From a bacterium (GTDB taxonomy: Bacteria; ARS69), in the NCBI GenBank assembly GCA_025774805.1, contig JALGZR010000013.1:1-47518 (forward strand): a stretch of 47,518 nt of DNA, in the 5' to 3' direction. The position numbers and the translations under genes were made by a program. Within the stretch, counting starts at the first letter, position 1. The number at the start of each line of letters is the position of its first letter. The notes under the pieces are model-generated. The model was not told the origin of the DNA and did no database searches. It worked only from the letters and a program-made list of their open reading frames with translations. Shown in pieces: positions 1 through 47,518 of the stretch.

Positions 1-515
1 AGCACGAGCTTCTCGTCGGTGATCTCGAACAGGCGGGTGCTCATCTGATCCGAACGGCGGTAGTACTGCTCGAAGATGAGCACGATGTCGAGTCCCTCCA
101 CGTCGACGGCGCTCTGGACGGGCGCTCCTCCCGCCCGACTCGTTTGGACGTACATTCGGCTGCTCTCGCCCGTCTTCACGTTTTCGGTGAAGATGCGGCC
201 GGTCACGCTGTTGTCCGACGAGTCTCCGGTCAGGAAGAGATTGATGGGCGGCTTTCGCAGGTGAATCGTCCAGCCGACGCTCTCGTCCCGGGGCAGACAG
301 GAGAGATGGAGCACGGCCGCGCTGAGCCCCTGGCGCATGAGGACCTGCCCCAACCCGTTCGGCTCTCGGTCCCAACGGCGGATGTGGTCCAGGTAGGCGG
401 CGAACATCGGGCCGATGTCGCACTTCGCCACGAGAATGTCGTTCTCCGGGTCGAGCTGCCGGTGAACGATCGCCTCGCCGAGAGACGACCTGTCGTCGGG
501 TGACGAATCGGGCAA
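1..515 (-). CDS. hslO: Hsp33-like redox chaperone, N-terminal domain (cut by window edge)
   Basis: The reading frame runs leftward off the window, so only about 171 residues are visible. I chose the TTG at 515 because AGGAG lies 11 bases upstream and no other start codon lies between it and the upstream in-frame stop. It sits four bases past the stop of the TANGO2 gene, so the two are probably co-transcribed. The segment FEQYYRRSDQMSTRLFEI, preceded by a VEG motif, matches the Hsp33 core pattern (EG, then E-Y-x-RS-E/D-Q-x-x-TRLF). The preceding GLSAAVLHLS and INLFLTGD stretches fit the Hsp33 beta fold. Hsp33 is a cytosolic holdase activated by oxidation and zinc release at four C-terminal cysteines; that part lies outside the window, so the redox switch cannot be checked. 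The assignment rests on remembered family motifs. Confidence 0.65.
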   Translation of the reverse strand, partial: MPDSSPDDRSSLGEAIVHRQLDPENDILVAKCDIGPMFAAYLDHIRRWDREPNGLGQVLMRQGLSAAVLHLSCLPRDESVGWTIHLRKPPINLFLTGDSSDNSVTGRIFTENVKTGESSRMYVQTSRAGGAPVQSAVDVEGLDIVLIFEQYYRRSDQMSTRLFEITDEKLV

Positions 516-519
516 GAGG

Positions 520-1350
520 TCACTCGCTCCTGGAGACGAGGGGCAGACGCATCACGTATTCCGGCGCGTCGGCGCGCGGAAGTCCAGGAGCGTAGCGCAT
601 CACGGCTTCCTCGGCATCCATGGTGATCCGGGTGAAGCTGCGGGTGGCGGCTTCGGCTCGGCGCATCGCGACGGTGTAGGCGTTCGGTCCCCCTCGCCGA
701 GACCGGTGAAAGGCGAGCAGCCGCTCGAGAGTGGGAAGGCGAATGTCCGTCTGGCCGCTGCGGGGCGCCCCGGGCGGCGGGGTCGCGCGGGACGGCCCGG
801 TCCCCTCGAGATCCCGGTATTCCGGAGCCCCGGGGGCGAGGCCGGTGATGCGCTCGTACTCGCGACGCCTCGCCTCGCCGACCTCGGTCTCCTCGAACGA
901 GGAGGATACGATCGGCAGCCTCCGATCCGCCTCCTGATCCGCGGTCAATCGAGAGCCGTCCCACTCGAGCAGGCGTGCGGACCGCCCCGAAACGACCGCC
1001 ACGAGCCGGAACGAGCGGTAGACGGAGAGATCCTGGGCGTGGAGCCGCCGCCCCGCCTCCTCGAGATCGGCGGCCGGAGCGAGATCGGCCAGGAGCAGCC
1101 CTCGGCTTCGAAACCCCTCCGGATCCGACTCCTCGGGATCGGGGCGGCCGTTCAGCAACGCCAGGGTGACTCCCGACTCGTTCGCCGTCACCCAGCTCCC
1201 GCCGTGATCCCCGTCGACGGGAGCGATCCAGCGGACTCCCTCCCCGGTGTGAATCCGGGGCGGAGCCGCCTCCTTTCGGGTCAGAAGCTCGTCCCGATTG
1301 AACAGGAGATCGTAGCCGCCGGAGCGGCGCGTCCAGGTCACGGTGCAAAT
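520..1350 (-). CDS. TANGO2/NRDE family protein, probable ATT start
   Basis: The protein carries the family hallmark NRDE (in LLFNRDELL), followed by a tryptophan- and glycine-rich segment (APVDGDHGGSW) and ALLNGRPDPEE, as in bacterial TANGO2/NRDE proteins. Members normally begin Met-Cys-Thr. Here the matching N-terminus is Cys-Thr-Val-Thr-Trp, preceded by an ATT codon at 1350-1348. AGGGGG lies nine bases upstream of that ATT. Starting at the GTG at 1341 would remove the conserved Cys2, so ATT is the better start, giving about 276 residues. The biochemical role of the family is unsettled: it has been linked to haem or lipid handling, and an Ntn-hydrolase-like fold with Cys2 has been proposed. 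It is followed at once by the Hsp33-like gene, so a stress or redox context is possible but inferred. Confidence 0.8.
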   Translation of the reverse strand: MCTVTWTRRSGGYDLLFNRDELLTRKEAAPPRIHTGEGVRWIAPVDGDHGGSWVTANESGVTLALLNGRPDPEESDPEGFRSRGLLLADLAPAADLEEAGRRLHAQDLSVYRSFRLVAVVSGRSARLLEWDGSRLTADQEADRRLPIVSSSFEETEVGEARRREYERITGLAPGAPEYRDLEGTGPSRATPPPGAPRSGQTDIRLPTLERLLAFHRSRRGGPNAYTVAMRRAEAATRSFTRITMDAEEAVMRYAPGLPRADAPEYVMRLPLVSRSE

Positions 1351-1524
1351 TTTGCCGATCCCCCTGCCTCGTTCTCGGGGCTCTCACGCCGGTCCGCCTC
1401 CGGGCGCCGCTCTCCCGCCGGTAGGATGCCCGCGGCCGGCGGAGGATTCAGGTGCGGTCGCCCCTGGCGGTCGACGCTGACCGCCCCCCGCGGGCCACAC
1501 CCCGGCGGCGCCGCGCGGGGGACC

Positions 1525-1713
1525 GTGCACGATGTGACCGGCCGCCTCGTGCGCACGCTTCACGCCGGACCCGCGCGGTCGGGAAATCACGAGAGGTCCT
1601 GGGACGGTCGGGACGCATCGGGACGGGACGCGGCGGCCGGGTTCTGCTTCGCGCGCCTGACGGCCGACGGAGCGACCCGATCGGTCCGGATCAACCGACT
1701 GCCCGAACCTGCG
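1525..1713 (+). pseudogene. FlgD-like C-terminal Ig domain remnant of a lost secreted protein
   Basis: One plus-strand frame reads VHDVTGRLVRTL, then SWDGRDASGRDAAAGF, then TRSVRINRL. This is the signature of the FlgD Ig-like C-terminal domain (YDVxGRxVRTL, WDGRDxxGxxVAxGVYF) found at the ends of exported proteins in FCB-group bacteria. The complete metalloprotease at 15923-17566 ends with the same domain. Here nothing upstream in frame looks like the body of a secreted protein, because that frame runs antisense to the TANGO2 gene. No stop codon follows the domain before the repeat arm at 1706. It looks like the tail of a gene whose front part was deleted. Confidence 0.6.
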
Positions 1714-1727
1714 TTTCTCGCCAGGCT
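1706..1727 (+). repeat. Single arm of dispersed inverted repeat (family 1)
   Basis: The arm has a six-base stem (AACCTG with CAGGCT, first pair mismatched) around the loop CGTTTCTCGC. It matches the arms at 6413, 10250 and elsewhere. It lies exactly between the FlgD remnant and the convergent metalloprotease-like gene, whose TAG stop overlaps its right end. Confidence 0.7.
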
Positions 1728-2115
1728 ATGCAAAGAGATCGAGGAGCCGCGGCTCGTCCGGGACGATCTCCGGGGCCACTCCGTAGCTCTCGACGCGGCG
1801 ATCGCGGGGCTCACCGCCGGCGGCGTACCGCCTTCCGTCGGGACCGGTCACGTAGTCGTAGTGGGGAACGCCGGCCAGAGCCCCGCCTGCCGCCGCATGG
1901 GCCGCCTCGTGGGCACGCACCTCCCTGTCGCGCGCGCCCAGCTCGTGCACCAGGGCCCGGTCGGGCGCGCCCGCGGCCGACGCGGCCCTCCGGTTCGCCT
2001 CGGGGAGGTCCTCGGCGGCCGCCCGCGCGCGCTCGAGGGCCCGGCCCGCGGACACCCGTCGCATCTCGAGAGCTCTCGTCAGCGTCGAGGCGCCGACGGA
2101 CGACGAGATCGGCAT
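1726..2115 (-). CDS. Putative zinc metalloprotease (HEAAH, SprA-related type), shortened
   Basis: The core [20 protein letters not shown], followed by [12 protein letters not shown], matches the putative metalloprotease catalytic domain often annotated as SprA-related. HEAAH supplies the HExxH zinc ligands and catalytic Glu. I chose the ATG at 2115, with GGGAG about 11 bases upstream; an in-frame ATG at 2214 would add 33 unconserved residues that reach into a repeat. The product is about 129 residues. Family members continue beyond the GGE motif with a conserved Val-Ser-Ile-Asp-type segment and an alanine-rich helix. Here the sequence diverges directly after GGE and stops at a TAG inside a repeat arm, so the C-terminus is probably lost. 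Activity is doubtful. Confidence 0.6.
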
Positions 2116-2204
2116 CACCCGGTCACTCTCCCGCGGTGGGGGGCGGACGGACTCCGACGCCTCTGGAATCGGCAGGAGGGGGCCGCGGGATGAGGCCGGC
2201 CCCC

Positions 2205-2277
2205 GCCCGCACATCTCACGCGTCTCTGCTGCCGCAGAGGCGAAGCCACGCGACGAGCCTGGAGAGAACTTCGGGCT
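2205..2277 (+). repeat. Short form of dispersed inverted repeat (family 1), 73 bp
   Basis: The left arm GCCCGCACATCTCAC and the right arm (reverse complement AGCCCGAAGTTCTC) flank a GC-rich core with its own hairpin, CTCTGC-TGCC-GCAGAG. Layout and core match the copy at 11430-11504. It lies upstream of the divergent metalloprotease-like gene and the beta-CASP nuclease gene. Confidence 0.75.
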
Positions 2278-2431
2278 GGGCTTGCCGTCGGAAGCGAGGA
2301 GTGGTCCACTCGGGGGTCCGGCGCCGGCCGCGCGACCCGTTTCGAGCGTGGGATCCGACGCCGGCCGCGCGTACGCCGCGGCGCGGTCCGCCTCCGCAAC
2401 CCGGCTCCGCGGCGCTTCGCGAGGAGGGCAC

Positions 2432-3844
2432 TTGAAGGTCTACCTCACGTTTCAGGGAGCGGCGGGTACGGTCACCGGCTCCCGCTACCACCTCTCTCGG
2501 GGCAAGGCGCAGTACCTCCTCGACGCGGGCCTCTTCCAGGGCCTGAAGCGACTCCGTGAACGGAACTGGGCGCCGCCCGCGTTCCCGCCCCGTTCCGTCA
2601 AGGGAGTCCTGTTGACCCACTGCCACCTCGATCACGCGGGTTGGCTGCCCCGTCTCGTGTCGCTCGGATTCCAGGGCACGATCTGGGCGACTCCCGCCAC
2701 CGTCGAGCTGGCTGAGATCATTCTGAAGGACGCCGCGAAGCTCCAGGAGGAAGACGCCGCCTACGCGAACCGGAAGGGCTTTTCGCGCCACCGTCCGGCC
2801 CTGCCCCTCTTCACTTCGGAGGACGCCCGGAAGACGTTGCGTCTCATGCGCTCGATCGAGTTCGAGACATGGACGGATCTGGGCCACGGCTTTCGGGCCC
2901 GCTGGATCAACTCGGGGCACATCCTGGGCGCGGCGATGATCGAGCTGCGCGTCGAGTCGGGAAGGCGGGAGATCTCCGTCCTCTTCAGCGGGGACGTCGG
3001 TCGCTACGACATGCCGCTCCACGTCGATCCCTCCCCTCGTTCCCCGACCGACGTCCTGATCATCGAGTCGACGTACGGCGATCGCATCCACCCTGACGTG
3101 TCGGTGGACGACCAGTTCGTCAAGCCCTTCGGCAAGACCCTGAGGAACGGGGGAGTCGTCCTCATCCCCGCGTTCTCGGTGGGACGCTCGCAGCTCGTCA
3201 CGCTGATCCTCCGGCGCCTCATGGAGGGGGGGAAGATCCCGGAGGTTCCCATCCACATCGACAGTCCGATGGCCGTCCGGGCGACCGAGGTCTACTCGCG
3301 CTTTCTCGACGAGGAGAACGTGGACGCCGACGTCTTCGAGGACGGCCGGCGGCGGCTCTTCCCGGAGAGAGTCCGCCTCCACGTCTCCACGAAGGAGTCG
3401 AAGCGGCTCAACGAGCGCCGCGGCCCCTTCATCCTGATCGCCGGCAGCGGCATGATGACGGGAGGTCGCATTCTCCATCACCTGCGGGCTCGCGCGGACG
3501 ATCCGCGGAACCTGATCTGTGTCTCGGGATACCAGGCCGAGGGCACGCGGGGCCGCGATCTCGTGAACGGCGCCGAGCACCTTCGAATCCACGGTCGCGA
3601 CATCCGGATCCGGGCTCGCGTGGCCCGGCTCGGCGGTTTCTCCGCCCACGCCGACGCCGAGGAGCTGATCCGCTGGCTGGAAACCGACCCCACGCCCCCG
3701 GCGGCCACGTTCGTGACCCATGGGGAGCCTCGGGCGGCCCGATCGCTCGCGGAGAGCATCGGAAAGAAGACCGGATCCTGGGTGCGCGCGGTCGACCTGA
3801 ACGACCGCTTCGAGCTCGGATCCCTGGTCCCGACACCGGAGTGA
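2432..3844 (+). CDS. Metallo-beta-lactamase/beta-CASP RNA-processing exonuclease family protein
   Basis: The product is about 470 residues, beginning [17 protein letters not shown] from a TTG at 2432 with GAGGAGGG just upstream. Zinc-ligand motif 2 is THCHLDHAG. Later motifs are [20 protein letters not shown], and IIESTYGDR at the entry to the beta-CASP domain. The RNA-specificity motif region near the C-terminus contains [11 protein letters not shown]. This is the YSH1/CPSF-73-like group of bacterial and archaeal RNases acting on RNA 3' ends or 5' monophosphates in the cytosol. Its stop overlaps the GTG start of the next gene (GTGA), so the two are translationally coupled. Confidence 0.9.
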
Positions 3845-4833
3845 GCCCCATGCCGAAGCCCGATCCGAAACGCGGTCCGCTCCAGGGACCGGACGCACCG
3901 GGAGCCGCGGCCTCGTCGAGCCGGCGAGTCCCACTTCCCTTCTCGTCGATGAAGGAGTCACAGGACGACCCCGAGGCGCCGGAGCGTGTTCGGCGGATCC
4001 TGGAGAACCCGTCCTACGTTCGAGCGGACCAGGACATCCACTTCCTGGAGCGCAGCGAGCTTCGACCGTCACGCCTCGCGTTCGACTATCTCAAGGCCGA
4101 GCTGATCCTCCGTGAGCACGGGATTCAATCCACGATCGTGCTCTTCGGAGGCACCCGGATCGTCGAGCCGGCGGCGGCGCGCCGGCGCCTCGAGCGCTCG
4201 AGGGAGGCGGTCGAGCGGCAACCCGACTCGGCCGTGGCCCGCCGAGAGGCTCGCGTCGCGGAACGCGTCGTGGCGAAGAGCCGCTACTACGACATCGCCC
4301 GTGAGTTCGGTCGACTCGTGAGCCGCGAGTGCCCGGTCGAGAACGGACGGAGATGTGCGGTGGTGACCGGCGGCGGCCCCGGGATCATGGAGGCGGGAAA
4401 CCGGGGCGCCGACGACGTCGGGGCGAAGTCGGTCGGACTCAACATCACACTGCCGCTCGAGCAGTATCCGAATCCCTATATCACCCCCGAGCTCTGCTTC
4501 CAGTTTCGCTACTTCGCGATGCGGAAGCTCCACTTCATGAAGCGCGCCCGGGCGATGATCGCGTTCCCCGGCGGCTACGGCACGCTCGACGAGCTGTTCG
4601 ACACGCTCACCCTCGTGCAGACGAGAAAGATCCGACCGGTGCCCGTGGTGCTTGTGGGAAGGGAGTTCTGGACGAGGGCCTTCGACGCCGAGTTCCTCGC
4701 CGAGGAGGGCGTGATCGATCCGGAGGACACCGGGCTCTTCGCGTTCGCGGAGACGGCCGAGGAGATCTGGAGTCACATTCTCGCGTGGTACCGGGAACGC
4801 GGGCTCGACCCGTTCGCGCGGATTCCCGAGTGA
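3841..4833 (+). CDS. LOG-family / TIGR00730 Rossmann-fold protein
   Basis: The protein has the two LOG (lysine-decarboxylase-like) signatures: GGGPGIMEAGNRGA in the middle and PGGYGTLDELFDTL near the C-terminus. LOG proteins are phosphoribohydrolases that release cytokinin-type bases from nucleoside monophosphates, or act on AMP-like nucleotides. At 330 residues it is longer than the compact 180-200-residue LOG enzymes, with roughly 110 extra N-terminal residues including a charged helical stretch (RRRLERSREAVERQPDSAV). This matches the long bacterial subgroup whose substrate is not established. The GTG at 3841 overlaps the upstream stop; an ATG at 3850 is the alternative. The coupling to a nuclease suggests nucleotide or RNA turnover, which is inference. 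Confidence 0.85.
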   Translation: MSPMPKPDPKRGPLQGPDAPGAAASSSRRVPLPFSSMKESQDDPEAPERVRRILENPSYVRADQDIHFLERSELRPSRLAFDYLKAELILREHGIQSTIVLFGGTRIVEPAAARRRLERSREAVERQPDSAVARREARVAERVVAKSRYYDIAREFGRLVSRECPVENGRRCAVVTGGGPGIMEAGNRGADDVGAKSVGLNITLPLEQYPNPYITPELCFQFRYFAMRKLHFMKRARAMIAFPGGYGTLDELFDTLTLVQTRKIRPVPVVLVGREFWTRAFDAEFLAEEGVIDPEDTGLFAFAETAEEIWSHILAWYRERGLDPFARIPE

Positions 4834-4837
4834 GGCC

Positions 4838-5017
4838 AAGCCTGCATTCCTCACCAGCCTCTGCTGCGGCAGCGGCAAAGCCGCGCCTGGCTTCGTCGCC
4901 GGGGCGCTTCCGCCCTGCGACGGGGCTACGGTCCCGCCTCGGGCGAAAACACCCCATCTCCTCGCCAGACACGACTATCCGCTGCCTCGCGACGAGCCGG
5001 GTGAGAAATGCGGGCTA
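4838..5017 (-). repeat. Full-length 180-bp dispersed inverted repeat (family 1), copy A
   Basis: Read on the minus strand it starts TAGCCCGCATTTCTCACC and ends GAATGCAGGCTT. It contains a GCTCGTCGCGAGG segment, the central CCGTAGCCCCGTCGCAGGG and a TTTGCCGCTGCCGC hairpin region. It is the reverse complement of the element at 10250-10429, with the same length and about 16 differences counted by eye. Its minus-strand TAG is the stop codon of the RlmD gene. It fills the whole gap between convergent genes. Confidence 0.9.
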
Positions 5018-6286
5018 CTTCACGAGGAGCGCCACCGTCTCCACGTGAGCGGTCGCCGGAAAGAGATCGATCGCCGTCAGACGCGTAAGCCGCCAGCCCG
5101 CCCCGGTGAGATCTTTCAGGTCGCGGGCCGCGGTGGCCGGGTCACAGGAGACCGAGAGGATCCGCCGGGGCGCGCGGGCGATCAGCTCGTGGCGGACTTC
5201 GGGGGCGAGGCCGGCCCGCGGCGGATCGACGATCACCGTCTCGACCGGCGCCCGCGGAAGCGTCCGCAGCGTGGTCTCGGTCCTCTCCTTTCGTACCTCC
5301 GCGCGAACGCCGTTGCGCCGGAGATTCCTCTTCAGATGCCGGATGGCGCGTCCGTCCGCCTCACCGGCGACCACGCGCTCGAACCCGTGCCCGAGGCAGG
5401 CGGCGAAAAGCCCCACCCCCGCGTAGAGATCGAAGAGGGCTCCCTCTCGATCGTCTTCCAGGAGGGACTCGACAGTGTCGACGAGCGTTTCGACTCCGGG
5501 TACCGAGACCTGGAAGAAGGACGTCGCATCGGCCCGGAGGGCGCGGCCGCGCACGCGGAACCGCAGATCCCGCTGCCCGACCAGCGGGATGCGGTCGGCG
5601 AGGAGCCCGACGATCTCCGGTGGACGCTCCATGGTCTTCGAGATCTTCCCGAGACGCCGCCGATCCCGCTCGCTCGGAGGAACGCCCGTCTCGAGAAGAG
5701 CGACCATTCTCTCCTCGGAGTCGATGCGCAACGTCACGTGTCGCCAGGGAGGAAGGAGGCGCGCCCAGGGGAGGAACACCTTTCCGAAGAGCGGCGACAT
5801 CAACAGGCAGTCGTCGACGGGAACGACCTCGTGGGACCCGCGCCGCAGGAGACCCGGACGGCCGGCCGCGTCGAACGAGAGCCGAATTCGATTCCGCGTG
5901 CCGAACTCGTCCCCGACCGCCTCGGGGCCGCGAAGCAGCTCGCTGCCGTCCCGGCCGCCGATCCGGCGCAGAGCGTCGAGGACGATCGTCCGTTTCATCT
6001 CGAGTTGAACGTCGCGCCCCGCGTGCTGGAAGTCGCAACCGCCGCACACGGCGGCGTGCGGGCAGGGGGGCGACCGACGGCCGGGATGCGCCCGGACGAT
6101 CTCCACGGCCTCCGCCTCGGCCCAGCGCTTCGAGTCCCGCGTGATGCGGGCCCGAACGGTCTCCCCGGGGAGGGCGCCCGTCACCAGGACCACCTTGCCC
6201 TCGATTCGGGCCAGGCAGCGTCCCCCCGGGACGGCGTGCTCGGTCTCGACCTCGATCGGGGACTCGATCGACAAGGGAACGTTCAT
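5015..6286 (-). CDS. rlmD: 23S rRNA (uracil-C5)-methyltransferase, RlmD/RumA type
   Basis: The product is 423 residues. A TRAM OB-fold at about residues 10-65 includes LARIEGKVVLVTGALPGE. Then comes a [4Fe-4S] motif, CPHAAVCGGCDFQH, with a probable fourth cysteine in PVDDC. The SAM-binding motif is FDLYAGVGLFA. The methyltransferase motifs are VIVDPPRAG and SVSCDPATAARDL, the latter holding the catalytic cysteine, and the family ending HVETVALL follows. The enzyme methylates C5 of a uridine, classically U1939 of 23S rRNA in RlmD. The iron-sulfur motif favours RlmD/RlmC over TrmA, but the exact target is inferred. The stop TAG is the first triplet of the 180-bp repeat. Confidence 0.88.
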   Translation of the reverse strand: MNVPLSIESPIEVETEHAVPGGRCLARIEGKVVLVTGALPGETVRARITRDSKRWAEAEAVEIVRAHPGRRSPPCPHAAVCGGCDFQHAGRDVQLEMKRTIVLDALRRIGGRDGSELLRGPEAVGDEFGTRNRIRLSFDAAGRPGLLRRGSHEVVPVDDCLLMSPLFGKVFLPWARLLPPWRHVTLRIDSEERMVALLETGVPPSERDRRRLGKISKTMERPPEIVGLLADRIPLVGQRDLRFRVRGRALRADATSFFQVSVPGVETLVDTVESLLEDDREGALFDLYAGVGLFAACLGHGFERVVAGEADGRAIRHLKRNLRRNGVRAEVRKERTETTLRTLPRAPVETVIVDPPRAGLAPEVRHELIARAPRRILSVSCDPATAARDLKDLTGAGWRLTRLTAIDLFPATAHVETVALLVK

Positions 6287-6379
6287 GATCTCAGGATCTC
6301 ACACGTACGCCGCACTCGGAAGGAGATCCTCGATCACTTTCGAGCCGCTTCGCGCCCGGCCTCCGAGCGTCCCCGCCGA

Positions 6380-6400
6380 GGGGGGCGGTTGACGCCCCCC
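6380..6400. other. Perfect GC hairpin between divergent rlmD and gdhA
   Basis: GGGGGGCG and CGCCCCCC form an eight-base perfect stem around the loop GTTGA. No T-tract follows on either strand, so it is not a standard intrinsic terminator. It may affect the divergent transcripts or be part of a decayed repeat. Confidence 0.45.
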
Positions 6401-6412
6401 GCGGTGGCCGCA

Positions 6413-6435
6413 TAGCCTGCGTTTCTCACCAGGCT
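6413..6435 (+). repeat. Single arm of dispersed inverted repeat (family 1)
   Basis: The arm starts TAGCCTGCGTTTCTCACC and closes with AGGCT, giving the AGCCTG/CAGGCT hairpin. The opposite arm is not present downstream. It lies in the gap between rlmD and the glutamate dehydrogenase gene. Confidence 0.75.
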
Positions 6436-6528
6436 CGGCGCCCGTTCCGCGTGCCGCTCTTCCGTTCCGCGTGTCGTTCCCCCATCCCGGCGGCCTTCCC
6501 CGGTCGCCGGCCGCCGATGAGGAGCCCG

Positions 6529-7979
6529 ATGGCCGCCCCGAGAAGCCGCCGCAAGTCCGCCGGCCATTCCCCGACCTCTCTCTACGAGAACGTCAATCTG
6601 CAGTTCGATCGCGCCGCGTCGGCGGTGCGGATCCACTCCGGCCTGCTCCGCCAGATCAAGGTCTGCAACAACGTGTACTCGGTGCGCTTCCCGATCCGTC
6701 GGGGAAAGGACTACGTGCTCATCGAGGGCTACCGGGCCGAGCACAGCCACCATCTGAAGCCCGTCAAGGGGGGCATCCGCTACAGCGAGGCGGTGTCGCA
6801 GGACGAGGTCATGGCGCTCGCCGCCCTGATGACCTACAAGTGAGCGCTCGTCGACGTGCCGTTCGGAGGCTCGAAGGGCGGAGTCAAGATCAACCCGCGC
6901 GACTACTCGACGTCCGAGCTCGAGCGGATCACGCGGCGCTTCGCGGCCGAGCTCATCAAGAAGGACTTCCTCGGGCCGCACGTCGACGTGCCCGCGCCGG
7001 ACATGGGCACGGGGCAGCGGGAGATGGCCTGGATCGTCGACAGGTACGACGCGTTCCATCCCGGCGAGCCCGACACGCAGGCCGCCGTCACCGGCAAGCC
7101 CTACCAGCAGGGCGGCATCCTGGGACGGGTCGAGGCGACAGGCCGCGGCGTGCAGTACGGCATTCGCGAGGCGATGGGCATCGCGGGGGATCTCAAGCCG
7201 CTGGGCCTCACCCCGGGCCTGGGGGGGGGAAAACCGTCGTGGTCCAGGGTTTCGGAAACGTCGGCTACCACGCCTCGAAGTTCCTGCAGGAGGAGGACTC
7301 CGCGAAGATCATCGCCGTCGGCGAGTGGGACGGCGCCATTCACGATCCGAAGGGCATCGACGTCGAGAAGCTCCAAGCGCACCGCCGCCGAACCGGATCG
7401 ATCCTCGGGTTCCCCGGCGCGAAGACGCTGCGGCGCTCGGTCGACTGCCTCTGTCTCGCGTGCGACATTCTCATTCCGGCCGCTCTGGAGAATCAGATCC
7501 ACCGGGACAACGCGCACCGGGTCCGGGCGAAGGTGATCGCCGAGGCGGCGAACGGGCCGATCACCGCGGCCGCCGACGGGATCCTCCGCCGGAAGGGGGT
7601 CCTCGTGATCCCCGACGTCTTCCTGAACGCGGGCGGAGTGACGGTCTCCTACTTCGAGTGGAGCAAGAACCTCACGCACATGCACTACGGCCGGATGTCC
7701 CGGCACCTCGAGAACCTCGAGGCGGAGCTCTTCATCAAGGAGACGGAGGCGCTGACCGGCAAGAAGTTCGGTCCCAGGGCGCGAAAGGTGCTGCTCCGCT
7801 CGCACGACGAGCTCGCGCTGGTGAACTCGGGGCTCGAGGACACGATGCGCTCGGCCTACCGGGAGATCCGCTCCGTGCTCAAGCGGCGGAAGAAGATCGA
7901 GGATCTCCGGATGGCGTCGTATACTCTGGCCATCGAGAGGATCTCGCAGGCCTACCTCGACCTCGGGATCTTTCCGTGA
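6529..7979 (+). pseudogene. gdhA: Glu/Leu/Phe/Val dehydrogenase (glutamate dehydrogenase), interrupted twice
   Basis: The pieces together cover a complete NAD(P)-dependent glutamate dehydrogenase, which interconverts glutamate and 2-oxoglutarate plus ammonia. They include [43 protein letters not shown], the Rossmann motif [14 protein letters not shown], and [13 protein letters not shown] near the C-terminal half. A TGA at 6841-6843 interrupts the conserved [12 protein letters not shown] motif exactly where Cys (TGC/TGT) is expected. A frameshift at the nine-G run 7221-7229 moves the frame before the Rossmann motif. I chose the ATG at 6529, with GAGGAG four bases upstream; 6517 is possible. 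All other motifs are intact, so the lesions are either very recent or sequence errors. Confidence 0.85.
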
Positions 7980-8020
7980 GGGTGCGCTTCGGGGATTGGC
8001 GAGGGGCCCTTCCGGAGCCA

Positions 8021-8043
8021 ATGACGGTCAGCGTGAGCGTCAT
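8021..8043. promoter_or_regulatory. Inverted repeat upstream of acs
   Basis: ATGACG and CGTCAT are perfect six-base half-sites separated by 11 bases, within the 180-bp gap before the acetyl-CoA synthetase gene. The spacing suits a dimeric regulator, but no promoter elements are clear around it. Confidence 0.25.
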
Positions 8044-8161
8044 CGGCTCGGTCGGCGGGCTGGCAAGCGTGATCACGGCGGTTTCGAAGCGAACGTGCGG
8101 CTGTGACCGCCGAAACGGTACACTTCGCGGCCAACTACTGGACCGCCGACTGGAGGATGCC

Positions 8162-10114
8162 GTGCCGGAAGAGATCATTCCCGTCAAGTCGCGGATTCGC
8201 GACCGCGCCCACATCGGGAGCATGGAGGAGTACGAGCGCCTCTACCGCCTGTCCCTGGACAATCCGGAGTGGTTCTGGGGCGAAGAGGCGAAGCATCTCA
8301 CCTGGTATCACCCGTGGCACAAGGTCTTCGACGCGGACTACGACGAGATCGATTTCGCGTGGTTCTCGGGCGGTCGCATCAACGCCTGCTTCAACTGCGT
8401 CGATCGGCATCTCGAGACGCACGCGGACCGCACCGCCCTCATCTGGGCCGCCGACGAACCCGGCGTGTACAAGTACATCAGCTACCGAGAGCTGAAACAC
8501 CAGGTCTGCCGACTGGCCAACGTCCTGCTCGCCCACGGAATCAAGAACGGCGATCGGGTTTGTATCTACATGCCCATGATTCCGGAGACGGTGTACGCCA
8601 TGTTGGCGTGCGCGCGCATCGGGGCGGTGCACTCCGTGGTCTTCGGCGGCTTCTCCAGCGAGGCCCTGCGGGATCGCATCGTCGATGCCCGCTGCAGGAT
8701 GGTGATCACCGCCAACGAGGGCGTGCGCGGCGGCAAGCACATTCCCCTCAAGGCCATCACGGACCGCGCCATCGAGGGCATGTCCACGGTGGAGACGGTT
8801 CTCGTGGCGCGCCGCACGGAAGTCCAGGTCCCCATGCGGAGCGGCCGTGATCTCTGGCTCGACGAGGAGTGCCACCGGCAACGCTCCACCTGCACCGTCG
8901 AATGGATGGGCGCCGAGGATCCACTGTTCATCCTGTACACCTCGGGGAGCACGGGCAAGCCGAAGGGGTTGCTGCACACCACGGGGGGATACCTGGTGTA
9001 CGCGTCGACGACGCATCGGCACGTGTTCGACTATCACGAGGGGGACGTCTATTGCTGTGCGGCTGACGTGGGCTGGATCACTGGCCACTCCTACATCGTG
9101 TACGGTCCGCTGGCGAACGGCGCCACGACGGTGATGTTCGAGTCCGTGCCCACCTATCCCGATGCCGGGCGTTACTGGCGCATGGTGGATGATCTGGGCA
9201 TCAACATCTTGTACACCGCACCCACCGCGCTGCGCGCCATCGCCCAGGCGGGGGACGAGTTCGTGAAGCGCCACGAGCGCTCGAGCCTCCGCATTCTCGG
9301 AACCGTGGGCGAGCCCATCAACCCGGAGATCTGGCGTTGGTATCACGACGTGGTGGGGGGGAGTCGGTGCGCCGTCGTCGACACCTGGTGGCAGACCGAG
9401 ACTGGAGGCATCCTCATCGCGCCACTTCCCGGCGTGACGCCGATGAAGCCCGGCTCGGCGACGCTGCCGTTCTTCGGTGTCAAGCCCGTGGTGGTGGATC
9501 CCGCCGAGGGTACCGTGCTCGAGGGAAACGGGGTCTCCGGTGCCCTGTGCCTGGCCACGCCGTGGCCGGGCCAGGCGCGCACCGTCTGGGGCGACCATCA
9601 ACGCTTCCGTGAGACCTACTTCACGCAGTTTCCGGGCTACTACTTCACGGGCGACGGCTGCCGGCGCGATGAGGACGGCTACTACTGGATCACCGGTCGC
9701 ATCGACGACGTCCTCAACGTCTCGGGACACCGCCTGGGCACGGCCGAGGTGGAGAGCGCCCTGGTGGCCCACGAGGCGGTGGCCGAGGCGGCGGTGGTGG
9801 GCTATTCGCACCCCGTGAAGGGCCAGGGCATCTACTGCTACGTGGTCCTCACGTCCGCATATGCCGGCCAGGACTCGGGACAGCTGCAGGGGGCGCTGAA
9901 GGAGCAGGTGCGGCACGCCATCGGTTCCTTCGCCACACCCGATGTCGTCCACATCGCCAGCGGGCTACCGAAGACGCGCAGCGGCAAGATTATGCGCCGC
10001 ATCCTGCGCCAGATCGCCGCCAGCGAATACACGGGGCTCGGTGACGTGTCGACCCTGGCCGACCCGGACGTCGTGGACCGTCTGGTCGAGGAGCACAAGA
10101 GGAGCTTGAGCTGA
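8162..10114 (+). CDS. acs: Acetyl-CoA synthetase (AMP-forming)
   Basis: The product is about 650 residues, the normal length for Acs. It makes acetyl-CoA from acetate, ATP and CoA via acetyl-AMP in the cytosol. I chose the GTG at 8162 because GGAGG lies five bases upstream. Motifs in order: the ATP-binding loop [43 protein letters not shown] with [18 protein letters not shown], and [11 protein letters not shown], whose lysine is the usual regulatory acetylation site. The N-terminal part (WHPWHKVFD-like [11 protein letters not shown]) is typical of Acs and propionyl-CoA synthetases. The Trp of WWQTE favours acetate. A gene-tail remnant directly follows, and both may be parts of a block cut by the repeat at 10250. 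Confidence 0.93.
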
Positions 10115-10131
10115 CAAATCGCGACGTTGCG

Positions 10132-10248
10132 TCACCGGCGTCGCGCCGGTTCCAGGCGTAGGGTGACCAGCCGGTCGTCCGCGTCGATGCGCACCTGTTC
10201 CGAGGCCAGGTCCTGCTCGTTCGATGCCGTCACGAACACGCGGCCTTC
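10132..10248 (-). pseudogene. C-terminal gene remnant cut off at a repeat
   Basis: The minus strand reads GRVFVTASNEQDLASEQV, then RIDADDRLVTLRLEPARRR and a TGA. Its acidic and hydrophobic alternation looks like a real protein C-terminus. Upstream the frame meets a TAG exactly at the edge of the 180-bp repeat (10250), so the rest of the gene is missing. I do not recognise the family. It shows that sequence has been lost or replaced at the repeat boundary. Confidence 0.45.
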
Positions 10249-10249
10249 C

Positions 10250-10429
10250 TAGCCCGCAATTCTCACCGGGCTCGTCGCGAGGCTGCGGACAGTCGTGGCT
10301 GGCGAGGAGATGGAGGGCTTTCGCCCGAGGCGGGGCCGTAGCCCCGTCGCAGGGCGGAAGCGCCCCAACGACGAAGCCAGGCGCGGCTTTGCCGGTGCCG
10401 CAGCAGAGGCCGGTGAGTTATGCAGGCTA
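10250..10429 (+). repeat. Full-length 180-bp dispersed inverted repeat (family 1), copy B
   Basis: It begins TAGCCCGCAATTCTCACC and ends GTTATGCAGGCTA. It matches the reverse complement of 4838-5017 over its whole length without gaps. The left arm has the hairpin AGCCCG/CGGGCT, a compensated variant of the AGCCTG/CAGGCT arms elsewhere. The core contains CCGTAGCCCCGTCGCAGGG and several short palindromes. It lies 37 bases before the aldo/keto reductase gene. Confidence 0.9.
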
Positions 10430-10466
10430 GTCTACGGAACGAAACGGAAGCCGAGGGAAAGCCACC

Positions 10467-11432
10467 ATGGGCGAGACGACGATGACCTATCGCCGGGTCG
10501 GAGCCTCCGGTCTCGTGACGAGCGAGATCGGTCTGGGGAGCTGGTTGACTTACGGCGGCCCGGTGGACGAGAAGACGGCCACGTCGTGCATCCGGCGGGC
10601 CCGCGAGGCGGGCGTGACCCTGTTCGACACGGCGGACGTGTACAGCCGCGGAGAGGCGGAGCGGGTCCTCGGGCGGGTGTTGGGCGGAGAGCGTCGGTCG
10701 GAACTCGTGATCACGACGAAGGCGTACTTCGCGATGTCGGAGAATCCGAACGACCGGGGTCTCTCGCGCAAGCACCTCTTCGAGTCGATCCACGGCAGCC
10801 TCGAGCGTCTCCGCACCGACTACGTCGACATCTTCCAGTGCCACCGCTTCGATCCGTCGACCCCGATCGGGGAGACCGTCCGCGCGATGGACGACATAGT
10901 GCGGGCGGGAAATGCGCTCTACTGGGGGGTCTCGTGCTGGACTCGGGACCAGATCGAGGAGGCCCTCCGCGTGGCCGACGCGCTGAACGCCGTCCGGCCC
11001 ATCTCCAATCAGCCCCCGTACAACATGTTCGACCGGGAGATCGAGGACGAAGTCCTTCCCTTCTGCGTCGAGCAGGGGATCGGGCAGCTCGCCTTCAGCC
11101 CGTTGGCGGAGGGAATCCTGACCGGCAAGTACGCCGACGGTCGGATCCCGCCCGACTCCCGAGCCGCCGACGAGACCGACGGGCAGTTCCTGCGCCCCCG
11201 GATCAACGAGGAGAACCTCGCCCGCGTCGAGCGTCTCCGAAAGCTCGCGGACGAGGCGGGCCTCTCCCTGCCCCGAATGGCACTCGCTTGGGCGCTCCGG
11301 CAGCCCGGCGTCTCCAGCGTCATCGTCGGAGCGACGCGCCCCGATCAGGTCCGCGAGAACGTGCGGGCGGCCGGGGTGACGCTGGACGACTCCCTGCTGC
11401 GGGAGATCGAGATGGTGCTGTCGGGATCCTAG
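10467..11432 (+). CDS. Aldo/keto reductase (potassium-channel beta-subunit-like group)
   Basis: The product is 321 residues and forms an NADPH-binding TIM barrel. The catalytic tetrad is visible: Asp and Tyr in FDTADVYSRGEAE, Lys in ITTKAYF and His in IFQCHRFDP. The C-terminal coenzyme-binding motif is VIVGATRPDQVRENV. Members reduce aldehydes and ketones; the natural substrate cannot be told from sequence. The ATG at 10467 follows GAGGGAAAG. The gene stands alone between two repeats, and its TAG stop (11430-11432) is the first triplet of the downstream repeat. Confidence 0.88.
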   Translation: MGETTMTYRRVGASGLVTSEIGLGSWLTYGGPVDEKTATSCIRRAREAGVTLFDTADVYSRGEAERVLGRVLGGERRSELVITTKAYFAMSENPNDRGLSRKHLFESIHGSLERLRTDYVDIFQCHRFDPSTPIGETVRAMDDIVRAGNALYWGVSCWTRDQIEEALRVADALNAVRPISNQPPYNMFDREIEDEVLPFCVEQGIGQLAFSPLAEGILTGKYADGRIPPDSRAADETDGQFLRPRINEENLARVERLRKLADEAGLSLPRMALAWALRQPGVSSVIVGATRPDQVRENVRAAGVTLDDSLLREIEMVLSGS

Positions 11433-11504
11433 CCCGCATCTCTCACCTGCCTCCGCTGCGGCAGCGGCGAAGCCGCGCGACGGGCCCGGAGAGACATGCG
11501 GGCT
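11430..11504 (+). repeat. Short form of dispersed inverted repeat (family 1), 75 bp
   Basis: The outer arms AGCCCGCATCTCTC and GAGACATGCGGGCT pair at 13 of 14 positions. Inside is a second hairpin around CCGCTGCGGCAGCGG and GCGAAGCCGC. It resembles the 2205-2277 copy closely and starts at the TAG stop of the upstream gene. It could stop transcription or protect the RNA 3' end, but there is no T-tract. Confidence 0.85.
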
Positions 11505-11668
11505 GGCCGGCACGACTTCTGCATCCTACCGGCACCGCGAACCACGACGCGGGCGATCGCCCCTCCTCCCCCGGGCAGGCCCCGTCGGAGTCGTCCCGTT
11601 GACGCCAACCCGGCCCCGAGGAGGCGTCAATCGGAGAGACGCCCCCTCTCCCCGCAGCGAGTCGTTTC

Positions 11669-12355
11669 GTGATCCGTCCGCCGGCAGACGACGTCTCGAG
11701 GCGGGAGCTCGCCCGACTGGAAGTCGAGATCGCTCTCTGTGAGCGCTGCTTCGGAGCGGAGCCCCGACTCCCCGTGCGCTTCGCGCGGAAGTTCGGTTCG
11801 GGAAGCGTGCTCGTCTGGGGTGAGTGCCCGTCGCGGCGAATTCTGGAGTCGGGCGAGCGCCTCGGACCCGACAACGACGATGCGGGAACGCGGTTCCTCC
11901 GCGAGATGCTCGAGGTCGCCGAAATCCCCGAGGAAGAGGTGATCCTCGGGGCCTCGACCCTCTGTCGCCCGCGGTCGCGAGACTTGGAGCGCGCGGTGCC
12001 GGGCGGAGTCCGGCTGAGGGAGTGCGCGGCCCACGTCCGGGAGCTCGTTTGCATCGTCCAGCCCCGGCTGATCCTCCCTCTCGGGGCGACCGCCCTCCGG
12101 TCGCTGCGGATCACGTTTCCCGCCGCCCGTACGGTCCAGACGCTCCGATTCCCGGGATCCGTGGGCGTCACCGTGGGGGCCGGACGGACGTGGATCCATC
12201 CTCTCTACCACACGACGGTCCGGGCCCGCGTCACGCGACCGAAGGAGCGACAGCGGAAGGACTGGAAGGCTTTGGCCCCACTCTGGGAGTGGATCGCGGC
12301 GGGTGAGCGGGGGGCCCCCGCAGTGGCGGACCCCGATTCCCTCCTTCGCGGCTGA
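11669..12355 (+). CDS. Uracil-DNA glycosylase superfamily protein, divergent (first copy)
   Basis: The product is 228 residues. An N-terminal CERC pair (Cys24, Cys27) resembles the start of the iron-sulfur site of family-4 glycosylases. The first active-site motif region is LVWGECPS, instead of the usual GEAPG followed by an acidic residue. LILPLGATALRSL matches the central strand, and IHPLYHTTVRAR stands for the C-terminal HPSPxxR-type motif. This enzyme class excises uracil from deaminated DNA. The altered first motif makes normal activity uncertain. The start is a GTG at 11669 with no strong ribosome site. A related protein lies 1.9 kb downstream. Confidence 0.65.
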   Translation: MIRPPADDVSRRELARLEVEIALCERCFGAEPRLPVRFARKFGSGSVLVWGECPSRRILESGERLGPDNDDAGTRFLREMLEVAEIPEEEVILGASTLCRPRSRDLERAVPGGVRLRECAAHVRELVCIVQPRLILPLGATALRSLRITFPAARTVQTLRFPGSVGVTVGAGRTWIHPLYHTTVRARVTRPKERQRKDWKALAPLWEWIAAGERGAPAVADPDSLLRG

Positions 12356-12554
12356 GAGCGCGGTCCAGCCGATCCCCGATCGGGGGCGGGTCGAACGGCG
12401 TGGCGAGGGGGCCGGTGGGAACGGCACGCGGTCGTCAGCATGCGCCAAGATGAGCGAATGCCCGTGGTTTCCGCTGCGTCACCGGAGACCCTTCTCAAGC
12501 TCGCATGTTCCCGCTCCGTATTGATGAGGGAAGGCGCCCCTGCGTCGAGGCACC

Positions 12555-12872
12555 GTGTCCGTCGAGGATTTCCGTATCAACGCATTCGTGCGTCAGGTTC
12601 TATCCCGGTCGTGGATCGATCTCAACTCGATCCGGTTCGGATCGGTGGGTCGCATCGTGTACTTCCACGGGCGATTCGAGAAGGTCCGGTCCGCGGACAC
12701 GAAGAGCCGTGAAATGTGGGAGAGAACGAAGCCCGAGGAGCTCGCCGGGGATCTGACCCTTCTCGAAACGGTGGAGCGCGAGATCCGTCGAGAGCCGACG
12801 GTGGCCGATGTCGTCTTCCGGTTCGACAACTTCCGGAAGATCAAAGGCCAGTGGGTCCCCACGGAGACATGA
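12555..12872 (+). CDS. Small BON-like domain protein
   Basis: The product is 105 residues with no signal peptide or membrane segment. The pattern FGSVGRIVYFHGRFEKV, then LLETVEREIRREPTVADVVF and FDNFRKIKGQW, resembles a BON domain (a beta-strand, a helix, then a strand rich in Val-x-x-Val). BON domains often bind phospholipid or ligands, but this one lacks an export signal. The start is GTG at 12555. Its TGA overlaps the ATG of the TPR gene (ATGA), so the two are translated together. Assignment is by pattern only; it could be a lineage-specific family. Confidence 0.5.
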   Translation: MSVEDFRINAFVRQVLSRSWIDLNSIRFGSVGRIVYFHGRFEKVRSADTKSREMWERTKPEELAGDLTLLETVEREIRREPTVADVVFRFDNFRKIKGQWVPTET

Positions 12873-14227
12873 GCATGGCCGCCGAATCCTCCCGAGGATC
12901 GCCCCTCAGCGCCAAGCAGATCGCCGCGGCGCGGGAGTATCTGCGCGGCGAGCTGCGCCGTCACTCTCACTGGCCCGATCTCTGGAACCTGCGCGGTCTC
13001 CTGGAGGCCTGGGAGGGACATCTCGACCGGGCGCGATCGTCGTTCGCGAGAGCGACCGCCCTGAACCCGAGCTACGGGACGGCCCGATGGAACCTGCAGT
13101 GGATCGGGCTTCTCGAGGGGCGGGCGCCCACCTCCGGAGAGAGCGTGGAGCTCGACGCGGGGGAGAACACGCCGGTCCAATCGAGGGAGCTTCTCGGCAT
13201 CATCCGGAACCGATCGGCCGGCGTCCCCGTCGGCGGCGACTGGCGTCCTCCGAACCCGTCTCTCGCCTTCGCGGGCATGGCCATGGCGGCGACGGGCCGG
13301 GAACGCGACGCCCTGAGCCGGGCCTTCGAGTGGCTGCGCGCGATCCTGCCGGAGGGCGAGGAATTGGTGCGGGACGCGGGTCTGACCCGCCGGGACGGCT
13401 CCCTGCACCGGAAAGGCCTCGCCGAGCTAGGAATCCCGGAGCGCCTGAATCCGGATCACTCCGCGCTCCTGCGGCTTTCGGGACGGCTGGAGGAACGAAG
13501 AGGGCGGGACCGGGAGGCGCGTCGCCTCTTGGCGCTGGCGGCGCTACTTCTGGGGGACCCGGCCCTGTTCCAGGTGGAGTGGGCGGTGACCGAGAGCCGG
13601 CGGGGCCGGGGAGAGGAGGCCGAGCGGCTGCTGCGGCGAGCCGCGGATCTGCGTCCCGACTGGTACCGGCCGCACCTGCTCCTGGGGTATGAGCTCTCGG
13701 CCCAGGGTCTTCCGGCGAAGGCCCTCCCCTGCCTGGAGCGGGCGGCGGCCCTCTGTCCTCGCTATCCCGACGTTCTCTACCAGCTCGGCCTCGTCCAGCA
13801 CGCGGTCGACCGGAACGCGGACGCCATGCGCTCGTTCGAGAGCGCTCTCGAGTGCAATCCCGCATTCCTCGTCGCCCGGATCGCCCTCGCCAACCTGCTC
13901 TTCGACGCGGGACGGGCGGACGAGGCGGCTCCTCACTACGAGCAGATCTTCGACGAGGGCATGACGACCCCCCATCTGGCCGGCTGCTTCGGGTACTCGA
14001 TGCACGCCGCGGGCTCGCGAAACCGGGCGGAGGAGATCTTCCTCGAGGCGCTCTCCGGCGACCCGGATCGCGCCGAGGTTCTCACGCTCTACGGGCAGTT
14101 CCTGGCGGAGACGGACCGGAGCACGGAGGCCCGGGCGGTGTGGACGCGAGCGCTGGACACCGGCCCTTCCGAGGAGCTCGGACGCCGAATCCGAAGATGG
14201 CTGGGACAGGTCTCCGTGAAGGAGTGA
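12869..14227 (+). CDS. TPR-repeat protein
   Basis: The product is about 452 residues with no signal peptide. Tetratricopeptide units are recognisable: WNLRGLLEAWEGHLDRARSS, RPHLLLGYELSAQGLPAKAL, DVLYQLGLVQHAVDRNADAM, VARIALANLLFDAGRADEAA, and further units to the C-terminus. The Gly/Ala pattern and helix lengths of 34-residue repeats are clear in the second half; the first 150 residues are looser. TPR proteins are scaffolds; the partner here is unknown. The ATG overlaps the stop of the BON-like gene, and the second glycosylase-like gene starts 11 bases after its stop, which points to one operon. Confidence 0.85.
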   Translation: MSMAAESSRGSPLSAKQIAAAREYLRGELRRHSHWPDLWNLRGLLEAWEGHLDRARSSFARATALNPSYGTARWNLQWIGLLEGRAPTSGESVELDAGENTPVQSRELLGIIRNRSAGVPVGGDWRPPNPSLAFAGMAMAATGRERDALSRAFEWLRAILPEGEELVRDAGLTRRDGSLHRKGLAELGIPERLNPDHSALLRLSGRLEERRGRDREARRLLALAALLLGDPALFQVEWAVTESRRGRGEEAERLLRRAADLRPDWYRPHLLLGYELSAQGLPAKALPCLERAAALCPRYPDVLYQLGLVQHAVDRNADAMRSFESALECNPAFLVARIALANLLFDAGRADEAAPHYEQIFDEGMTTPHLAGCFGYSMHAAGSRNRAEEIFLEALSGDPDRAEVLTLYGQFLAETDRSTEARAVWTRALDTGPSEELGRRIRRWLGQVSVKE

Positions 14228-14238
14228 GGAGAGTCCCC

Positions 14239-14880
14239 GTGAGCACGATGAATCGCATCCGGAATCTGATGGGGGAGATCGGCAACTGCTCGCTCTGTCA
14301 TTCCGTCTGCGGCATCGACGTCCCCGCTCTCGAGGGGAGCGCGTTGGAGACGGGCGACGTGAGGTATTTGATCGTCGGAGAGCAGCCCGATCACGAGACG
14401 TTCACCCACACCGGCAGGAACGGGATCGAGAACCCGACTCCGGAGATGGAACGTCTCCGGGGCTACCTGGCCAAGGCGGGGATCGACCGCACGCGGGTTC
14501 TCTACACGACGTCGGTGATGTGCCTGCCGCGGGATCCGAACCGTCGCCCCGGACGGCCCACCGCGCAGGAGTCGAAGAACTGTACCCGGCACCTGACAAA
14601 GCTGATAGAACTGGTGCGACCCCGGGTGATCATTCCCCTGGGGCACACGGCGATCCAATCGATCCAGAGCGTGTATCGGGATTGGACGGAGCTCAGGCAG
14701 TTCATCCTCAACTACGACGTCGGCAAGGTGATCGAACGGAACGGTGTCGCCGTGTATCCGCTGTATCACCCGTCGCGCAGCGCGGTGAACGCCCGCTCGG
14801 AACTCCGCCAGACCCGGGACTGGCAACGGCTCCCCACCATCCTCAACTCGCCGGACAAGAAGGGAGCCCCTACCGGCTGA
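14239..14880 (+). CDS. Uracil-DNA glycosylase superfamily protein (second copy)
   Basis: The product is about 213 residues, started at a GTG with GAGGAGAG upstream; an ATG three codons in is possible. Cys17 and Cys20 (NCSLC) plus Cys24 recall the iron-sulfur N-terminus of family-4 enzymes. The first motif is YLIVGEQPDHE, the central strand is VIIPLGHTAIQSI, and the C-terminal motif is LYHPSRSAVNAR, close to the HPSPxS consensus. It keeps the family motifs better than the copy at 11669 but is clearly divergent. Its operon partners are a TPR protein and a BON-like protein rather than known repair genes. Confidence 0.7.
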   Translation: MSTMNRIRNLMGEIGNCSLCHSVCGIDVPALEGSALETGDVRYLIVGEQPDHETFTHTGRNGIENPTPEMERLRGYLAKAGIDRTRVLYTTSVMCLPRDPNRRPGRPTAQESKNCTRHLTKLIELVRPRVIIPLGHTAIQSIQSVYRDWTELRQFILNYDVGKVIERNGVAVYPLYHPSRSAVNARSELRQTRDWQRLPTILNSPDKKGAPTG

Positions 14881-14905
14881 GCGACGACGAACCGGAGGAG
14901 TTCCG

Positions 14906-15880
14906 ATGTCCACCCGCCCGCTTCGCATCGTCGTGCTGGGTCTCGGCCCGATCGGCCGCTCGGTCGCGAAGGAGATCGCCCGAGCCCCCGACCTCCGCCT
15001 CGTGGGAGCGGTGGATCCCGCTCCCGCCATCGCGGGCCGGGATCTCGGATCCTTCCTCTCCGAGGGCTCCCTCGAAGGGATGAAGGTCGTTCCCGATCTC
15101 GATGCCCTTCCCCGCCGGCGGGCCGACGTGGCCGTCCACATGGCGGCGTCCCGCTTTCTCCAGGCGGTTCCTCACCTCGACGCTCTCATCGGGCGAGGCC
15201 TTCACGTGGTGAGCACGTGCGAGGAGATGATCGCCGCGTCGGCGCGGTGGCCGCGCGAGTGTCGCGCCCTCGACCGGAGGGCCCGAAAGGCGGGGGTCGC
15301 GGTTCTCGCCGCCGGAGTGAATCCCGGCTTCGTGATGGATCTCCTGCCCGCCGCGATGTCCAACATCTGCCTCGAGGTCCGCTCCGTCCGCGTGACGCGT
15401 CACGTCGATACGTCGAAGCGCCGCCCCGCACTCCAGGCCAAGACGGGAGCCGGCATCACGACCGCCGAGTTCCGCCGGCGCGCGAAGCGGAACGAGGTGG
15501 GCCACGTGGGGCTGCGCGACTCCCTCCTCTTCCTGATGGGGCACCTCCCACTCGAGGGAGACGTCGGGGAGGAGCGCCTGCGGCCGATCGTCGCGAAGCG
15601 CCCGGTCGGAAAGGGAAAGCGCCGCATCGAGGCGGGCCGCGTCCTCGGCGTTCACCACTCGGTGAAGGCCGAGAGCCCGTCCACCGGAAAGGTCGTGGCG
15701 ACCCTCGAGCTCAAGATGGCATACGGGCTCGCGGAGCCCTTCGACGAGATTCGAATCGCCGGCGACCCTCCGCTTCACCTGCGCTTCGAGGGGGGGGTAT
15801 CGGGAGACCGGGCGACGGTCGGGTCGGTGCTCTCGACGATTCGCTTCACCGACGGGGCGGCGCCGGGCCTCGGGGGATGA
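14906..15880 (+). CDS. Dihydrodipicolinate-reductase-like NAD(P)-dependent dehydrogenase
   Basis: The product is 324 residues. An N-terminal Rossmann fold has the motif VVLGLGPIGRSVAKEI, and GAVDPAPAIAGRDLG follows as in DapB-like proteins. VVSTCEEMIAAS and GVNPGFVMDLLPAAMS match the DapB-like group that includes 2,4-diaminopentanoate dehydrogenase of ornithine degradation. It is longer than true DapB (about 270 residues) and lacks the DapB His-His-Arg-His-Lys motif, so lysine synthesis is unlikely. The substrate is unknown, probably an amino-acid derivative. The ATG has GGAGGAG six bases upstream, and the gene follows the second glycosylase-like gene by 25 bases. Confidence 0.75.
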   Translation: MSTRPLRIVVLGLGPIGRSVAKEIARAPDLRLVGAVDPAPAIAGRDLGSFLSEGSLEGMKVVPDLDALPRRRADVAVHMAASRFLQAVPHLDALIGRGLHVVSTCEEMIAASARWPRECRALDRRARKAGVAVLAAGVNPGFVMDLLPAAMSNICLEVRSVRVTRHVDTSKRRPALQAKTGAGITTAEFRRRAKRNEVGHVGLRDSLLFLMGHLPLEGDVGEERLRPIVAKRPVGKGKRRIEAGRVLGVHHSVKAESPSTGKVVATLELKMAYGLAEPFDEIRIAGDPPLHLRFEGGVSGDRATVGSVLSTIRFTDGAAPGLGG

Positions 15881-15887
15881 CCCCCCG

Positions 15888-15909
15888 AGCCCCCGTCTCT
15901 CACCAGGCT
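15888..15909 (+). repeat. Single arm of dispersed inverted repeat (family 1)
   Basis: AGCCCCCGTCTCTCACC followed by AGGCTCGTGGCGAGG matches the left arm plus the GCTCGTCGCGAGG segment of the full element. It sits in the 42-base gap between two convergent genes. Confidence 0.65.
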
Positions 15910-15922
15910 CGTGGCGAGGCCG

Positions 15923-17566
15923 TCACCTCGCCTTGAGAACTCGCAGCGTCGAGACCGTGTCTCCGTCTTCGATCCGGATGAAGTAGACGCCCGCGGACAC
16001 CGGAGTGCCGTTCCCGTCCCGCCCGTCCCAGGTGAGTCCCGACTCCCCCGGCCCCAGGGCTCGGATCCGTCGGCCCCGCACGTCGTACACCGAGCCGACC
16101 GCCCGGTCGTTCCCGCTCCGCACGCCGGATCCGCCGCTCCAGACGAATCGCGTCTCCTCCCGGAACGGGTTCGGCCGGGCGACGGGGCCTTCGGTCCGCC
16201 CTCCGGGCATCCGGTCGAGCCACGCCGTCGCGACGCGGTCGTCCCCGACGGTCCCGGGCGCCCCGCCCACGCGCGCCACGGTCCGAATCAGGGGATGGGT
16301 CCGTGCGATCAGAATCTGGTGGGGGCTCCAGAGGATGTTCCGGGAGTGAATGAACGGGAACATCACGTTGCGGTAGTCGGGACACGAACGGTAACTGATC
16401 GTCTCGCAGCGAGGAGTGTCCGAGAGGGGATCCTCGTAGATGGGGTCCTCCTCGTCCCCCCGGATCTCGGTCGTGTGGTAGAGGCCCAGGATGTGACCGA
16501 TCTCGTGCACGAGCAGCGAAGTGAAGACGTTGAGGCAGTTGCGCTCCCCCGGGAGAACCGTGCAATCGAGGAACGGCGATATCCGAATCGCCACCCCGGA
16601 ATCGCGGGTGCCGTTGAGGGCGGCCCCCGGAATCCCTCCCGCCAGTCCCGCCGCGTATCGCAGGTCGCCCTCGAACGCCTCGATGCAGTACACGTTCAGC
16701 GCCCGGGGAAGGCCGACCTCGTCGGACGTCTTGAACATCCGGGCCGCCTCCTCCCAACTGCCGATACGGGTGAACTCCGGGCGATCGAAGTCCACGTGCG
16801 TGACGCGCCCCAGTCGGATCCCGGCCGGCTCCAGCCACTTGTCGACGCCGTCAAGAAACTGGTCGAACTCCGGCACGGTCCGCGCGAGGTCCGCGGTCAT
16901 TCCCGAGTCGGTCAGGTAGATGAAGCGCAGGTCGAGGACCCAATCCACCTGGACCGCGGCCTCGGTCCGCAGACCGGCGGTCACGGTGAGGGTCGCGGAG
17001 TCGGCGGCCGTCGCGCCTTCCACGGGAGCGACCCGGACGCGAAAGGCGTAGTCCCCGGGGTCGAGCTCCCACCCGGGTCGGTCGGTGCTGGGCATCTGCG
17101 TCGTCCCCCGCCCGGGGCGGATCTCCCCGACCGCGGGGGCGTCGACGCACGTCTCGCAGGCGAGGAGCTCCCCCCCCGGACCCAGGAGCTCGACCGAGAC
17201 GAGACGCTCGGCGCCCGGCTCCTCGGCCCGGATGGTGAGCCCGACGGTACCCTCCCGAATCCGCACGGGGATCTCCTCGGAGAGCGGATCCGCGACGACG
17301 CCGGTCCACCGGATGAAGGCGAGATCGCGGGCTTGGTCCCCCCACCAGACCCTCGCGGGAGGCGGCACAGGGGTGGACGGGCCGGCCACCGGCTCGCCGC
17401 GGAGAGCGGGCGGAAGATCCGATCCCCGGTGCGGGCATGCCGCCGGCCCATCGGGGAAGAGAAGTCGCCCTTCCTCTCTCTGCGCGCCTCCCACTCCCGA
17501 CGGCAGAACGGTTCCCCCGATGACGATCCCGAGGAGGACACTCTCGATGAGGACGCGACGTTTCAC
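15923..17566 (-). CDS. Exported zinc metalloprotease (HExxHxxGxxH) with FlgD-like C-terminal domain
   Basis: The product is about 547 residues, starting at a GTG that overlaps the stop of the M16 gene (GTGA). An N-terminal signal (VLIESVLLGIVIGGTVLP) precedes a beta-rich region. The zinc site LLVHEIGHILGLYHTTE is the extended metzincin motif with three His ligands, catalytic Glu and Gly. A Met-turn candidate (NVMFPFI) follows about 45 residues later. The end (VYDVRGRRIRAL, then LTWDGRDGNGTPVSAGVYF) is a FlgD Ig-like domain of the kind found on secreted proteins in FCB-group bacteria, often with a sorting role. The substrate is unknown. A pappalysin (M43)-like family is the best guess. Confidence 0.82.
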   Translation of the reverse strand: MKRRVLIESVLLGIVIGGTVLPSGVGGAQREEGRLLFPDGPAACPHRGSDLPPALRGEPVAGPSTPVPPPARVWWGDQARDLAFIRWTGVVADPLSEEIPVRIREGTVGLTIRAEEPGAERLVSVELLGPGGELLACETCVDAPAVGEIRPGRGTTQMPSTDRPGWELDPGDYAFRVRVAPVEGATAADSATLTVTAGLRTEAAVQVDWVLDLRFIYLTDSGMTADLARTVPEFDQFLDGVDKWLEPAGIRLGRVTHVDFDRPEFTRIGSWEEAARMFKTSDEVGLPRALNVYCIEAFEGDLRYAAGLAGGIPGAALNGTRDSGVAIRISPFLDCTVLPGERNCLNVFTSLLVHEIGHILGLYHTTEIRGDEEDPIYEDPLSDTPRCETISYRSCPDYRNVMFPFIHSRNILWSPHQILIARTHPLIRTVARVGGAPGTVGDDRVATAWLDRMPGGRTEGPVARPNPFREETRFVWSGGSGVRSGNDRAVGSVYDVRGRRIRALGPGESGLTWDGRDGNGTPVSAGVYFIRIEDGDTVSTLRVLKAR

Positions 17567-20436
17567 GATTCTCTCTTCTCCCTCCCCGTGTCCGGGGCGG
17601 AATCCTCCGATCCGGCCGCGGGCACTTCGTCCGTCTCGGGCAGCCAGCTGACGCGGGCGTGCGGATCCCGCGGAAAGTGCTCCCCGAAGACACGATGGAT
17701 CGAGGGCCCGTCGAGCTCGTCGATGCGTGGTTGCCGGTTCTCCATCTCCTCGAACGGGCGACCGCGCACCCAGAGGCTGGCGAGACTGCCGAGCCAGAAC
17801 CCGTTCTGCTGCTTCATCGATTCCAGCTCGCGGGTCTGGATCTCCTTCTCCTTCGCGATCTCCTCGTCGCGGGGACCATCCCGCGTCAGATCCTCGATCT
17901 CCCGGAAGATGGTGGCGACCAGGTCGTCCACCCGGTCCGGATCGCAGCCGAAACGGATCTCGATCCGACCCCGATCGGGTCCCAGCATCTGTCGAGCATA
18001 CCGGACCGAGACACCGTAGGTCGCCCCCAGGTCCTCTCGCAGGGTCTCCCGCAGCCGGCGCGCCAGGATGGACGCGGCGGTCCGGATCCGATGCCACTCC
18101 CGCGGATCGGAGCCCCCGTAGGAGGGGAGGGCGAGCGTCGTGTGACTCCTCGGCTCCCGACCGGCCCGAACGACCTCCTCCACCGCATCAGCGGGAAAGC
18201 GAACGCCCCGGTCGACCCAGCTCGAGACGGCCTCGCCGGTCGAGGGAAGGGAGCCGATCGTCCGCTCGAGCTCCGGGATGATCGCTTCGAGATCGAGATT
18301 CCCCACGAGGAAGAACGCGAAGTCGGCCGCGTTCCGGTAGCTCGTCTCGAGATAGCGCAGCGCCGTGTCGAGCTCGATCTCGTCGAGCCGCTCGAGCGTC
18401 ATCGGACGGGCGCGCGGATGGTCGCCGGCGTGAACCGCCGCGACCCGATCCGCGTACCGCGCCGATGGATCGGCCGCGCGGTTCGCCAGACGGGAGCGGA
18501 GACGCTCACGAAACCGCTCGAAGGCGGTGGCGTCCCGATTGGCTCCGGTCATCGAGAGGACCACCAGATCGAGCGCGGTGGGAAGATCGGCGACGGTCGA
18601 GGACCCGTCCACCCCGTGGTGTCGGGTTCCGAAGAAGGGGTGGGCGGAGGCGACCCTTCCCGCGAGGATCTTGCGTAGCTCGACGGCGGAGTGCCCGCCG
18701 TACCCCGACTCGGAAGCGATGTCGGGTGCGAACGTCATCGACGGCAGGTCTTCGTCCGGAGCCAGCGACGTGCCGCCCCGGGCGATTCCCCGAAACAGGA
18801 TCTCGTCGTCCCGGAAGTCGGTCGGCTTCAGGAACACGGTGACGCCGTTTTCCATTCGGAGCTCGGTCATGCCGACGGCGGGAACCTCCCGGCGCCGGAC
18901 GACCTCTCCGCTCGGGCGCTCGGAGTCGAGCAGCGCCGCGCCGGCGAACTCGTCCCGGTAGGGTGGGATCTCTCGCGTGGCGGCGGCGCGCAGAGCGTCC
19001 CGTAGGCTCTCCTCGTCCACCGGGTCGGGGCGGGTCGGACCGGCGGCCTCGACCACGACTCCGTCCCCGTCGAGGAGCGCGTGCAGCTCCCGATGGCAAT
19101 CCTCGGACGTGATCCGGGGAAGCTCTTTCCTCCAGATCTCGACCTCGTACGCGATCCCCGGGACCGGCTCGTCGTGCAGAACGTGGCGAACGAGCTCGGC
19201 CGCGAGGGTCGAGCTGGGGGTCTTCTCCCGCTCCGCGTAACTCGCCTCGATTCGCGCGAGCATGTCGGCGCGCACCCGCACGATCTCGCTCTCGCGGAAT
19301 CCGTGCTCGGTCGCCCGGCGGGCCTCCACCGTGAGCGCCTCGAGGCCGGCCGCCTCCTCCCCGTCCGCCACCCGGGCGGACAGTACCGTGAGCTCCGCGG
19401 TCCGGCCGACGCGCTGCGTCCGCACCCCGGCCCCGAGGAACGGCGGACTCTCCGATCGAGCCAGCTCGTTCAGGCGCTCGTTGAGAAGGCGGAGCGTCAT
19501 GCGCCGCACCAGCTCCCGGTAATACCCGCGGTAGGTCGCCCCGTCGGTTCGGGGGGGGCGCTTGCAGCTGAGACCGACCGACGTATGGCGAAGCTCCGGA
19601 TCGTCGGCCAGAGCGAAGAGCGTGTCGGGGTGGGCGGGCACGGGCCAGTCGATGCGCTCACGGAGCTCGGAGGACGCGGGCAACGCCCCGAACCACTCCC
19701 CGATCCGCGCTTCCACCTCGTCCGCGTCGAACGCGCCGACCGCGACGACGGCCATCCTCTCGGGGCGGTACCAGTCGCGGTAGAAGCGACGGACCCGGGT
19801 CGGGTCCGCGCTCTCGATGACTTCCGGCCGGCCGATCGGAAGGCGTTCCGCGTATCGGGAACCCTTGAACACGATCGGAAGCTGTCGGTCCCGGACCCGC
19901 CGCCCGGCCCCGAGGCCGCCGCGCCATTCGTCCAGCACCACGCCCCGCTCCCTCTCGATCTCCTCGGGAGAGAGCACGGCCCGGCCGGCGAACTCCGAGA
20001 GAACTTGGATTCCCCGGGGCAGGAGCTCCTCCCGATCGGTGGGGATCTGGAGCATGTACACCGTCTCGTCGAACGACGTGTACGCGTTGAGGTCCGCTCC
20101 GAACCGTGCCCCGATCGACTCGAGATAGGCCACGATGTCGTTTCCCGCCCAGCTCTCCGTCCCGTTGAAGACCATGTGCTCGACAAAGTGAGCGATTCCC
20201 CGCTGGTCGTCGTCCTCGTCGACGGATCCCGCCTTCACCACCAGGCGCAGCTCCGCACGGGCTTCGGGACGGGAGTTCTCTCGGATCAGGTAGAGGAGCC
20301 CGTTATCGAGCCGACCCCGGACGATCTTCGGATCGAGAGGGAGAGGGTCGCTCGGATCGACCTCGGGGGCGGCGGCCGAGCGAACCGGAGACAGGAGCAG
20401 GGAGAGGGCGGAGGCGAGGAGGACGGCCGCGTTCAT
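17563..20436 (-). CDS. M16 family zinc peptidase (two-domain pitrilysin/PqqL type), exported
   Basis: The product is 957 residues with an N-terminal signal (MNAAVLLASALSLLLSPVRS). The inverted zinc motif HFVEH is at residues 83-87. The third ligand is probably Glu163 in ERERGVVLDEW, about 77 residues later as in the family. The second half repeats the M16 fold without the zinc motif (TTLALPSYGGSDPREW and LRETLREDLGATYGVSV), as in full-length periplasmic members. These enzymes degrade peptides and small unfolded proteins inside a closed clamshell. The ATG overlaps the stop of the upstream phosphatase-like gene (ATGA), and its stop overlaps the start of the metalloprotease. Confidence 0.9.
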   Translation of the reverse strand: MNAAVLLASALSLLLSPVRSAAAPEVDPSDPLPLDPKIVRGRLDNGLLYLIRENSRPEARAELRLVVKAGSVDEDDDQRGIAHFVEHMVFNGTESWAGNDIVAYLESIGARFGADLNAYTSFDETVYMLQIPTDREELLPRGIQVLSEFAGRAVLSPEEIERERGVVLDEWRGGLGAGRRVRDRQLPIVFKGSRYAERLPIGRPEVIESADPTRVRRFYRDWYRPERMAVVAVGAFDADEVEARIGEWFGALPASSELRERIDWPVPAHPDTLFALADDPELRHTSVGLSCKRPPRTDGATYRGYYRELVRRMTLRLLNERLNELARSESPPFLGAGVRTQRVGRTAELTVLSARVADGEEAAGLEALTVEARRATEHGFRESEIVRVRADMLARIEASYAEREKTPSSTLAAELVRHVLHDEPVPGIAYEVEIWRKELPRITSEDCHRELHALLDGDGVVVEAAGPTRPDPVDEESLRDALRAAATREIPPYRDEFAGAALLDSERPSGEVVRRREVPAVGMTELRMENGVTVFLKPTDFRDDEILFRGIARGGTSLAPDEDLPSMTFAPDIASESGYGGHSAVELRKILAGRVASAHPFFGTRHHGVDGSSTVADLPTALDLVVLSMTGANRDATAFERFRERLRSRLANRAADPSARYADRVAAVHAGDHPRARPMTLERLDEIELDTALRYLETSYRNAADFAFFLVGNLDLEAIIPELERTIGSLPSTGEAVSSWVDRGVRFPADAVEEVVRAGREPRSHTTLALPSYGGSDPREWHRIRTAASILARRLRETLREDLGATYGVSVRYARQMLGPDRGRIEIRFGCDPDRVDDLVATIFREIEDLTRDGPRDEEIAKEKEIQTRELESMKQQNGFWLGSLASLWVRGRPFEEMENRQPRIDELDGPSIHRVFGEHFPRDPHARVSWLPETDEVPAAGSEDSAPDTGREKRES

Positions 20437-22064
20437 AAGTAGCCCAGGCCCCGGAGCTTTTCCTCGAGATCCTCTTCCTCTTCCCGGCTGATGCCGTAGC
20501 GACGCTCGGAACGGCCCTCGTACCGCTCGAAGACGGCTCCCCCGCCCGCCGCTTCGGTGAACAGGTCCGCCCGGAAGCGCCCGTCCATGTGCTCGGGGAT
20601 GGAGAGGCCCAGCAGGTGGAGGACATTGGGAGCGATGTCGAAGATCTCCAGATCCTCGACTTCGTCTCCGGCGCGCAGGACGGGGCCCGCCCCGATGTAG
20701 AGACCGTTCCGCCGGTGCGTACCGTCACCCCACTCGTGTGACATGAAGGTCTCGGGGACCTCGTAGTCCTGCACGAAGGCGTCGTAAGGCCGGTCGAGGA
20801 ACTCGATGAACACGTCCGGAAGCCGTTCCAGGTTTCTCCCGGCGAAAAGGTCCTCGCGCCGCTCGACGACGGGAATCAGCCGCTCGCCGTTGCGGGGGTC
20901 GCGCATGGCCTCGAGCCGCTCGATCAGATCGGAACGAACCGCCTCGTACTCCTCGCCCGGACGCACCACGCCGAACATCTCCCGTCCGGCGAGATTCACG
21001 AAGAAACCGTTGGTCGGGTAGTAGTAGACCTTGGTTCTCGACCAATCGATTCCTCCCACGAAGGGATTCAGCTTCTGGACACGGCGTTCCACCATCCCGG
21101 AGAGGCCGATCCGTCTCCCGAGCGCCGTGAGCGTGGCGCGCCGAATCCCGATCGCGTTCATGACCTTCTTCCAGACGCGCAGGCTGCTGCCGGAGGACGG
21201 CGGATTCAGTACGACAAGACCTTCGTCTACGAGCCACTTGTTGAAGTAGATCGACTTCTCGAGAGGTCCGAAGCCGTGATCCGAGACCACGAGGAAGTGG
21301 GCGTCCTCGCCGGCGGCTCTCACGATGTCGCCGATGTGAACGTCGAGGCCCACGAAGTAGTCACGCACCGCGGCGGTCAGGTCGTCGGAGCGAACCATCC
21401 CGTCGTCGTCGAGCTTCGCCACGTGGCGGTGGAGGCAGTGTTGAAGACGATCGGTTCCGGTGAAGACCACCATGAAGAAGTCCCAAGGTTTCGATTGGAG
21501 CATCTTGACGCAGAGCTCGGCTCGCGCCTTCGTCACCGCCTTCTGGTCACTGACGAGGTCGTGACCGCGGAACCGGTAGTCCTGCCACGCGAGATCGATC
21601 CGGTAGTCGGGTTGCAGGAGACGCAGCTCCGGCTGGTACTCGGGGGGATACGTGAAGTCCACCCCCTCGGGTGTGAGCATGCCGGAGACCAGAATCCCCT
21701 GGAGCGGTCGGACCGGATACGTGAGGGGAACGTTGACGACGAGGCAGTCCGCTCCCTGCTCACCGGCAATCTCCCAGAGGAGAGGGGATTCGATGCTGCT
21801 GCTGTTGACGACCTTTCGCGCGTACTCGCTTCCCGACGGTGCGGCGAAGCCCACGACCCCGTGGGTTCCCGGCTGCTCTCCCGTCATCAGGGAGATCCAG
21901 GCGGGAGCCGTGACGGGGGGGTAGGTCGACTGGAGGACACCCATCCGTCCCCGCTGCGCGAGCCGGGCGAGATTCGGCATCAGGCCCCGGGCGATCCAAC
22001 GCCGGTAATAGGCGAAATCGCCGCCGTCGATGCCGAGAATGACGACCTTGCGGCTCACGGCCAT
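20433..22064 (-). CDS. Alkaline-phosphatase superfamily phosphodiesterase/nucleotide pyrophosphatase
   Basis: The product is 543 residues. The N-terminus VVILGIDGGDF gives metal-ligand aspartates (Asp13, Asp16). The STYPPVTAPAWISLMTG segment gives the nucleophile Thr52 as in type I phosphodiesterases. The later LVVSDHGFGPLEK supplies the Asp-His ligand pair, and DGTHRRNGLYIGAG is the final His region. The family hydrolyses phosphodiesters or transfers phospho-groups on lipids and glycans. There is no clear signal peptide, so location is uncertain. It is coupled by a four-base overlap to the M16 peptidase. Confidence 0.85.
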   Translation of the reverse strand: MAVSRKVVILGIDGGDFAYYRRWIARGLMPNLARLAQRGRMGVLQSTYPPVTAPAWISLMTGEQPGTHGVVGFAAPSGSEYARKVVNSSSIESPLLWEIAGEQGADCLVVNVPLTYPVRPLQGILVSGMLTPEGVDFTYPPEYQPELRLLQPDYRIDLAWQDYRFRGHDLVSDQKAVTKARAELCVKMLQSKPWDFFMVVFTGTDRLQHCLHRHVAKLDDDGMVRSDDLTAAVRDYFVGLDVHIGDIVRAAGEDAHFLVVSDHGFGPLEKSIYFNKWLVDEGLVVLNPPSSGSSLRVWKKVMNAIGIRRATLTALGRRIGLSGMVERRVQKLNPFVGGIDWSRTKVYYYPTNGFFVNLAGREMFGVVRPGEEYEAVRSDLIERLEAMRDPRNGERLIPVVERREDLFAGRNLERLPDVFIEFLDRPYDAFVQDYEVPETFMSHEWGDGTHRRNGLYIGAGPVLRAGDEVEDLEIFDIAPNVLHLLGLSIPEHMDGRFRADLFTEAAGGGAVFERYEGRSERRYGISREEEEDLEEKLRGLGYL

Positions 22065-22193
22065 CTTTCGGAATCTCCCGGGAGAACGGAGTGGACCTGC
22101 GAGAATACCATGGATGTGCCGCGAGGCGCACCGCGCGGACGCGGAACGCGTTCGCGGCGCGTCGGGCGGGGGTGCGCCGCTCCCCCGCGCCGA

Positions 22194-23885
22194 TCACATC
22201 CCGGGCCCGAGGGCGTCGAGGGCCTCCTCGTCGATACGGACCTGCAGTTCCTCGCGACGCGCCCGGACCCATTCGAGAACGAGACCGATGTCCCGCCGCG
22301 AGCTGACCATGCGGCGAACCTGCTCCCGCAGGTTCTCGTCGGTCAGATCGGCGGGAGGGATCCGTTCGAGGCACTCCATGATGATCCAGGTGTCGGAGAG
22401 TCGGTGGGGTCCGGTGCGCGTCCCGGGCTCTTGCTCGAAGATCGCCGCTTCCATCTCCGCGGGACCCAAGCTCCCGGCCGTGACGATGCTGATGTGATAG
22501 GACCCCTCGAACGTCGGATCTCCGGTCAAGATCTCGTCCAGTCGGGCGATGCCTCCCCCCGCCTCCTCGATCCGATCGCGCTCGCGAAGGGCCGCCTCCC
22601 GGGTCGGAAGGTCGAAGCGCAGCACGCGCGCGGACATCCGCCGCTGAAAGTAGTCGGGCTGGGATTCCCGGATGACGGTGATCAGGGAGTCGATCTGCGC
22701 ATCATCCGCCGGCTTCGGACTCTCGATTCGCCGGAGAGCGAGTTGGATCAGACGGTCTTCGTGAAAGCGGGCATAGGAGCGCTGAAACCACCAATCCTCC
22801 TCGAGCCCCCGTCGGCGCGCGGTTTCGAGCCGCAGACGATGGGTCGCTTCCCCTTCGGCGACTCTCCGGATCTGGAGATCCAGGGGTCCCATGCGGGGCC
22901 GTTTGCCGGGCCCCATGCCTCGGAGCTTGTCCCGGTAGTCCCCCGCGGTCCACGGAGGCGCCCCCTCCCAGTCCGCGACGACCCGGGACTCCTCGTCCGC
23001 GGAGATTCGGGGGATCCCCCACGCCGGATCCTGCTCGCTGACACCGGGGGAGAAGATCGCTTCGCGCGTGCGTCGATCGAGCCACTTGATGACGTCCGGG
23101 TGAACGCGGAAACCCGCGGCCTCAAGGAGGCGCCGCCCGACCTCCCGATCCGACTCGATCTGGCGACGAAAGCGCAACCCCTGTCCGATGAGGGCTTCGG
23201 AATCGGACAGAGGCGGGACGTTTTGAGGTCTCCGCTCCGTGACGCGAACCAGGTAGTGGAGGCCATCCTTCGAGATCGGAGAGGAGATCTCTCCGATCTC
23301 GAGGTAGGCCGCCGCGTCGACCAGGGGATCGGGGAACGGAGCCCACGACATCCAACGTCCCGGAACGATCCTCCCGCCGATTCCCGATCGCGCGACGGTT
23401 TCGAAGGAATCTCCCGCCTCGATTCGCCGGCGGGCGGCGCGGGCTTCCTCCGCACCACGGAACGAGACGATTTCGACGCGATGAGACCATCCCATGCGGC
23501 GGTGCGCTTCGCGCACCTCTTCCGGGGAGACGCTCCGGAAGCCCTCCTGAATCACCCGGAGCCTCTGGACGAGCAGGTCTTCCCGGCCCCGGATCAGCCG
23601 GTCCCGGGTCTGTTCCTCGCCGGCCGCGAGAAGCCGCTCTCCCTCGGCAAGAAGGAGGCGACGCCGGATCAGCTCGTCGACGAACGCGGACCTCTGCTCC
23701 CGGGTGGCCAGGGAACCTCGCGCCACGGGATCGAGGCCGGCATAGGCGCGCCGCAGGTCCGAGAGCGACAGATTGTCCCCGGTCATCACGACGACGGCCG
23801 GATCGCCGAGGTCCACGCAGGCGTGTAGAAGGAGAGGGATGGCCAGAAGGAGGGCGCGGAGGAGTCCCGATCGTCCGGCCTGCAT
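22194..23885 (-). CDS. Parvulin-like peptidyl-prolyl isomerase lipoprotein (PpiC/SurA type)
   Basis: The product is 563 residues. The N-terminus RALLLAIPLLLHACVDLG has a lipobox-like end with Cys23, so it is probably lipid-anchored after export. Residues from about 60 to 130 form a SurA-like helical region (FVDELIRRRLLLAEGERLLA). A parvulin-like segment follows: VEIVSFRGAEEARAARRRIE, GDSFETVARS and GEISSPISKDGLHYLVRVTE. A second, weaker isomerase-like unit lies near the C-terminus (MSARVLRFDLPTREAALRER and TWIIMECLERIPP). Such proteins fold envelope proteins. Its start codon lies inside a family-1 repeat arm. Confidence 0.8.
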   Translation of the reverse strand: MQAGRSGLLRALLLAIPLLLHACVDLGDPAVVVMTGDNLSLSDLRRAYAGLDPVARGSLATREQRSAFVDELIRRRLLLAEGERLLAAGEEQTRDRLIRGREDLLVQRLRVIQEGFRSVSPEEVREAHRRMGWSHRVEIVSFRGAEEARAARRRIEAGDSFETVARSGIGGRIVPGRWMSWAPFPDPLVDAAAYLEIGEISSPISKDGLHYLVRVTERRPQNVPPLSDSEALIGQGLRFRRQIESDREVGRRLLEAAGFRVHPDVIKWLDRRTREAIFSPGVSEQDPAWGIPRISADEESRVVADWEGAPPWTAGDYRDKLRGMGPGKRPRMGPLDLQIRRVAEGEATHRLRLETARRRGLEEDWWFQRSYARFHEDRLIQLALRRIESPKPADDAQIDSLITVIRESQPDYFQRRMSARVLRFDLPTREAALRERDRIEEAGGGIARLDEILTGDPTFEGSYHISIVTAGSLGPAEMEAAIFEQEPGTRTGPHRLSDTWIIMECLERIPPADLTDENLREQVRRMVSSRRDIGLVLEWVRARREELQVRIDEEALDALGPGM

Positions 23886-23942
23886 ATCTCACCATCCTCT
23901 GCCGCGGAAGCGGCTCGCCGCGCCGGGTGAGGGACGCAGGCC
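23877..23942. repeat. Short form of dispersed inverted repeat (family 1), 66 bp
   Basis: GGCCTGCATATCTCACC on the left pairs with GGGTGAGGGACGCAGGCC on the right. The inner hairpin is GCCGCGGAAGCGGC. The left end contains the start codon of the parvulin-like gene on the minus strand, and the element separates that gene from the FAD subunit gene upstream. Confidence 0.8.
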
Positions 23943-23983
23943 AGGGGAACGGCGGCGGGGGACGATCATGGCCTGACTCCGGC

Positions 23984-24967
23984 TCAGTCGGGCGCGACCG
24001 CCCTCTCCGCGGAGAGATCTTCGAGGAGACGGCGCAGGTACACCGCGACCATCCTCTTGCGGTATCCCACCGGCATCGCCGAGTTCTTTCTGGGTCGTGC
24101 GCGTTTCGACAGGTCGGCGGCGACGCCGCCGATCGCCTCGGAAGGCGGTCGGCCCGCGAGCGCCTCGGAGTGATCCACGAACTGTGGCACGGTGTCGACC
24201 GCGGTGTCGGCCACGCAGAGCGATTCGACGCGCCCGGCGGAGTCGAGTCGCAGCGCGGCCGCCACGCCCATCTCCGGGAAGTCGAGCGTGTCGCGATGAC
24301 GGAGCTTGCGGTACCCGACCCTGAGCCTCGCGGCGGCCTCCGGCCGGCGTATCGACACGATGATCTCGTCGGGCTCCTTCACGTTCCGACCGATTCCGTC
24401 CCCCCGATAGAACTCGCGCAGGGCGACGGTGCGGAAGCCCCGCGGCGAGGCGAGCTCCACCGAAGCGTCCAGGACCATCAAGACGGGCGCCAGGTCGCCG
24501 GGGTAGAGCGCGTAACAGGTCTCCTGTTGCGGAATGACGCGGCACGTATCGCTCTCGGCCTTCAGACACGATCCGATGCTCGCCCTCCAGGGGGCGGTCT
24601 GATTGAACCAGTAGCATCGATTCTCGACCAGGAGATTCCCGCCGAGAGTCGCCGAGTTCCGAACGAGCGGCGAGGCCACGACGCCGATCGCTTCCCCGAG
24701 GCCCGGCCAGGACCGGAGCATCTCGGGGGCCTCCGCGACGTGCGACAACCGTTCCATCGCTCCGAGGCGGTCGGTCTCGATCCCCCGGAGCTCTCCGACC
24801 CGATCGAGAGAGACGAGATGGCCCCTCGGTCGCAGGCGGTTCTTGTAGTTCGGAAGGAGGTCCGTGCCGCCGGCGAGGAAGTCGAAATCCCCGCAGTGCT
24901 CGACGGCGAGCGAGAGCGCCTCTTCCAGCGTCTCCGGTCGGTGGACTCGGAACGGAGGCAGGATCAC
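23984..24967 (-). CDS. Molybdenum hydroxylase FAD subunit with extra [4Fe-4S] insertion (HcrB-like)
   Basis: The product is about 327 residues. FAD motifs of the xanthine-oxidase family medium subunit are present: FLAGGTDLLPN and SATLGGNLL. Directly after the second is an insertion with Cys118, Cys134, Cys142 and Cys151 (RCYWFNQ, GSCLKAES, DTCRVIP, ETCYALY). As I recall it, the spacing of 16, 8 and 9 residues equals that of the four cysteines holding the extra [4Fe-4S] cluster in Thauera 4-hydroxybenzoyl-CoA reductase HcrB. That enzyme removes an aromatic hydroxyl by reduction. The start is a GTG overlapping the catalytic-subunit stop (GTGA). Substrate assignment remains inference. Confidence 0.85.
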   Translation of the reverse strand: MILPPFRVHRPETLEEALSLAVEHCGDFDFLAGGTDLLPNYKNRLRPRGHLVSLDRVGELRGIETDRLGAMERLSHVAEAPEMLRSWPGLGEAIGVVASPLVRNSATLGGNLLVENRCYWFNQTAPWRASIGSCLKAESDTCRVIPQQETCYALYPGDLAPVLMVLDASVELASPRGFRTVALREFYRGDGIGRNVKEPDEIIVSIRRPEAAARLRVGYRKLRHRDTLDFPEMGVAAALRLDSAGRVESLCVADTAVDTVPQFVDHSEALAGRPPSEAIGGVAADLSKRARPRKNSAMPVGYRKRMVAVYLRRLLEDLSAERAVAPD

Positions 24968-27327
24968 GACACGGTCTCCCTCGAGGGTTCGAACTCCTCT
25001 CTCGCCGTCGGGGCCGACGCGCGCCGGCTTCGCTCGATCGCGTTCAGGATGCGATCGGGGGTCATGGGCAGCTCCCGCACCCTCACCCCGACGGCGTCCG
25101 TCACCGCGTTCGCCAGGCTGGGTAGGATCGGCAGGAGGGGGCCCTCCCCCGCCTCCTTGGCGCCGAACGGCCCTTCCGGGTCGGCCGATTCCACGATGAT
25201 CACCTCGACCTCCGGCATCTCCAACGCGCTGGGGATCTTGTAGTCGAGGAGGTTCGCATTGCCGACGTTGGAACGGTTGTAGTCGAAGGACTCCATGAGA
25301 GCCTGACCCATGCCCATGTGGAGGCACCCCTCGATCTGCATCTCGACCGCGAGGGGGTTGAGCGCCCGACCGCAGTCGTGCGCGGCCCAGACCTTCACCG
25401 GGCGAACGAAACCGGTCTCGGGATCTACTCTCACCTGCGTCACGTAGGCCTGGAAGCTGTACGAAGGAGAGAGGCCGGCGGAGGCGCCCTTGTACTTGCC
25501 GCCCATCGGGGGAGCATCGTGATAGCAGCCCCGCGCCCGGAGCGCGCCGCGTCCCGCGATCGCCTCGATCACGGCGTCGAGGTAGGGAACCCGGACGCCG
25601 GGCTTCGGAAGATGGACGACGTCACCGCGAACCGTATCGAACCCCTCCTCGGGGTAACCGGTGAGTCGACTCGCCGCCCGGCAGAGCTCGGTGCGGACCT
25701 GCTCCGCGGCCCGCCGGGCGGCCGTCCCCGCCATGAACGTGACGCGAGAGCTGTAGCTGCCGAGGTCGATCGGGTCGGTGTCCGTGTCCCGGGAGAACAC
25801 CCGAATCCAGTCCAGGGGGATCCCGAGAACCTCCGCCACGCACTGGGCGAGCATGGTGTCGGAACCCTGACCGATCTCCGCCGCCAGGCAGTGGACGCTC
25901 ACGCCTCCGTCCATGTCGATCTTCAGGTGAACGGTGGATTGAGGGACCCGGTTCCAGTTGATGCGTAGCGCCGACCCGGAGATGTAGAAGCCGCAGGCGA
26001 TGCCGATTCCCTCACCGTAGGGCAGCTCGCCCCGCTTGCGCGACCAGTCGGACGCCTCGGCGGCTCGACGGATGCACTCCTCGGTGCCGTTCGACGTGAT
26101 GCGGAACCCGTTCAGGGTCGTCGTGTCGGCGGGGAGCAGGTTCCGCAGCCGGAACTCGACCGGATCCAGGCCGCACCGGGCGGCCAGCTCGTCGATCAGC
26201 ACCTCGTAGGCGAAGCGGGAGTTCACCGCCCCGTGGCCGCGCATGGCCCCGCAGGGCGGCTTGTTCGTGTAGACCCGGCGCCCCCGGTAGCGGAGATTCG
26301 GCAGCTCGTATGGCCCCACCGAGAGGACACCGTTGTAGTAGGTGGTCACGACGCCGAAGCTGCCCCAGGCTCCCCCATCGATCAGCACGTCGAGGTCGAG
26401 AGCGGTGAGCTTCCCCCGGTCCGAGCAAGCGACGGTCATCTTGGTCCTCGTCGGGTGCCGCCCGTGATTCGTGAGGAACACCTCCTCCCGATCGAACCGG
26501 ATCTTCACCGGCCGCCCGGACTCGCGCGACAGGAGCGCGGCGATCATCTCGTGGGGAAACGGATCGGACTTGCCTCCGAACCCCCCTCCGACCATCGGAC
26601 GGATGACGCGGACGCGATGCATCGGCATATCCATCACGCGGGCCAGATCGCGGTGGAGATAGTGCGGAACCTGGGTCGCCGACCAGACCGTCAGACGGCC
26701 GGACGGATCGTAGTGGGCGAGGGTGCAGTGCGGCTCGGTGAACGCGTGGGTCACCCCGATGAACCGGAAGTCGCCGGACACGGCATGATCCGATGCGGCG
26801 AGCGCCTCCTCGACGTCGCCGAAGTGCTGATACACTTCCTTGTGGAGGTTCGACGGGTGAGGAGTCTCGGGGTGGAGCTTCAGCTCGTCGGGGATCTCGG
26901 TGAGCGAGTCGGTGGGCCGGCGAAAGGCCTTCAGCTCCTCGTAGGTCACGTCGATCGCGGCGAGCGCGGCGAGCGCGATCTCCTCGTCGTCGGCGGCTAC
27001 GGCCGCGACCGCGTCTCCGACGTAGTTCACCTTTCCGACCGCAAGCGCCACCTCGTCCCGGGAGATGGGCAGGACTCCGAACTTCGCTCGATCGGCGTCG
27101 CCCCGGATCACGGCCCGGACGCCCGGCAGGGACTCCGCTCTCGACGTGTCGATGGAGACGATTCGGGCGTGCGGGAGAGGCGATCGGAGGATCTTGCCCA
27201 CGAGCTCCCCGGGGAGCCGGATGTCGTCGGTGTATACGGCACTCCCGGTGACCTTGGCGACCCCGTCGATCAGCGGGACCCGCCGGCCGACCCCGTGCGG
27301 AGACCGCGAGGATTCGGAGGAGGCCAT
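24964..27327 (-). CDS. Molybdenum hydroxylase catalytic (molybdopterin) subunit, HcrA/XdhA-like
   Basis: The product is about 787 residues, the usual length for the large subunit. It starts at an ATG that overlaps the stop of the small subunit (TGATG). Motifs: VPLIDGVAKVTGSAVYTDDI at the start of the a/b hammerhead domain, RPMVGGGFGGKSDPFPHE and CGAMRGHGAVNSRFAYE for cofactor contacts, and GQGSDTMLAQCVAEVLGIP. Near the end AKEAGEGPLLPILPSLANAV carries the conserved catalytic Glu. The group binds molybdopterin cytosine dinucleotide. With the FAD subunit's extra cysteine insertion, 4-hydroxybenzoyl-CoA reductase is the closest known type; other aromatic or N-heterocyclic substrates are possible. 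Confidence 0.88.
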   Translation of the reverse strand: MASSESSRSPHGVGRRVPLIDGVAKVTGSAVYTDDIRLPGELVGKILRSPLPHARIVSIDTSRAESLPGVRAVIRGDADRAKFGVLPISRDEVALAVGKVNYVGDAVAAVAADDEEIALAALAAIDVTYEELKAFRRPTDSLTEIPDELKLHPETPHPSNLHKEVYQHFGDVEEALAASDHAVSGDFRFIGVTHAFTEPHCTLAHYDPSGRLTVWSATQVPHYLHRDLARVMDMPMHRVRVIRPMVGGGFGGKSDPFPHEMIAALLSRESGRPVKIRFDREEVFLTNHGRHPTRTKMTVACSDRGKLTALDLDVLIDGGAWGSFGVVTTYYNGVLSVGPYELPNLRYRGRRVYTNKPPCGAMRGHGAVNSRFAYEVLIDELAARCGLDPVEFRLRNLLPADTTTLNGFRITSNGTEECIRRAAEASDWSRKRGELPYGEGIGIACGFYISGSALRINWNRVPQSTVHLKIDMDGGVSVHCLAAEIGQGSDTMLAQCVAEVLGIPLDWIRVFSRDTDTDPIDLGSYSSRVTFMAGTAARRAAEQVRTELCRAASRLTGYPEEGFDTVRGDVVHLPKPGVRVPYLDAVIEAIAGRGALRARGCYHDAPPMGGKYKGASAGLSPSYSFQAYVTQVRVDPETGFVRPVKVWAAHDCGRALNPLAVEMQIEGCLHMGMGQALMESFDYNRSNVGNANLLDYKIPSALEMPEVEVIIVESADPEGPFGAKEAGEGPLLPILPSLANAVTDAVGVRVRELPMTPDRILNAIERSRRASAPTAREEFEPSRETVS

Positions 27328-27917
27328 CAGTCGACTCCCGGCTCCGAATTCGCGGAGCCGGAGCCCGCTCCGCCCGGCTTCGAAGGATCGGAGAGCTCCG
27401 CTGCGGCCTCGTGCACCGCTTCGAGGATCTTCACGTAGCCGGTGCAACGGCAGAGGTTCCCGGAGACCGCCCGCCGCACCTCCCGGTCGGTCGGGTTCGG
27501 GACCTTTCCCAGCAGGGCGGACGTCGTCATCACGAAGCCGGGCGTGCAGTACCCGCACTGAGAGCCACCCCTCTCGTGATACGCCCGCTGGACCGGGTGG
27601 AGGCCGGGCCCCCTCGGAGTGAGGCCCTCGATCGTGCGGATCTCCTTCCCCTCCGCGAGAACGGTCAGTGTGAGGCAGGAGAGCGTCGCGACACCGTCGA
27701 GGTGAACGGTGCAACACCCGCAGGTCCCCATGTCGCAGCCCCGGGTCGTGCCGGTGAGCCGGAGACCTTCGCGCAGCGTGTCGAGCAGCACGTCGGAGGG
27801 CCGCACCGCCACCTCGTAGCGGGTGCCGTTCACGCTCAGCCGGACGACCACGCGGTCGGGGGAGCGCCGATCCGCGGCGGCCGGACGCGAATCGGAGGAA
27901 GGAACGGGGTCGGACAT
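27327..27917 (-). CDS. Molybdenum hydroxylase [2Fe-2S] subunit, HcrC/CoxS-like
   Basis: The product is 196 residues. The plant-type [2Fe-2S] site is GCDMGTCGCCTVHLDG with SC further on. The second [2Fe-2S] site is SQCGYCTPGFVM with NLCRCTGYVKI. It passes electrons between the molybdenum site and FAD. The order small, large, FAD subunit matches the hcrCAB order of Thauera. N- and C-terminal tails (about 25 and 20 residues) are longer than usual and rich in Ser, Gly and Pro. It is the first gene of the three, with overlaps at both junctions, so the enzyme is made from one transcript. Confidence 0.9.
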   Translation of the reverse strand: MSDPVPSSDSRPAAADRRSPDRVVVRLSVNGTRYEVAVRPSDVLLDTLREGLRLTGTTRGCDMGTCGCCTVHLDGVATLSCLTLTVLAEGKEIRTIEGLTPRGPGLHPVQRAYHERGGSQCGYCTPGFVMTTSALLGKVPNPTDREVRRAVSGNLCRCTGYVKILEAVHEAAAELSDPSKPGGAGSGSANSEPGVD

Positions 27918-28380
27918 GGAGGGGGTGGCTCCTCTTCGGGGTCATCGACGCCGGGGACATGAATGAATGACCGGCCTCGGCAGCATACACGATACCCCAA
28001 GTGCGCTCGGGACGCGAGCGACGGAAAGACGGACAGAGGGAGAGGGAGGAGGGATCCGACCGCGGCGACGCGGAGGGCCCCTCGCCGGGAATCGGGGAAT
28101 CGTGGTGCATCGTCATGAGAGTTCCGGGCCGTGCATTCGTCTTTGGAGGGCACGCGCGGTTTTCCCACATGCCGCACTTTCCTCTCGATCCGAGTTGGAA
28201 CCGGTCCGAAGGCTCGGGTAGACTTGCGGTCCGCGGGAACCCCGCCCCGTCGCTCGGGTTCTCCGAGATAACCGTGATCGGCGGGCGGGTCACGCCCGGA
28301 CGCCGCCGACGTAGTACATTCCGACGACATCTGCACACCCGAACCTCTCACCCAAGTCCACGCCCACAGGAGCCACCGCA
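27918..28380. other. 463-bp divergent intergenic region
   Basis: It separates the molybdenum hydroxylase operon (minus) from the cysteine-repeat HMA protein (plus). A fair plus-strand promoter is at 28195-28224. No clear promoter, riboswitch fold or repeat arm was recognised for the minus-strand operon. AGGAG lies eight bases before the ATG at 28381. Confidence 0.5.
28195..28224 (+). promoter_or_regulatory. Candidate sigma-70-type promoter for the HMA-domain protein
   Basis: TTGGAA and TAGACT are separated by 18 bases. The predicted start lies about 150 bases before the gene, leaving a long leader. Chance matches are possible. Confidence 0.4.
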
Positions 28381-29304
28381 ATGCGACTCAATCGCTCGAT
28401 CTCGCTCTTTACCCTGGCCGCCGCCGTCACGGTCCTGACGACCGGCCTCGCGTCGGCCTGCAAGATCTCTTCCGCGATGATGACGGGCAAGTTCGGCGCG
28501 AACGGAGAGTTCGAGGTGATTGCCGCCACGACGTCGGACGGCAAGCCCCTCGACAAGCTCGCCGGCAAGTCCCTCACCAAGGTCACCCAGGCGGACGGCG
28601 TCACGCTCGTTCCCGCCAACTACACCGACCGGCAGATCTGGCTCGTCGGGGACGTGGACTGCGGGGCGAGCAAGCTCCACATCGGAAGCTGGACGGCGGA
28701 CAAGGAAGAGGCCATGGCCCATGTGGCCAAGGTCACCTCGGGCGTGACGAAGGGCGCGTCCGCCCAGACCGCCGGCGCCTCCGGCTGCGGCTCGAAGGGC
28801 GCGTCCGCCAAGACCGCCGGCGCCTCCGGCTGCGGCTCGAAGGGTGCATCCGCCAAGACCGCCGGCGCCTCCGGCTGCTCCGGCAAGTGGGCGGCGGCCG
28901 CGAGCTCCTGCGGATCCAAGGCCGCGAGCGCGGCCGGGGCCACCCCCAAGACCGCGAGCAGCAAGTGCGGCCCCGACTGCCAAAAGGAGTGCTGCGCCGG
29001 AGCCGCCCCCACCACGACGGCGGTCGCGGGGGAAGGCGCCGACGCGATCCTCATCATCTACAACGTCTCCGGAATGACCTGCGGCGGCTGTGTCGGCCAG
29101 GTCAAGGCCGCGGTGGCCTCCCTCGGGTTCGGGAACATCCAGAGCTGCGAGGTGAGCCTGGAGGACGGCCGGGCGGTCATCCACGCCTCGGGTGACGTCT
29201 GCCGGAAGTCGATCCAGAAGGCCATCTCCGAAGCCGGCTTCCCCGCGGAGCTGGTGGCCCAGGCCGACGAAGAGAAGGTCGAGACGACGGCCGAGAAGTC
29301 GTAG
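28381..29304 (+). CDS. Exported cysteine-repeat protein with C-terminal HMA metal-binding domain
   Basis: The product is 307 residues with a signal peptide (residues 1-26, ending LASA before Cys27, which could instead be a lipidated cysteine). Residues 28-120 form a mixed alpha/beta domain I do not recognise. Residues 125-169 hold three 15-residue repeats, KGASAKTAGASGCGS, each with one cysteine. More cysteines follow (KCGPDCQKECC at 195-205). Residues about 222-290 form an HMA domain with GMTCGGC (Cys234, Cys237). HMA domains bind Cu(I), Zn(II) or similar. In total 14 cysteines are present. A role in periplasmic metal capture or transfer is inferred. A strong terminator follows. Confidence 0.8.
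   Translation: MRLNRSISLFTLAAAVTVLTTGLASACKISSAMMTGKFGANGEFEVIAATTSDGKPLDKLAGKSLTKVTQADGVTLVPANYTDRQIWLVGDVDCGASKLHIGSWTADKEEAMAHVAKVTSGVTKGASAQTAGASGCGSKGASAKTAGASGCGSKGASAKTAGASGCSGKWAAAASSCGSKAASAAGATPKTASSKCGPDCQKECCAGAAPTTTAVAGEGADAILIIYNVSGMTCGGCVGQVKAAVASLGFGNIQSCEVSLEDGRAVIHASGDVCRKSIQKAISEAGFPAELVAQADEEKVETTAEKS
28750..28884 (+). repeat. Three 45-bp in-frame tandem repeats
   Basis: Units at 28750, 28795 and 28840 are nearly identical. The first two differ by one codon (CAG versus AAG). The third drifts at two wobble positions and at its end. High DNA identity suggests recent expansion or conversion, so copy number may vary among strains. Confidence 0.9.
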
Positions 29305-29331
29305 CCACCGAACGCGCCGAGTGTCGACCGG

Positions 29332-29361
29332 GGGGAGGAGCGGTTCGCTCCTCCCCTTTTT
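29332..29361 (+). terminator. Rho-independent terminator
   Basis: An 11-base perfect stem (GGGGAGGAGCG with CGCTCCTCCCC), loop GTT, then TTTTT. It is 27 bases after the stop of the HMA-domain protein gene and is the clearest intrinsic terminator in the window. Confidence 0.92.
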
Positions 29362-29421
29362 CGTTGTCCGGGTCTTCGTTCCCGGAGGTCCTGCCCGCTC
29401 GCGACGCGTTCACTCCCGGCG

Positions 29422-29438
29422 AGCCTGCATTTCTCCCC
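29422..29438 (+). repeat. Degenerate arm of dispersed inverted repeat (family 1)
   Basis: AGCCTGCATTTCTCCCC matches the family-1 arm, but the closing CAGGCT is absent. It lies in the 305-bp gap between the HMA-domain gene and the phosphatase gene, which otherwise holds the terminator and nothing else recognised. Confidence 0.45.
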
Positions 29439-29609
29439 GATCCGAACCGGTACCTTCTTGTGCGCCGCCGGTACTCGCGGCTAGACTGTTCGATCGGTCC
29501 CATCGCTCTCCCATCCGAACCCCGGAATCCGCCTTCCGCACGCAGGGCGGGAGAGTCGCTCCGGCCGCGACCCGGTGGGCCGGCAAAAGCCGGCAATAGG
29601 GGAAGACGC

Positions 29610-31250
29610 ATGGAATACCGTCTCGTCGGGGAGCACCACGGGACCCGCTTCGATCGCGACGTGCCCTCCGGCACCACCACCGTGGGACGCAGCGGTCAGA
29701 ACAACCTCGTGATTCCGAGCCAGACCGTGTCGAGGTGCCATGCGGAGATCCGGTTCGACGGGGACGAGCTCTGGGTCCGGGATCTCGGCAGCCTCAACGG
29801 GACCCGGGTCAACGGGGCGGAGATCGCGGCGCCGACCCCGATCCGGTCCGGAGACATCATCGAATTCGGAAGCGTACAGCTCCGTCTCGAGAAAAAGGGC
29901 GGTACCCACTCCACCTCTCCGGTCTGGACGAGCGAGGAAGACGTGTCGGGCAGCATCCAGATTTCTCGCGAGGACATCGAGACGGACACCGGGGTCCGCT
30001 CCGGGCACGAGTTGGCGATCCTGCGAATGCTCACGGAGGCCGGACAGCTCCTCGTTCTCCCCGAGTCACCCGAGGAGACGTTCGACCGGATCCTGCAGCT
30101 CGTCGAGAACACCATTCCCGCCGGCCGCATCATCATCCTGTTGAACGAGGACGGCGGGGAGCCGGTCCAGCGGGCCGCCCGGGTCCGGGGGGATCGCGCG
30201 ATCTCCCCGCTGCTCCTGAGTCGAACCATGATGCGAATGGTCCTCGAGAAGAAGAAGTCGATTCTGACCGGCGACGCCCAGTCCGACGAGCGGTTCCGGA
30301 ATCAGCACTCCATCGTCGCCCAGGATCTCCGCTCGGCCATGGCCGTGCCCCTGATCCATCACGACGAAGTCCTCGGCATGTTGTACGTCGACACGTCGGA
30401 CCCGCTGGCCTCGTACAGCGAAGAGGATCTGGAGGTGCTCACGCTCCTGGGGCAGATGCTCGGGGCCAAGATCGCGAACGCCCACCTGCTGAAGGCGGCT
30501 CGGGAGCGGGATCGCTTCGAGGAAGAGCTGCGGACGGCGACGAGAATTCAGAGACGCCTTCTGCCGCAGGAGCTGCCGAAGGTCGCCGGGTACGAGATCC
30601 AGTGCTGCCAGGAGACCTGCGAGGCGGTGGGCGGGGATCTCTACGACGCGGGGGTTCTTCCCGACGGGAGGATCCAGATCGTTCTGGGAGACGTCAGCGG
30701 AAAGGGAATCGGCGCGGCTCTCCTGATGTCCGACGTGCTCGCGACGATCCGGGCCCTTCGCACCATCGGACTGCCCCTCGACGACCTGGTCTCTCGATTG
30801 AACCAGCACATCCTGCAGTCCACCGAGCCCGAGCGCTATCTCACCCTGTTTGTCGCCGAGCTCGACCCGATCTCCCACCGCCTCCAATGGGTCAACGCGG
30901 GGCACCCGGACGCCCATCTGATCCACGCGGACGGTCGCATCGATTCGCTGGAGCCGACCGGGGCCTGGGTGGGCCTCCTCGATCTCCCCGACGTCGAGTA
31001 CGGAACGGAGTTCCTGGAGTTCCCTCCGGGGGCGGTCCTCGTCTCCACCTCCGACGGAATCAACGAGGCGGGGCGCGGTGAGAACGAGTTCTTCGGGGAC
31101 AAGCGTTTACTGGCCACGCTCCGCGAGTGCGCGGGCCTGAGTGCGAAGGAGGTCAGGGGCCGGATCCTCGAGGATGTCGATTCCTTCACGGGCGACGATC
31201 CGCCCGGCGACGACGTGACGTTGGTCGTTCTCCGACGGGAGCCCGCCTAG
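29610..31250 (+). CDS. FHA-GAF-PP2C (SpoIIE/RsbU-type) serine phosphatase
   Basis: The product is about 546 residues and soluble. FHA domain, residues about 5-95: TTVGRSGQNNLVIPSQTVSR and LGSLNGTRVNG bind phosphothreonine peptides. GAF domain, about 135-295, ends with AMAVPLIHHDEVLGMLYVDT. A short helical linker (RDRFEEELRTATRIQRRLLP) is the usual SpoIIE linker. PP2C domain to the end: AVGGDLYDAG, VLGDVSGKGIGAALLMS, FVAELDPISH, STSDGINEA and DDVTLVVLR, with the metal-binding aspartates present. RsbU-type enzymes dephosphorylate anti-sigma antagonists. The convergent membrane kinase is a natural partner, since FHA domains read Ser/Thr kinase marks. The stop TAG touches the downstream inverted-repeat element. 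Confidence 0.92.
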   Translation: MEYRLVGEHHGTRFDRDVPSGTTTVGRSGQNNLVIPSQTVSRCHAEIRFDGDELWVRDLGSLNGTRVNGAEIAAPTPIRSGDIIEFGSVQLRLEKKGGTHSTSPVWTSEEDVSGSIQISREDIETDTGVRSGHELAILRMLTEAGQLLVLPESPEETFDRILQLVENTIPAGRIIILLNEDGGEPVQRAARVRGDRAISPLLLSRTMMRMVLEKKKSILTGDAQSDERFRNQHSIVAQDLRSAMAVPLIHHDEVLGMLYVDTSDPLASYSEEDLEVLTLLGQMLGAKIANAHLLKAARERDRFEEELRTATRIQRRLLPQELPKVAGYEIQCCQETCEAVGGDLYDAGVLPDGRIQIVLGDVSGKGIGAALLMSDVLATIRALRTIGLPLDDLVSRLNQHILQSTEPERYLTLFVAELDPISHRLQWVNAGHPDAHLIHADGRIDSLEPTGAWVGLLDLPDVEYGTEFLEFPPGAVLVSTSDGINEAGRGENEFFGDKRLLATLRECAGLSAKEVRGRILEDVDSFTGDDPPGDDVTLVVLRREPA

Positions 31251-31428
31251 CCCGGACTATTCATGAAGGGCCGTCGCGAGATCGTGGAGACGCCTACCGG
31301 ACGGGCACCCGCAGGGGCTCGAACCCGAGTCGTATCTGAACGATACGTCGCAGGGTGCGAGACGCGAGGACGCCGGTCCGGTGGTGCGGATCCGCGATCG
31401 CAGCAGGTCGTTCATGAATAGTCCGGGC
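31250..31428. repeat. 179-bp inverted-repeat element (family 2) with nested hairpins
   Basis: Perfect 18-bp terminal inverted repeats, GCCCGGACTATTCATGAA, bound the element. Inside, ACCGGAC (31296) pairs with GTCCGGT (31376). GCACCCGC (31305-31312) pairs with GC-A-GGGTGC (31350-31358). The hairpin CGTATC-TGAAC-GATACG is at 31331-31347, with a GGG/CCC hairpin at 31315-31326. The left end overlaps the last base of the phosphatase TAG stop. No open frame of note is inside. Confidence 0.88.
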
Positions 31429-31429
31429 C

Positions 31430-31451
31430 AGCCCGCTTTTCTCACGAGGCT
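31430..31451 (+). repeat. Single arm of dispersed inverted repeat (family 1)
   Basis: AGCCCGCTTTTCTCACG followed by AGGCT, then CGTCGCTCGTCG, one base after the end of the family-2 element. The two families are directly abutted here. Confidence 0.7.
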
Positions 31452-31492
31452 CGTCGCTCGTCGAAAGGCGTCGACTCGACCCGCCGGCGCGA

Positions 31493-34216
31493 TCAGTGAC
31501 CGGGGAGCCGATCTCCGCGGTGGGCGCCCTTCGCCCCCGCGATCCGGAGCCCGTAGAGCAAGAGCGCCACGATCACCCCCATCCCGAAGATCGACGCTCC
31601 GGAGTACCAGACGGACGAGTCGAAAGTGAGCGGATAGCCCCCCGCGATCTGATTGCAGAAGAACATCACGAGAAACGGCAAGAGGCCGAAGCGGATCAGA
31701 ACGACCAGCCAGAGCACCCCGACGAGCAGTCCCGCCGTGGCCCCGACCCACTTCGCCTCGTCGGGCGCGAGCACCCACATCAGCGCGCCCACGATCACCA
31801 CGAAGAGGATGTTCGCCACCCTCTGGCTCCGCCCGATGAGACGGAGGAAGAGCAGGAACAGGACGAAGAACATCGAGTTGAAGATCGAAGTGCTGAAGCT
31901 GCCGAGCAGATCGGCGATTCCCTGGGTGGGTCCGAGAAGGACGTTCCAATGCATGGACTCCGGACGGTGGGGGGGCGCCTCCAGAATGCCGCAGAGAATC
32001 GGGGCCACGTTCTGGAGCAGGACGAATCCGAGGAAGGCCACGCCGCCGAACAGGATGTCGCGTCCGACCAGGGGATCGCGGAACCTTCCCATGAGCAGGC
32101 GTGTCCAGGAGACGATCCGGTCGGGCCAGGTCTTCCGCACGTACGGTTCCAGAGCGAGATAGAAGGACCCCAGGAGTGCCCCGGCGAGCAGGCCACCCGC
32201 GGCGACGTGGAAGATCATGTTGATCTCGGTCTGGGTGTTCGCGGCGTGATTCGCCGAGAGAGCCCAGGTGATCATGTACAGAAGGAAGATGAACACCGAG
32301 AGCCGCCTCGCCCCGTGGCGGTCTCCACGCCCGAGGCGAACGTTGCGGATGGCCATGTAGACGGCCCCCACGAGCATGGAGACGATGAAGATCACGAGGA
32401 TCGCCTCGATCACCTCGTCCCGGATCTCATCGTCCTCGGAGGCCATCCGCTCGGCCCGGGTCCAGGGCCCCTGGACCTCGTAGTGGACGGGCCGCCCTCG
32501 GTACGCGGCCGCCTCGACGCGGATCTCCCGATCCGGGTACTCCGGGTCGGGACCCGTCCAGGCGACTCGCTGATCCGCGAAGTGCGGCGGGAGCCACTCC
32601 GGCTCCACCGGCGTGAACCGGGCGACGTCCAGTCCGGCCGCGGCGAAGAGGGCGTCCCAAGTCGGCTCCGCTGCGGGCGCCGCCGTGGAGTCGTGCTGAG
32701 GGGGAACGACGCTCAAGTAAAGAAGACGGCCCGTGGTGTCGAGGAGCACCGAGGCCATGCCGGAGATCGTCGAGGGCGGATCCTCGAGGGAGACGGTCTC
32801 GTCCATGGCCGCGGGATCGAACTGGGTGGGACTCTGTCGGTACCAATACCTCACGCCCGCGGGCCACGCGTCGCGGAGGGTCTCCCACCGTTCGGGGTCG
32901 TCGTTCTCCTCGCTGATGTAGGCCAGCAGACGACGATCGGTCAGGAACCCGTGGGCGGTGTCCTCCGGCGGCTCCTGGAGACCGACCGACTCCAGGATTC
33001 CGCGGGCCCGATCCCGGAGCACCGTGGGAGGCTTCGTGAGCGGATCGAAGTGGTGCAGCGAGCTGCGGACATTGACGGACGCCGCCACGACAATCCCGAG
33101 GACTCCCGCGAGCACGCAGGCCCAGCCTACGGCGGGACGGATCCCCCCCTTTCCTCCCGTCGCGGCCACCATCTCCAGCGACGGGATCTCCCCCGCCGCC
33201 AGCGCCGCCGCGACCGGATCCCCGCCGGGCAAGGCGGCCGCGACGGCCAGAGCGGAGGGGGGACGCGAGTCCGGATCCCGCTCGAGACAGCGGGAGATGA
33301 CCCGCTCCACCGCCGGATCCATGTCGGGGAGGATCGTGGAAGGGCTCTCCGGAACCTCCTCGCGCATGAGCCGGGCGAGCTCGGGAACGCTCTTCGCGTT
33401 AAAGGCCCGCTTCCCTGTGAACATCTCGTAGAGGACGAGGCCGAGTGAATAGAGATCACTCCTCGCGTCGATCCCCTCTCCCGTGAGCTGTTCCGGAGCC
33501 ATGTACGCCGGCGTTCCGGCGCGGATCTCCGCCCCGTCGATCTCGGCGCCGATTCCCGCCAGGCCGAAATCGGTGATCCGCACCCGCCCGCGTCCGTCGA
33601 TCATCACGTTCGTGGGCTTCAGGTCGCGGTGGAGGATTCCCTGGTCGTGGAGACCGGCGAGACCCGCGCAGAGCTGCCGCGCGATGTCGATCCCCTTCTC
33701 CACCGGCATGCGACCGATCCTGCGGAGGAGCAATCCGAGATCCTCGCCGTCGACGAACTCCATGGAGAGGAAGACCCGACCTTCCGCCTCCCCGATGTCG
33801 TAGACGCGGCAGACGTTCGGATGGGCGACCGTGCGCGCGATCCGGACCTCCTGATGGAATCGCTGGCGACGGTCCTCTTGGTCGGTGAGCTCTTCCGGCA
33901 GGAACTTGAGCGCAACCGACTGGCCGAGCGTCAGATCGTCGGCCCGGTAGACCTCGCCCATCCCTCCCCGGCCGAGAAGACCGACGGTTCGATACCGGTT
34001 GAGAATCAGGGTCCCCGGGGCGAAGAGTCCCCCATCCAGCGAAGGCGTGGAGGTCGAGAGGGAGCGATCGGACGGGCCCGAGGAGCCGGACCGGTCGCCG
34101 GGCGGCATCGGAGAGCGCGGCACGGCGACGGTCGGGGATTCGGGCTCCAGTTCCTCGGGGCCGGCCGGTTTCCGGGGGTCGTCCGGATCGGGGGGTCGAA
34201 TCCTACCGGGGGTCAT
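31493..34216 (-). CDS. Membrane serine/threonine protein kinase with polytopic C-terminal region
   Basis: The product is about 907 residues from an ATG with GAGG nine bases upstream. A Pro/Ser-rich tail of about 60 residues comes first. The kinase domain covers about 75-340: LGRGGMGEVY (82-90), Lys104 in VALKFL, HRDLKPTN (196), DFG (216) and AGTPAYMAPEQ. One membrane helix follows (VGWACVLAGVLGIVVAASV). Then come an external-looking region of about 230 residues and six or more hydrophobic helices (AILVIFIVSMLVGAVYMAI onward). Most Hanks-type kinases end after one helix, so the polytopic module is unusual. It may sense a membrane signal. The PPC-domain gene is 11 bases upstream, and the FHA-GAF-PP2C gene is convergent. 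Confidence 0.9.
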   Translation of the reverse strand: MTPGRIRPPDPDDPRKPAGPEELEPESPTVAVPRSPMPPGDRSGSSGPSDRSLSTSTPSLDGGLFAPGTLILNRYRTVGLLGRGGMGEVYRADDLTLGQSVALKFLPEELTDQEDRRQRFHQEVRIARTVAHPNVCRVYDIGEAEGRVFLSMEFVDGEDLGLLLRRIGRMPVEKGIDIARQLCAGLAGLHDQGILHRDLKPTNVMIDGRGRVRITDFGLAGIGAEIDGAEIRAGTPAYMAPEQLTGEGIDARSDLYSLGLVLYEMFTGKRAFNAKSVPELARLMREEVPESPSTILPDMDPAVERVISRCLERDPDSRPPSALAVAAALPGGDPVAAALAAGEIPSLEMVAATGGKGGIRPAVGWACVLAGVLGIVVAASVNVRSSLHHFDPLTKPPTVLRDRARGILESVGLQEPPEDTAHGFLTDRRLLAYISEENDDPERWETLRDAWPAGVRYWYRQSPTQFDPAAMDETVSLEDPPSTISGMASVLLDTTGRLLYLSVVPPQHDSTAAPAAEPTWDALFAAAGLDVARFTPVEPEWLPPHFADQRVAWTGPDPEYPDREIRVEAAAYRGRPVHYEVQGPWTRAERMASEDDEIRDEVIEAILVIFIVSMLVGAVYMAIRNVRLGRGDRHGARRLSVFIFLLYMITWALSANHAANTQTEINMIFHVAAGGLLAGALLGSFYLALEPYVRKTWPDRIVSWTRLLMGRFRDPLVGRDILFGGVAFLGFVLLQNVAPILCGILEAPPHRPESMHWNVLLGPTQGIADLLGSFSTSIFNSMFFVLFLLFLRLIGRSQRVANILFVVIVGALMWVLAPDEAKWVGATAGLLVGVLWLVVLIRFGLLPFLVMFFCNQIAGGYPLTFDSSVWYSGASIFGMGVIVALLLYGLRIAGAKGAHRGDRLPGH

Positions 34217-34227
34217 CGCGCGCGACC

Positions 34228-34647
34228 TCAGAAATCGAGAAGGTGCAGGCCGATCTCCGGGCGCAGCGTTCGCCGTACCGGGCGATCGATCGTCCAGACG
34301 CGGATCTCGGCCGTCACCGAGACCGTTCCCTCGAACAGGTGCCCGCCCCGGGCCACGAAGTCGGGACCGGAGAGCACGACGTGCGTGTGGGCGAAGGGCT
34401 CCCCCTCCCACGTCGCGACGTCGGCGAACAGGCTGAGAAGCTCCCAGGAGCCCGGGAGCTCGGTTCGTTCGTAGATCTTCTTCTCGACGTCGAAGTAACC
34501 GAGTACGACGTCGCGCAGAGCACCGAGCCCTTCGGCGGTCGCGGAGGGGATCTCGTGCTCACGGCAGAACCGGGCGAGGGCATCGGGAAGCCTGTCCCCG
34601 ATGTCCAAACGAAGGAGATGCCCTCCCTCCACTTCGATGGACTGCAC
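34228..34647 (-). CDS. PPC/DUF296 domain protein (PD1-like)
   Basis: The product is about 139 residues from a GTG at 34647 (VQSIEVEGGHLLRLDIGDRL). An ATG 25 codons upstream would force translation through a repeat-like hairpin. The sequence fits the single-domain PPC fold: ALARFCREHEIPSATAEGLG at the start, PFAHTHVVLSGPD (His pair of the metal site) in the middle, and GGHLFEGTVSVTAEI near the end. Plant homologues carry AT-hooks; bacterial single-domain forms are trimers of unknown function. It is tightly linked to the kinase and may be co-translated with it. Confidence 0.82.
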   Translation of the reverse strand: MQSIEVEGGHLLRLDIGDRLPDALARFCREHEIPSATAEGLGALRDVVLGYFDVEKKIYERTELPGSWELLSLFADVATWEGEPFAHTHVVLSGPDFVARGGHLFEGTVSVTAEIRVWTIDRPVRRTLRPEIGLHLLDF

Positions 34648-34651
34648 CGCT

Positions 34652-34676
34652 GCCTCCCTGCGTTCCTCTGCGAGGC
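34652..34676. other. Small hairpin before PPC gene, possibly a decayed family-1 arm
   Basis: GCCTC and GAGGC enclose CCTGCGTTCCTC, which resembles the arm core. It lies just upstream of the PPC gene start. The match is too short to be certain. Confidence 0.25.
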
Positions 34677-34766
34677 TGGAACGATTCTCTCGCCCACGGT
34701 ACCCTCGATGTGAAGGGACCACGACCTCTTTTCGATTTTGGATCGACGTTCGTGACGAGGAATGAC

Positions 34767-35663
34767 GTGAAGACCCTTCTGTCAGGTGCGAGCGGGTTTC
34801 TCGGCGGGGCGGTGCTGCGCGCCCTGACCGCGCTCGAGCCGGAGGCCCCCGGTCGACTCGTCCGGCGGGAAGGTGAGGCCCAGCCGGGCGATGTCGTCTG
34901 GGATCCGGAGCGGGGGATCCGGGATCCGAACGCGTTGGAGGGCGTCGGGGGCGTCATCCATCTCGCCGGAGAGAGCGTGGCGGGCGGTCGCTGGACCGCC
35001 GCCCGGCGGCGGCGCATCCGGGAGAGCCGGGTCACGGGGACGCGGGTCCTCGCGGAAGCGCTGGCGAGCCTCACTGAGCCCCCGGCCGCGATGGTCTGCG
35101 CCTCCGCCGTGGGACTTTACGGCGACCGGGGCGACGTGCTCCTCGACGAGAAGAGCTCCTCCGGGGACGGCTTCCTCGCGGAGGTCGTCCGCGACTGGGA
35201 GGCGGCCGCCGACCCGGCCCGCAACGCGGGCATCCGCGTCGCGCACCTCCGCTTCGGCATGATTCTCGCTCCCGACGGCGGCGCCCTCGCCCGGATGCTC
35301 CCCGTCTTCCGACTCGGCCTCGGAGGTCGACTCGGCGACGGCCGGCAGTACGTCTCCTGGATCGCCCGCTCCGACGCCGTCGCCGCCTGCCTCCACGCCC
35401 TGCGCTCCCCCACCCTCGCCGGCCCGGCCAACGCCGTCGCTCCCGAGCCCGTCACGAATCTCGACTTCACCCGCGCCCTCGGACGCGCCCTCGGTCGCCC
35501 CACCCCCTTCCCCGTTCCCGCCTTCGCCCTCCGCCTCGCCTTCGGCGACATGGCGAATGAAATGCTCCTCGGCGGCCAGCGCGTGCGACCGGCCGCGCTC
35601 CTGGCGGACGGGTTCCGGTTTCGGTACGAGCGTATCGACGAGGCGCTGGGCGCGGAGGAGTAG
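34767..35663 (+). CDS. TIGR01777 family sugar-epimerase-like SDR (YfcH/SDR39U1 type)
   Basis: The product is about 298 residues from a GTG with GAGG six bases upstream. The Rossmann motif is LLSGASGFLGGAVL. IHLAGESVAGGRWTAARRRR and CASAVGLYGDRGD are hallmarks of the TIGR01777 group (atypical extended SDRs, related to E. coli YfcH and human SDR39U1). The Tyr of GLYGDRG takes the catalytic position. Near the C-terminus FGDMANEMLLGGQRVRPAAL and LLADGFRFRY match the family. The reaction is unknown. The 3' half is markedly richer in C-ending codons (runs of GCC and CTC) than the rest of the window. Confidence 0.88.
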   Translation: MKTLLSGASGFLGGAVLRALTALEPEAPGRLVRREGEAQPGDVVWDPERGIRDPNALEGVGGVIHLAGESVAGGRWTAARRRRIRESRVTGTRVLAEALASLTEPPAAMVCASAVGLYGDRGDVLLDEKSSSGDGFLAEVVRDWEAAADPARNAGIRVAHLRFGMILAPDGGALARMLPVFRLGLGGRLGDGRQYVSWIARSDAVAACLHALRSPTLAGPANAVAPEPVTNLDFTRALGRALGRPTPFPVPAFALRLAFGDMANEMLLGGQRVRPAALLADGFRFRYERIDEALGAEE

Positions 35664-35770
35664 GCTGAGGTCGTGTGAGCGCGGCGAGCCCCGGTGACGC
35701 ACGCAGAGCAGTGAGTCGATTACTCTCAGGGAATACTCTCAGGGAATGGTGAATCCACCGTGATCCGGAG

Positions 35771-36058
35771 ATGGCGATGGGTCGAAAGGCGAGGGAGCCG
35801 AAGCGGGTCGTCGCTCGACGGGCGAGGGGCTACAAGGCGGTCCACCGCCCGACCCGGTGGGGCAACCCCTACTCCGTGGACGCTTACGGGCGGGCCAGGG
35901 CGATGCAGCTCTACGAAAAATGGCTCGACCGGAAGCTGAAGGAGGATCCCGAGTTTCTCGAACCGTTGCGAGGATATGACCTGGGATGTTCCTGCGCCCC
36001 GGACCTGGTGTGCCACGCCGACATCATCCTGCGCAAGTTGTACGGAACGGGGTCTTGA
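35771..36058 (+). CDS. DUF4326 domain protein
   Basis: The product is 95 residues. RPTRWGNPYSVDAYGRARAM and LRGYDLGCSCAPDLVCHADI match DUF4326, a small domain common in phages and scattered in bacteria, with a cysteine-containing C-terminal motif (CSCAPDLVCHAD). Its function is unknown; a link to nucleotide or DNA metabolism has been suggested from context. Two ATGs are in frame: 35771 and 35777, the latter with GGAG seven bases upstream, so the true start is probably 35777. A phage-derived origin is possible, but no other phage genes are near. Confidence 0.8.
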   Translation: MAMGRKAREPKRVVARRARGYKAVHRPTRWGNPYSVDAYGRARAMQLYEKWLDRKLKEDPEFLEPLRGYDLGCSCAPDLVCHADIILRKLYGTGS

Positions 36059-36282
36059 AACGACGCGAGCGCGTCACGGTCCTCGTCTGACGAGAGCCGT
36101 GGAGTCGGCGTCACAATGGAAGACGGATCCAGCCGGTCCGCTGCGTCACCGGGGGTTGTCCTGGCGCGAGGCGATCCAATCCCCGGAGAAATGGATACCG
36201 GCCAGATCCGCCACCCGCATGCTAGCAGACCTCAGGACCCAATCCAATGGGGTCGGCAAATCTGTCTAACCCGTAACGTGAC

Positions 36283-36333
36283 AGGGTCTTACGGTCTCCG
36301 GGACCCGTCTGCTTCGGACCGCCTGAAGACCCT
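36283..36333. other. 51-bp imperfect inverted repeat
   Basis: AGGGTCTT pairs with AAGACCCT, and inside it CGGTC pairs with GACCG with offset spacers. It lies in the 530-bp gap after the DUF4326 gene and is more AT-rich than its surroundings. Confidence 0.45.
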
Positions 36334-36376
36334 CTATCGGACCCCCGACTCCCCCTGACCCTACCGACCGCCACTC

Positions 36377-36516
36377 GCGCCGTGAGGATCGGGAGTTTCC
36401 ATCGCGTCGTCGAAAGTCGGTGGAGCCATGGACGGCGGAGCCGACTTTCGCGATCCGAGCGGAGCCGTGACGGCGGAGCGAGGTCAAGCGACGGGGTCAC
36501 CCGCTCCTCACGGCGC
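36377..36516. other. 140-bp nested inverted repeat in a gene-free stretch
   Basis: The outer arms GCGCCGTGAGGA and TCCTCACGGCGC are perfect over 12 bases. An inner perfect hairpin, CGAAAGTCGG with CCGACTTTCG, is at 36411-36450. No convincing coding frame crosses it. It could be a structured RNA, a decayed mobile element, or a third repeat family. The rest of 36059-36588 shows nothing recognisable. Confidence 0.55.
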
Positions 36517-36588
36517 TCGCACGAGCTTCATCGGTTCTGGCGGTGTGAAGTCAGCTGAGTGAGAGTTGGCGTTCGCACGGGTGTCCCC

Positions 36589-37767
36589 TCAGAACATGTC
36601 CGGCATCCAGGGCGCCGGCCCCGCAAAGATGTCTCCGGCCACCCGCAGATCCTCGTGATCCCCCTCGATCATACCGGCGACGCGCAGGGCGGCGGGTGTG
36701 AAGTACCCGGAGTAGAGCGAGGCGAGCCCGTTCGGCCCGGTCTTCAGCCGCCCGTCGCCGCCTTCCGTAACGCGTGCGCGCCCGCCCTCGATCTCGACGA
36801 GGTGCCGCCCCGCGTTCGCGGACAGGAGCTCGTCGTGGACCTCGAGCGAGAGCTCCGCCCTCAACCCCTCCGGAAACGGCCGCTCCTCGATGGCCCTCTT
36901 CACGTCGACGATGCGGAGCATCCAGCCGATGTCCGCCTTGAGCTCGTACGTCTGCTCCGGAAGAAGCATCAGGTTCGGGTCGGCGGGATGGCTGAACCAC
37001 GTCGCGCGGGCCGCCAGGGATGCGTGATCGCCGAGGAAGCGATACAGCCGCCGCACCACCCGAGGTGTCCGACCCACCAGATCGGTGACGTCGAGGTCGT
37101 AGAAGTGCCCCTCCCCGCTCTGCTCGCGGAGGTAGAGGTACCCGTCGACGCCCTCCGGACCCTCCACCAGATATCCGCGGGTGGGCTTTTCCCGCGGTTC
37201 GCGGATGCGCGTCCACTCGACGAGCGACCGCTCGATCCGCCCGTTGCTCTCGGCGGCGTGGGACCGGTAGGTCCGTTCGATCGCGGGAAGGTCCTTCTCT
37301 TCGATCGCGCGGATCGGGAGGTCGCGCTCCCCGAAGGCGAGAGCGGGAACGGGGATCGTGAGGCGATACCGCCCTCCCGCGAGCTCGTACCCCACCCTCC
37401 GGTAGAGCGTCTGCTTGGCCGGGAAGAGGACCGAGATCGGGAGATCGGTCTCGCGCATCTCGCGGAGAGCGGCCTCCATGAGGCGCGTCGCCACTCCGTG
37501 TCCCCGACTCTCGGGGTCGACGGCCACGAGACCCACTCCCCCCATGGGGATCGCCTTTCCTCCCCAGAATTGCCCGAGGTGGTAGAGCAGAAGCCCGGCG
37601 ACGGGACGTCCCTTCTCCCGAACGAGGCGAACCCGGTCGGTCCCGATGCGCTCGAGGGCGCGAATGAGCCGGTCCTCCTCGGCCCGGAACGCCCAGGCGG
37701 CGCTTCGCACGTAGAGGGCGAGCTCGTCTTCTCCGCGGAGGGGTCCGTAGTCGGCTTCGGCGTTCAA
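36589..37767 (-). CDS. Eis-like GNAT N-acetyltransferase
   Basis: The product is about 392 residues, the length of the three-domain Eis family (two GNAT folds plus a sterol-carrier-like domain). I chose the TTG at 37767 because GGGAG lies seven bases upstream. The acetyl-CoA loop is VAVDPESRGHGVATRLMEAA. MGGVGLVAV before it and LFPAKQTLYRRVGYELAGG after it are typical. The C-terminus PWMPDMF keeps the terminal carboxylate placement used as the catalytic base in Eis. Eis enzymes acetylate amines such as aminoglycosides, lysines or polyamines; the substrate here is unknown. Confidence 0.85.
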   Translation of the reverse strand: MNAEADYGPLRGEDELALYVRSAAWAFRAEEDRLIRALERIGTDRVRLVREKGRPVAGLLLYHLGQFWGGKAIPMGGVGLVAVDPESRGHGVATRLMEAALREMRETDLPISVLFPAKQTLYRRVGYELAGGRYRLTIPVPALAFGERDLPIRAIEEKDLPAIERTYRSHAAESNGRIERSLVEWTRIREPREKPTRGYLVEGPEGVDGYLYLREQSGEGHFYDLDVTDLVGRTPRVVRRLYRFLGDHASLAARATWFSHPADPNLMLLPEQTYELKADIGWMLRIVDVKRAIEERPFPEGLRAELSLEVHDELLSANAGRHLVEIEGGRARVTEGGDGRLKTGPNGLASLYSGYFTPAALRVAGMIEGDHEDLRVAGDIFAGPAPWMPDMF

Positions 37768-37930
37768 GAGAGGTCTCCCGTTTCGTGAGGGGGTCGAATC
37801 GAAACGAGAGATTGCTCCGAGGACGGGGGCGGGGCCAGTCAAAACGAGCGTCCGAGACGGGCCGGGCCCGGATGCGGGGCGGAGACGCCGCGACGACGGC
37901 GCCCGATGCGGCTCGGCCGCGTCGCAGAAG

Positions 37931-37953
37931 AGACGGGGGAGAGTCGCGGGCTA
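37931..37953 (-). repeat. Single arm of dispersed inverted repeat (family 1) at spoVG stop
   Basis: The minus strand reads TAGCCCGCGACTCTCCCC, similar to the TAGCCCGCATTTCTCACC arm. Its TAG is the stop codon of the SpoVG gene. The match is diverged. Confidence 0.5.
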
Positions 37954-38307
37954 ATCCCCGTGGCGCTCGCGCAGCTCGTCCTCGTAGGCCTGGATGACGA
38001 CGTCTTCCAGGTACTCCCGAAACTCCTTTCGGATGGGGTGGGCGATGTCCTTGTACTTTCCGTCCCGCTTACGGGTGGCGGGCATGGACACGAAGAGACG
38101 ATCCGGCTTTTCGATGACCTTGAGATCGTGAACGACGAACATCCGGTTCAGCGTGATGGTCGCAAACGCCTTCAGCGCCGTTCTCTCATCGGACCTCTCG
38201 TGGAGTCGAATCTGGACGTCGGTGATCTGGAGGGGTTCGGTCGAGGAGCTGCGTTCCTCGAAGGCCGGGTGCTCATGCATGTAGGAGGGAGTCGGGTGCG
38301 AAGACAT
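37951..38307 (-). CDS. spoVG: SpoVG family regulator
   Basis: The product is 118 residues. The core LQITDVQIRLHE, ALKAFATITLNRMFVVHDLK, RLFVSMPATRKRDGKYKD and IAHPIRKEFREYLEDVVIQA matches SpoVG along its whole length. SpoVG binds DNA and RNA and acts as a site-specific regulator in Firmicutes and spirochaetes; here no sporulation genes are present. An N-terminal extension of about 24 residues precedes the core. The ATG has GAGG upstream. A fair promoter lies at 38383-38411. Confidence 0.92.
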   Translation of the reverse strand: MSSHPTPSYMHEHPAFEERSSSTEPLQITDVQIRLHERSDERTALKAFATITLNRMFVVHDLKVIEKPDRLFVSMPATRKRDGKYKDIAHPIRKEFREYLEDVVIQAYEDELRERHGD

Positions 38308-38382
38308 GAAGACCTCACGAGTTCTCGCGGATTGGGACAGAGAACGTACTTATGATGATCGCTCCGCATCCTCCGACTATGA

Positions 38383-38411
38383 AGTTAACAGATGAATACC
38401 CTACAGATCAA
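38383..38411 (-). promoter_or_regulatory. Candidate sigma-70-type promoter for spoVG
   Basis: On the minus strand TTGATC and TTAACT are 17 bases apart, in the most AT-rich patch of the region. The start would lie roughly 70 bases before the gene. The remainder of the 310-bp gap 38308-38617 shows nothing else recognised. Confidence 0.5.
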
Positions 38412-38617
38412 TCAGCTAATCGTCCTCGGGGAGATTTGGAAGGAATGCACCCCGGCGCGGGTTGGCCTCCGGGTCCGCGCGCGGGAACTCCGGCCCGGAG
38501 TACGGGAAGCCTCTTGACGGGATCGTCACCCGCCGTGATCACATAGTGGAATCGAGGCGCCGCCGGCCGGGCGACGCGCCCCCCGACGAGAGCCGAGCGC
38601 GAGGGAGAGGAGGAGTC

Positions 38618-38950
38618 ATGTCGTCGAACGAGCTCGCCCAGAAGACGTGCGTTCCCTGCCAGGGGGGAGTTCCGCCCCTCACGGAGGAGGAGGCCCGAGA
38701 GCTCCTCACCAGGCTAGATGGTTGGGAGCTGGTGGGTTCCCACCACATCCAAAGGGAGTTCACGTTCCCCGACTTCATCCAGGCGCTGGCGGCGGCCAAC
38801 CGAATCGGCGCACTGGCCGAGGAGCAGGGGCATCATCCGGAGCTTCACCTGGGATGGGGAAGACTGGGGGTCGAGATCTGGACGCACAAGATCGACGGTC
38901 TAACAGAGAGCGATTTTATTCTTGCCGCCAAGATCGACGGCATTATCTGA
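38618..38950 (+). CDS. phhB: 4a-hydroxytetrahydrobiopterin dehydratase (pterin carbinolamine dehydratase)
   Basis: The product is 110 residues. LTEEEARELLTRLDGWELVG and FPDFIQALAAANRIGALAEE lead to the active-site motif QGHHPELHLGWGRLGVEIWT, with the His-His and downstream His of the family. The enzyme dehydrates 4a-hydroxytetrahydropterin, recycling the cofactor for aromatic amino acid hydroxylases. No such hydroxylase is in the window. An N-terminal CVPCQGG motif is common in bacterial members. The ATG has GAGAGGAGGAG upstream. The SRAP gene follows 15 bases later. Confidence 0.92.
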   Translation: MSSNELAQKTCVPCQGGVPPLTEEEARELLTRLDGWELVGSHHIQREFTFPDFIQALAAANRIGALAEEQGHHPELHLGWGRLGVEIWTHKIDGLTESDFILAAKIDGII

Positions 38951-38965
38951 GCGGAGACGCGGAGC

Positions 38966-39652
38966 ATGTGTGGTCGGTTCACGCTCATCACTCGCCGGGA
39001 GGATCTGGCCGCGGATCTCGGCATCCCGGGAACCGCCGTTCCCGTAACGCTGCGCCCGCGCTACAACATCGCCCCTTCCCAGCTCGTCCCGATCCTCCTC
39101 CACGACGGCGGCGTGCGCATGGCCCTCTACCAGTGGGGGCTGATTCCCTCGTGGGCGAAGGATCCGGCGATCGGGAACCGCATGATCAACGCGAGGCAGG
39201 AGACGGTCGCCGAGAAACCGAGCTTTCGCGGGCCGTTTCGGTCGCAGCGCTGTCTGATCATCGCCGACGGCTTCTACGAATGGGCCGCCCCCGAGTCCGG
39301 GGGACCGAGGACCCCGTATTACATTCGTCGAAAGGACGGGAAACCGTTCACGTTCGCGGGCCTCTGGTCGCGGTGGAAGTCTCCCGAGGGAGACGAGATC
39401 CTCACGTGCACGATCATCACCGGCGAGCCCAACGATCTGATCGCGAAGATCCACCGGCGGATGCCCGTGATCCTTCCCCCGGAGAACCGGGAGGCCTGGC
39501 TGAACCCCGAGGAGCAGGACGGGCAGAAGCTCCTGTCCCTCCTGCGTCCCCACGACCCGGAGGCGTTCAAGATGTTCCCCGTGTCCCGGCACGTGAACTC
39601 CCCCGCGCACGACGACCCGGGGTGCATCGAGCCTCTCGAGAAACCGGACTGA
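38966..39652 (+). CDS. SOS response-associated peptidase, SRAP/YedK/HMCES family
   Basis: The product is 228 residues. It begins MCGRFTL; the initiator Met is removed so that Cys2 forms a thiazolidine link to abasic sites in single-stranded DNA. RPRYNIAPSQLVPIL, ALYQWGLIPSWAKDP, NARQETVAEKPSFR (Asn and Glu), CLIIADGFYEWA and IHRRMPVIL (His) complete the active site. It shields abasic sites during replication and is often next to repair genes. It lies 15 bases after phhB, probably on the same transcript. Confidence 0.95.
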   Translation: MCGRFTLITRREDLAADLGIPGTAVPVTLRPRYNIAPSQLVPILLHDGGVRMALYQWGLIPSWAKDPAIGNRMINARQETVAEKPSFRGPFRSQRCLIIADGFYEWAAPESGGPRTPYYIRRKDGKPFTFAGLWSRWKSPEGDEILTCTIITGEPNDLIAKIHRRMPVILPPENREAWLNPEEQDGQKLLSLLRPHDPEAFKMFPVSRHVNSPAHDDPGCIEPLEKPD

Positions 39653-39754
39653 CCCCGACTTGACGGCCCCGCGGTGCCGGGTAGGTTTTCTTTCGCTGCG
39701 CCGTTCTCCTCACCTTCCCCGCTGGACGACGACCGGCTCCCCGCACGGTGCCCG

Positions 39755-40975
39755 ATGCCGCGACGATCCATCTCGGAGAGTCTTCTCGCGGGGGTCGATC
39801 TCGAGGACACGCTTCGGGATTCCGCGACCGCGCTGGGCCGAATCGTCCTGTCGGTTCCCTGGCGGGCTCCGGGTTTCGTATCCGCGATCGACCGGGCTCG
39901 CCGCTTCGCCGCCGGCTCGCCTCCCGTTCTCATTCGCGGAGAGAGCGGAGCGGGCAAGAGCGCGTTCGCCGAAATCGTTCACCGGGAGGGGCGTCATCCG
40001 CGGGAGCCGTTCCGGGTGATCGACTGCGCGGCCCTGCCCGATCCGCTGCTGCAATCCGAGCTGTTCGGTCACGTGAAGGGAGCTTTCACCGGCGCCGATT
40101 CGGAGCGGCCCGGCCTGTTGCACACGGCCGGCCGTGGCACGCTCCTGCTGGACGAAGTGGACAAGGCGTCGCCCGCGCTGCAGGCCGCGCTTCTCCACGT
40201 GCTGGATCGTGGGGAGGTGCGGGCACTGGGCGGGCGGACGCCGCACCCGGTGCGGGCACGAATCGTTCTCGCGGCCAATCGGAATCCGATGGCCCTGGCG
40301 GCCCGCGGACGATTTCTCCCCGATCTCGCGTATCGGATCGCGGGCTTTTCGGTCCTCGTTCCTCCGCTCCGCGAGCGGCGCGAGGACTTCGACCTGCTTC
40401 TGGCGCTCGCCCTGCGACGCATCCGAATCGAGGAGGGAGGCGCCGGGAGGGTCCTCACCAGCGAGGCCCGCGAACTGCTCGCGGGCGAGGACTGGCCGGG
40501 AAACGTCCGGGAGCTGTTTCACCGGGTCCACGCCGCGGCCCTGCTGGGAGAGGACGACCGCTGGATCGGCGTGCGGGAGATCCGGAGGGCCGGCCCGGGC
40601 TCGATGCCGCGCGTCTCGGACGGGGACCCCGCCGGCGAGCGCGGAGGCAACTCGACGGATCCCGTTCCGACGGCGGCGAACCCCGACGATCTGGCGGGTC
40701 GTCTGCGGGACTTCGAGCGAGGGGAGATCCTCACCGCGATGCGGAAGGAGCGGGGGTGTCAGACGCGGGCGGCGGCCCGTCTCGGACTGAGTCGAAGGGG
40801 CCTCAACAAGAAGCTCCACCGCCTCGCGCTGCTCGGCGCGCTGAGACAGGAAGGCCTCGCGCGGTGGCCCCCGCGAGACCGTCGAAGTGCGACGGCGGTT
40901 CTTCTGTCTCCCGAACGCCCCGACCGGCCGCACGCGGTCCGCGACTCCCGGAACGAGACGAGCGATCAACGATAG
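39755..40975 (+). CDS. Enhancer-binding-type AAA+ transcription regulator with Fis-like HTH, no receiver
   Basis: The product is about 406 residues from the ATG at 39755; an earlier GTG (39674) is possible. The AAA+ domain has Walker A GESGAGKS, the sigma-54 contact loop GAFTGAD, Walker B TLLLDEVDKA, and the Arg-finger region in LRERREDFDLL. The C-terminus ERGCQTRAAARLGLSRRGLN is a Fis-type helix-turn-helix. It has no response-regulator, GAF or PAS domain in the short N-terminal part (about 35 residues before the AAA+ start), so its activity may be controlled by an unseen partner or by expression level. It activates sigma-54 RNA polymerase in known relatives. Confidence 0.85.
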   Translation: MPRRSISESLLAGVDLEDTLRDSATALGRIVLSVPWRAPGFVSAIDRARRFAAGSPPVLIRGESGAGKSAFAEIVHREGRHPREPFRVIDCAALPDPLLQSELFGHVKGAFTGADSERPGLLHTAGRGTLLLDEVDKASPALQAALLHVLDRGEVRALGGRTPHPVRARIVLAANRNPMALAARGRFLPDLAYRIAGFSVLVPPLRERREDFDLLLALALRRIRIEEGGAGRVLTSEARELLAGEDWPGNVRELFHRVHAAALLGEDDRWIGVREIRRAGPGSMPRVSDGDPAGERGGNSTDPVPTAANPDDLAGRLRDFERGEILTAMRKERGCQTRAAARLGLSRRGLNKKLHRLALLGALRQEGLARWPPRDRRSATAVLLSPERPDRPHAVRDSRNETSDQR

Positions 40976-40977
40976 GT

Positions 40978-40995
40978 AGCCTCGATCTCTCCCCA
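40978..40995 (+). repeat. Possible decayed arm of dispersed inverted repeat (family 1)
   Basis: TAGCCTCGATCTCTCCCC agrees with TAGCCTGCATTTCTCACC at 14 of 18 positions and begins three bases after a stop codon. The rest of the 390-bp gap to proS contains a hairpin (41186) and a promoter (41282). Confidence 0.3.
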
Positions 40996-41185
40996 AGTCG
41001 ACGTCTCCCAGTCCGACTCCCCCCGCTCGCGGCTCGACACTCCGGAGGGGGCGACTCCGGGAGGGGACCGCGGAATCACCATGGCCGGGGGTCCTGCGGG
41101 ACTTCATCCGCGGGCTGTAGCGGGCAGGCACAGAAGCGTAGAGCAAGGCAAATCCAACCCGAGAGTTCTATTCAATGGGGGTGAG

Positions 41186-41205
41186 AAGGGGCGAGTCGGC
41201 CCCTT
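41186..41205. terminator. GC-rich hairpin after the AAA+ gene
   Basis: AAGGGGC and GCCCCTT form a perfect seven-base stem with loop GAGTCG. There is no T-run, so termination is uncertain; it could instead be a leader hairpin. Confidence 0.35.
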
Positions 41206-41281
41206 GTCCTCCCGGTCGGTTGCGGGCGGGCCGCCGTGGACCGCCGTCCGGTCCCCGGCGTTCTCCGGCACCCCCCTCCCG

Positions 41282-41310
41282 TGGACTGCCCGGGGGGGCC
41301 CTGCTATCCT
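41282..41310 (+). promoter_or_regulatory. Candidate promoter for proS
   Basis: TGGACT and TATCCT are separated by 17 bases, about 55 bases before the proS start. The -35 box is partial; the -10 is good for this GC-rich genome. Confidence 0.45.
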
Positions 41311-41364
41311 CCGCGCCCATCGTCGGGCGAAGGAGGCCCCCAAAGGGCGAAGGGGCGGAAGACC

Positions 41365-42903
41365 ATGGCGAAGAACATCAAGCCACGCGCGGAGGACTAC
41401 GCGCAGTGGTATCTGGACGTGATCAAGGCGGCTCAGCTCGCCGACTACAGCCCCGTACGCGGGTGCATGGTGATCCGTCCGGACGGGTACGCGATCTGGG
41501 AGGCGATCCAGCGGGACCTCGATCGGCGGTTCAAGGAGACCGGCCACGTCAACGCGTACTTCCCCCTCCTCATCCCGCAGAGCTTCCTCGCAAAGGAGGC
41601 CGCGCACGTCGAGGGTTTCGCCATGGAGTGCGCCGTCGTCACGCACTCGAAGCTGACGAAGCGGCTCGACGGAAACCTCCAGCCGGCGGGAGAGCTGGAC
41701 GAGCCGCTGATCGTCCGGCCCACGAGCGAGACGGTCATCGGCCACATGTACTCCCAGTGGATCCAGAGCTACCGCGACCTGCCGGTGCTCATCAATCAGT
41801 GGGCGAACGTGATGCGCTGGGAGATGCGGACGCGACTCTTCCTCCGCACGTCCGAGTTTCTTTGGCAGGAGGGTCACACCGCTCACGAGACGGCCGAGGA
41901 AGCGCGCGAGGAGACCCTGCGCATGCTCGGCGTCTACGCGTCGTTCGCGGAGGATTCCCTCGCCGTGCCGGTGTACAAAGGGCGCAAGACCGACTGGGAA
42001 CGGTTCCCCGGAGCGGAGGTGACGTACGCGATCGAGGCGCTCATGCAAGACGGGAAGGCCCTCCAGTGCGGCACGAGTCACTATCTCGGTCAGAACTTCG
42101 CCAAGGCTTTCGACATCCGCTTTCTCGGACGGGACCAGAAGCAGCACCTCGCGCACACGACGAGCTGGGGGGTCAGCACGCGCCTGATCGGCGCGCTCAT
42201 CATGGCCCACTCCGACGACGACGGGCTCGTTCTCCCTCCGAGCGTCGCGCCGGTGGTCGTCGCGGTCGTGCCCATCTACCGGAAGAGCGAAGAGAAGGAG
42301 AAGGTGCGCGCCTTCGCCGAGCGGGTGCTGAAGGGCCTGGTCGGCGAGGAGGAGATCGCGGCCGCGGTGGGCCGTCTCTCCTCCGATGACATGCACAGTT
42401 ACTTCTTCGACAAGGTCACGCACCAGCGCGTGATGGTCGACTGGCGGGAAGTCCGTCCCGGCGAGAAACACTTCCACTGGGAGCAGCGGGGCGTGCCTCT
42501 CCGGCTCGAGATCGGGCCGCGCGACGTCGACGCGGGCACGTTGGTGCTCAAGAGCCGGATCGATCGCGGCAAGGAAACCGTTCCGATCGACGACATCTCG
42601 CCCGCGTGGCTTCGAGACCGACTCGGAGCCGCGCAACGTCTTCTCTTCGAGCGAGCGCAGGACTTCCGGAACCGGAACGTGCGGCGAGCCGGGTCCTACG
42701 ACGAGCTCCGGCGGATCCTCGAGAACGACGGGGGATTCGTGCGCTGTTACTTCGAGCCGGGTGAAGAGCGGGAGGAGAAGATCCAGGACGAGACGAAGGC
42801 GACGGTGCGGTGCATCCCCTTCGACCAGCCCGACGAGCCGGGAATCTGCATCCACTCGGGGCGAGAGACGAAGACGGAAGTGCTGTTCGCCCAGGCGTAC
42901 TAG
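41365..42903 (+). CDS. proS: Prolyl-tRNA synthetase (type 3, archaeal/eukaryotic-like)
   Basis: The product is about 512 residues, ending in the Ala-Tyr typical of the short bacterial type 3 enzyme. Class II motifs: GYAIWEAIQRDLDRRF (motif 1 region), IVRPTSETVIGHMYSQWI and RLFLRTSEFLWQEGHTAH (motif 2), and SWGVSTRLIGALIMAHSDDD (motif 3). The anticodon-binding domain includes PVVVAVVPIYRK, and GVPLRLEIGPRDVD follows. There is no editing insertion, so mischarged Ala-tRNA(Pro) would need a separate factor. The ATG follows AAGGGGCGGAAG. Function: charges tRNA(Pro). Confidence 0.95.
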   Translation: MAKNIKPRAEDYAQWYLDVIKAAQLADYSPVRGCMVIRPDGYAIWEAIQRDLDRRFKETGHVNAYFPLLIPQSFLAKEAAHVEGFAMECAVVTHSKLTKRLDGNLQPAGELDEPLIVRPTSETVIGHMYSQWIQSYRDLPVLINQWANVMRWEMRTRLFLRTSEFLWQEGHTAHETAEEAREETLRMLGVYASFAEDSLAVPVYKGRKTDWERFPGAEVTYAIEALMQDGKALQCGTSHYLGQNFAKAFDIRFLGRDQKQHLAHTTSWGVSTRLIGALIMAHSDDDGLVLPPSVAPVVVAVVPIYRKSEEKEKVRAFAERVLKGLVGEEEIAAAVGRLSSDDMHSYFFDKVTHQRVMVDWREVRPGEKHFHWEQRGVPLRLEIGPRDVDAGTLVLKSRIDRGKETVPIDDISPAWLRDRLGAAQRLLFERAQDFRNRNVRRAGSYDELRRILENDGGFVRCYFEPGEEREEKIQDETKATVRCIPFDQPDEPGICIHSGRETKTEVLFAQAY

Positions 42904-42984
42904 CCTTGATCTTCCGGAAAATCTTGCGTGGAAACGCGCGAGATTGCGTCAGCCGGAACCGCAAACCGCCCGAGCCAACCGGAG

Positions 42985-43004
42985 CTTATCTCACGATAAG
43001 TGAG
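42985..43004. other. Two mutually exclusive short hairpins
   Basis: CTTATC-TCAC-GATAAG overlaps CTCAC-GATAA-GTGAG, so the same 20 bases can fold in two ways or form an operator. It lies in the 260-bp gap between proS and the glycosyltransferase gene. Confidence 0.35.
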
Positions 43005-43163
43005 GATTGGCGAGGGCGAGCACGGTCGCGGATGACGTGCTATCGTGCGAGCGTCAGCGGTTTCCGCCGAGAGCGGCTCGTCCCTTTCCTCCTCCGGACC
43101 TTCGAAAGAAGCGTCGAATGCCAATCGAGGACCCGGGATCCGGGTCATCGCGGGAGAGAGCGC

Positions 43164-44273
43164 GTGAGGATCTGTTTCATCTGCGTCGAGATCTTCGCCT
43201 GGGGAAAGTACGGCGGCTTCGGCCGGGCCACCCGGCTCATCGGCGGCGAGCTGGTGAAACGGGGGCTCGAGGTTTTCGCGGTCGTTCCCCGGCGGGAGGG
43301 GCAGAAGCCCGTCGAGGATCTAGACGGCATCCGGGTTCTCGGGTTTCACCCCCGTCGCCCGTGGGAGGCCTCCCGTCTCTTCCGAGAAGTGGCCGCCGAC
43401 GTCTACCATTCGAGCGAGCCCTCCTTCGGGTCCTGGCTCGCCATGCGGGCTTGTCCGGAGAAGAAGCACATCGTCACCGTCCGCGATCCGCGCGATTTCG
43501 AGGACTGGCGGATGGAATTCGAGCTTCCGTCGCTCAGCAGATTCCAGGTGTTCACGAACTGGTTGTACGAGACGAATCCGATCGTGCGCCACGCGGTCCG
43601 GCGGATGGATCGCGTCTACACGTGCGCCGACACCCTCATCCCGAAGGTTCACCGTCTTTACCGTCTCGCGGAGCCGCCCGGATTCCTTCCCACCCCGGTC
43701 GAAGTGCTCGACACGTACGAGAAGGCGAAGACGCCGACGGTCTGCTCGCTCGCCCGGATCGATCGACGCAAGCGTCCGGAGATCTTCTGCGAGCTGGCCG
43801 CCGCGTATCCGGAGGTGCGGTTCCTGATCGCCGGGAAATCGCGCGACCCGGCCTACGGTCGAGATCTCGAAGCGCGGTACGGCTCGCTTCCGAACCTCGA
43901 GTTCCTCGGCTTCGTCGATCAGTTCCGAACCGGAGCCAAGCACTCCGATCTTCTGGAGAAGAGCTGGATCCTGGTGAACACCGCGAATCGGGAGGGCTTG
44001 CCGAACGCCTTTCTCGAGGCGGCCGCCCACGGGTGCGCGATTCTCAGCGCCGTCGATCCGGACGGATTCGCCTCCCGCTTCGGCTATCGGGCGAAGGACG
44101 ACGACTTCGCGCGGGGGCTGGCGTGGCTGCTCGAGGAGAGGCGGTGGGAGGAGCGCGGTCGGACCGGGAACCGCCATGTGAAAGCGGTGTTCGGAACGGA
44201 ACACGCCATCGATTGTCATGTCGAGATCTACCGAGACCTGGTCAGTCCAGGCACGGGTCCGCGAGAAACCTGA
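43164..44273 (+). CDS. GT-B fold glycosyltransferase (GT4-like)
   Basis: The product is about 369 residues from a GTG with GGGAG about eight bases upstream. The N-terminal domain begins RICFICVEIFAWGKYGGFGR with a glycine-rich loop that resembles GT4 enzymes. The C-terminal domain shows VCSLARIDRRKRPEIFCELA, RFLIAGKS and the nucleotide-sugar motif REGLPNAFLEAAAHGCAIL, with two Glu/Asp positions. The likely role is sugar transfer to a cell-surface glycan or natural product; donor and acceptor are unknown. An exported protein gene follows 24 bases later. Confidence 0.88.
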   Translation: MRICFICVEIFAWGKYGGFGRATRLIGGELVKRGLEVFAVVPRREGQKPVEDLDGIRVLGFHPRRPWEASRLFREVAADVYHSSEPSFGSWLAMRACPEKKHIVTVRDPRDFEDWRMEFELPSLSRFQVFTNWLYETNPIVRHAVRRMDRVYTCADTLIPKVHRLYRLAEPPGFLPTPVEVLDTYEKAKTPTVCSLARIDRRKRPEIFCELAAAYPEVRFLIAGKSRDPAYGRDLEARYGSLPNLEFLGFVDQFRTGAKHSDLLEKSWILVNTANREGLPNAFLEAAAHGCAILSAVDPDGFASRFGYRAKDDDFARGLAWLLEERRWEERGRTGNRHVKAVFGTEHAIDCHVEIYRDLVSPGTGPRET

Positions 44274-44297
44274 GCCGAGTCCCGGAAGGAGCTCCCC

Positions 44298-45296
44298 GTG
44301 TCCCTGCGTTCGCGGACGGCCCACCGACGCGCCGTACTCCCCATCGTTTCCGCCCTCTCCCTGAGCGCCGCGCTTTTGCCCCTCCTCGGACGCTCGCCGG
44401 CAGGTGCCAAGACCGCCCCCGGGCTCACGTTCGGGAACGAGTTCTGGTCCCGTTGGGGGGACGACCGCGCCGAGATCTCCGTCTACGATCTCCGGTTCCC
44501 GCGCTACGGCGAGACGAGAGACGGAATCGCCGTCGCGATCTTCGTCACCGAGACGTTCTCCGAAGACGATCGCGTCAAGGTCGAGCCGGGCACGCGGCCC
44601 TCCCCCGGCGACTTCCCGGTCATGAAGCTCAACCTCGTCCAGGACTTCCCCACGGGCATCTACGACTACAACCTGATGACGAGCACGTTCGTGGGTCTCA
44701 CTCCCGCGGGAGGCCGGCCGGCGGGAAGCGTCGCGAAGGTGGCCTTCTCGAGCCAGGAGTGGTGCGGCCAGGTGTTCCAGGAGATCCTGCCGCGGGGCGA
44801 TCGGGTCGAATCGACTTCGCACAATTACTCGAGCGGGAAGGCGAATGAGAATCAGTCGCTGGACCGCCCGGAAGACGGCTTCTTCGAGGACGCGCTGTAT
44901 CTCTGGGCCCGCGGCTATTCCCGGCCCGGGCTCGCCCCGGGTGAGTCGCGCCGCGTGTCCCTGCTCGTGTCGTCCGAGCGGATCCGTCTCCTCCACCTCC
45001 CCCTGGAGTGGAGGCCGGCCACGCTCCGCCGCGCTGCGACCCCCACCGAAGTCTCCGTTCCGGCCGGCGTGTTCGAGACGGAGGAACTCACGGCGTCGGT
45101 GGAGAACGGCCCGACGTGGCGGTTCTTCGTGGAGACGGCGTGGCCCCGGCGCATCATCCGCTGGGAGGCGTCCGATGGACGCTCGGCGGACCTGGTGCGG
45201 AGCGAGAGGCTGAAGTACTGGGAGATGAATTCGGGTCGCTTCCTCGAGGAGCTCGACCGGATCGGCCTCTCGTCACGTCCCCCGCGGACGCCGTAG
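44298..45296 (+). CDS. Exported protein of unknown function
   Basis: The product is 332 residues from a GTG with AAGGAG upstream. The N-terminus has a positively charged start and the hydrophobic stretch VLPIVSALSLSAALLPLLG, then SPAGAK as a likely cleavage site. The mature part is beta-rich with no recognised catalytic motif. The final third (EVSVPAGVFETEELTASVEN, then RFFVETAWPRRIIRWEASDG) resembles the repeat style of DUF3108-like outer-surface proteins, but I cannot assign the family. Its last 24 bases overlap the convergent MocA-like gene. It lies in an operon with the glycosyltransferase. Confidence 0.75.
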   Translation: MSLRSRTAHRRAVLPIVSALSLSAALLPLLGRSPAGAKTAPGLTFGNEFWSRWGDDRAEISVYDLRFPRYGETRDGIAVAIFVTETFSEDDRVKVEPGTRPSPGDFPVMKLNLVQDFPTGIYDYNLMTSTFVGLTPAGGRPAGSVAKVAFSSQEWCGQVFQEILPRGDRVESTSHNYSSGKANENQSLDRPEDGFFEDALYLWARGYSRPGLAPGESRRVSLLVSSERIRLLHLPLEWRPATLRRAATPTEVSVPAGVFETEELTASVENGPTWRFFVETAWPRRIIRWEASDGRSADLVRSERLKYWEMNSGRFLEELDRIGLSSRPPRTP

Positions 45297-45968
45297 AGCT
45301 CCCTTCTCCTTCCACCACGCCAACGCCTCGCGGTAGCGCTCCTCGGTGTCGAGGTCGAAGTGAATGCCGGGGTCGTCCACGGCGACCTCCCGGCGCGCGA
45401 CCCCGGTCCGGCGAATGATTTCGCGCAGGCCCTCATCGGGCGGTGCCGCCAGGAGCACCGCACGAAGGTCCGCCGGAAGGACGATGGGATGGCCTCGGCC
45501 CCCGTCGTGAAGGGGGACGATCACCGTGGCGGCTTCCGGAGAGGGCGCGTCTTCCGTCTCGGTTGCCGCCGTGCCGCCTCTCGCGGCGAGCAGCGCCGTC
45601 ACCGTCGCCGGGCTCGCCAGGGGGCGGTCGACCGGCCAGAGCAGGACGTCGTTCCCGGGATCGATCGCCTCCCACCCCACCCGGATCGATCCGGTCCGTC
45701 CCGCTTCCGGGCAGGGGTTCTCGATCCAACGAAACGGCGCCGGATCGACGGATCCGGCCAGCGTGGCTGCGGACTCCCCGACGACCACGACTCCACCCGG
45801 CACTCCCGCCTCCCCCATCGTCTCCAGGACGCGCTCGAGCGTCGTTTTTCCCCCGAAGTCGAGAAGGGCCTTCGGCCGCCCGAGTCGAGACGACGCGCCC
45901 GCCGACAGGACGAGGGCCTCGATGCCGCTCCCCTGCGGCCCGCCGCGCTCGCCGCCCATCGGGTCCAC
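45273..45968 (-). CDS. MocA-like molybdenum cofactor nucleotidyltransferase
   Basis: The product is 231 residues. The N-terminal nucleotide-binding motif is ALVLSAGASSRLGRPKALLD, as in MocA/MobA. GVVVVGESAATL and GRTGSIRVGWEAI follow, then LLWPVDRPLASPATVTALL (the metal-binding Asp region), GHPIVLPADL, and HFDLDTEERYREAL at the end. MocA attaches CMP to molybdopterin, the cofactor form used by xanthine-oxidase-family enzymes such as the three-subunit enzyme at 23984-27917. GlmU-like sugar nucleotidyltransferases are an alternative, but the short length fits MocA. The next gene upstream is the YtxJ-like gene, 20 bases away. Confidence 0.8.
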   Translation of the reverse strand: MDPMGGERGGPQGSGIEALVLSAGASSRLGRPKALLDFGGKTTLERVLETMGEAGVPGGVVVVGESAATLAGSVDPAPFRWIENPCPEAGRTGSIRVGWEAIDPGNDVLLWPVDRPLASPATVTALLAARGGTAATETEDAPSPEAATVIVPLHDGGRGHPIVLPADLRAVLLAAPPDEGLREIIRRTGVARREVAVDDPGIHFDLDTEERYREALAWWKEKGALRRPRGT

Positions 45969-45987
45969 TCCCCATCCCTCCGTGCGA

Positions 45988-46347
45988 TCAGGCGATCCCG
46001 GACCTTTTCAGCCCTTCGCGGAGACTCTCTTCGGTGATGTCCCAGTGGCTGGCGCTCCAGAGAACGCGCCCGTCCCGGACCAGGAGGACCTGGGGGGACT
46101 CGTGCTTCACCCCGGTCCGGACCGCCGCCTCGTTCGAGACGTCTCGGGCCTTCTGGATCTCGATGAGCCCGTAGAGCAGACCATCTCCCTCGGTTCGCTC
46201 GGCAAGAAAGGCCCGGTAGGCCTCGCGGGCGACCACCGACAACGGACAGATCAAGCTGTGCTTGAAGAGGAGCACCGGGGTCCGCGCCGACATCTCGAAC
46301 GCCTTGTCCAGCTCGGCAATGGTGGAGAGGAGAGTCGCCTGGGCCAT
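45988..46347 (-). CDS. ytxJ: Bacillithiol-system redox-active protein YtxJ-like
   Basis: The product is 119 residues from the ATG at 46347 with GAGG five bases upstream; a longer form from a GTG at 46422 is possible. The motif LLFKHSLICPLS holds the single active cysteine of the monothiol thioredoxin-like YtxJ family. VKHESPQVLLVRDGRVLWSA (cis-Pro) and SHWDITEESL complete the match. YtxJ acts with bacillithiol in disulfide exchange, suggesting this organism makes bacillithiol or a related thiol. It is likely co-transcribed with the MocA-like gene. Confidence 0.85.
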   Translation of the reverse strand: MAQATLLSTIAELDKAFEMSARTPVLLFKHSLICPLSVVAREAYRAFLAERTEGDGLLYGLIEIQKARDVSNEAAVRTGVKHESPQVLLVRDGRVLWSASHWDITEESLREGLKRSGIA

Positions 46348-46421
46348 GAGATCCTCGATGCCCGCGTCCGCGGAGTGGGGGCCATCGCACCTTGGATGGC
46401 TGGCCATGTCCGGGGGATTCA

Positions 46422-46434
46422 CGGTAACTTACCG
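46422..46434. promoter_or_regulatory. Palindromic operator candidate between ytxJ and the TolB-like gene
   Basis: CGGTAACTTACCG has perfect six-base arms (CGGTAA, TTACCG) about a single central base, in the 150-bp gap between divergent genes. Confidence 0.35.
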
Positions 46435-46498
46435 AACTCCCCAGTCGAGGTCCCCTTCCCTCGCCGGGCGATCCGACGGCCACAGAGGAGACGTTCCG

Positions 46499-47518
46499 AT
46501 GAGTATTTCGAGACGGTTCTTCCGGCTCCCCCGATCCCTGACCGCGCTGGCCGCCCTCCTCCTGCTCGCCGGAGGGGGAGCGACCGGAAAGGCCTTCGCC
46601 AGCAGCTGCCAGGGATCGAAGGGCGACAAGGACCATTCCACGCATCACCGCGGTCACGAGCACCCGAGCACCCGTCCTTCGGAGCCCCAGGGGCTCCACT
46701 TCGAGGGCGAGACACGGCTCACCAACGTGCGCCAGGTCACGTTCGGGGGACAGAACGCCGAGGCCTACTGGTCGGCGGACGGGAAGAGCCTGATCTTCCA
46801 GGCGACGCCGCAAGAGGTGGGGTGCGACCAGATCTACATCATCGATCTCGAAGCGCCGGAGGGCGCCTCTCCCCGCCTGGTCTCCACCGGCCGGGGTCGC
46901 ACGACCTGCGCGTACTTCATTCCGGGAACCGATCGGATCCTCTTCTCCTCCACCCACGCGGCGTCCGACGAGTGTCCTCCTCCCCCGGACATGTCCCAGG
47001 GCTACGTGTGGGCCCTCTACCCCGAATACGAAATCTGGACGGCGAAGACCGATGGCTCCGATCTGCGCCGGCTCACGGACAACGACCTCTATGATGCGGA
47101 GGCGACGCTCTCGACCGACGGAGAGTGGATCGTCTTCACCTCGCTGCGCGACGGGGACATCGACATCTACAAGATGCGCACGGACGGAACCGAGCTGACC
47201 CGTCTCACGGACGAGACCGGTTACGACGGGGGGCCGTTCTTCTCCCCCGACGGCACGAAGATCTGCTACCGGGCGAGCCGGCCGAAGGACAAGGACCTCA
47301 AGAACTATCGCGAGCTCCTGGCCCGCAACCGGATCCGGCCGCGCAACCTCGAGATCTACTGGATGAACGCCGACGGCACCGGCAAGACCCGGGTGACGGA
47401 CAATGGAGCCGCGAACTTCGCGCCCTTCTTCACGCCGGACGGAAAGCGCATCATCTTCGCGTCGAACCTGGGCAATCCAAGGGGACGCAACTTCGACCTC
47501 TACCTCGTGAATCTCGAC
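46499..47518 (+). CDS. TolB/PD40 beta-propeller protein, exported (cut by window edge)
   Basis: The frame is open from an ATG with GAGGAG eight bases upstream to the window edge, 340 codons. A signal peptide (SLTALAALLLLAGG, then AFAS) precedes a His-rich linker (KDHSTHHRGHEHP). Repeated PD40/WD-like units follow: AEAYWSADGKSLIFQ, AEATLSTDGEWIVFTSLRDG, GGPFFSPDGTKICYRA and APFFTPDGKRIIFASN. These form a beta-propeller in the TolB family. The C-terminus is missing. Function beyond binding cannot be told; the His-rich linker might bind metal. Confidence 0.88.
   Translation, partial: MSISRRFFRLPRSLTALAALLLLAGGGATGKAFASSCQGSKGDKDHSTHHRGHEHPSTRPSEPQGLHFEGETRLTNVRQVTFGGQNAEAYWSADGKSLIFQATPQEVGCDQIYIIDLEAPEGASPRLVSTGRGRTTCAYFIPGTDRILFSSTHAASDECPPPPDMSQGYVWALYPEYEIWTAKTDGSDLRRLTDNDLYDAEATLSTDGEWIVFTSLRDGDIDIYKMRTDGTELTRLTDETGYDGGPFFSPDGTKICYRASRPKDKDLKNYRELLARNRIRPRNLEIYWMNADGTGKTRVTDNGAANFAPFFTPDGKRIIFASNLGNPRGRNFDLYLVNLD

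Follow-up and report, generated by a model that had tools for sequence, protein, structure and literature searches.

A family of 180-bp repeats with IS1380-type ends and a conserved, strand-specific hairpin core in at least seven bacterial phyla

Results

Repeats in the window and their genetic setting

The window analysed here, a stretch of 47,518 nucleotides, represents one whole contig of a metagenome-assembled genome (MAG; 5.1 Mb, 284 contigs, 96% complete, 5% contaminated). Two full-length, 180-bp elements with type-1 ends were detected in it, at positions 4838-5017 on the minus strand (ends TAGCCCGCATTTCTCACC and AAGCCTGCATTCCTCACC; 88.7 bits with covariance model R1) and at positions 10250-10429 on the plus strand (81.2 bits). 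R1 was built from eight full elements; both copies were also matched by R2, a covariance model without the end repeats. The first copy lies 4 nt past a gene ending at position 4833 and supplies, through its TAG, the stop codon of the gene at 5015-6286 on the minus strand. The second copy sits between an acetyl-CoA synthetase-like gene (end at 10114) and an aldo/keto reductase-like gene (start at 10467). Its IS1380-type terminal inverted repeats, at 10250-10267 (plus) and 10412-10429 (minus), are each other's partners and flank a structured core at 10270-10409 (plus), which starts with CTCGTCGCGAGG, ends with CCGCAGCAGAG and consists of helices with conserved loops between them.

The first-pass annotation had described these copies as near-identical elements in opposite orientation with about 16 differences, and this description proved exact: a gapless alignment showed 16 differences (91.1% identity), while no more than 45.6% was reached by any of 20,000 180-bp inverted pairs drawn at random from the window. 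The flanks of the two copies showed no relation to each other. A flip of the intervening region by recombination had been considered possible in the first-pass annotation; no observation gave a sign of such an inversion. The ends noted earlier were seen in both copies as inverted ends like TAGCCYGCATTTCTCACC...GGTGAGAAATGCRGGCTA. The earlier statement that no long open frame lies inside the copies was correct biologically; taken literally it was not, since spurious open frames in the mechanically generated list cross both copies, as is usual in DNA of 68% GC.

Several further members of the family, absent from the first-pass annotation, were found in the window. A third full-length element at 31248-31430 (plus; 90 bits with R1) shares the core, has ends of another type (TAGCCCGGACTATTCATGAA) and supplies, with its TAG, the stop of a frame that is open from position 29196 to 31250. 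Short members occur, all on the minus strand, at 11430-11505 (76 bp, interior deleted, type-1 ends on both sides), at 2203-2278 (76 bp, ends diverged) and at 23876-23943 (68 bp). The TAG of the member at 11430-11505 is the stop codon of the gene at 10467-11432 (plus). A lone type-1 end without a partner, at 6413-6430 (plus), is an element remnant.

Copy number in the source genome

Counts in the source genome were based on searches and on approximately 0.44 Mb of directly read sequence. The check for further copies proposed with the first-pass annotation yielded at least 53 distinct long copies, which excluded an assembly duplicate as the origin of the pair. Full-length copies at 89-94% identity occupied at least 40 places among those scored (315 candidates). 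The 18-nt end TAGCCYGCATTTCTCACC was found 353 times at no more than two mismatches, versus a single occurrence of a reversed control pattern. Element lengths fell into a class of 178-182 bp and shorter classes of 53-96 bp with interior deletions, the interior having been lost from many copies. The elements are thus short and multicopy, lack a transposase gene and carry terminal inverted repeats, as is characteristic of miniature inverted-repeat transposable elements (MITEs). An earlier suggestion of a non-autonomous MITE was borne out by these properties and by the match of the terminal inverted repeats to insertion sequences (ISs) of the IS1380 family.

Ends shared with IS1380-family insertion sequences

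A nearly identical end, in the form YTAG followed by CCCGCATTTCTCACA, is present on intact IS1380-family ISs of named plasmids. In the IS of Pseudomonas putida pKF715A (L282, 534-2194), TAGCCCGCATTTCTCACA was present on both sides, and the IS of Bradyrhizobium CB82 (L281, 535-2197) showed this same type of end with one extra mismatch on one side. Ends of the ISs of R. leguminosarum and S. fredii were diverged, and that of IS1380A reads TCGA followed by CGCGGAAATCTCACA. Other IS1380 elements end in CCCGGATATTTCATAAA (G033 and other genomes), CCCGGATTTCGCA (G198) or CCCGGATTCGTCA (G123). This variety among IS1380 ends has the same style as that among the ends of the MITE family. IS1380-family ISs (PF13701) and the MITE family thus have the terminal inverted repeat and YTAR-type flanks in common; the ISs, however, are approximately 1.66 kb long and carry a transposase gene, whereas the MITEs are geneless and have a core that was absent from all IS1380 ends examined.

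Any match to the type-1 end was found in 60 of 386 sampled genomes, with high counts in the unrelated genomes G152 (293), G275 (213), G121 (83) and G260 (42). A search for the IS1380-type transposase (PF13701) in end-rich genomes located the same end beside transposases. In G275, an exact end lies behind an intact transposase frame (476 aa), the other side of which is cut by an insertion resembling the IS3 type, and in G359 decayed IS1380 copies adjoin the end. Carriage of the hairpin was associated with PF13701, which was present in 10 of 32 carriers versus 42 of 354 other genomes (p = 0.005).

No intact IS1380 gene was found in the source genome at its 96% completeness, the only trace being a distant C-terminal PF13701 remnant. 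Intact ISs are often missing from MAGs, and a MITE does not require a cognate transposase in the same genome. IS1380 genes were likewise not found in the heavily loaded genomes G121, G039, G280 and G344, nor was a transposase body recovered at copies situated at contig ends in G344. Exact ends in IMG/VR were confined to two contigs, each of which stops approximately 100 nt past the end, and a blastn search of plasmids and phages with one cross-phylum element (L191) gave no match. Judged by their ends, which match ISs in other genomes, the 180-bp repeats are MITEs with IS1380-type ends.

Target sites and stop codons

The base preceding the TAG was C at 90% of the ends in the source genome; elsewhere it was C at 80% and T at 17%. 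In other genomes, flanking 4-mers agreed between the two ends of an element in 44 cases, versus 29.5 expected, and the agreeing pairs included the non-palindromic CTAA/CTAA and TTAG/TTAG. The R. leguminosarum IS is flanked by TTAG on both sides. In the source genome, agreement (27 observed versus 22.9 expected, p = 0.07) was not significant, the dominance of CTAG leaving little power, and none of 53 pairs there had direct-repeat flanks other than CTAG/CTAG. The flanks were read as a 4-bp YTAR target duplication, which presumably also applies to the source genome. A duplication of only 2 bp (TA), of the kind seen with IS630, was considered as well; the data do not separate it from a 4-bp YTAR duplication, but the latter explains the C and G beside the TA. 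One element in G359 adjoins a decayed IS1380 copy; joining its flanks to reconstruct an empty site restored no homology beyond the element.

The TAG of the elements often serves as a stop codon, with three cases in the window, for the genes at 5015-6286 and 10467-11432 and for the open frame at 29196-31250. For approximately 10 of 26 long copies on five contigs, rough gene calls placed a stop codon no more than a few bases away. The CTAG target includes a TAG, so that an element inserted at a stop codon preserves the stop; many copies are found at such positions. With respect to tandem genes, copies had no preferred orientation (6 in the same and 11 in the opposite direction).

A conserved fold with strand preference

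Nearly all of 20 non-redundant elements were predicted to form a single hairpin over their full length; in L109 of G152, only the outer part folded in this way. Covariation was assessed at 61 pairs in 21 elements, which were aligned with MAFFT and without fitting to structure. In this alignment, 86.6% of the cells at these pairs were paired, versus 33-46% when the structure was slid along the sequences, and changes on both sides had occurred at 41 of the 61 pairs. The covariation score of 0.402 compared with 0.167 for shuffled and at most 0.108 for slid controls. In the helices inside the end repeat, nearly every pair varies while pairing is kept. The loops between the helices are near-invariant, above all TTC-GTC-GC-GA-GG against CC-GCA-GY-A-GAA. 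Searches against Rfam gave no match over the elements above the gathering score and none at E ≤ 1.

Strand preference was tested with orientation taken from the motif GTCGCGAG rather than from folding energy. The strand carrying this motif was the more stable one in all 21 elements, with a mean interior difference of 17 kcal/mol. Among 26 further elements, most of them oriented by the covariance model, it was favoured in 25 with RNA parameters and in 26 with DNA parameters. Between lineages, 28 G-U versus 9 A-C combinations were counted at pairs chosen, in a strand-neutral manner, by Watson-Crick frequency only (p = 0.0026), although p-values for strand preference are optimistic, related elements being taken as independent in the sign test. 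An earlier count on pairs picked by RNAalifold was discarded, since the picking itself introduced a bias and the opposite strand gave the same result. The stem formed by the end repeats showed no strand bias (8 G-U versus 10 A-C). First-pass mention of a structured RNA family was upheld to the extent of a strand-specific, covarying single-strand fold, which may be RNA or ssDNA.

In the interior of 53 copies from the source genome, G-U and A-C combinations were about equally frequent (78 versus 73); copies within this genome drift neutrally. Since single copies drift while the lineages that spread keep the fold of one strand, these observations point to selection on propagation rather than on a role of the individual copies in the host.

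Distribution across phyla and core elements with other ends

An exact-pattern search that combined the end with the first core motif (N{4,5}TCGTCGCGAG) matched at least 104 stretches. According to their record titles, the matches listed included Acidobacteria (among them Vicinamibacteria, Thermoanaerobaculia, Holophagae and Acanthopleuribacter), Nitrospira, Pirellulales and other Planctomycetota, Gemmatimonadetes, Gamma- and 'Delta'proteobacteria, Kiritimatiellae and Ca. Eisenbacteria. At least seven phyla hold full-length relatives, most of which measure exactly 182 bp. Matches to R1 at E ≤ 1e-6 were obtained in 32 of the 386 sampled genomes.

R1 also recognised full-length elements without type-1 ends, such as the one at 31248-31430 in the window and others, with ends resembling TAGCCCGGAYTATTCATGA. 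The core as described by R2 was present in 33 of 290 sampled genomes, every one of a different genus. Most outer stems looked IS1380-like, with a terminal CTAG (G102, G143, G151, G198 and G208), and IS1380-type ends found with the core included CCYGCATTTCTCACC and CCCGGATTATTCATGA. Outer stems not recognised as IS1380-like were GAGCCAATTGCAAAATTAT in G260, TAGGGCACCTCTGGAAATTA in G047 and CTAGTTCGGGTGGCGGGAG in G002, the last of which belongs to the same family as the source genome; forms of 119 nt also had unrecognised ends, for example GGCTGTTCAAAAAGG in G134. The outer stem of G299 recurred elsewhere in its genome in one short element only and at no IS. Either the ends and their transposases diverged together, or the core moved between transposons. 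A tentative reading, to which we give somewhat less than even odds, is that the hairpin core of 120-180 nt would be an independent structured module (RNA or ssDNA) that repeatedly gained the ends of different transposons. If so, it would represent a structured parasite of transposons instead of a degraded transposon.

Discussion

Proposed mode of spread

Bacterial MITEs are usually regarded as local IS debris. The interpretation that we favour, with a probability of roughly 0.7, is that the present repeats are IS1380-mobilised MITEs of which the hairpin strand (RNA or ssDNA) acts in their spread. Copy number, fold, covariation, strand bias, ends in common with intact ISs and breadth of occurrence were observed directly, whereas we infer mobilisation in trans, the target duplication in the source genome and the part played by the fold. 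An IS1380-type DDE transposase, now lost, decayed or unassembled in the source genome, would act in trans on elements with terminal inverted repeats of 15-18 bp. These elements would insert into YTAR sites, mostly CTAG, and each insertion would leave a 4-bp duplication that resembles part of the inverted repeat. A conserved core of approximately 140 nt lies between the ends, and in one strand (GTCGCGAGG...GCAGYAGA) the whole element is predicted to form one hairpin of 182 nt, the internal loops of which are fixed. Lineages that keep the fold would be those that spread, so that the folded single strand (RNA or ssDNA) would most likely work in propagation and not in host service. It may recruit, stabilise or regulate the transposition machinery.

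Several other explanations account for part of these data. That the repeats are structured RNA or mRNA elements of benefit to the host (a terminator, a stabiliser or an RNase III site) and only incidentally mobile would fit the covarying fold with its strand preference, the many copies directly 3' of genes and the precedents of ERIC and NEMIS (review PMC2229807). However, copies in the source genome show no structural constraint, as judged from their G-U and A-C counts, they have no preferred orientation with regard to tandem genes and the interior is often lost, which makes this explanation unlikely. Palindromic MITEs are common, and the outer stem of the terminal inverted repeats is free of strand bias, as would be expected if the elements were ordinary IS1380 deletion derivatives in which conversion between inverted arms maintained the pairing of a functionless fold. 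Such an origin is quite unlikely in view of the absence of the core from every IS1380 end examined, the conservation of core length and unpaired loops across phyla, and the strand bias of the interior, which is not a product of arm conversion.

High copy number, inverted ends and a strand-specific hairpin that also holds under DNA energy parameters would further be consistent with REPIN-like elements, a possibility raised in the first-pass annotation, which a Y1 (RAYT/IS200-type) transposase would copy in the form of ssDNA hairpins. Y1 genes were indeed detected in 10 of 12 sampled genomes with the ends, but such genes are common and their co-occurrence with the ends therefore says little. The Y1/RAYT transposase that had been proposed as a check was not found in the source genome, the end forms no REP hairpin of its own (the arms AGCCYG and CRGGCT do not covary; p = 0.58) and the ends correspond to those of IS1380-family ISs, which are of the DDE type. 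Copying by a Y1 transposase is, accordingly, very improbable.

Relation to known repeat families and implications

A MITE of IS1380 type, as favoured here, is a known kind of element; the present family is unusually broad and structured, and its unusual part is the strand-specific hairpin core conserved across phyla. NEMIS/Correia elements, RUP and ERIC are also short, geneless and multicopy, with inverted ends and a hairpin, and are not known outside a single genus or a small number of related groups. In contrast, the present family extends across phyla while retaining a single fold, a single length and conserved loops. REPINs with RAYT are high-copy, hairpin-forming mobile units as well, from which the present elements differ in having DDE-type ends and neither a Y1 transposase nor REP end hairpins. 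CGTC-tagged REPs (PMC3733652) resemble them as short palindromic repeats that occur in several phyla without a dedicated transposase, but have stems of 8-9 bp and loops of 4-5 nt (PMC3733652), whereas the present element spans 182 nt with several internal loops; the likeness is limited to a CGTC motif inside the core. Multicopy sequences have also been reported from Geobacter metallireducens in a paper that discusses IHF/HU binding (Aklujkar et al., 2009; PMC2700814). An earlier, unnamed sighting of the family is possible.

A name for the family was found neither in Rfam nor in the largely non-subscription literature searched, in which no paper printing CCCGCATTTCTCAC was encountered. REPINs, CGTC and GTAG REPs and single-genus MITEs described there did not have the present anatomy, and papers naming both IS1380 and MITE were, to judge from titles and abstracts, not about such elements.

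Retention of fold, length and loops over at least seven phyla while the ends change suggests that the fold is part of the spread. The family thereby provides a concrete system for studying a possible use of structured RNA or ssDNA by DDE transposons. The covariance model also locates many unannotated repeats per genome, some of which provide the stop codons of genes.

Elements and adjoining genes

Three elements in the window supplied the TAG stop codon of the adjoining gene, at 5015-5017 (in the minus-strand element 4838-5017), at 11430-11432 (in the short element 11430-11505) and at 31248-31250 (in element 31248-31430, which has other ends). According to rough gene calls, a stop codon was located within a few bases of approximately 10 of 26 long element copies (five contigs). 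In genome G135, a tRNA gene directly followed a 119-nt core form with other ends (stretch L303, 1501-1701; contig C9).

The reading frame of a glutamate-dehydrogenase-like gene in the window (6451-7979) was split, with an in-frame TGA at 6841-6843, after ...LMTYK, and a frame change near a G run at approximately 7225-7235. This split could reflect either a sequencing error in the metagenome-assembled genome or a pseudogene.

Element ends in other contexts

In G000, the genome to which the window belongs, two element ends were found back to back with one CTAG common to both (GCAGGCTAGCCTGC; L069, 1975-2008; G000:C8:21975-22008), a pattern expected for insertion of one element at the terminal CTAG of another. 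In genome G359, a 185-bp element immediately abutted the decayed reading frame of an IS1380 transposase (L150, 1123-2053; contig C43), and this frame itself bordered the same type-1 terminal inverted repeat.

At least 10 contigs of genome G344 broke off 58 nt into an element that carried this type-1 end, followed by GCATAGGGATATGG (for example L104, 4609-4667, and L105, 4265-4323). The body of this multicopy contig-end element was unassembled, and no gene for an IS1380-type transposase (PF13701) was found in the G344 bin. Two viral contigs from IMG/VR 3300049216 carried the same type-1 end approximately 100 nt from the contig ends, with a different interior (L117, 106-123; L118, 107-124 and 4670-4687). 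Here, multicopy elements presumably broke the assembly.

Follow-up and report, generated by a model that had tools for sequence, protein, structure and literature searches.

The window, that is, the whole stretch of DNA analysed (47,518 nucleotides), encodes a protein in which a linker carrying tandem Cys repeats precedes an HMA domain (hereafter the Cys-HMA protein). We propose that it acts as an exported buffer and shuttle for soft metals, most likely Cu(I), a reading to which we give about an even chance. This reading fits the HMA domain, the thiol-only linker, the exact spacing of a Cys cluster and a Cys number that varies among homologues. Copper is the preferred metal since most of the HMA matches are to Cu(I) proteins and since exported copper stores rich in Cys have been described (PMC13097082); periplasmic Cys-based copper storage has a described precedent in Csp1-type proteins (PMC7558416, PMC12510493). 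HMA metallochaperones and thiolate buffers are already known kinds of protein, and the protein described here would combine the two.

Gene and domain layout

The open reading frame starts downstream of a purine-rich AGGAG and contains all the elements listed by the initial annotation of this DNA, namely a signal-peptide-like start, a first domain, 15-residue Cys repeats, a Cys cluster and GMTCGGC (Table 1). Its Cys residues lie at positions 27, 94, 136, 151, 166, 177, 196, 200, 204, 205, 234, 237, 256 and 274; of these, 136, 151 and 166 belong to the repeat units, 177 is a further linker Cys, 196, 200, 204 and 205 form the cluster, and 234 and 237 are those of GMTCGGC. The signal-peptide-like starts of the homologues end similarly, in an Ala-x-Ala-like motif by inspection. 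As for the terminator ascribed to the gene, a hairpin with a T run is present, but shuffling the region yields 0.8 hairpins on average, so that the hairpin scan by itself is not above chance.

Table 1 Features of the Cys-HMA gene and its neighbours in the window
Feature	Position	Strand	Remarks
Whole gene, putatively exported Cys-repeat HMA protein, 307 aa	28381..29304	+	ORF, ATG start; homologues in G004, G002, G003
Putative signal peptide, Sec-type, residues 1-26	28381..28458	+	By inspection; ASA before Cys27; twin-arginine absent
First domain, residues 27-118, predicted OB-like beta-barrel	28459..28734	+	In G000 and G004 only
Three 15-residue repeats, residues 125-169, one Cys per unit	28753..28887	+	
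Cys cluster C-X3-C-X3-CC, residues 195-205	28963..28995	+	Spacing shared with G002, G003; not G004
HMA domain, residues 227-287	29059..29241	+	Pfam stretch; GMTCGGC at 29071-29091
Intrinsic-terminator-like hairpin, 13 pairs, then T run	29330..29358	+	
[2Fe-2S] subunit of divergent molybdenum hydroxylase	27327..27917	-	
Molybdopterin-binding subunit	24964..27300	-	Closest to 4-hydroxybenzoyl-CoA reductase alpha, 852.9 bits, below the equivalog cut-off of 994.55
FAD subunit	23984..25000	-	Alignment spans the additional Cys-bearing loop found in 4-hydroxybenzoyl-CoA reductase beta
FHA-GAF-SpoIIE phosphatase gene, downstream	29607..31247	+	

Family and distribution

To place the protein within its phylum, we used a sample of five genomes, one per species, all belonging to one family but to five genera. 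A profile built from four proteins identified the Cys-HMA protein in four of them: G000, which is the genome of the window, and G002, G003 and G004, with homologues of 278, 242 and 276 aa, respectively (the starts in G002 and G003 were set by eye). In G001 the gene was not found, either by profile or on its 10.7-kb contig. Across the domain, 210 of 386 genomes matched the four-protein profile in a search that scored at most 6 candidates per genome, and absence elsewhere is therefore to be read as "not found"; among the matches listed, only four cover the length of the profile and the others are to the HMA part. A few matches outside the phylum extend into the low-complexity linker (e.g. 95-247 in G298, 99-242 in G324 and 128-247 in G185), and the five loci read among them (L068, L071, L075, L076 and L085) showed no Cys repeats; L080 did not come up under the motif used. 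A search with the repeats alone recovered only G002 and missed G000, G003 and G004; it thus has no power and is not evidence of absence.

A scan of 112 loci for GMxCxxC-like motifs in ORFs no longer than 520 aa returned 78 ORFs in 71 loci, of which 21 loci represent the Cys-HMA family and 50, some overlapping, are non-family loci without Cys repeats (the 10-Cys count of L076 is inflated by frame ahead of its likely start, and L005 contains masked X). Plasmid matches comprised 63 records, all from Acinetobacter and none covering 80%, the 15 listed being to the HMA part (residues 225-297 or 228-297). Viral contigs gave one locus, restricted to residues 210-296, and a contig scan gave 25 loci, nearly all to the HMA part, with L007, L005 and L010 starting at residues 189, 196 and 210. 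The parts are thus common, and within the searches made their combination is confined to this lineage.

Related arrangements were observed elsewhere. Short exported HMA proteins lacking Cys repeats occur in other lineages (L067, L072, L086 and L076); the last of these (in G179) has an exported-looking start, a mature N-terminus reading CADCDMHKDSAAHAHAGK and an Ala-rich linker, and is a Cys/His-prefixed relative. HMA proteins in Streptomyces (L005, L007, L008, L016, L019, L022 and L026) bear a short Cys-rich N-terminal tag, MSCCTPDGSCST, which is another way to place thiols ahead of an HMA domain.

Cys repeats and linker

Tandem Repeats Finder detected the array at 28748-28878 with a period of 45 bp, 2.9 copies, 96% matches and a score of 241; the units read GASAQTAGASGCGSK, GASAKTAGASGCGSK and GASAKTAGASGCSGK. 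The initial annotation had raised an assembly artefact as a possible source of the repeats. We rejected this origin because the array is short (~131 bp) and because G002, G003 and G004 show the same order with different repeat sequences.

The linker is Ala/Ser/Lys-rich and carries 8 Cys in G000, 5 in G004, 14 in G002 and 16 in G003. Their spacing is 15 residues in G000, mostly 12 to 16 in G003 and 16 in G002, where Cys 27, 43, 59, 75, 91, 107 and 123 follow a strict period. Lys is found at +3 of 16 and at +4 of 10 of the 43 linker Cys in the four proteins, and other potential ligands are scarce (His 0, 0, 0 and 1, and Met 0, 0, 1 and 0, in G000, G004, G002 and G003, respectively). Cys is retained in every repeat although flanks and DNA differ between homologues, and the C-X3-C-X3-CC spacing ahead of the HMA domain is exact in three of the four proteins. 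Constraint on the repeats themselves is weak, since pN/pS between six G002 units (taken ungapped) is 0.68. This value, the per-genome homogenisation of the repeats (96% in the window) and the few Cys in G004 are what would be expected if the linker were neutral, of low complexity and lengthened by slippage in a G+C-rich genome, with incidental Cys and an HMA domain working alone. However, such an origin seems improbable given that the unit Cys is kept across four genera despite altered surrounding sequence and period, and that the cluster spacing is identical in the three proteins that have it.

HMA domain and predicted structure

Pfam identified the HMA domain (PF00403) in the window protein at 39.2 bits against a cut-off of 24.8, with no other family above its cut-off; the four homologues score 39.2, 45.3, 47.8 and 53.1 bits, and the CxxC is intact in all four. 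Ten NCBIfam models matched, all below cut-off, the best being a CopZ model (42.4 versus 85), and PHROGs gave zero matches. The initial annotation knew of no family with this order of elements, and we likewise found none in Pfam, NCBIfam, PHROGs or the literature searched, where titles and abstract openings, for the most part, gave no recognisable account of a bacterial exported protein joining Cys repeats to HMA.

An AlphaFold2 run on the four-row alignment (mean pLDDT 59) predicted folded blocks at residues 31-110 and 221-290 (pLDDT 74-88) flanking a linker with a pLDDT of about 30. The linker is probably disordered; low pLDDT from four sequences is consistent with disorder, not proof of it. 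Structure comparison of the predicted HMA fold gave Cu(I) chaperones, domains of Cu-ATPases and MerP as the nearest matches, the last in both its oxidised and reduced forms. The MerP matches, together with export of an HMA domain with GMTCxxC as in MerP, would agree with a MerP-like periplasmic scavenger whose extra thiols detoxify mercury or another thiophilic metal. We regard this role as decidedly improbable, as the score with the NCBIfam MerP model is 14.4 bits where 92.55 are required and no mer genes were recognised adjoining the Cys-HMA gene. MerT was matched in none of the five phylum genomes, and its control was likewise silent.

For the first domain (~92 residues) Pfam gave nothing, even with E allowed up to 1. 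Modelled alone from two sequences, it reached a pLDDT of 80.9 and a pTM of 0.68, and Foldseek returned no PDB match at E under 0.001. A second structure comparison placed OB-type folds among the best rows (Z 5.8 at most), with CusF and SilB in the top ten at Z 5.0-5.5; since unrelated OB proteins score level with CusF (Z 5.2, rmsd 3.0, 69 aligned) and SilB (Z 5.5, rmsd 4.0, 78 aligned), the likeness is a lead only. The ligands of CusF are His, Trp and two Met, and the alignment of the first domains of G000 and G004 contains no invariant His, Trp or Met. The domain is missing from G002 and G003, so while it is indeed unrecognised, as initially annotated, it is an optional part of the protein, present in two of four homologues. 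A first-domain profile gave no convincing match in any further genome, with weak ones in G262 and G273; the G262 frame reads by eye as glyceraldehyde-3-phosphate dehydrogenase and the match is therefore a chance one.

Gene neighbourhood and other metal genes

As initially annotated, the gene is divergent from a molybdenum/iron-sulfur operon encoding [2Fe-2S], molybdopterin and FAD subunits on the opposite strand. These subunits are nearest to 4-hydroxybenzoyl-CoA reductase (PDB 1rm6) and fall below all three NCBIfam equivalog cut-offs, though the Cys loop of the FAD subunit is kept; the substrate may differ from that of the named enzyme. Each of the four genomes that have the Cys-HMA gene carries this operon as its divergent neighbour. 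A PPIase, a phosphodiesterase and an M16-type peptidase (assigned by eye) are conserved as further neighbours, and the adjacency therefore mostly reflects shared gene order. A functional link to the operon is unsupported, because the enzyme resembles 4-hydroxybenzoyl-CoA reductase rather than copper-containing CO dehydrogenase and because G001 has the operon (large subunit 75% identity) without the Cys-HMA gene; the idea that it supplies copper to a Cu-Mo site of the CO-dehydrogenase type was rejected on the same grounds. In G001 the corresponding position is occupied by a tandem pair of long, similar genes whose products look exported and are beta-propeller-like by eye (L062, 648-6618).

Between the Cys-HMA gene and the operon, G002 and G004 carry a redoxin gene of the AhpC/TSA type, whose product has a CxxC and begins with a hydrophobic stretch (L047, 6294-6926, and L046, 2965-3507); the G002 copy has a weak SelL-related NCBIfam match. 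A search at E 1e-6 for a relative in G000, G001 and G003 found none. Upstream of the Cys-HMA gene, on the minus strand, these two genomes share 15 identical bases, TGAACAAAGTCAAGG (L046, 2851-2865; L047, 6192-6206), which were absent from the window even when 3 mismatches were allowed. Read on the opposite strand, these bases resemble a -35 element (TTGACT) serving the redoxin operon.

A thioredoxin-fold protein of this kind could act on thiols if the Cys repeats formed inter-chain disulfides in a structural, cross-linked envelope protein with HMA as a by-standing fold. The single, evenly spaced Cys, the flexible Ala/Ser-rich chain and the export read by inspection would suit such a protein. 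Nevertheless, we consider it unlikely, given the HMA CxxC intact throughout, a dense cluster that looks like a metal site, and a redoxin that was not found in G000, G001 or G003.

Among other metal genes, and apart from the Cys-HMA gene, PF00403 was found once each in G000 and G001, in ATPase-length frames, and heavy-metal ATPase matches occur in four of the five phylum genomes (above cut-off in three). The Cys-HMA protein is the sole HMA found in G004, G003 (67% complete) and G002 (82% complete). Inspection of its surroundings in the four genomes recognised no copper transporter, sensor or cuproenzyme. We also considered a modified-peptide chelator, in which an MNIO enzyme turns the Cys units into thiooxazoles as in captophorins and bufferins. 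This is very improbable indeed: the MNIO maturase (PF05114) was matched in none of the seven genomes searched, a search whose controls matched in 2 of 14, the EGKCG motif is absent and a folded HMA domain is fused. A gap at this gene is possible in G000, since that genome is 96% complete.

Proposed function

Under the exported thiolate buffer reading, the Cys-HMA protein would first leave the cytoplasm by Sec export, and its disordered Ala/Ser/Lys-rich chain would then offer a thiol about every 15 residues in addition to the dense C-X3-C-X3-CC cluster. Thiols of linker and cluster would gather Cu(I) as thiolate clusters, from which the C-terminal HMA domain (GMTCGGC) could swap metal with partner proteins. 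Gain or loss of repeat units would change capacity, and docking to the envelope or to a partner may be the role of the first domain where it is present. Several points count against this scheme: free thiols in the envelope could be prone to disulfide oxidation, G004 has just 5 linker Cys and no cluster, constraint on the repeats is weak, and the gene has no recognised copper genes beside it in the four genomes. The initial suggestion of a tunable metal sponge or copper carrier is borne out in its variable element, as Cys number differs among relatives (8, 5, 14, 16), while metal binding, copper as the metal, export, disorder and the direction of transfer are inferred.

More tentatively, and with the balance somewhat against it, these proteins may constitute a lineage-specific class of exported disordered Cu(I) buffers with unmodified Cys repeats and an HMA domain built in for unloading. 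Such a class would be a periplasmic equivalent of metallothionein, tunable through repeat number, that uses neither an MNIO maturase nor a Csp helix bundle. If Cu(I) is bound as proposed, the protein would be a simple envelope metal store made of a disordered thiol chain and a standard HMA exchange domain, with a capacity that follows repeat number. The four natural versions, with 5 to 16 linker Cys, form a dose series for relating capacity to thiol number.

Comparison with known systems

The Cys-HMA protein resembles CopZ/Atx1-type metallochaperones in its GMTCGGC HMA domain above the Pfam cut-off and in a predicted fold matching Cu(I) HMA domains. However, CopZ proteins are of ~70 aa (PMC7558416), whereas the window protein, at 307 aa, is no small stand-alone domain, adds a signal-like start and a linker of Cys repeats, joined in two of the genomes by the first domain, and scores below the cut-off of every NCBIfam CopZ model.

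MerP is an exported single HMA domain, for which we know of no repeats; its fold matches that of the HMA domain here, and its model (TIGR02052) is the one missed by the wide margin given above. With Csp1-type proteins the likeness lies in the proposed role, the storage of Cu(I) outside the cytoplasm by many thiolates. Csp1 is described as carrying a Tat signal and folding into a four-helix bundle lined with Cys (PMC7558416, PMC12510493), unlike the window protein, whose Cys stretch is predicted to be disordered, which lacks a Tat motif and which is fused to HMA.

MNIO-made captophorins and bufferins, which are EGKCG repeat peptides, share exported, repeated Cys units with Lys near Cys; the present family differs in its HMA domain, in lacking EGKCG and in that none of the seven genomes searched gave an MNIO gene. 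CusF, SilB and SilF, periplasmic OB-fold chaperones for Cu and Ag, are comparable to the first domain only, through its predicted OB-like barrel, and the ligands of CusF have no counterpart common to G000 and G004.
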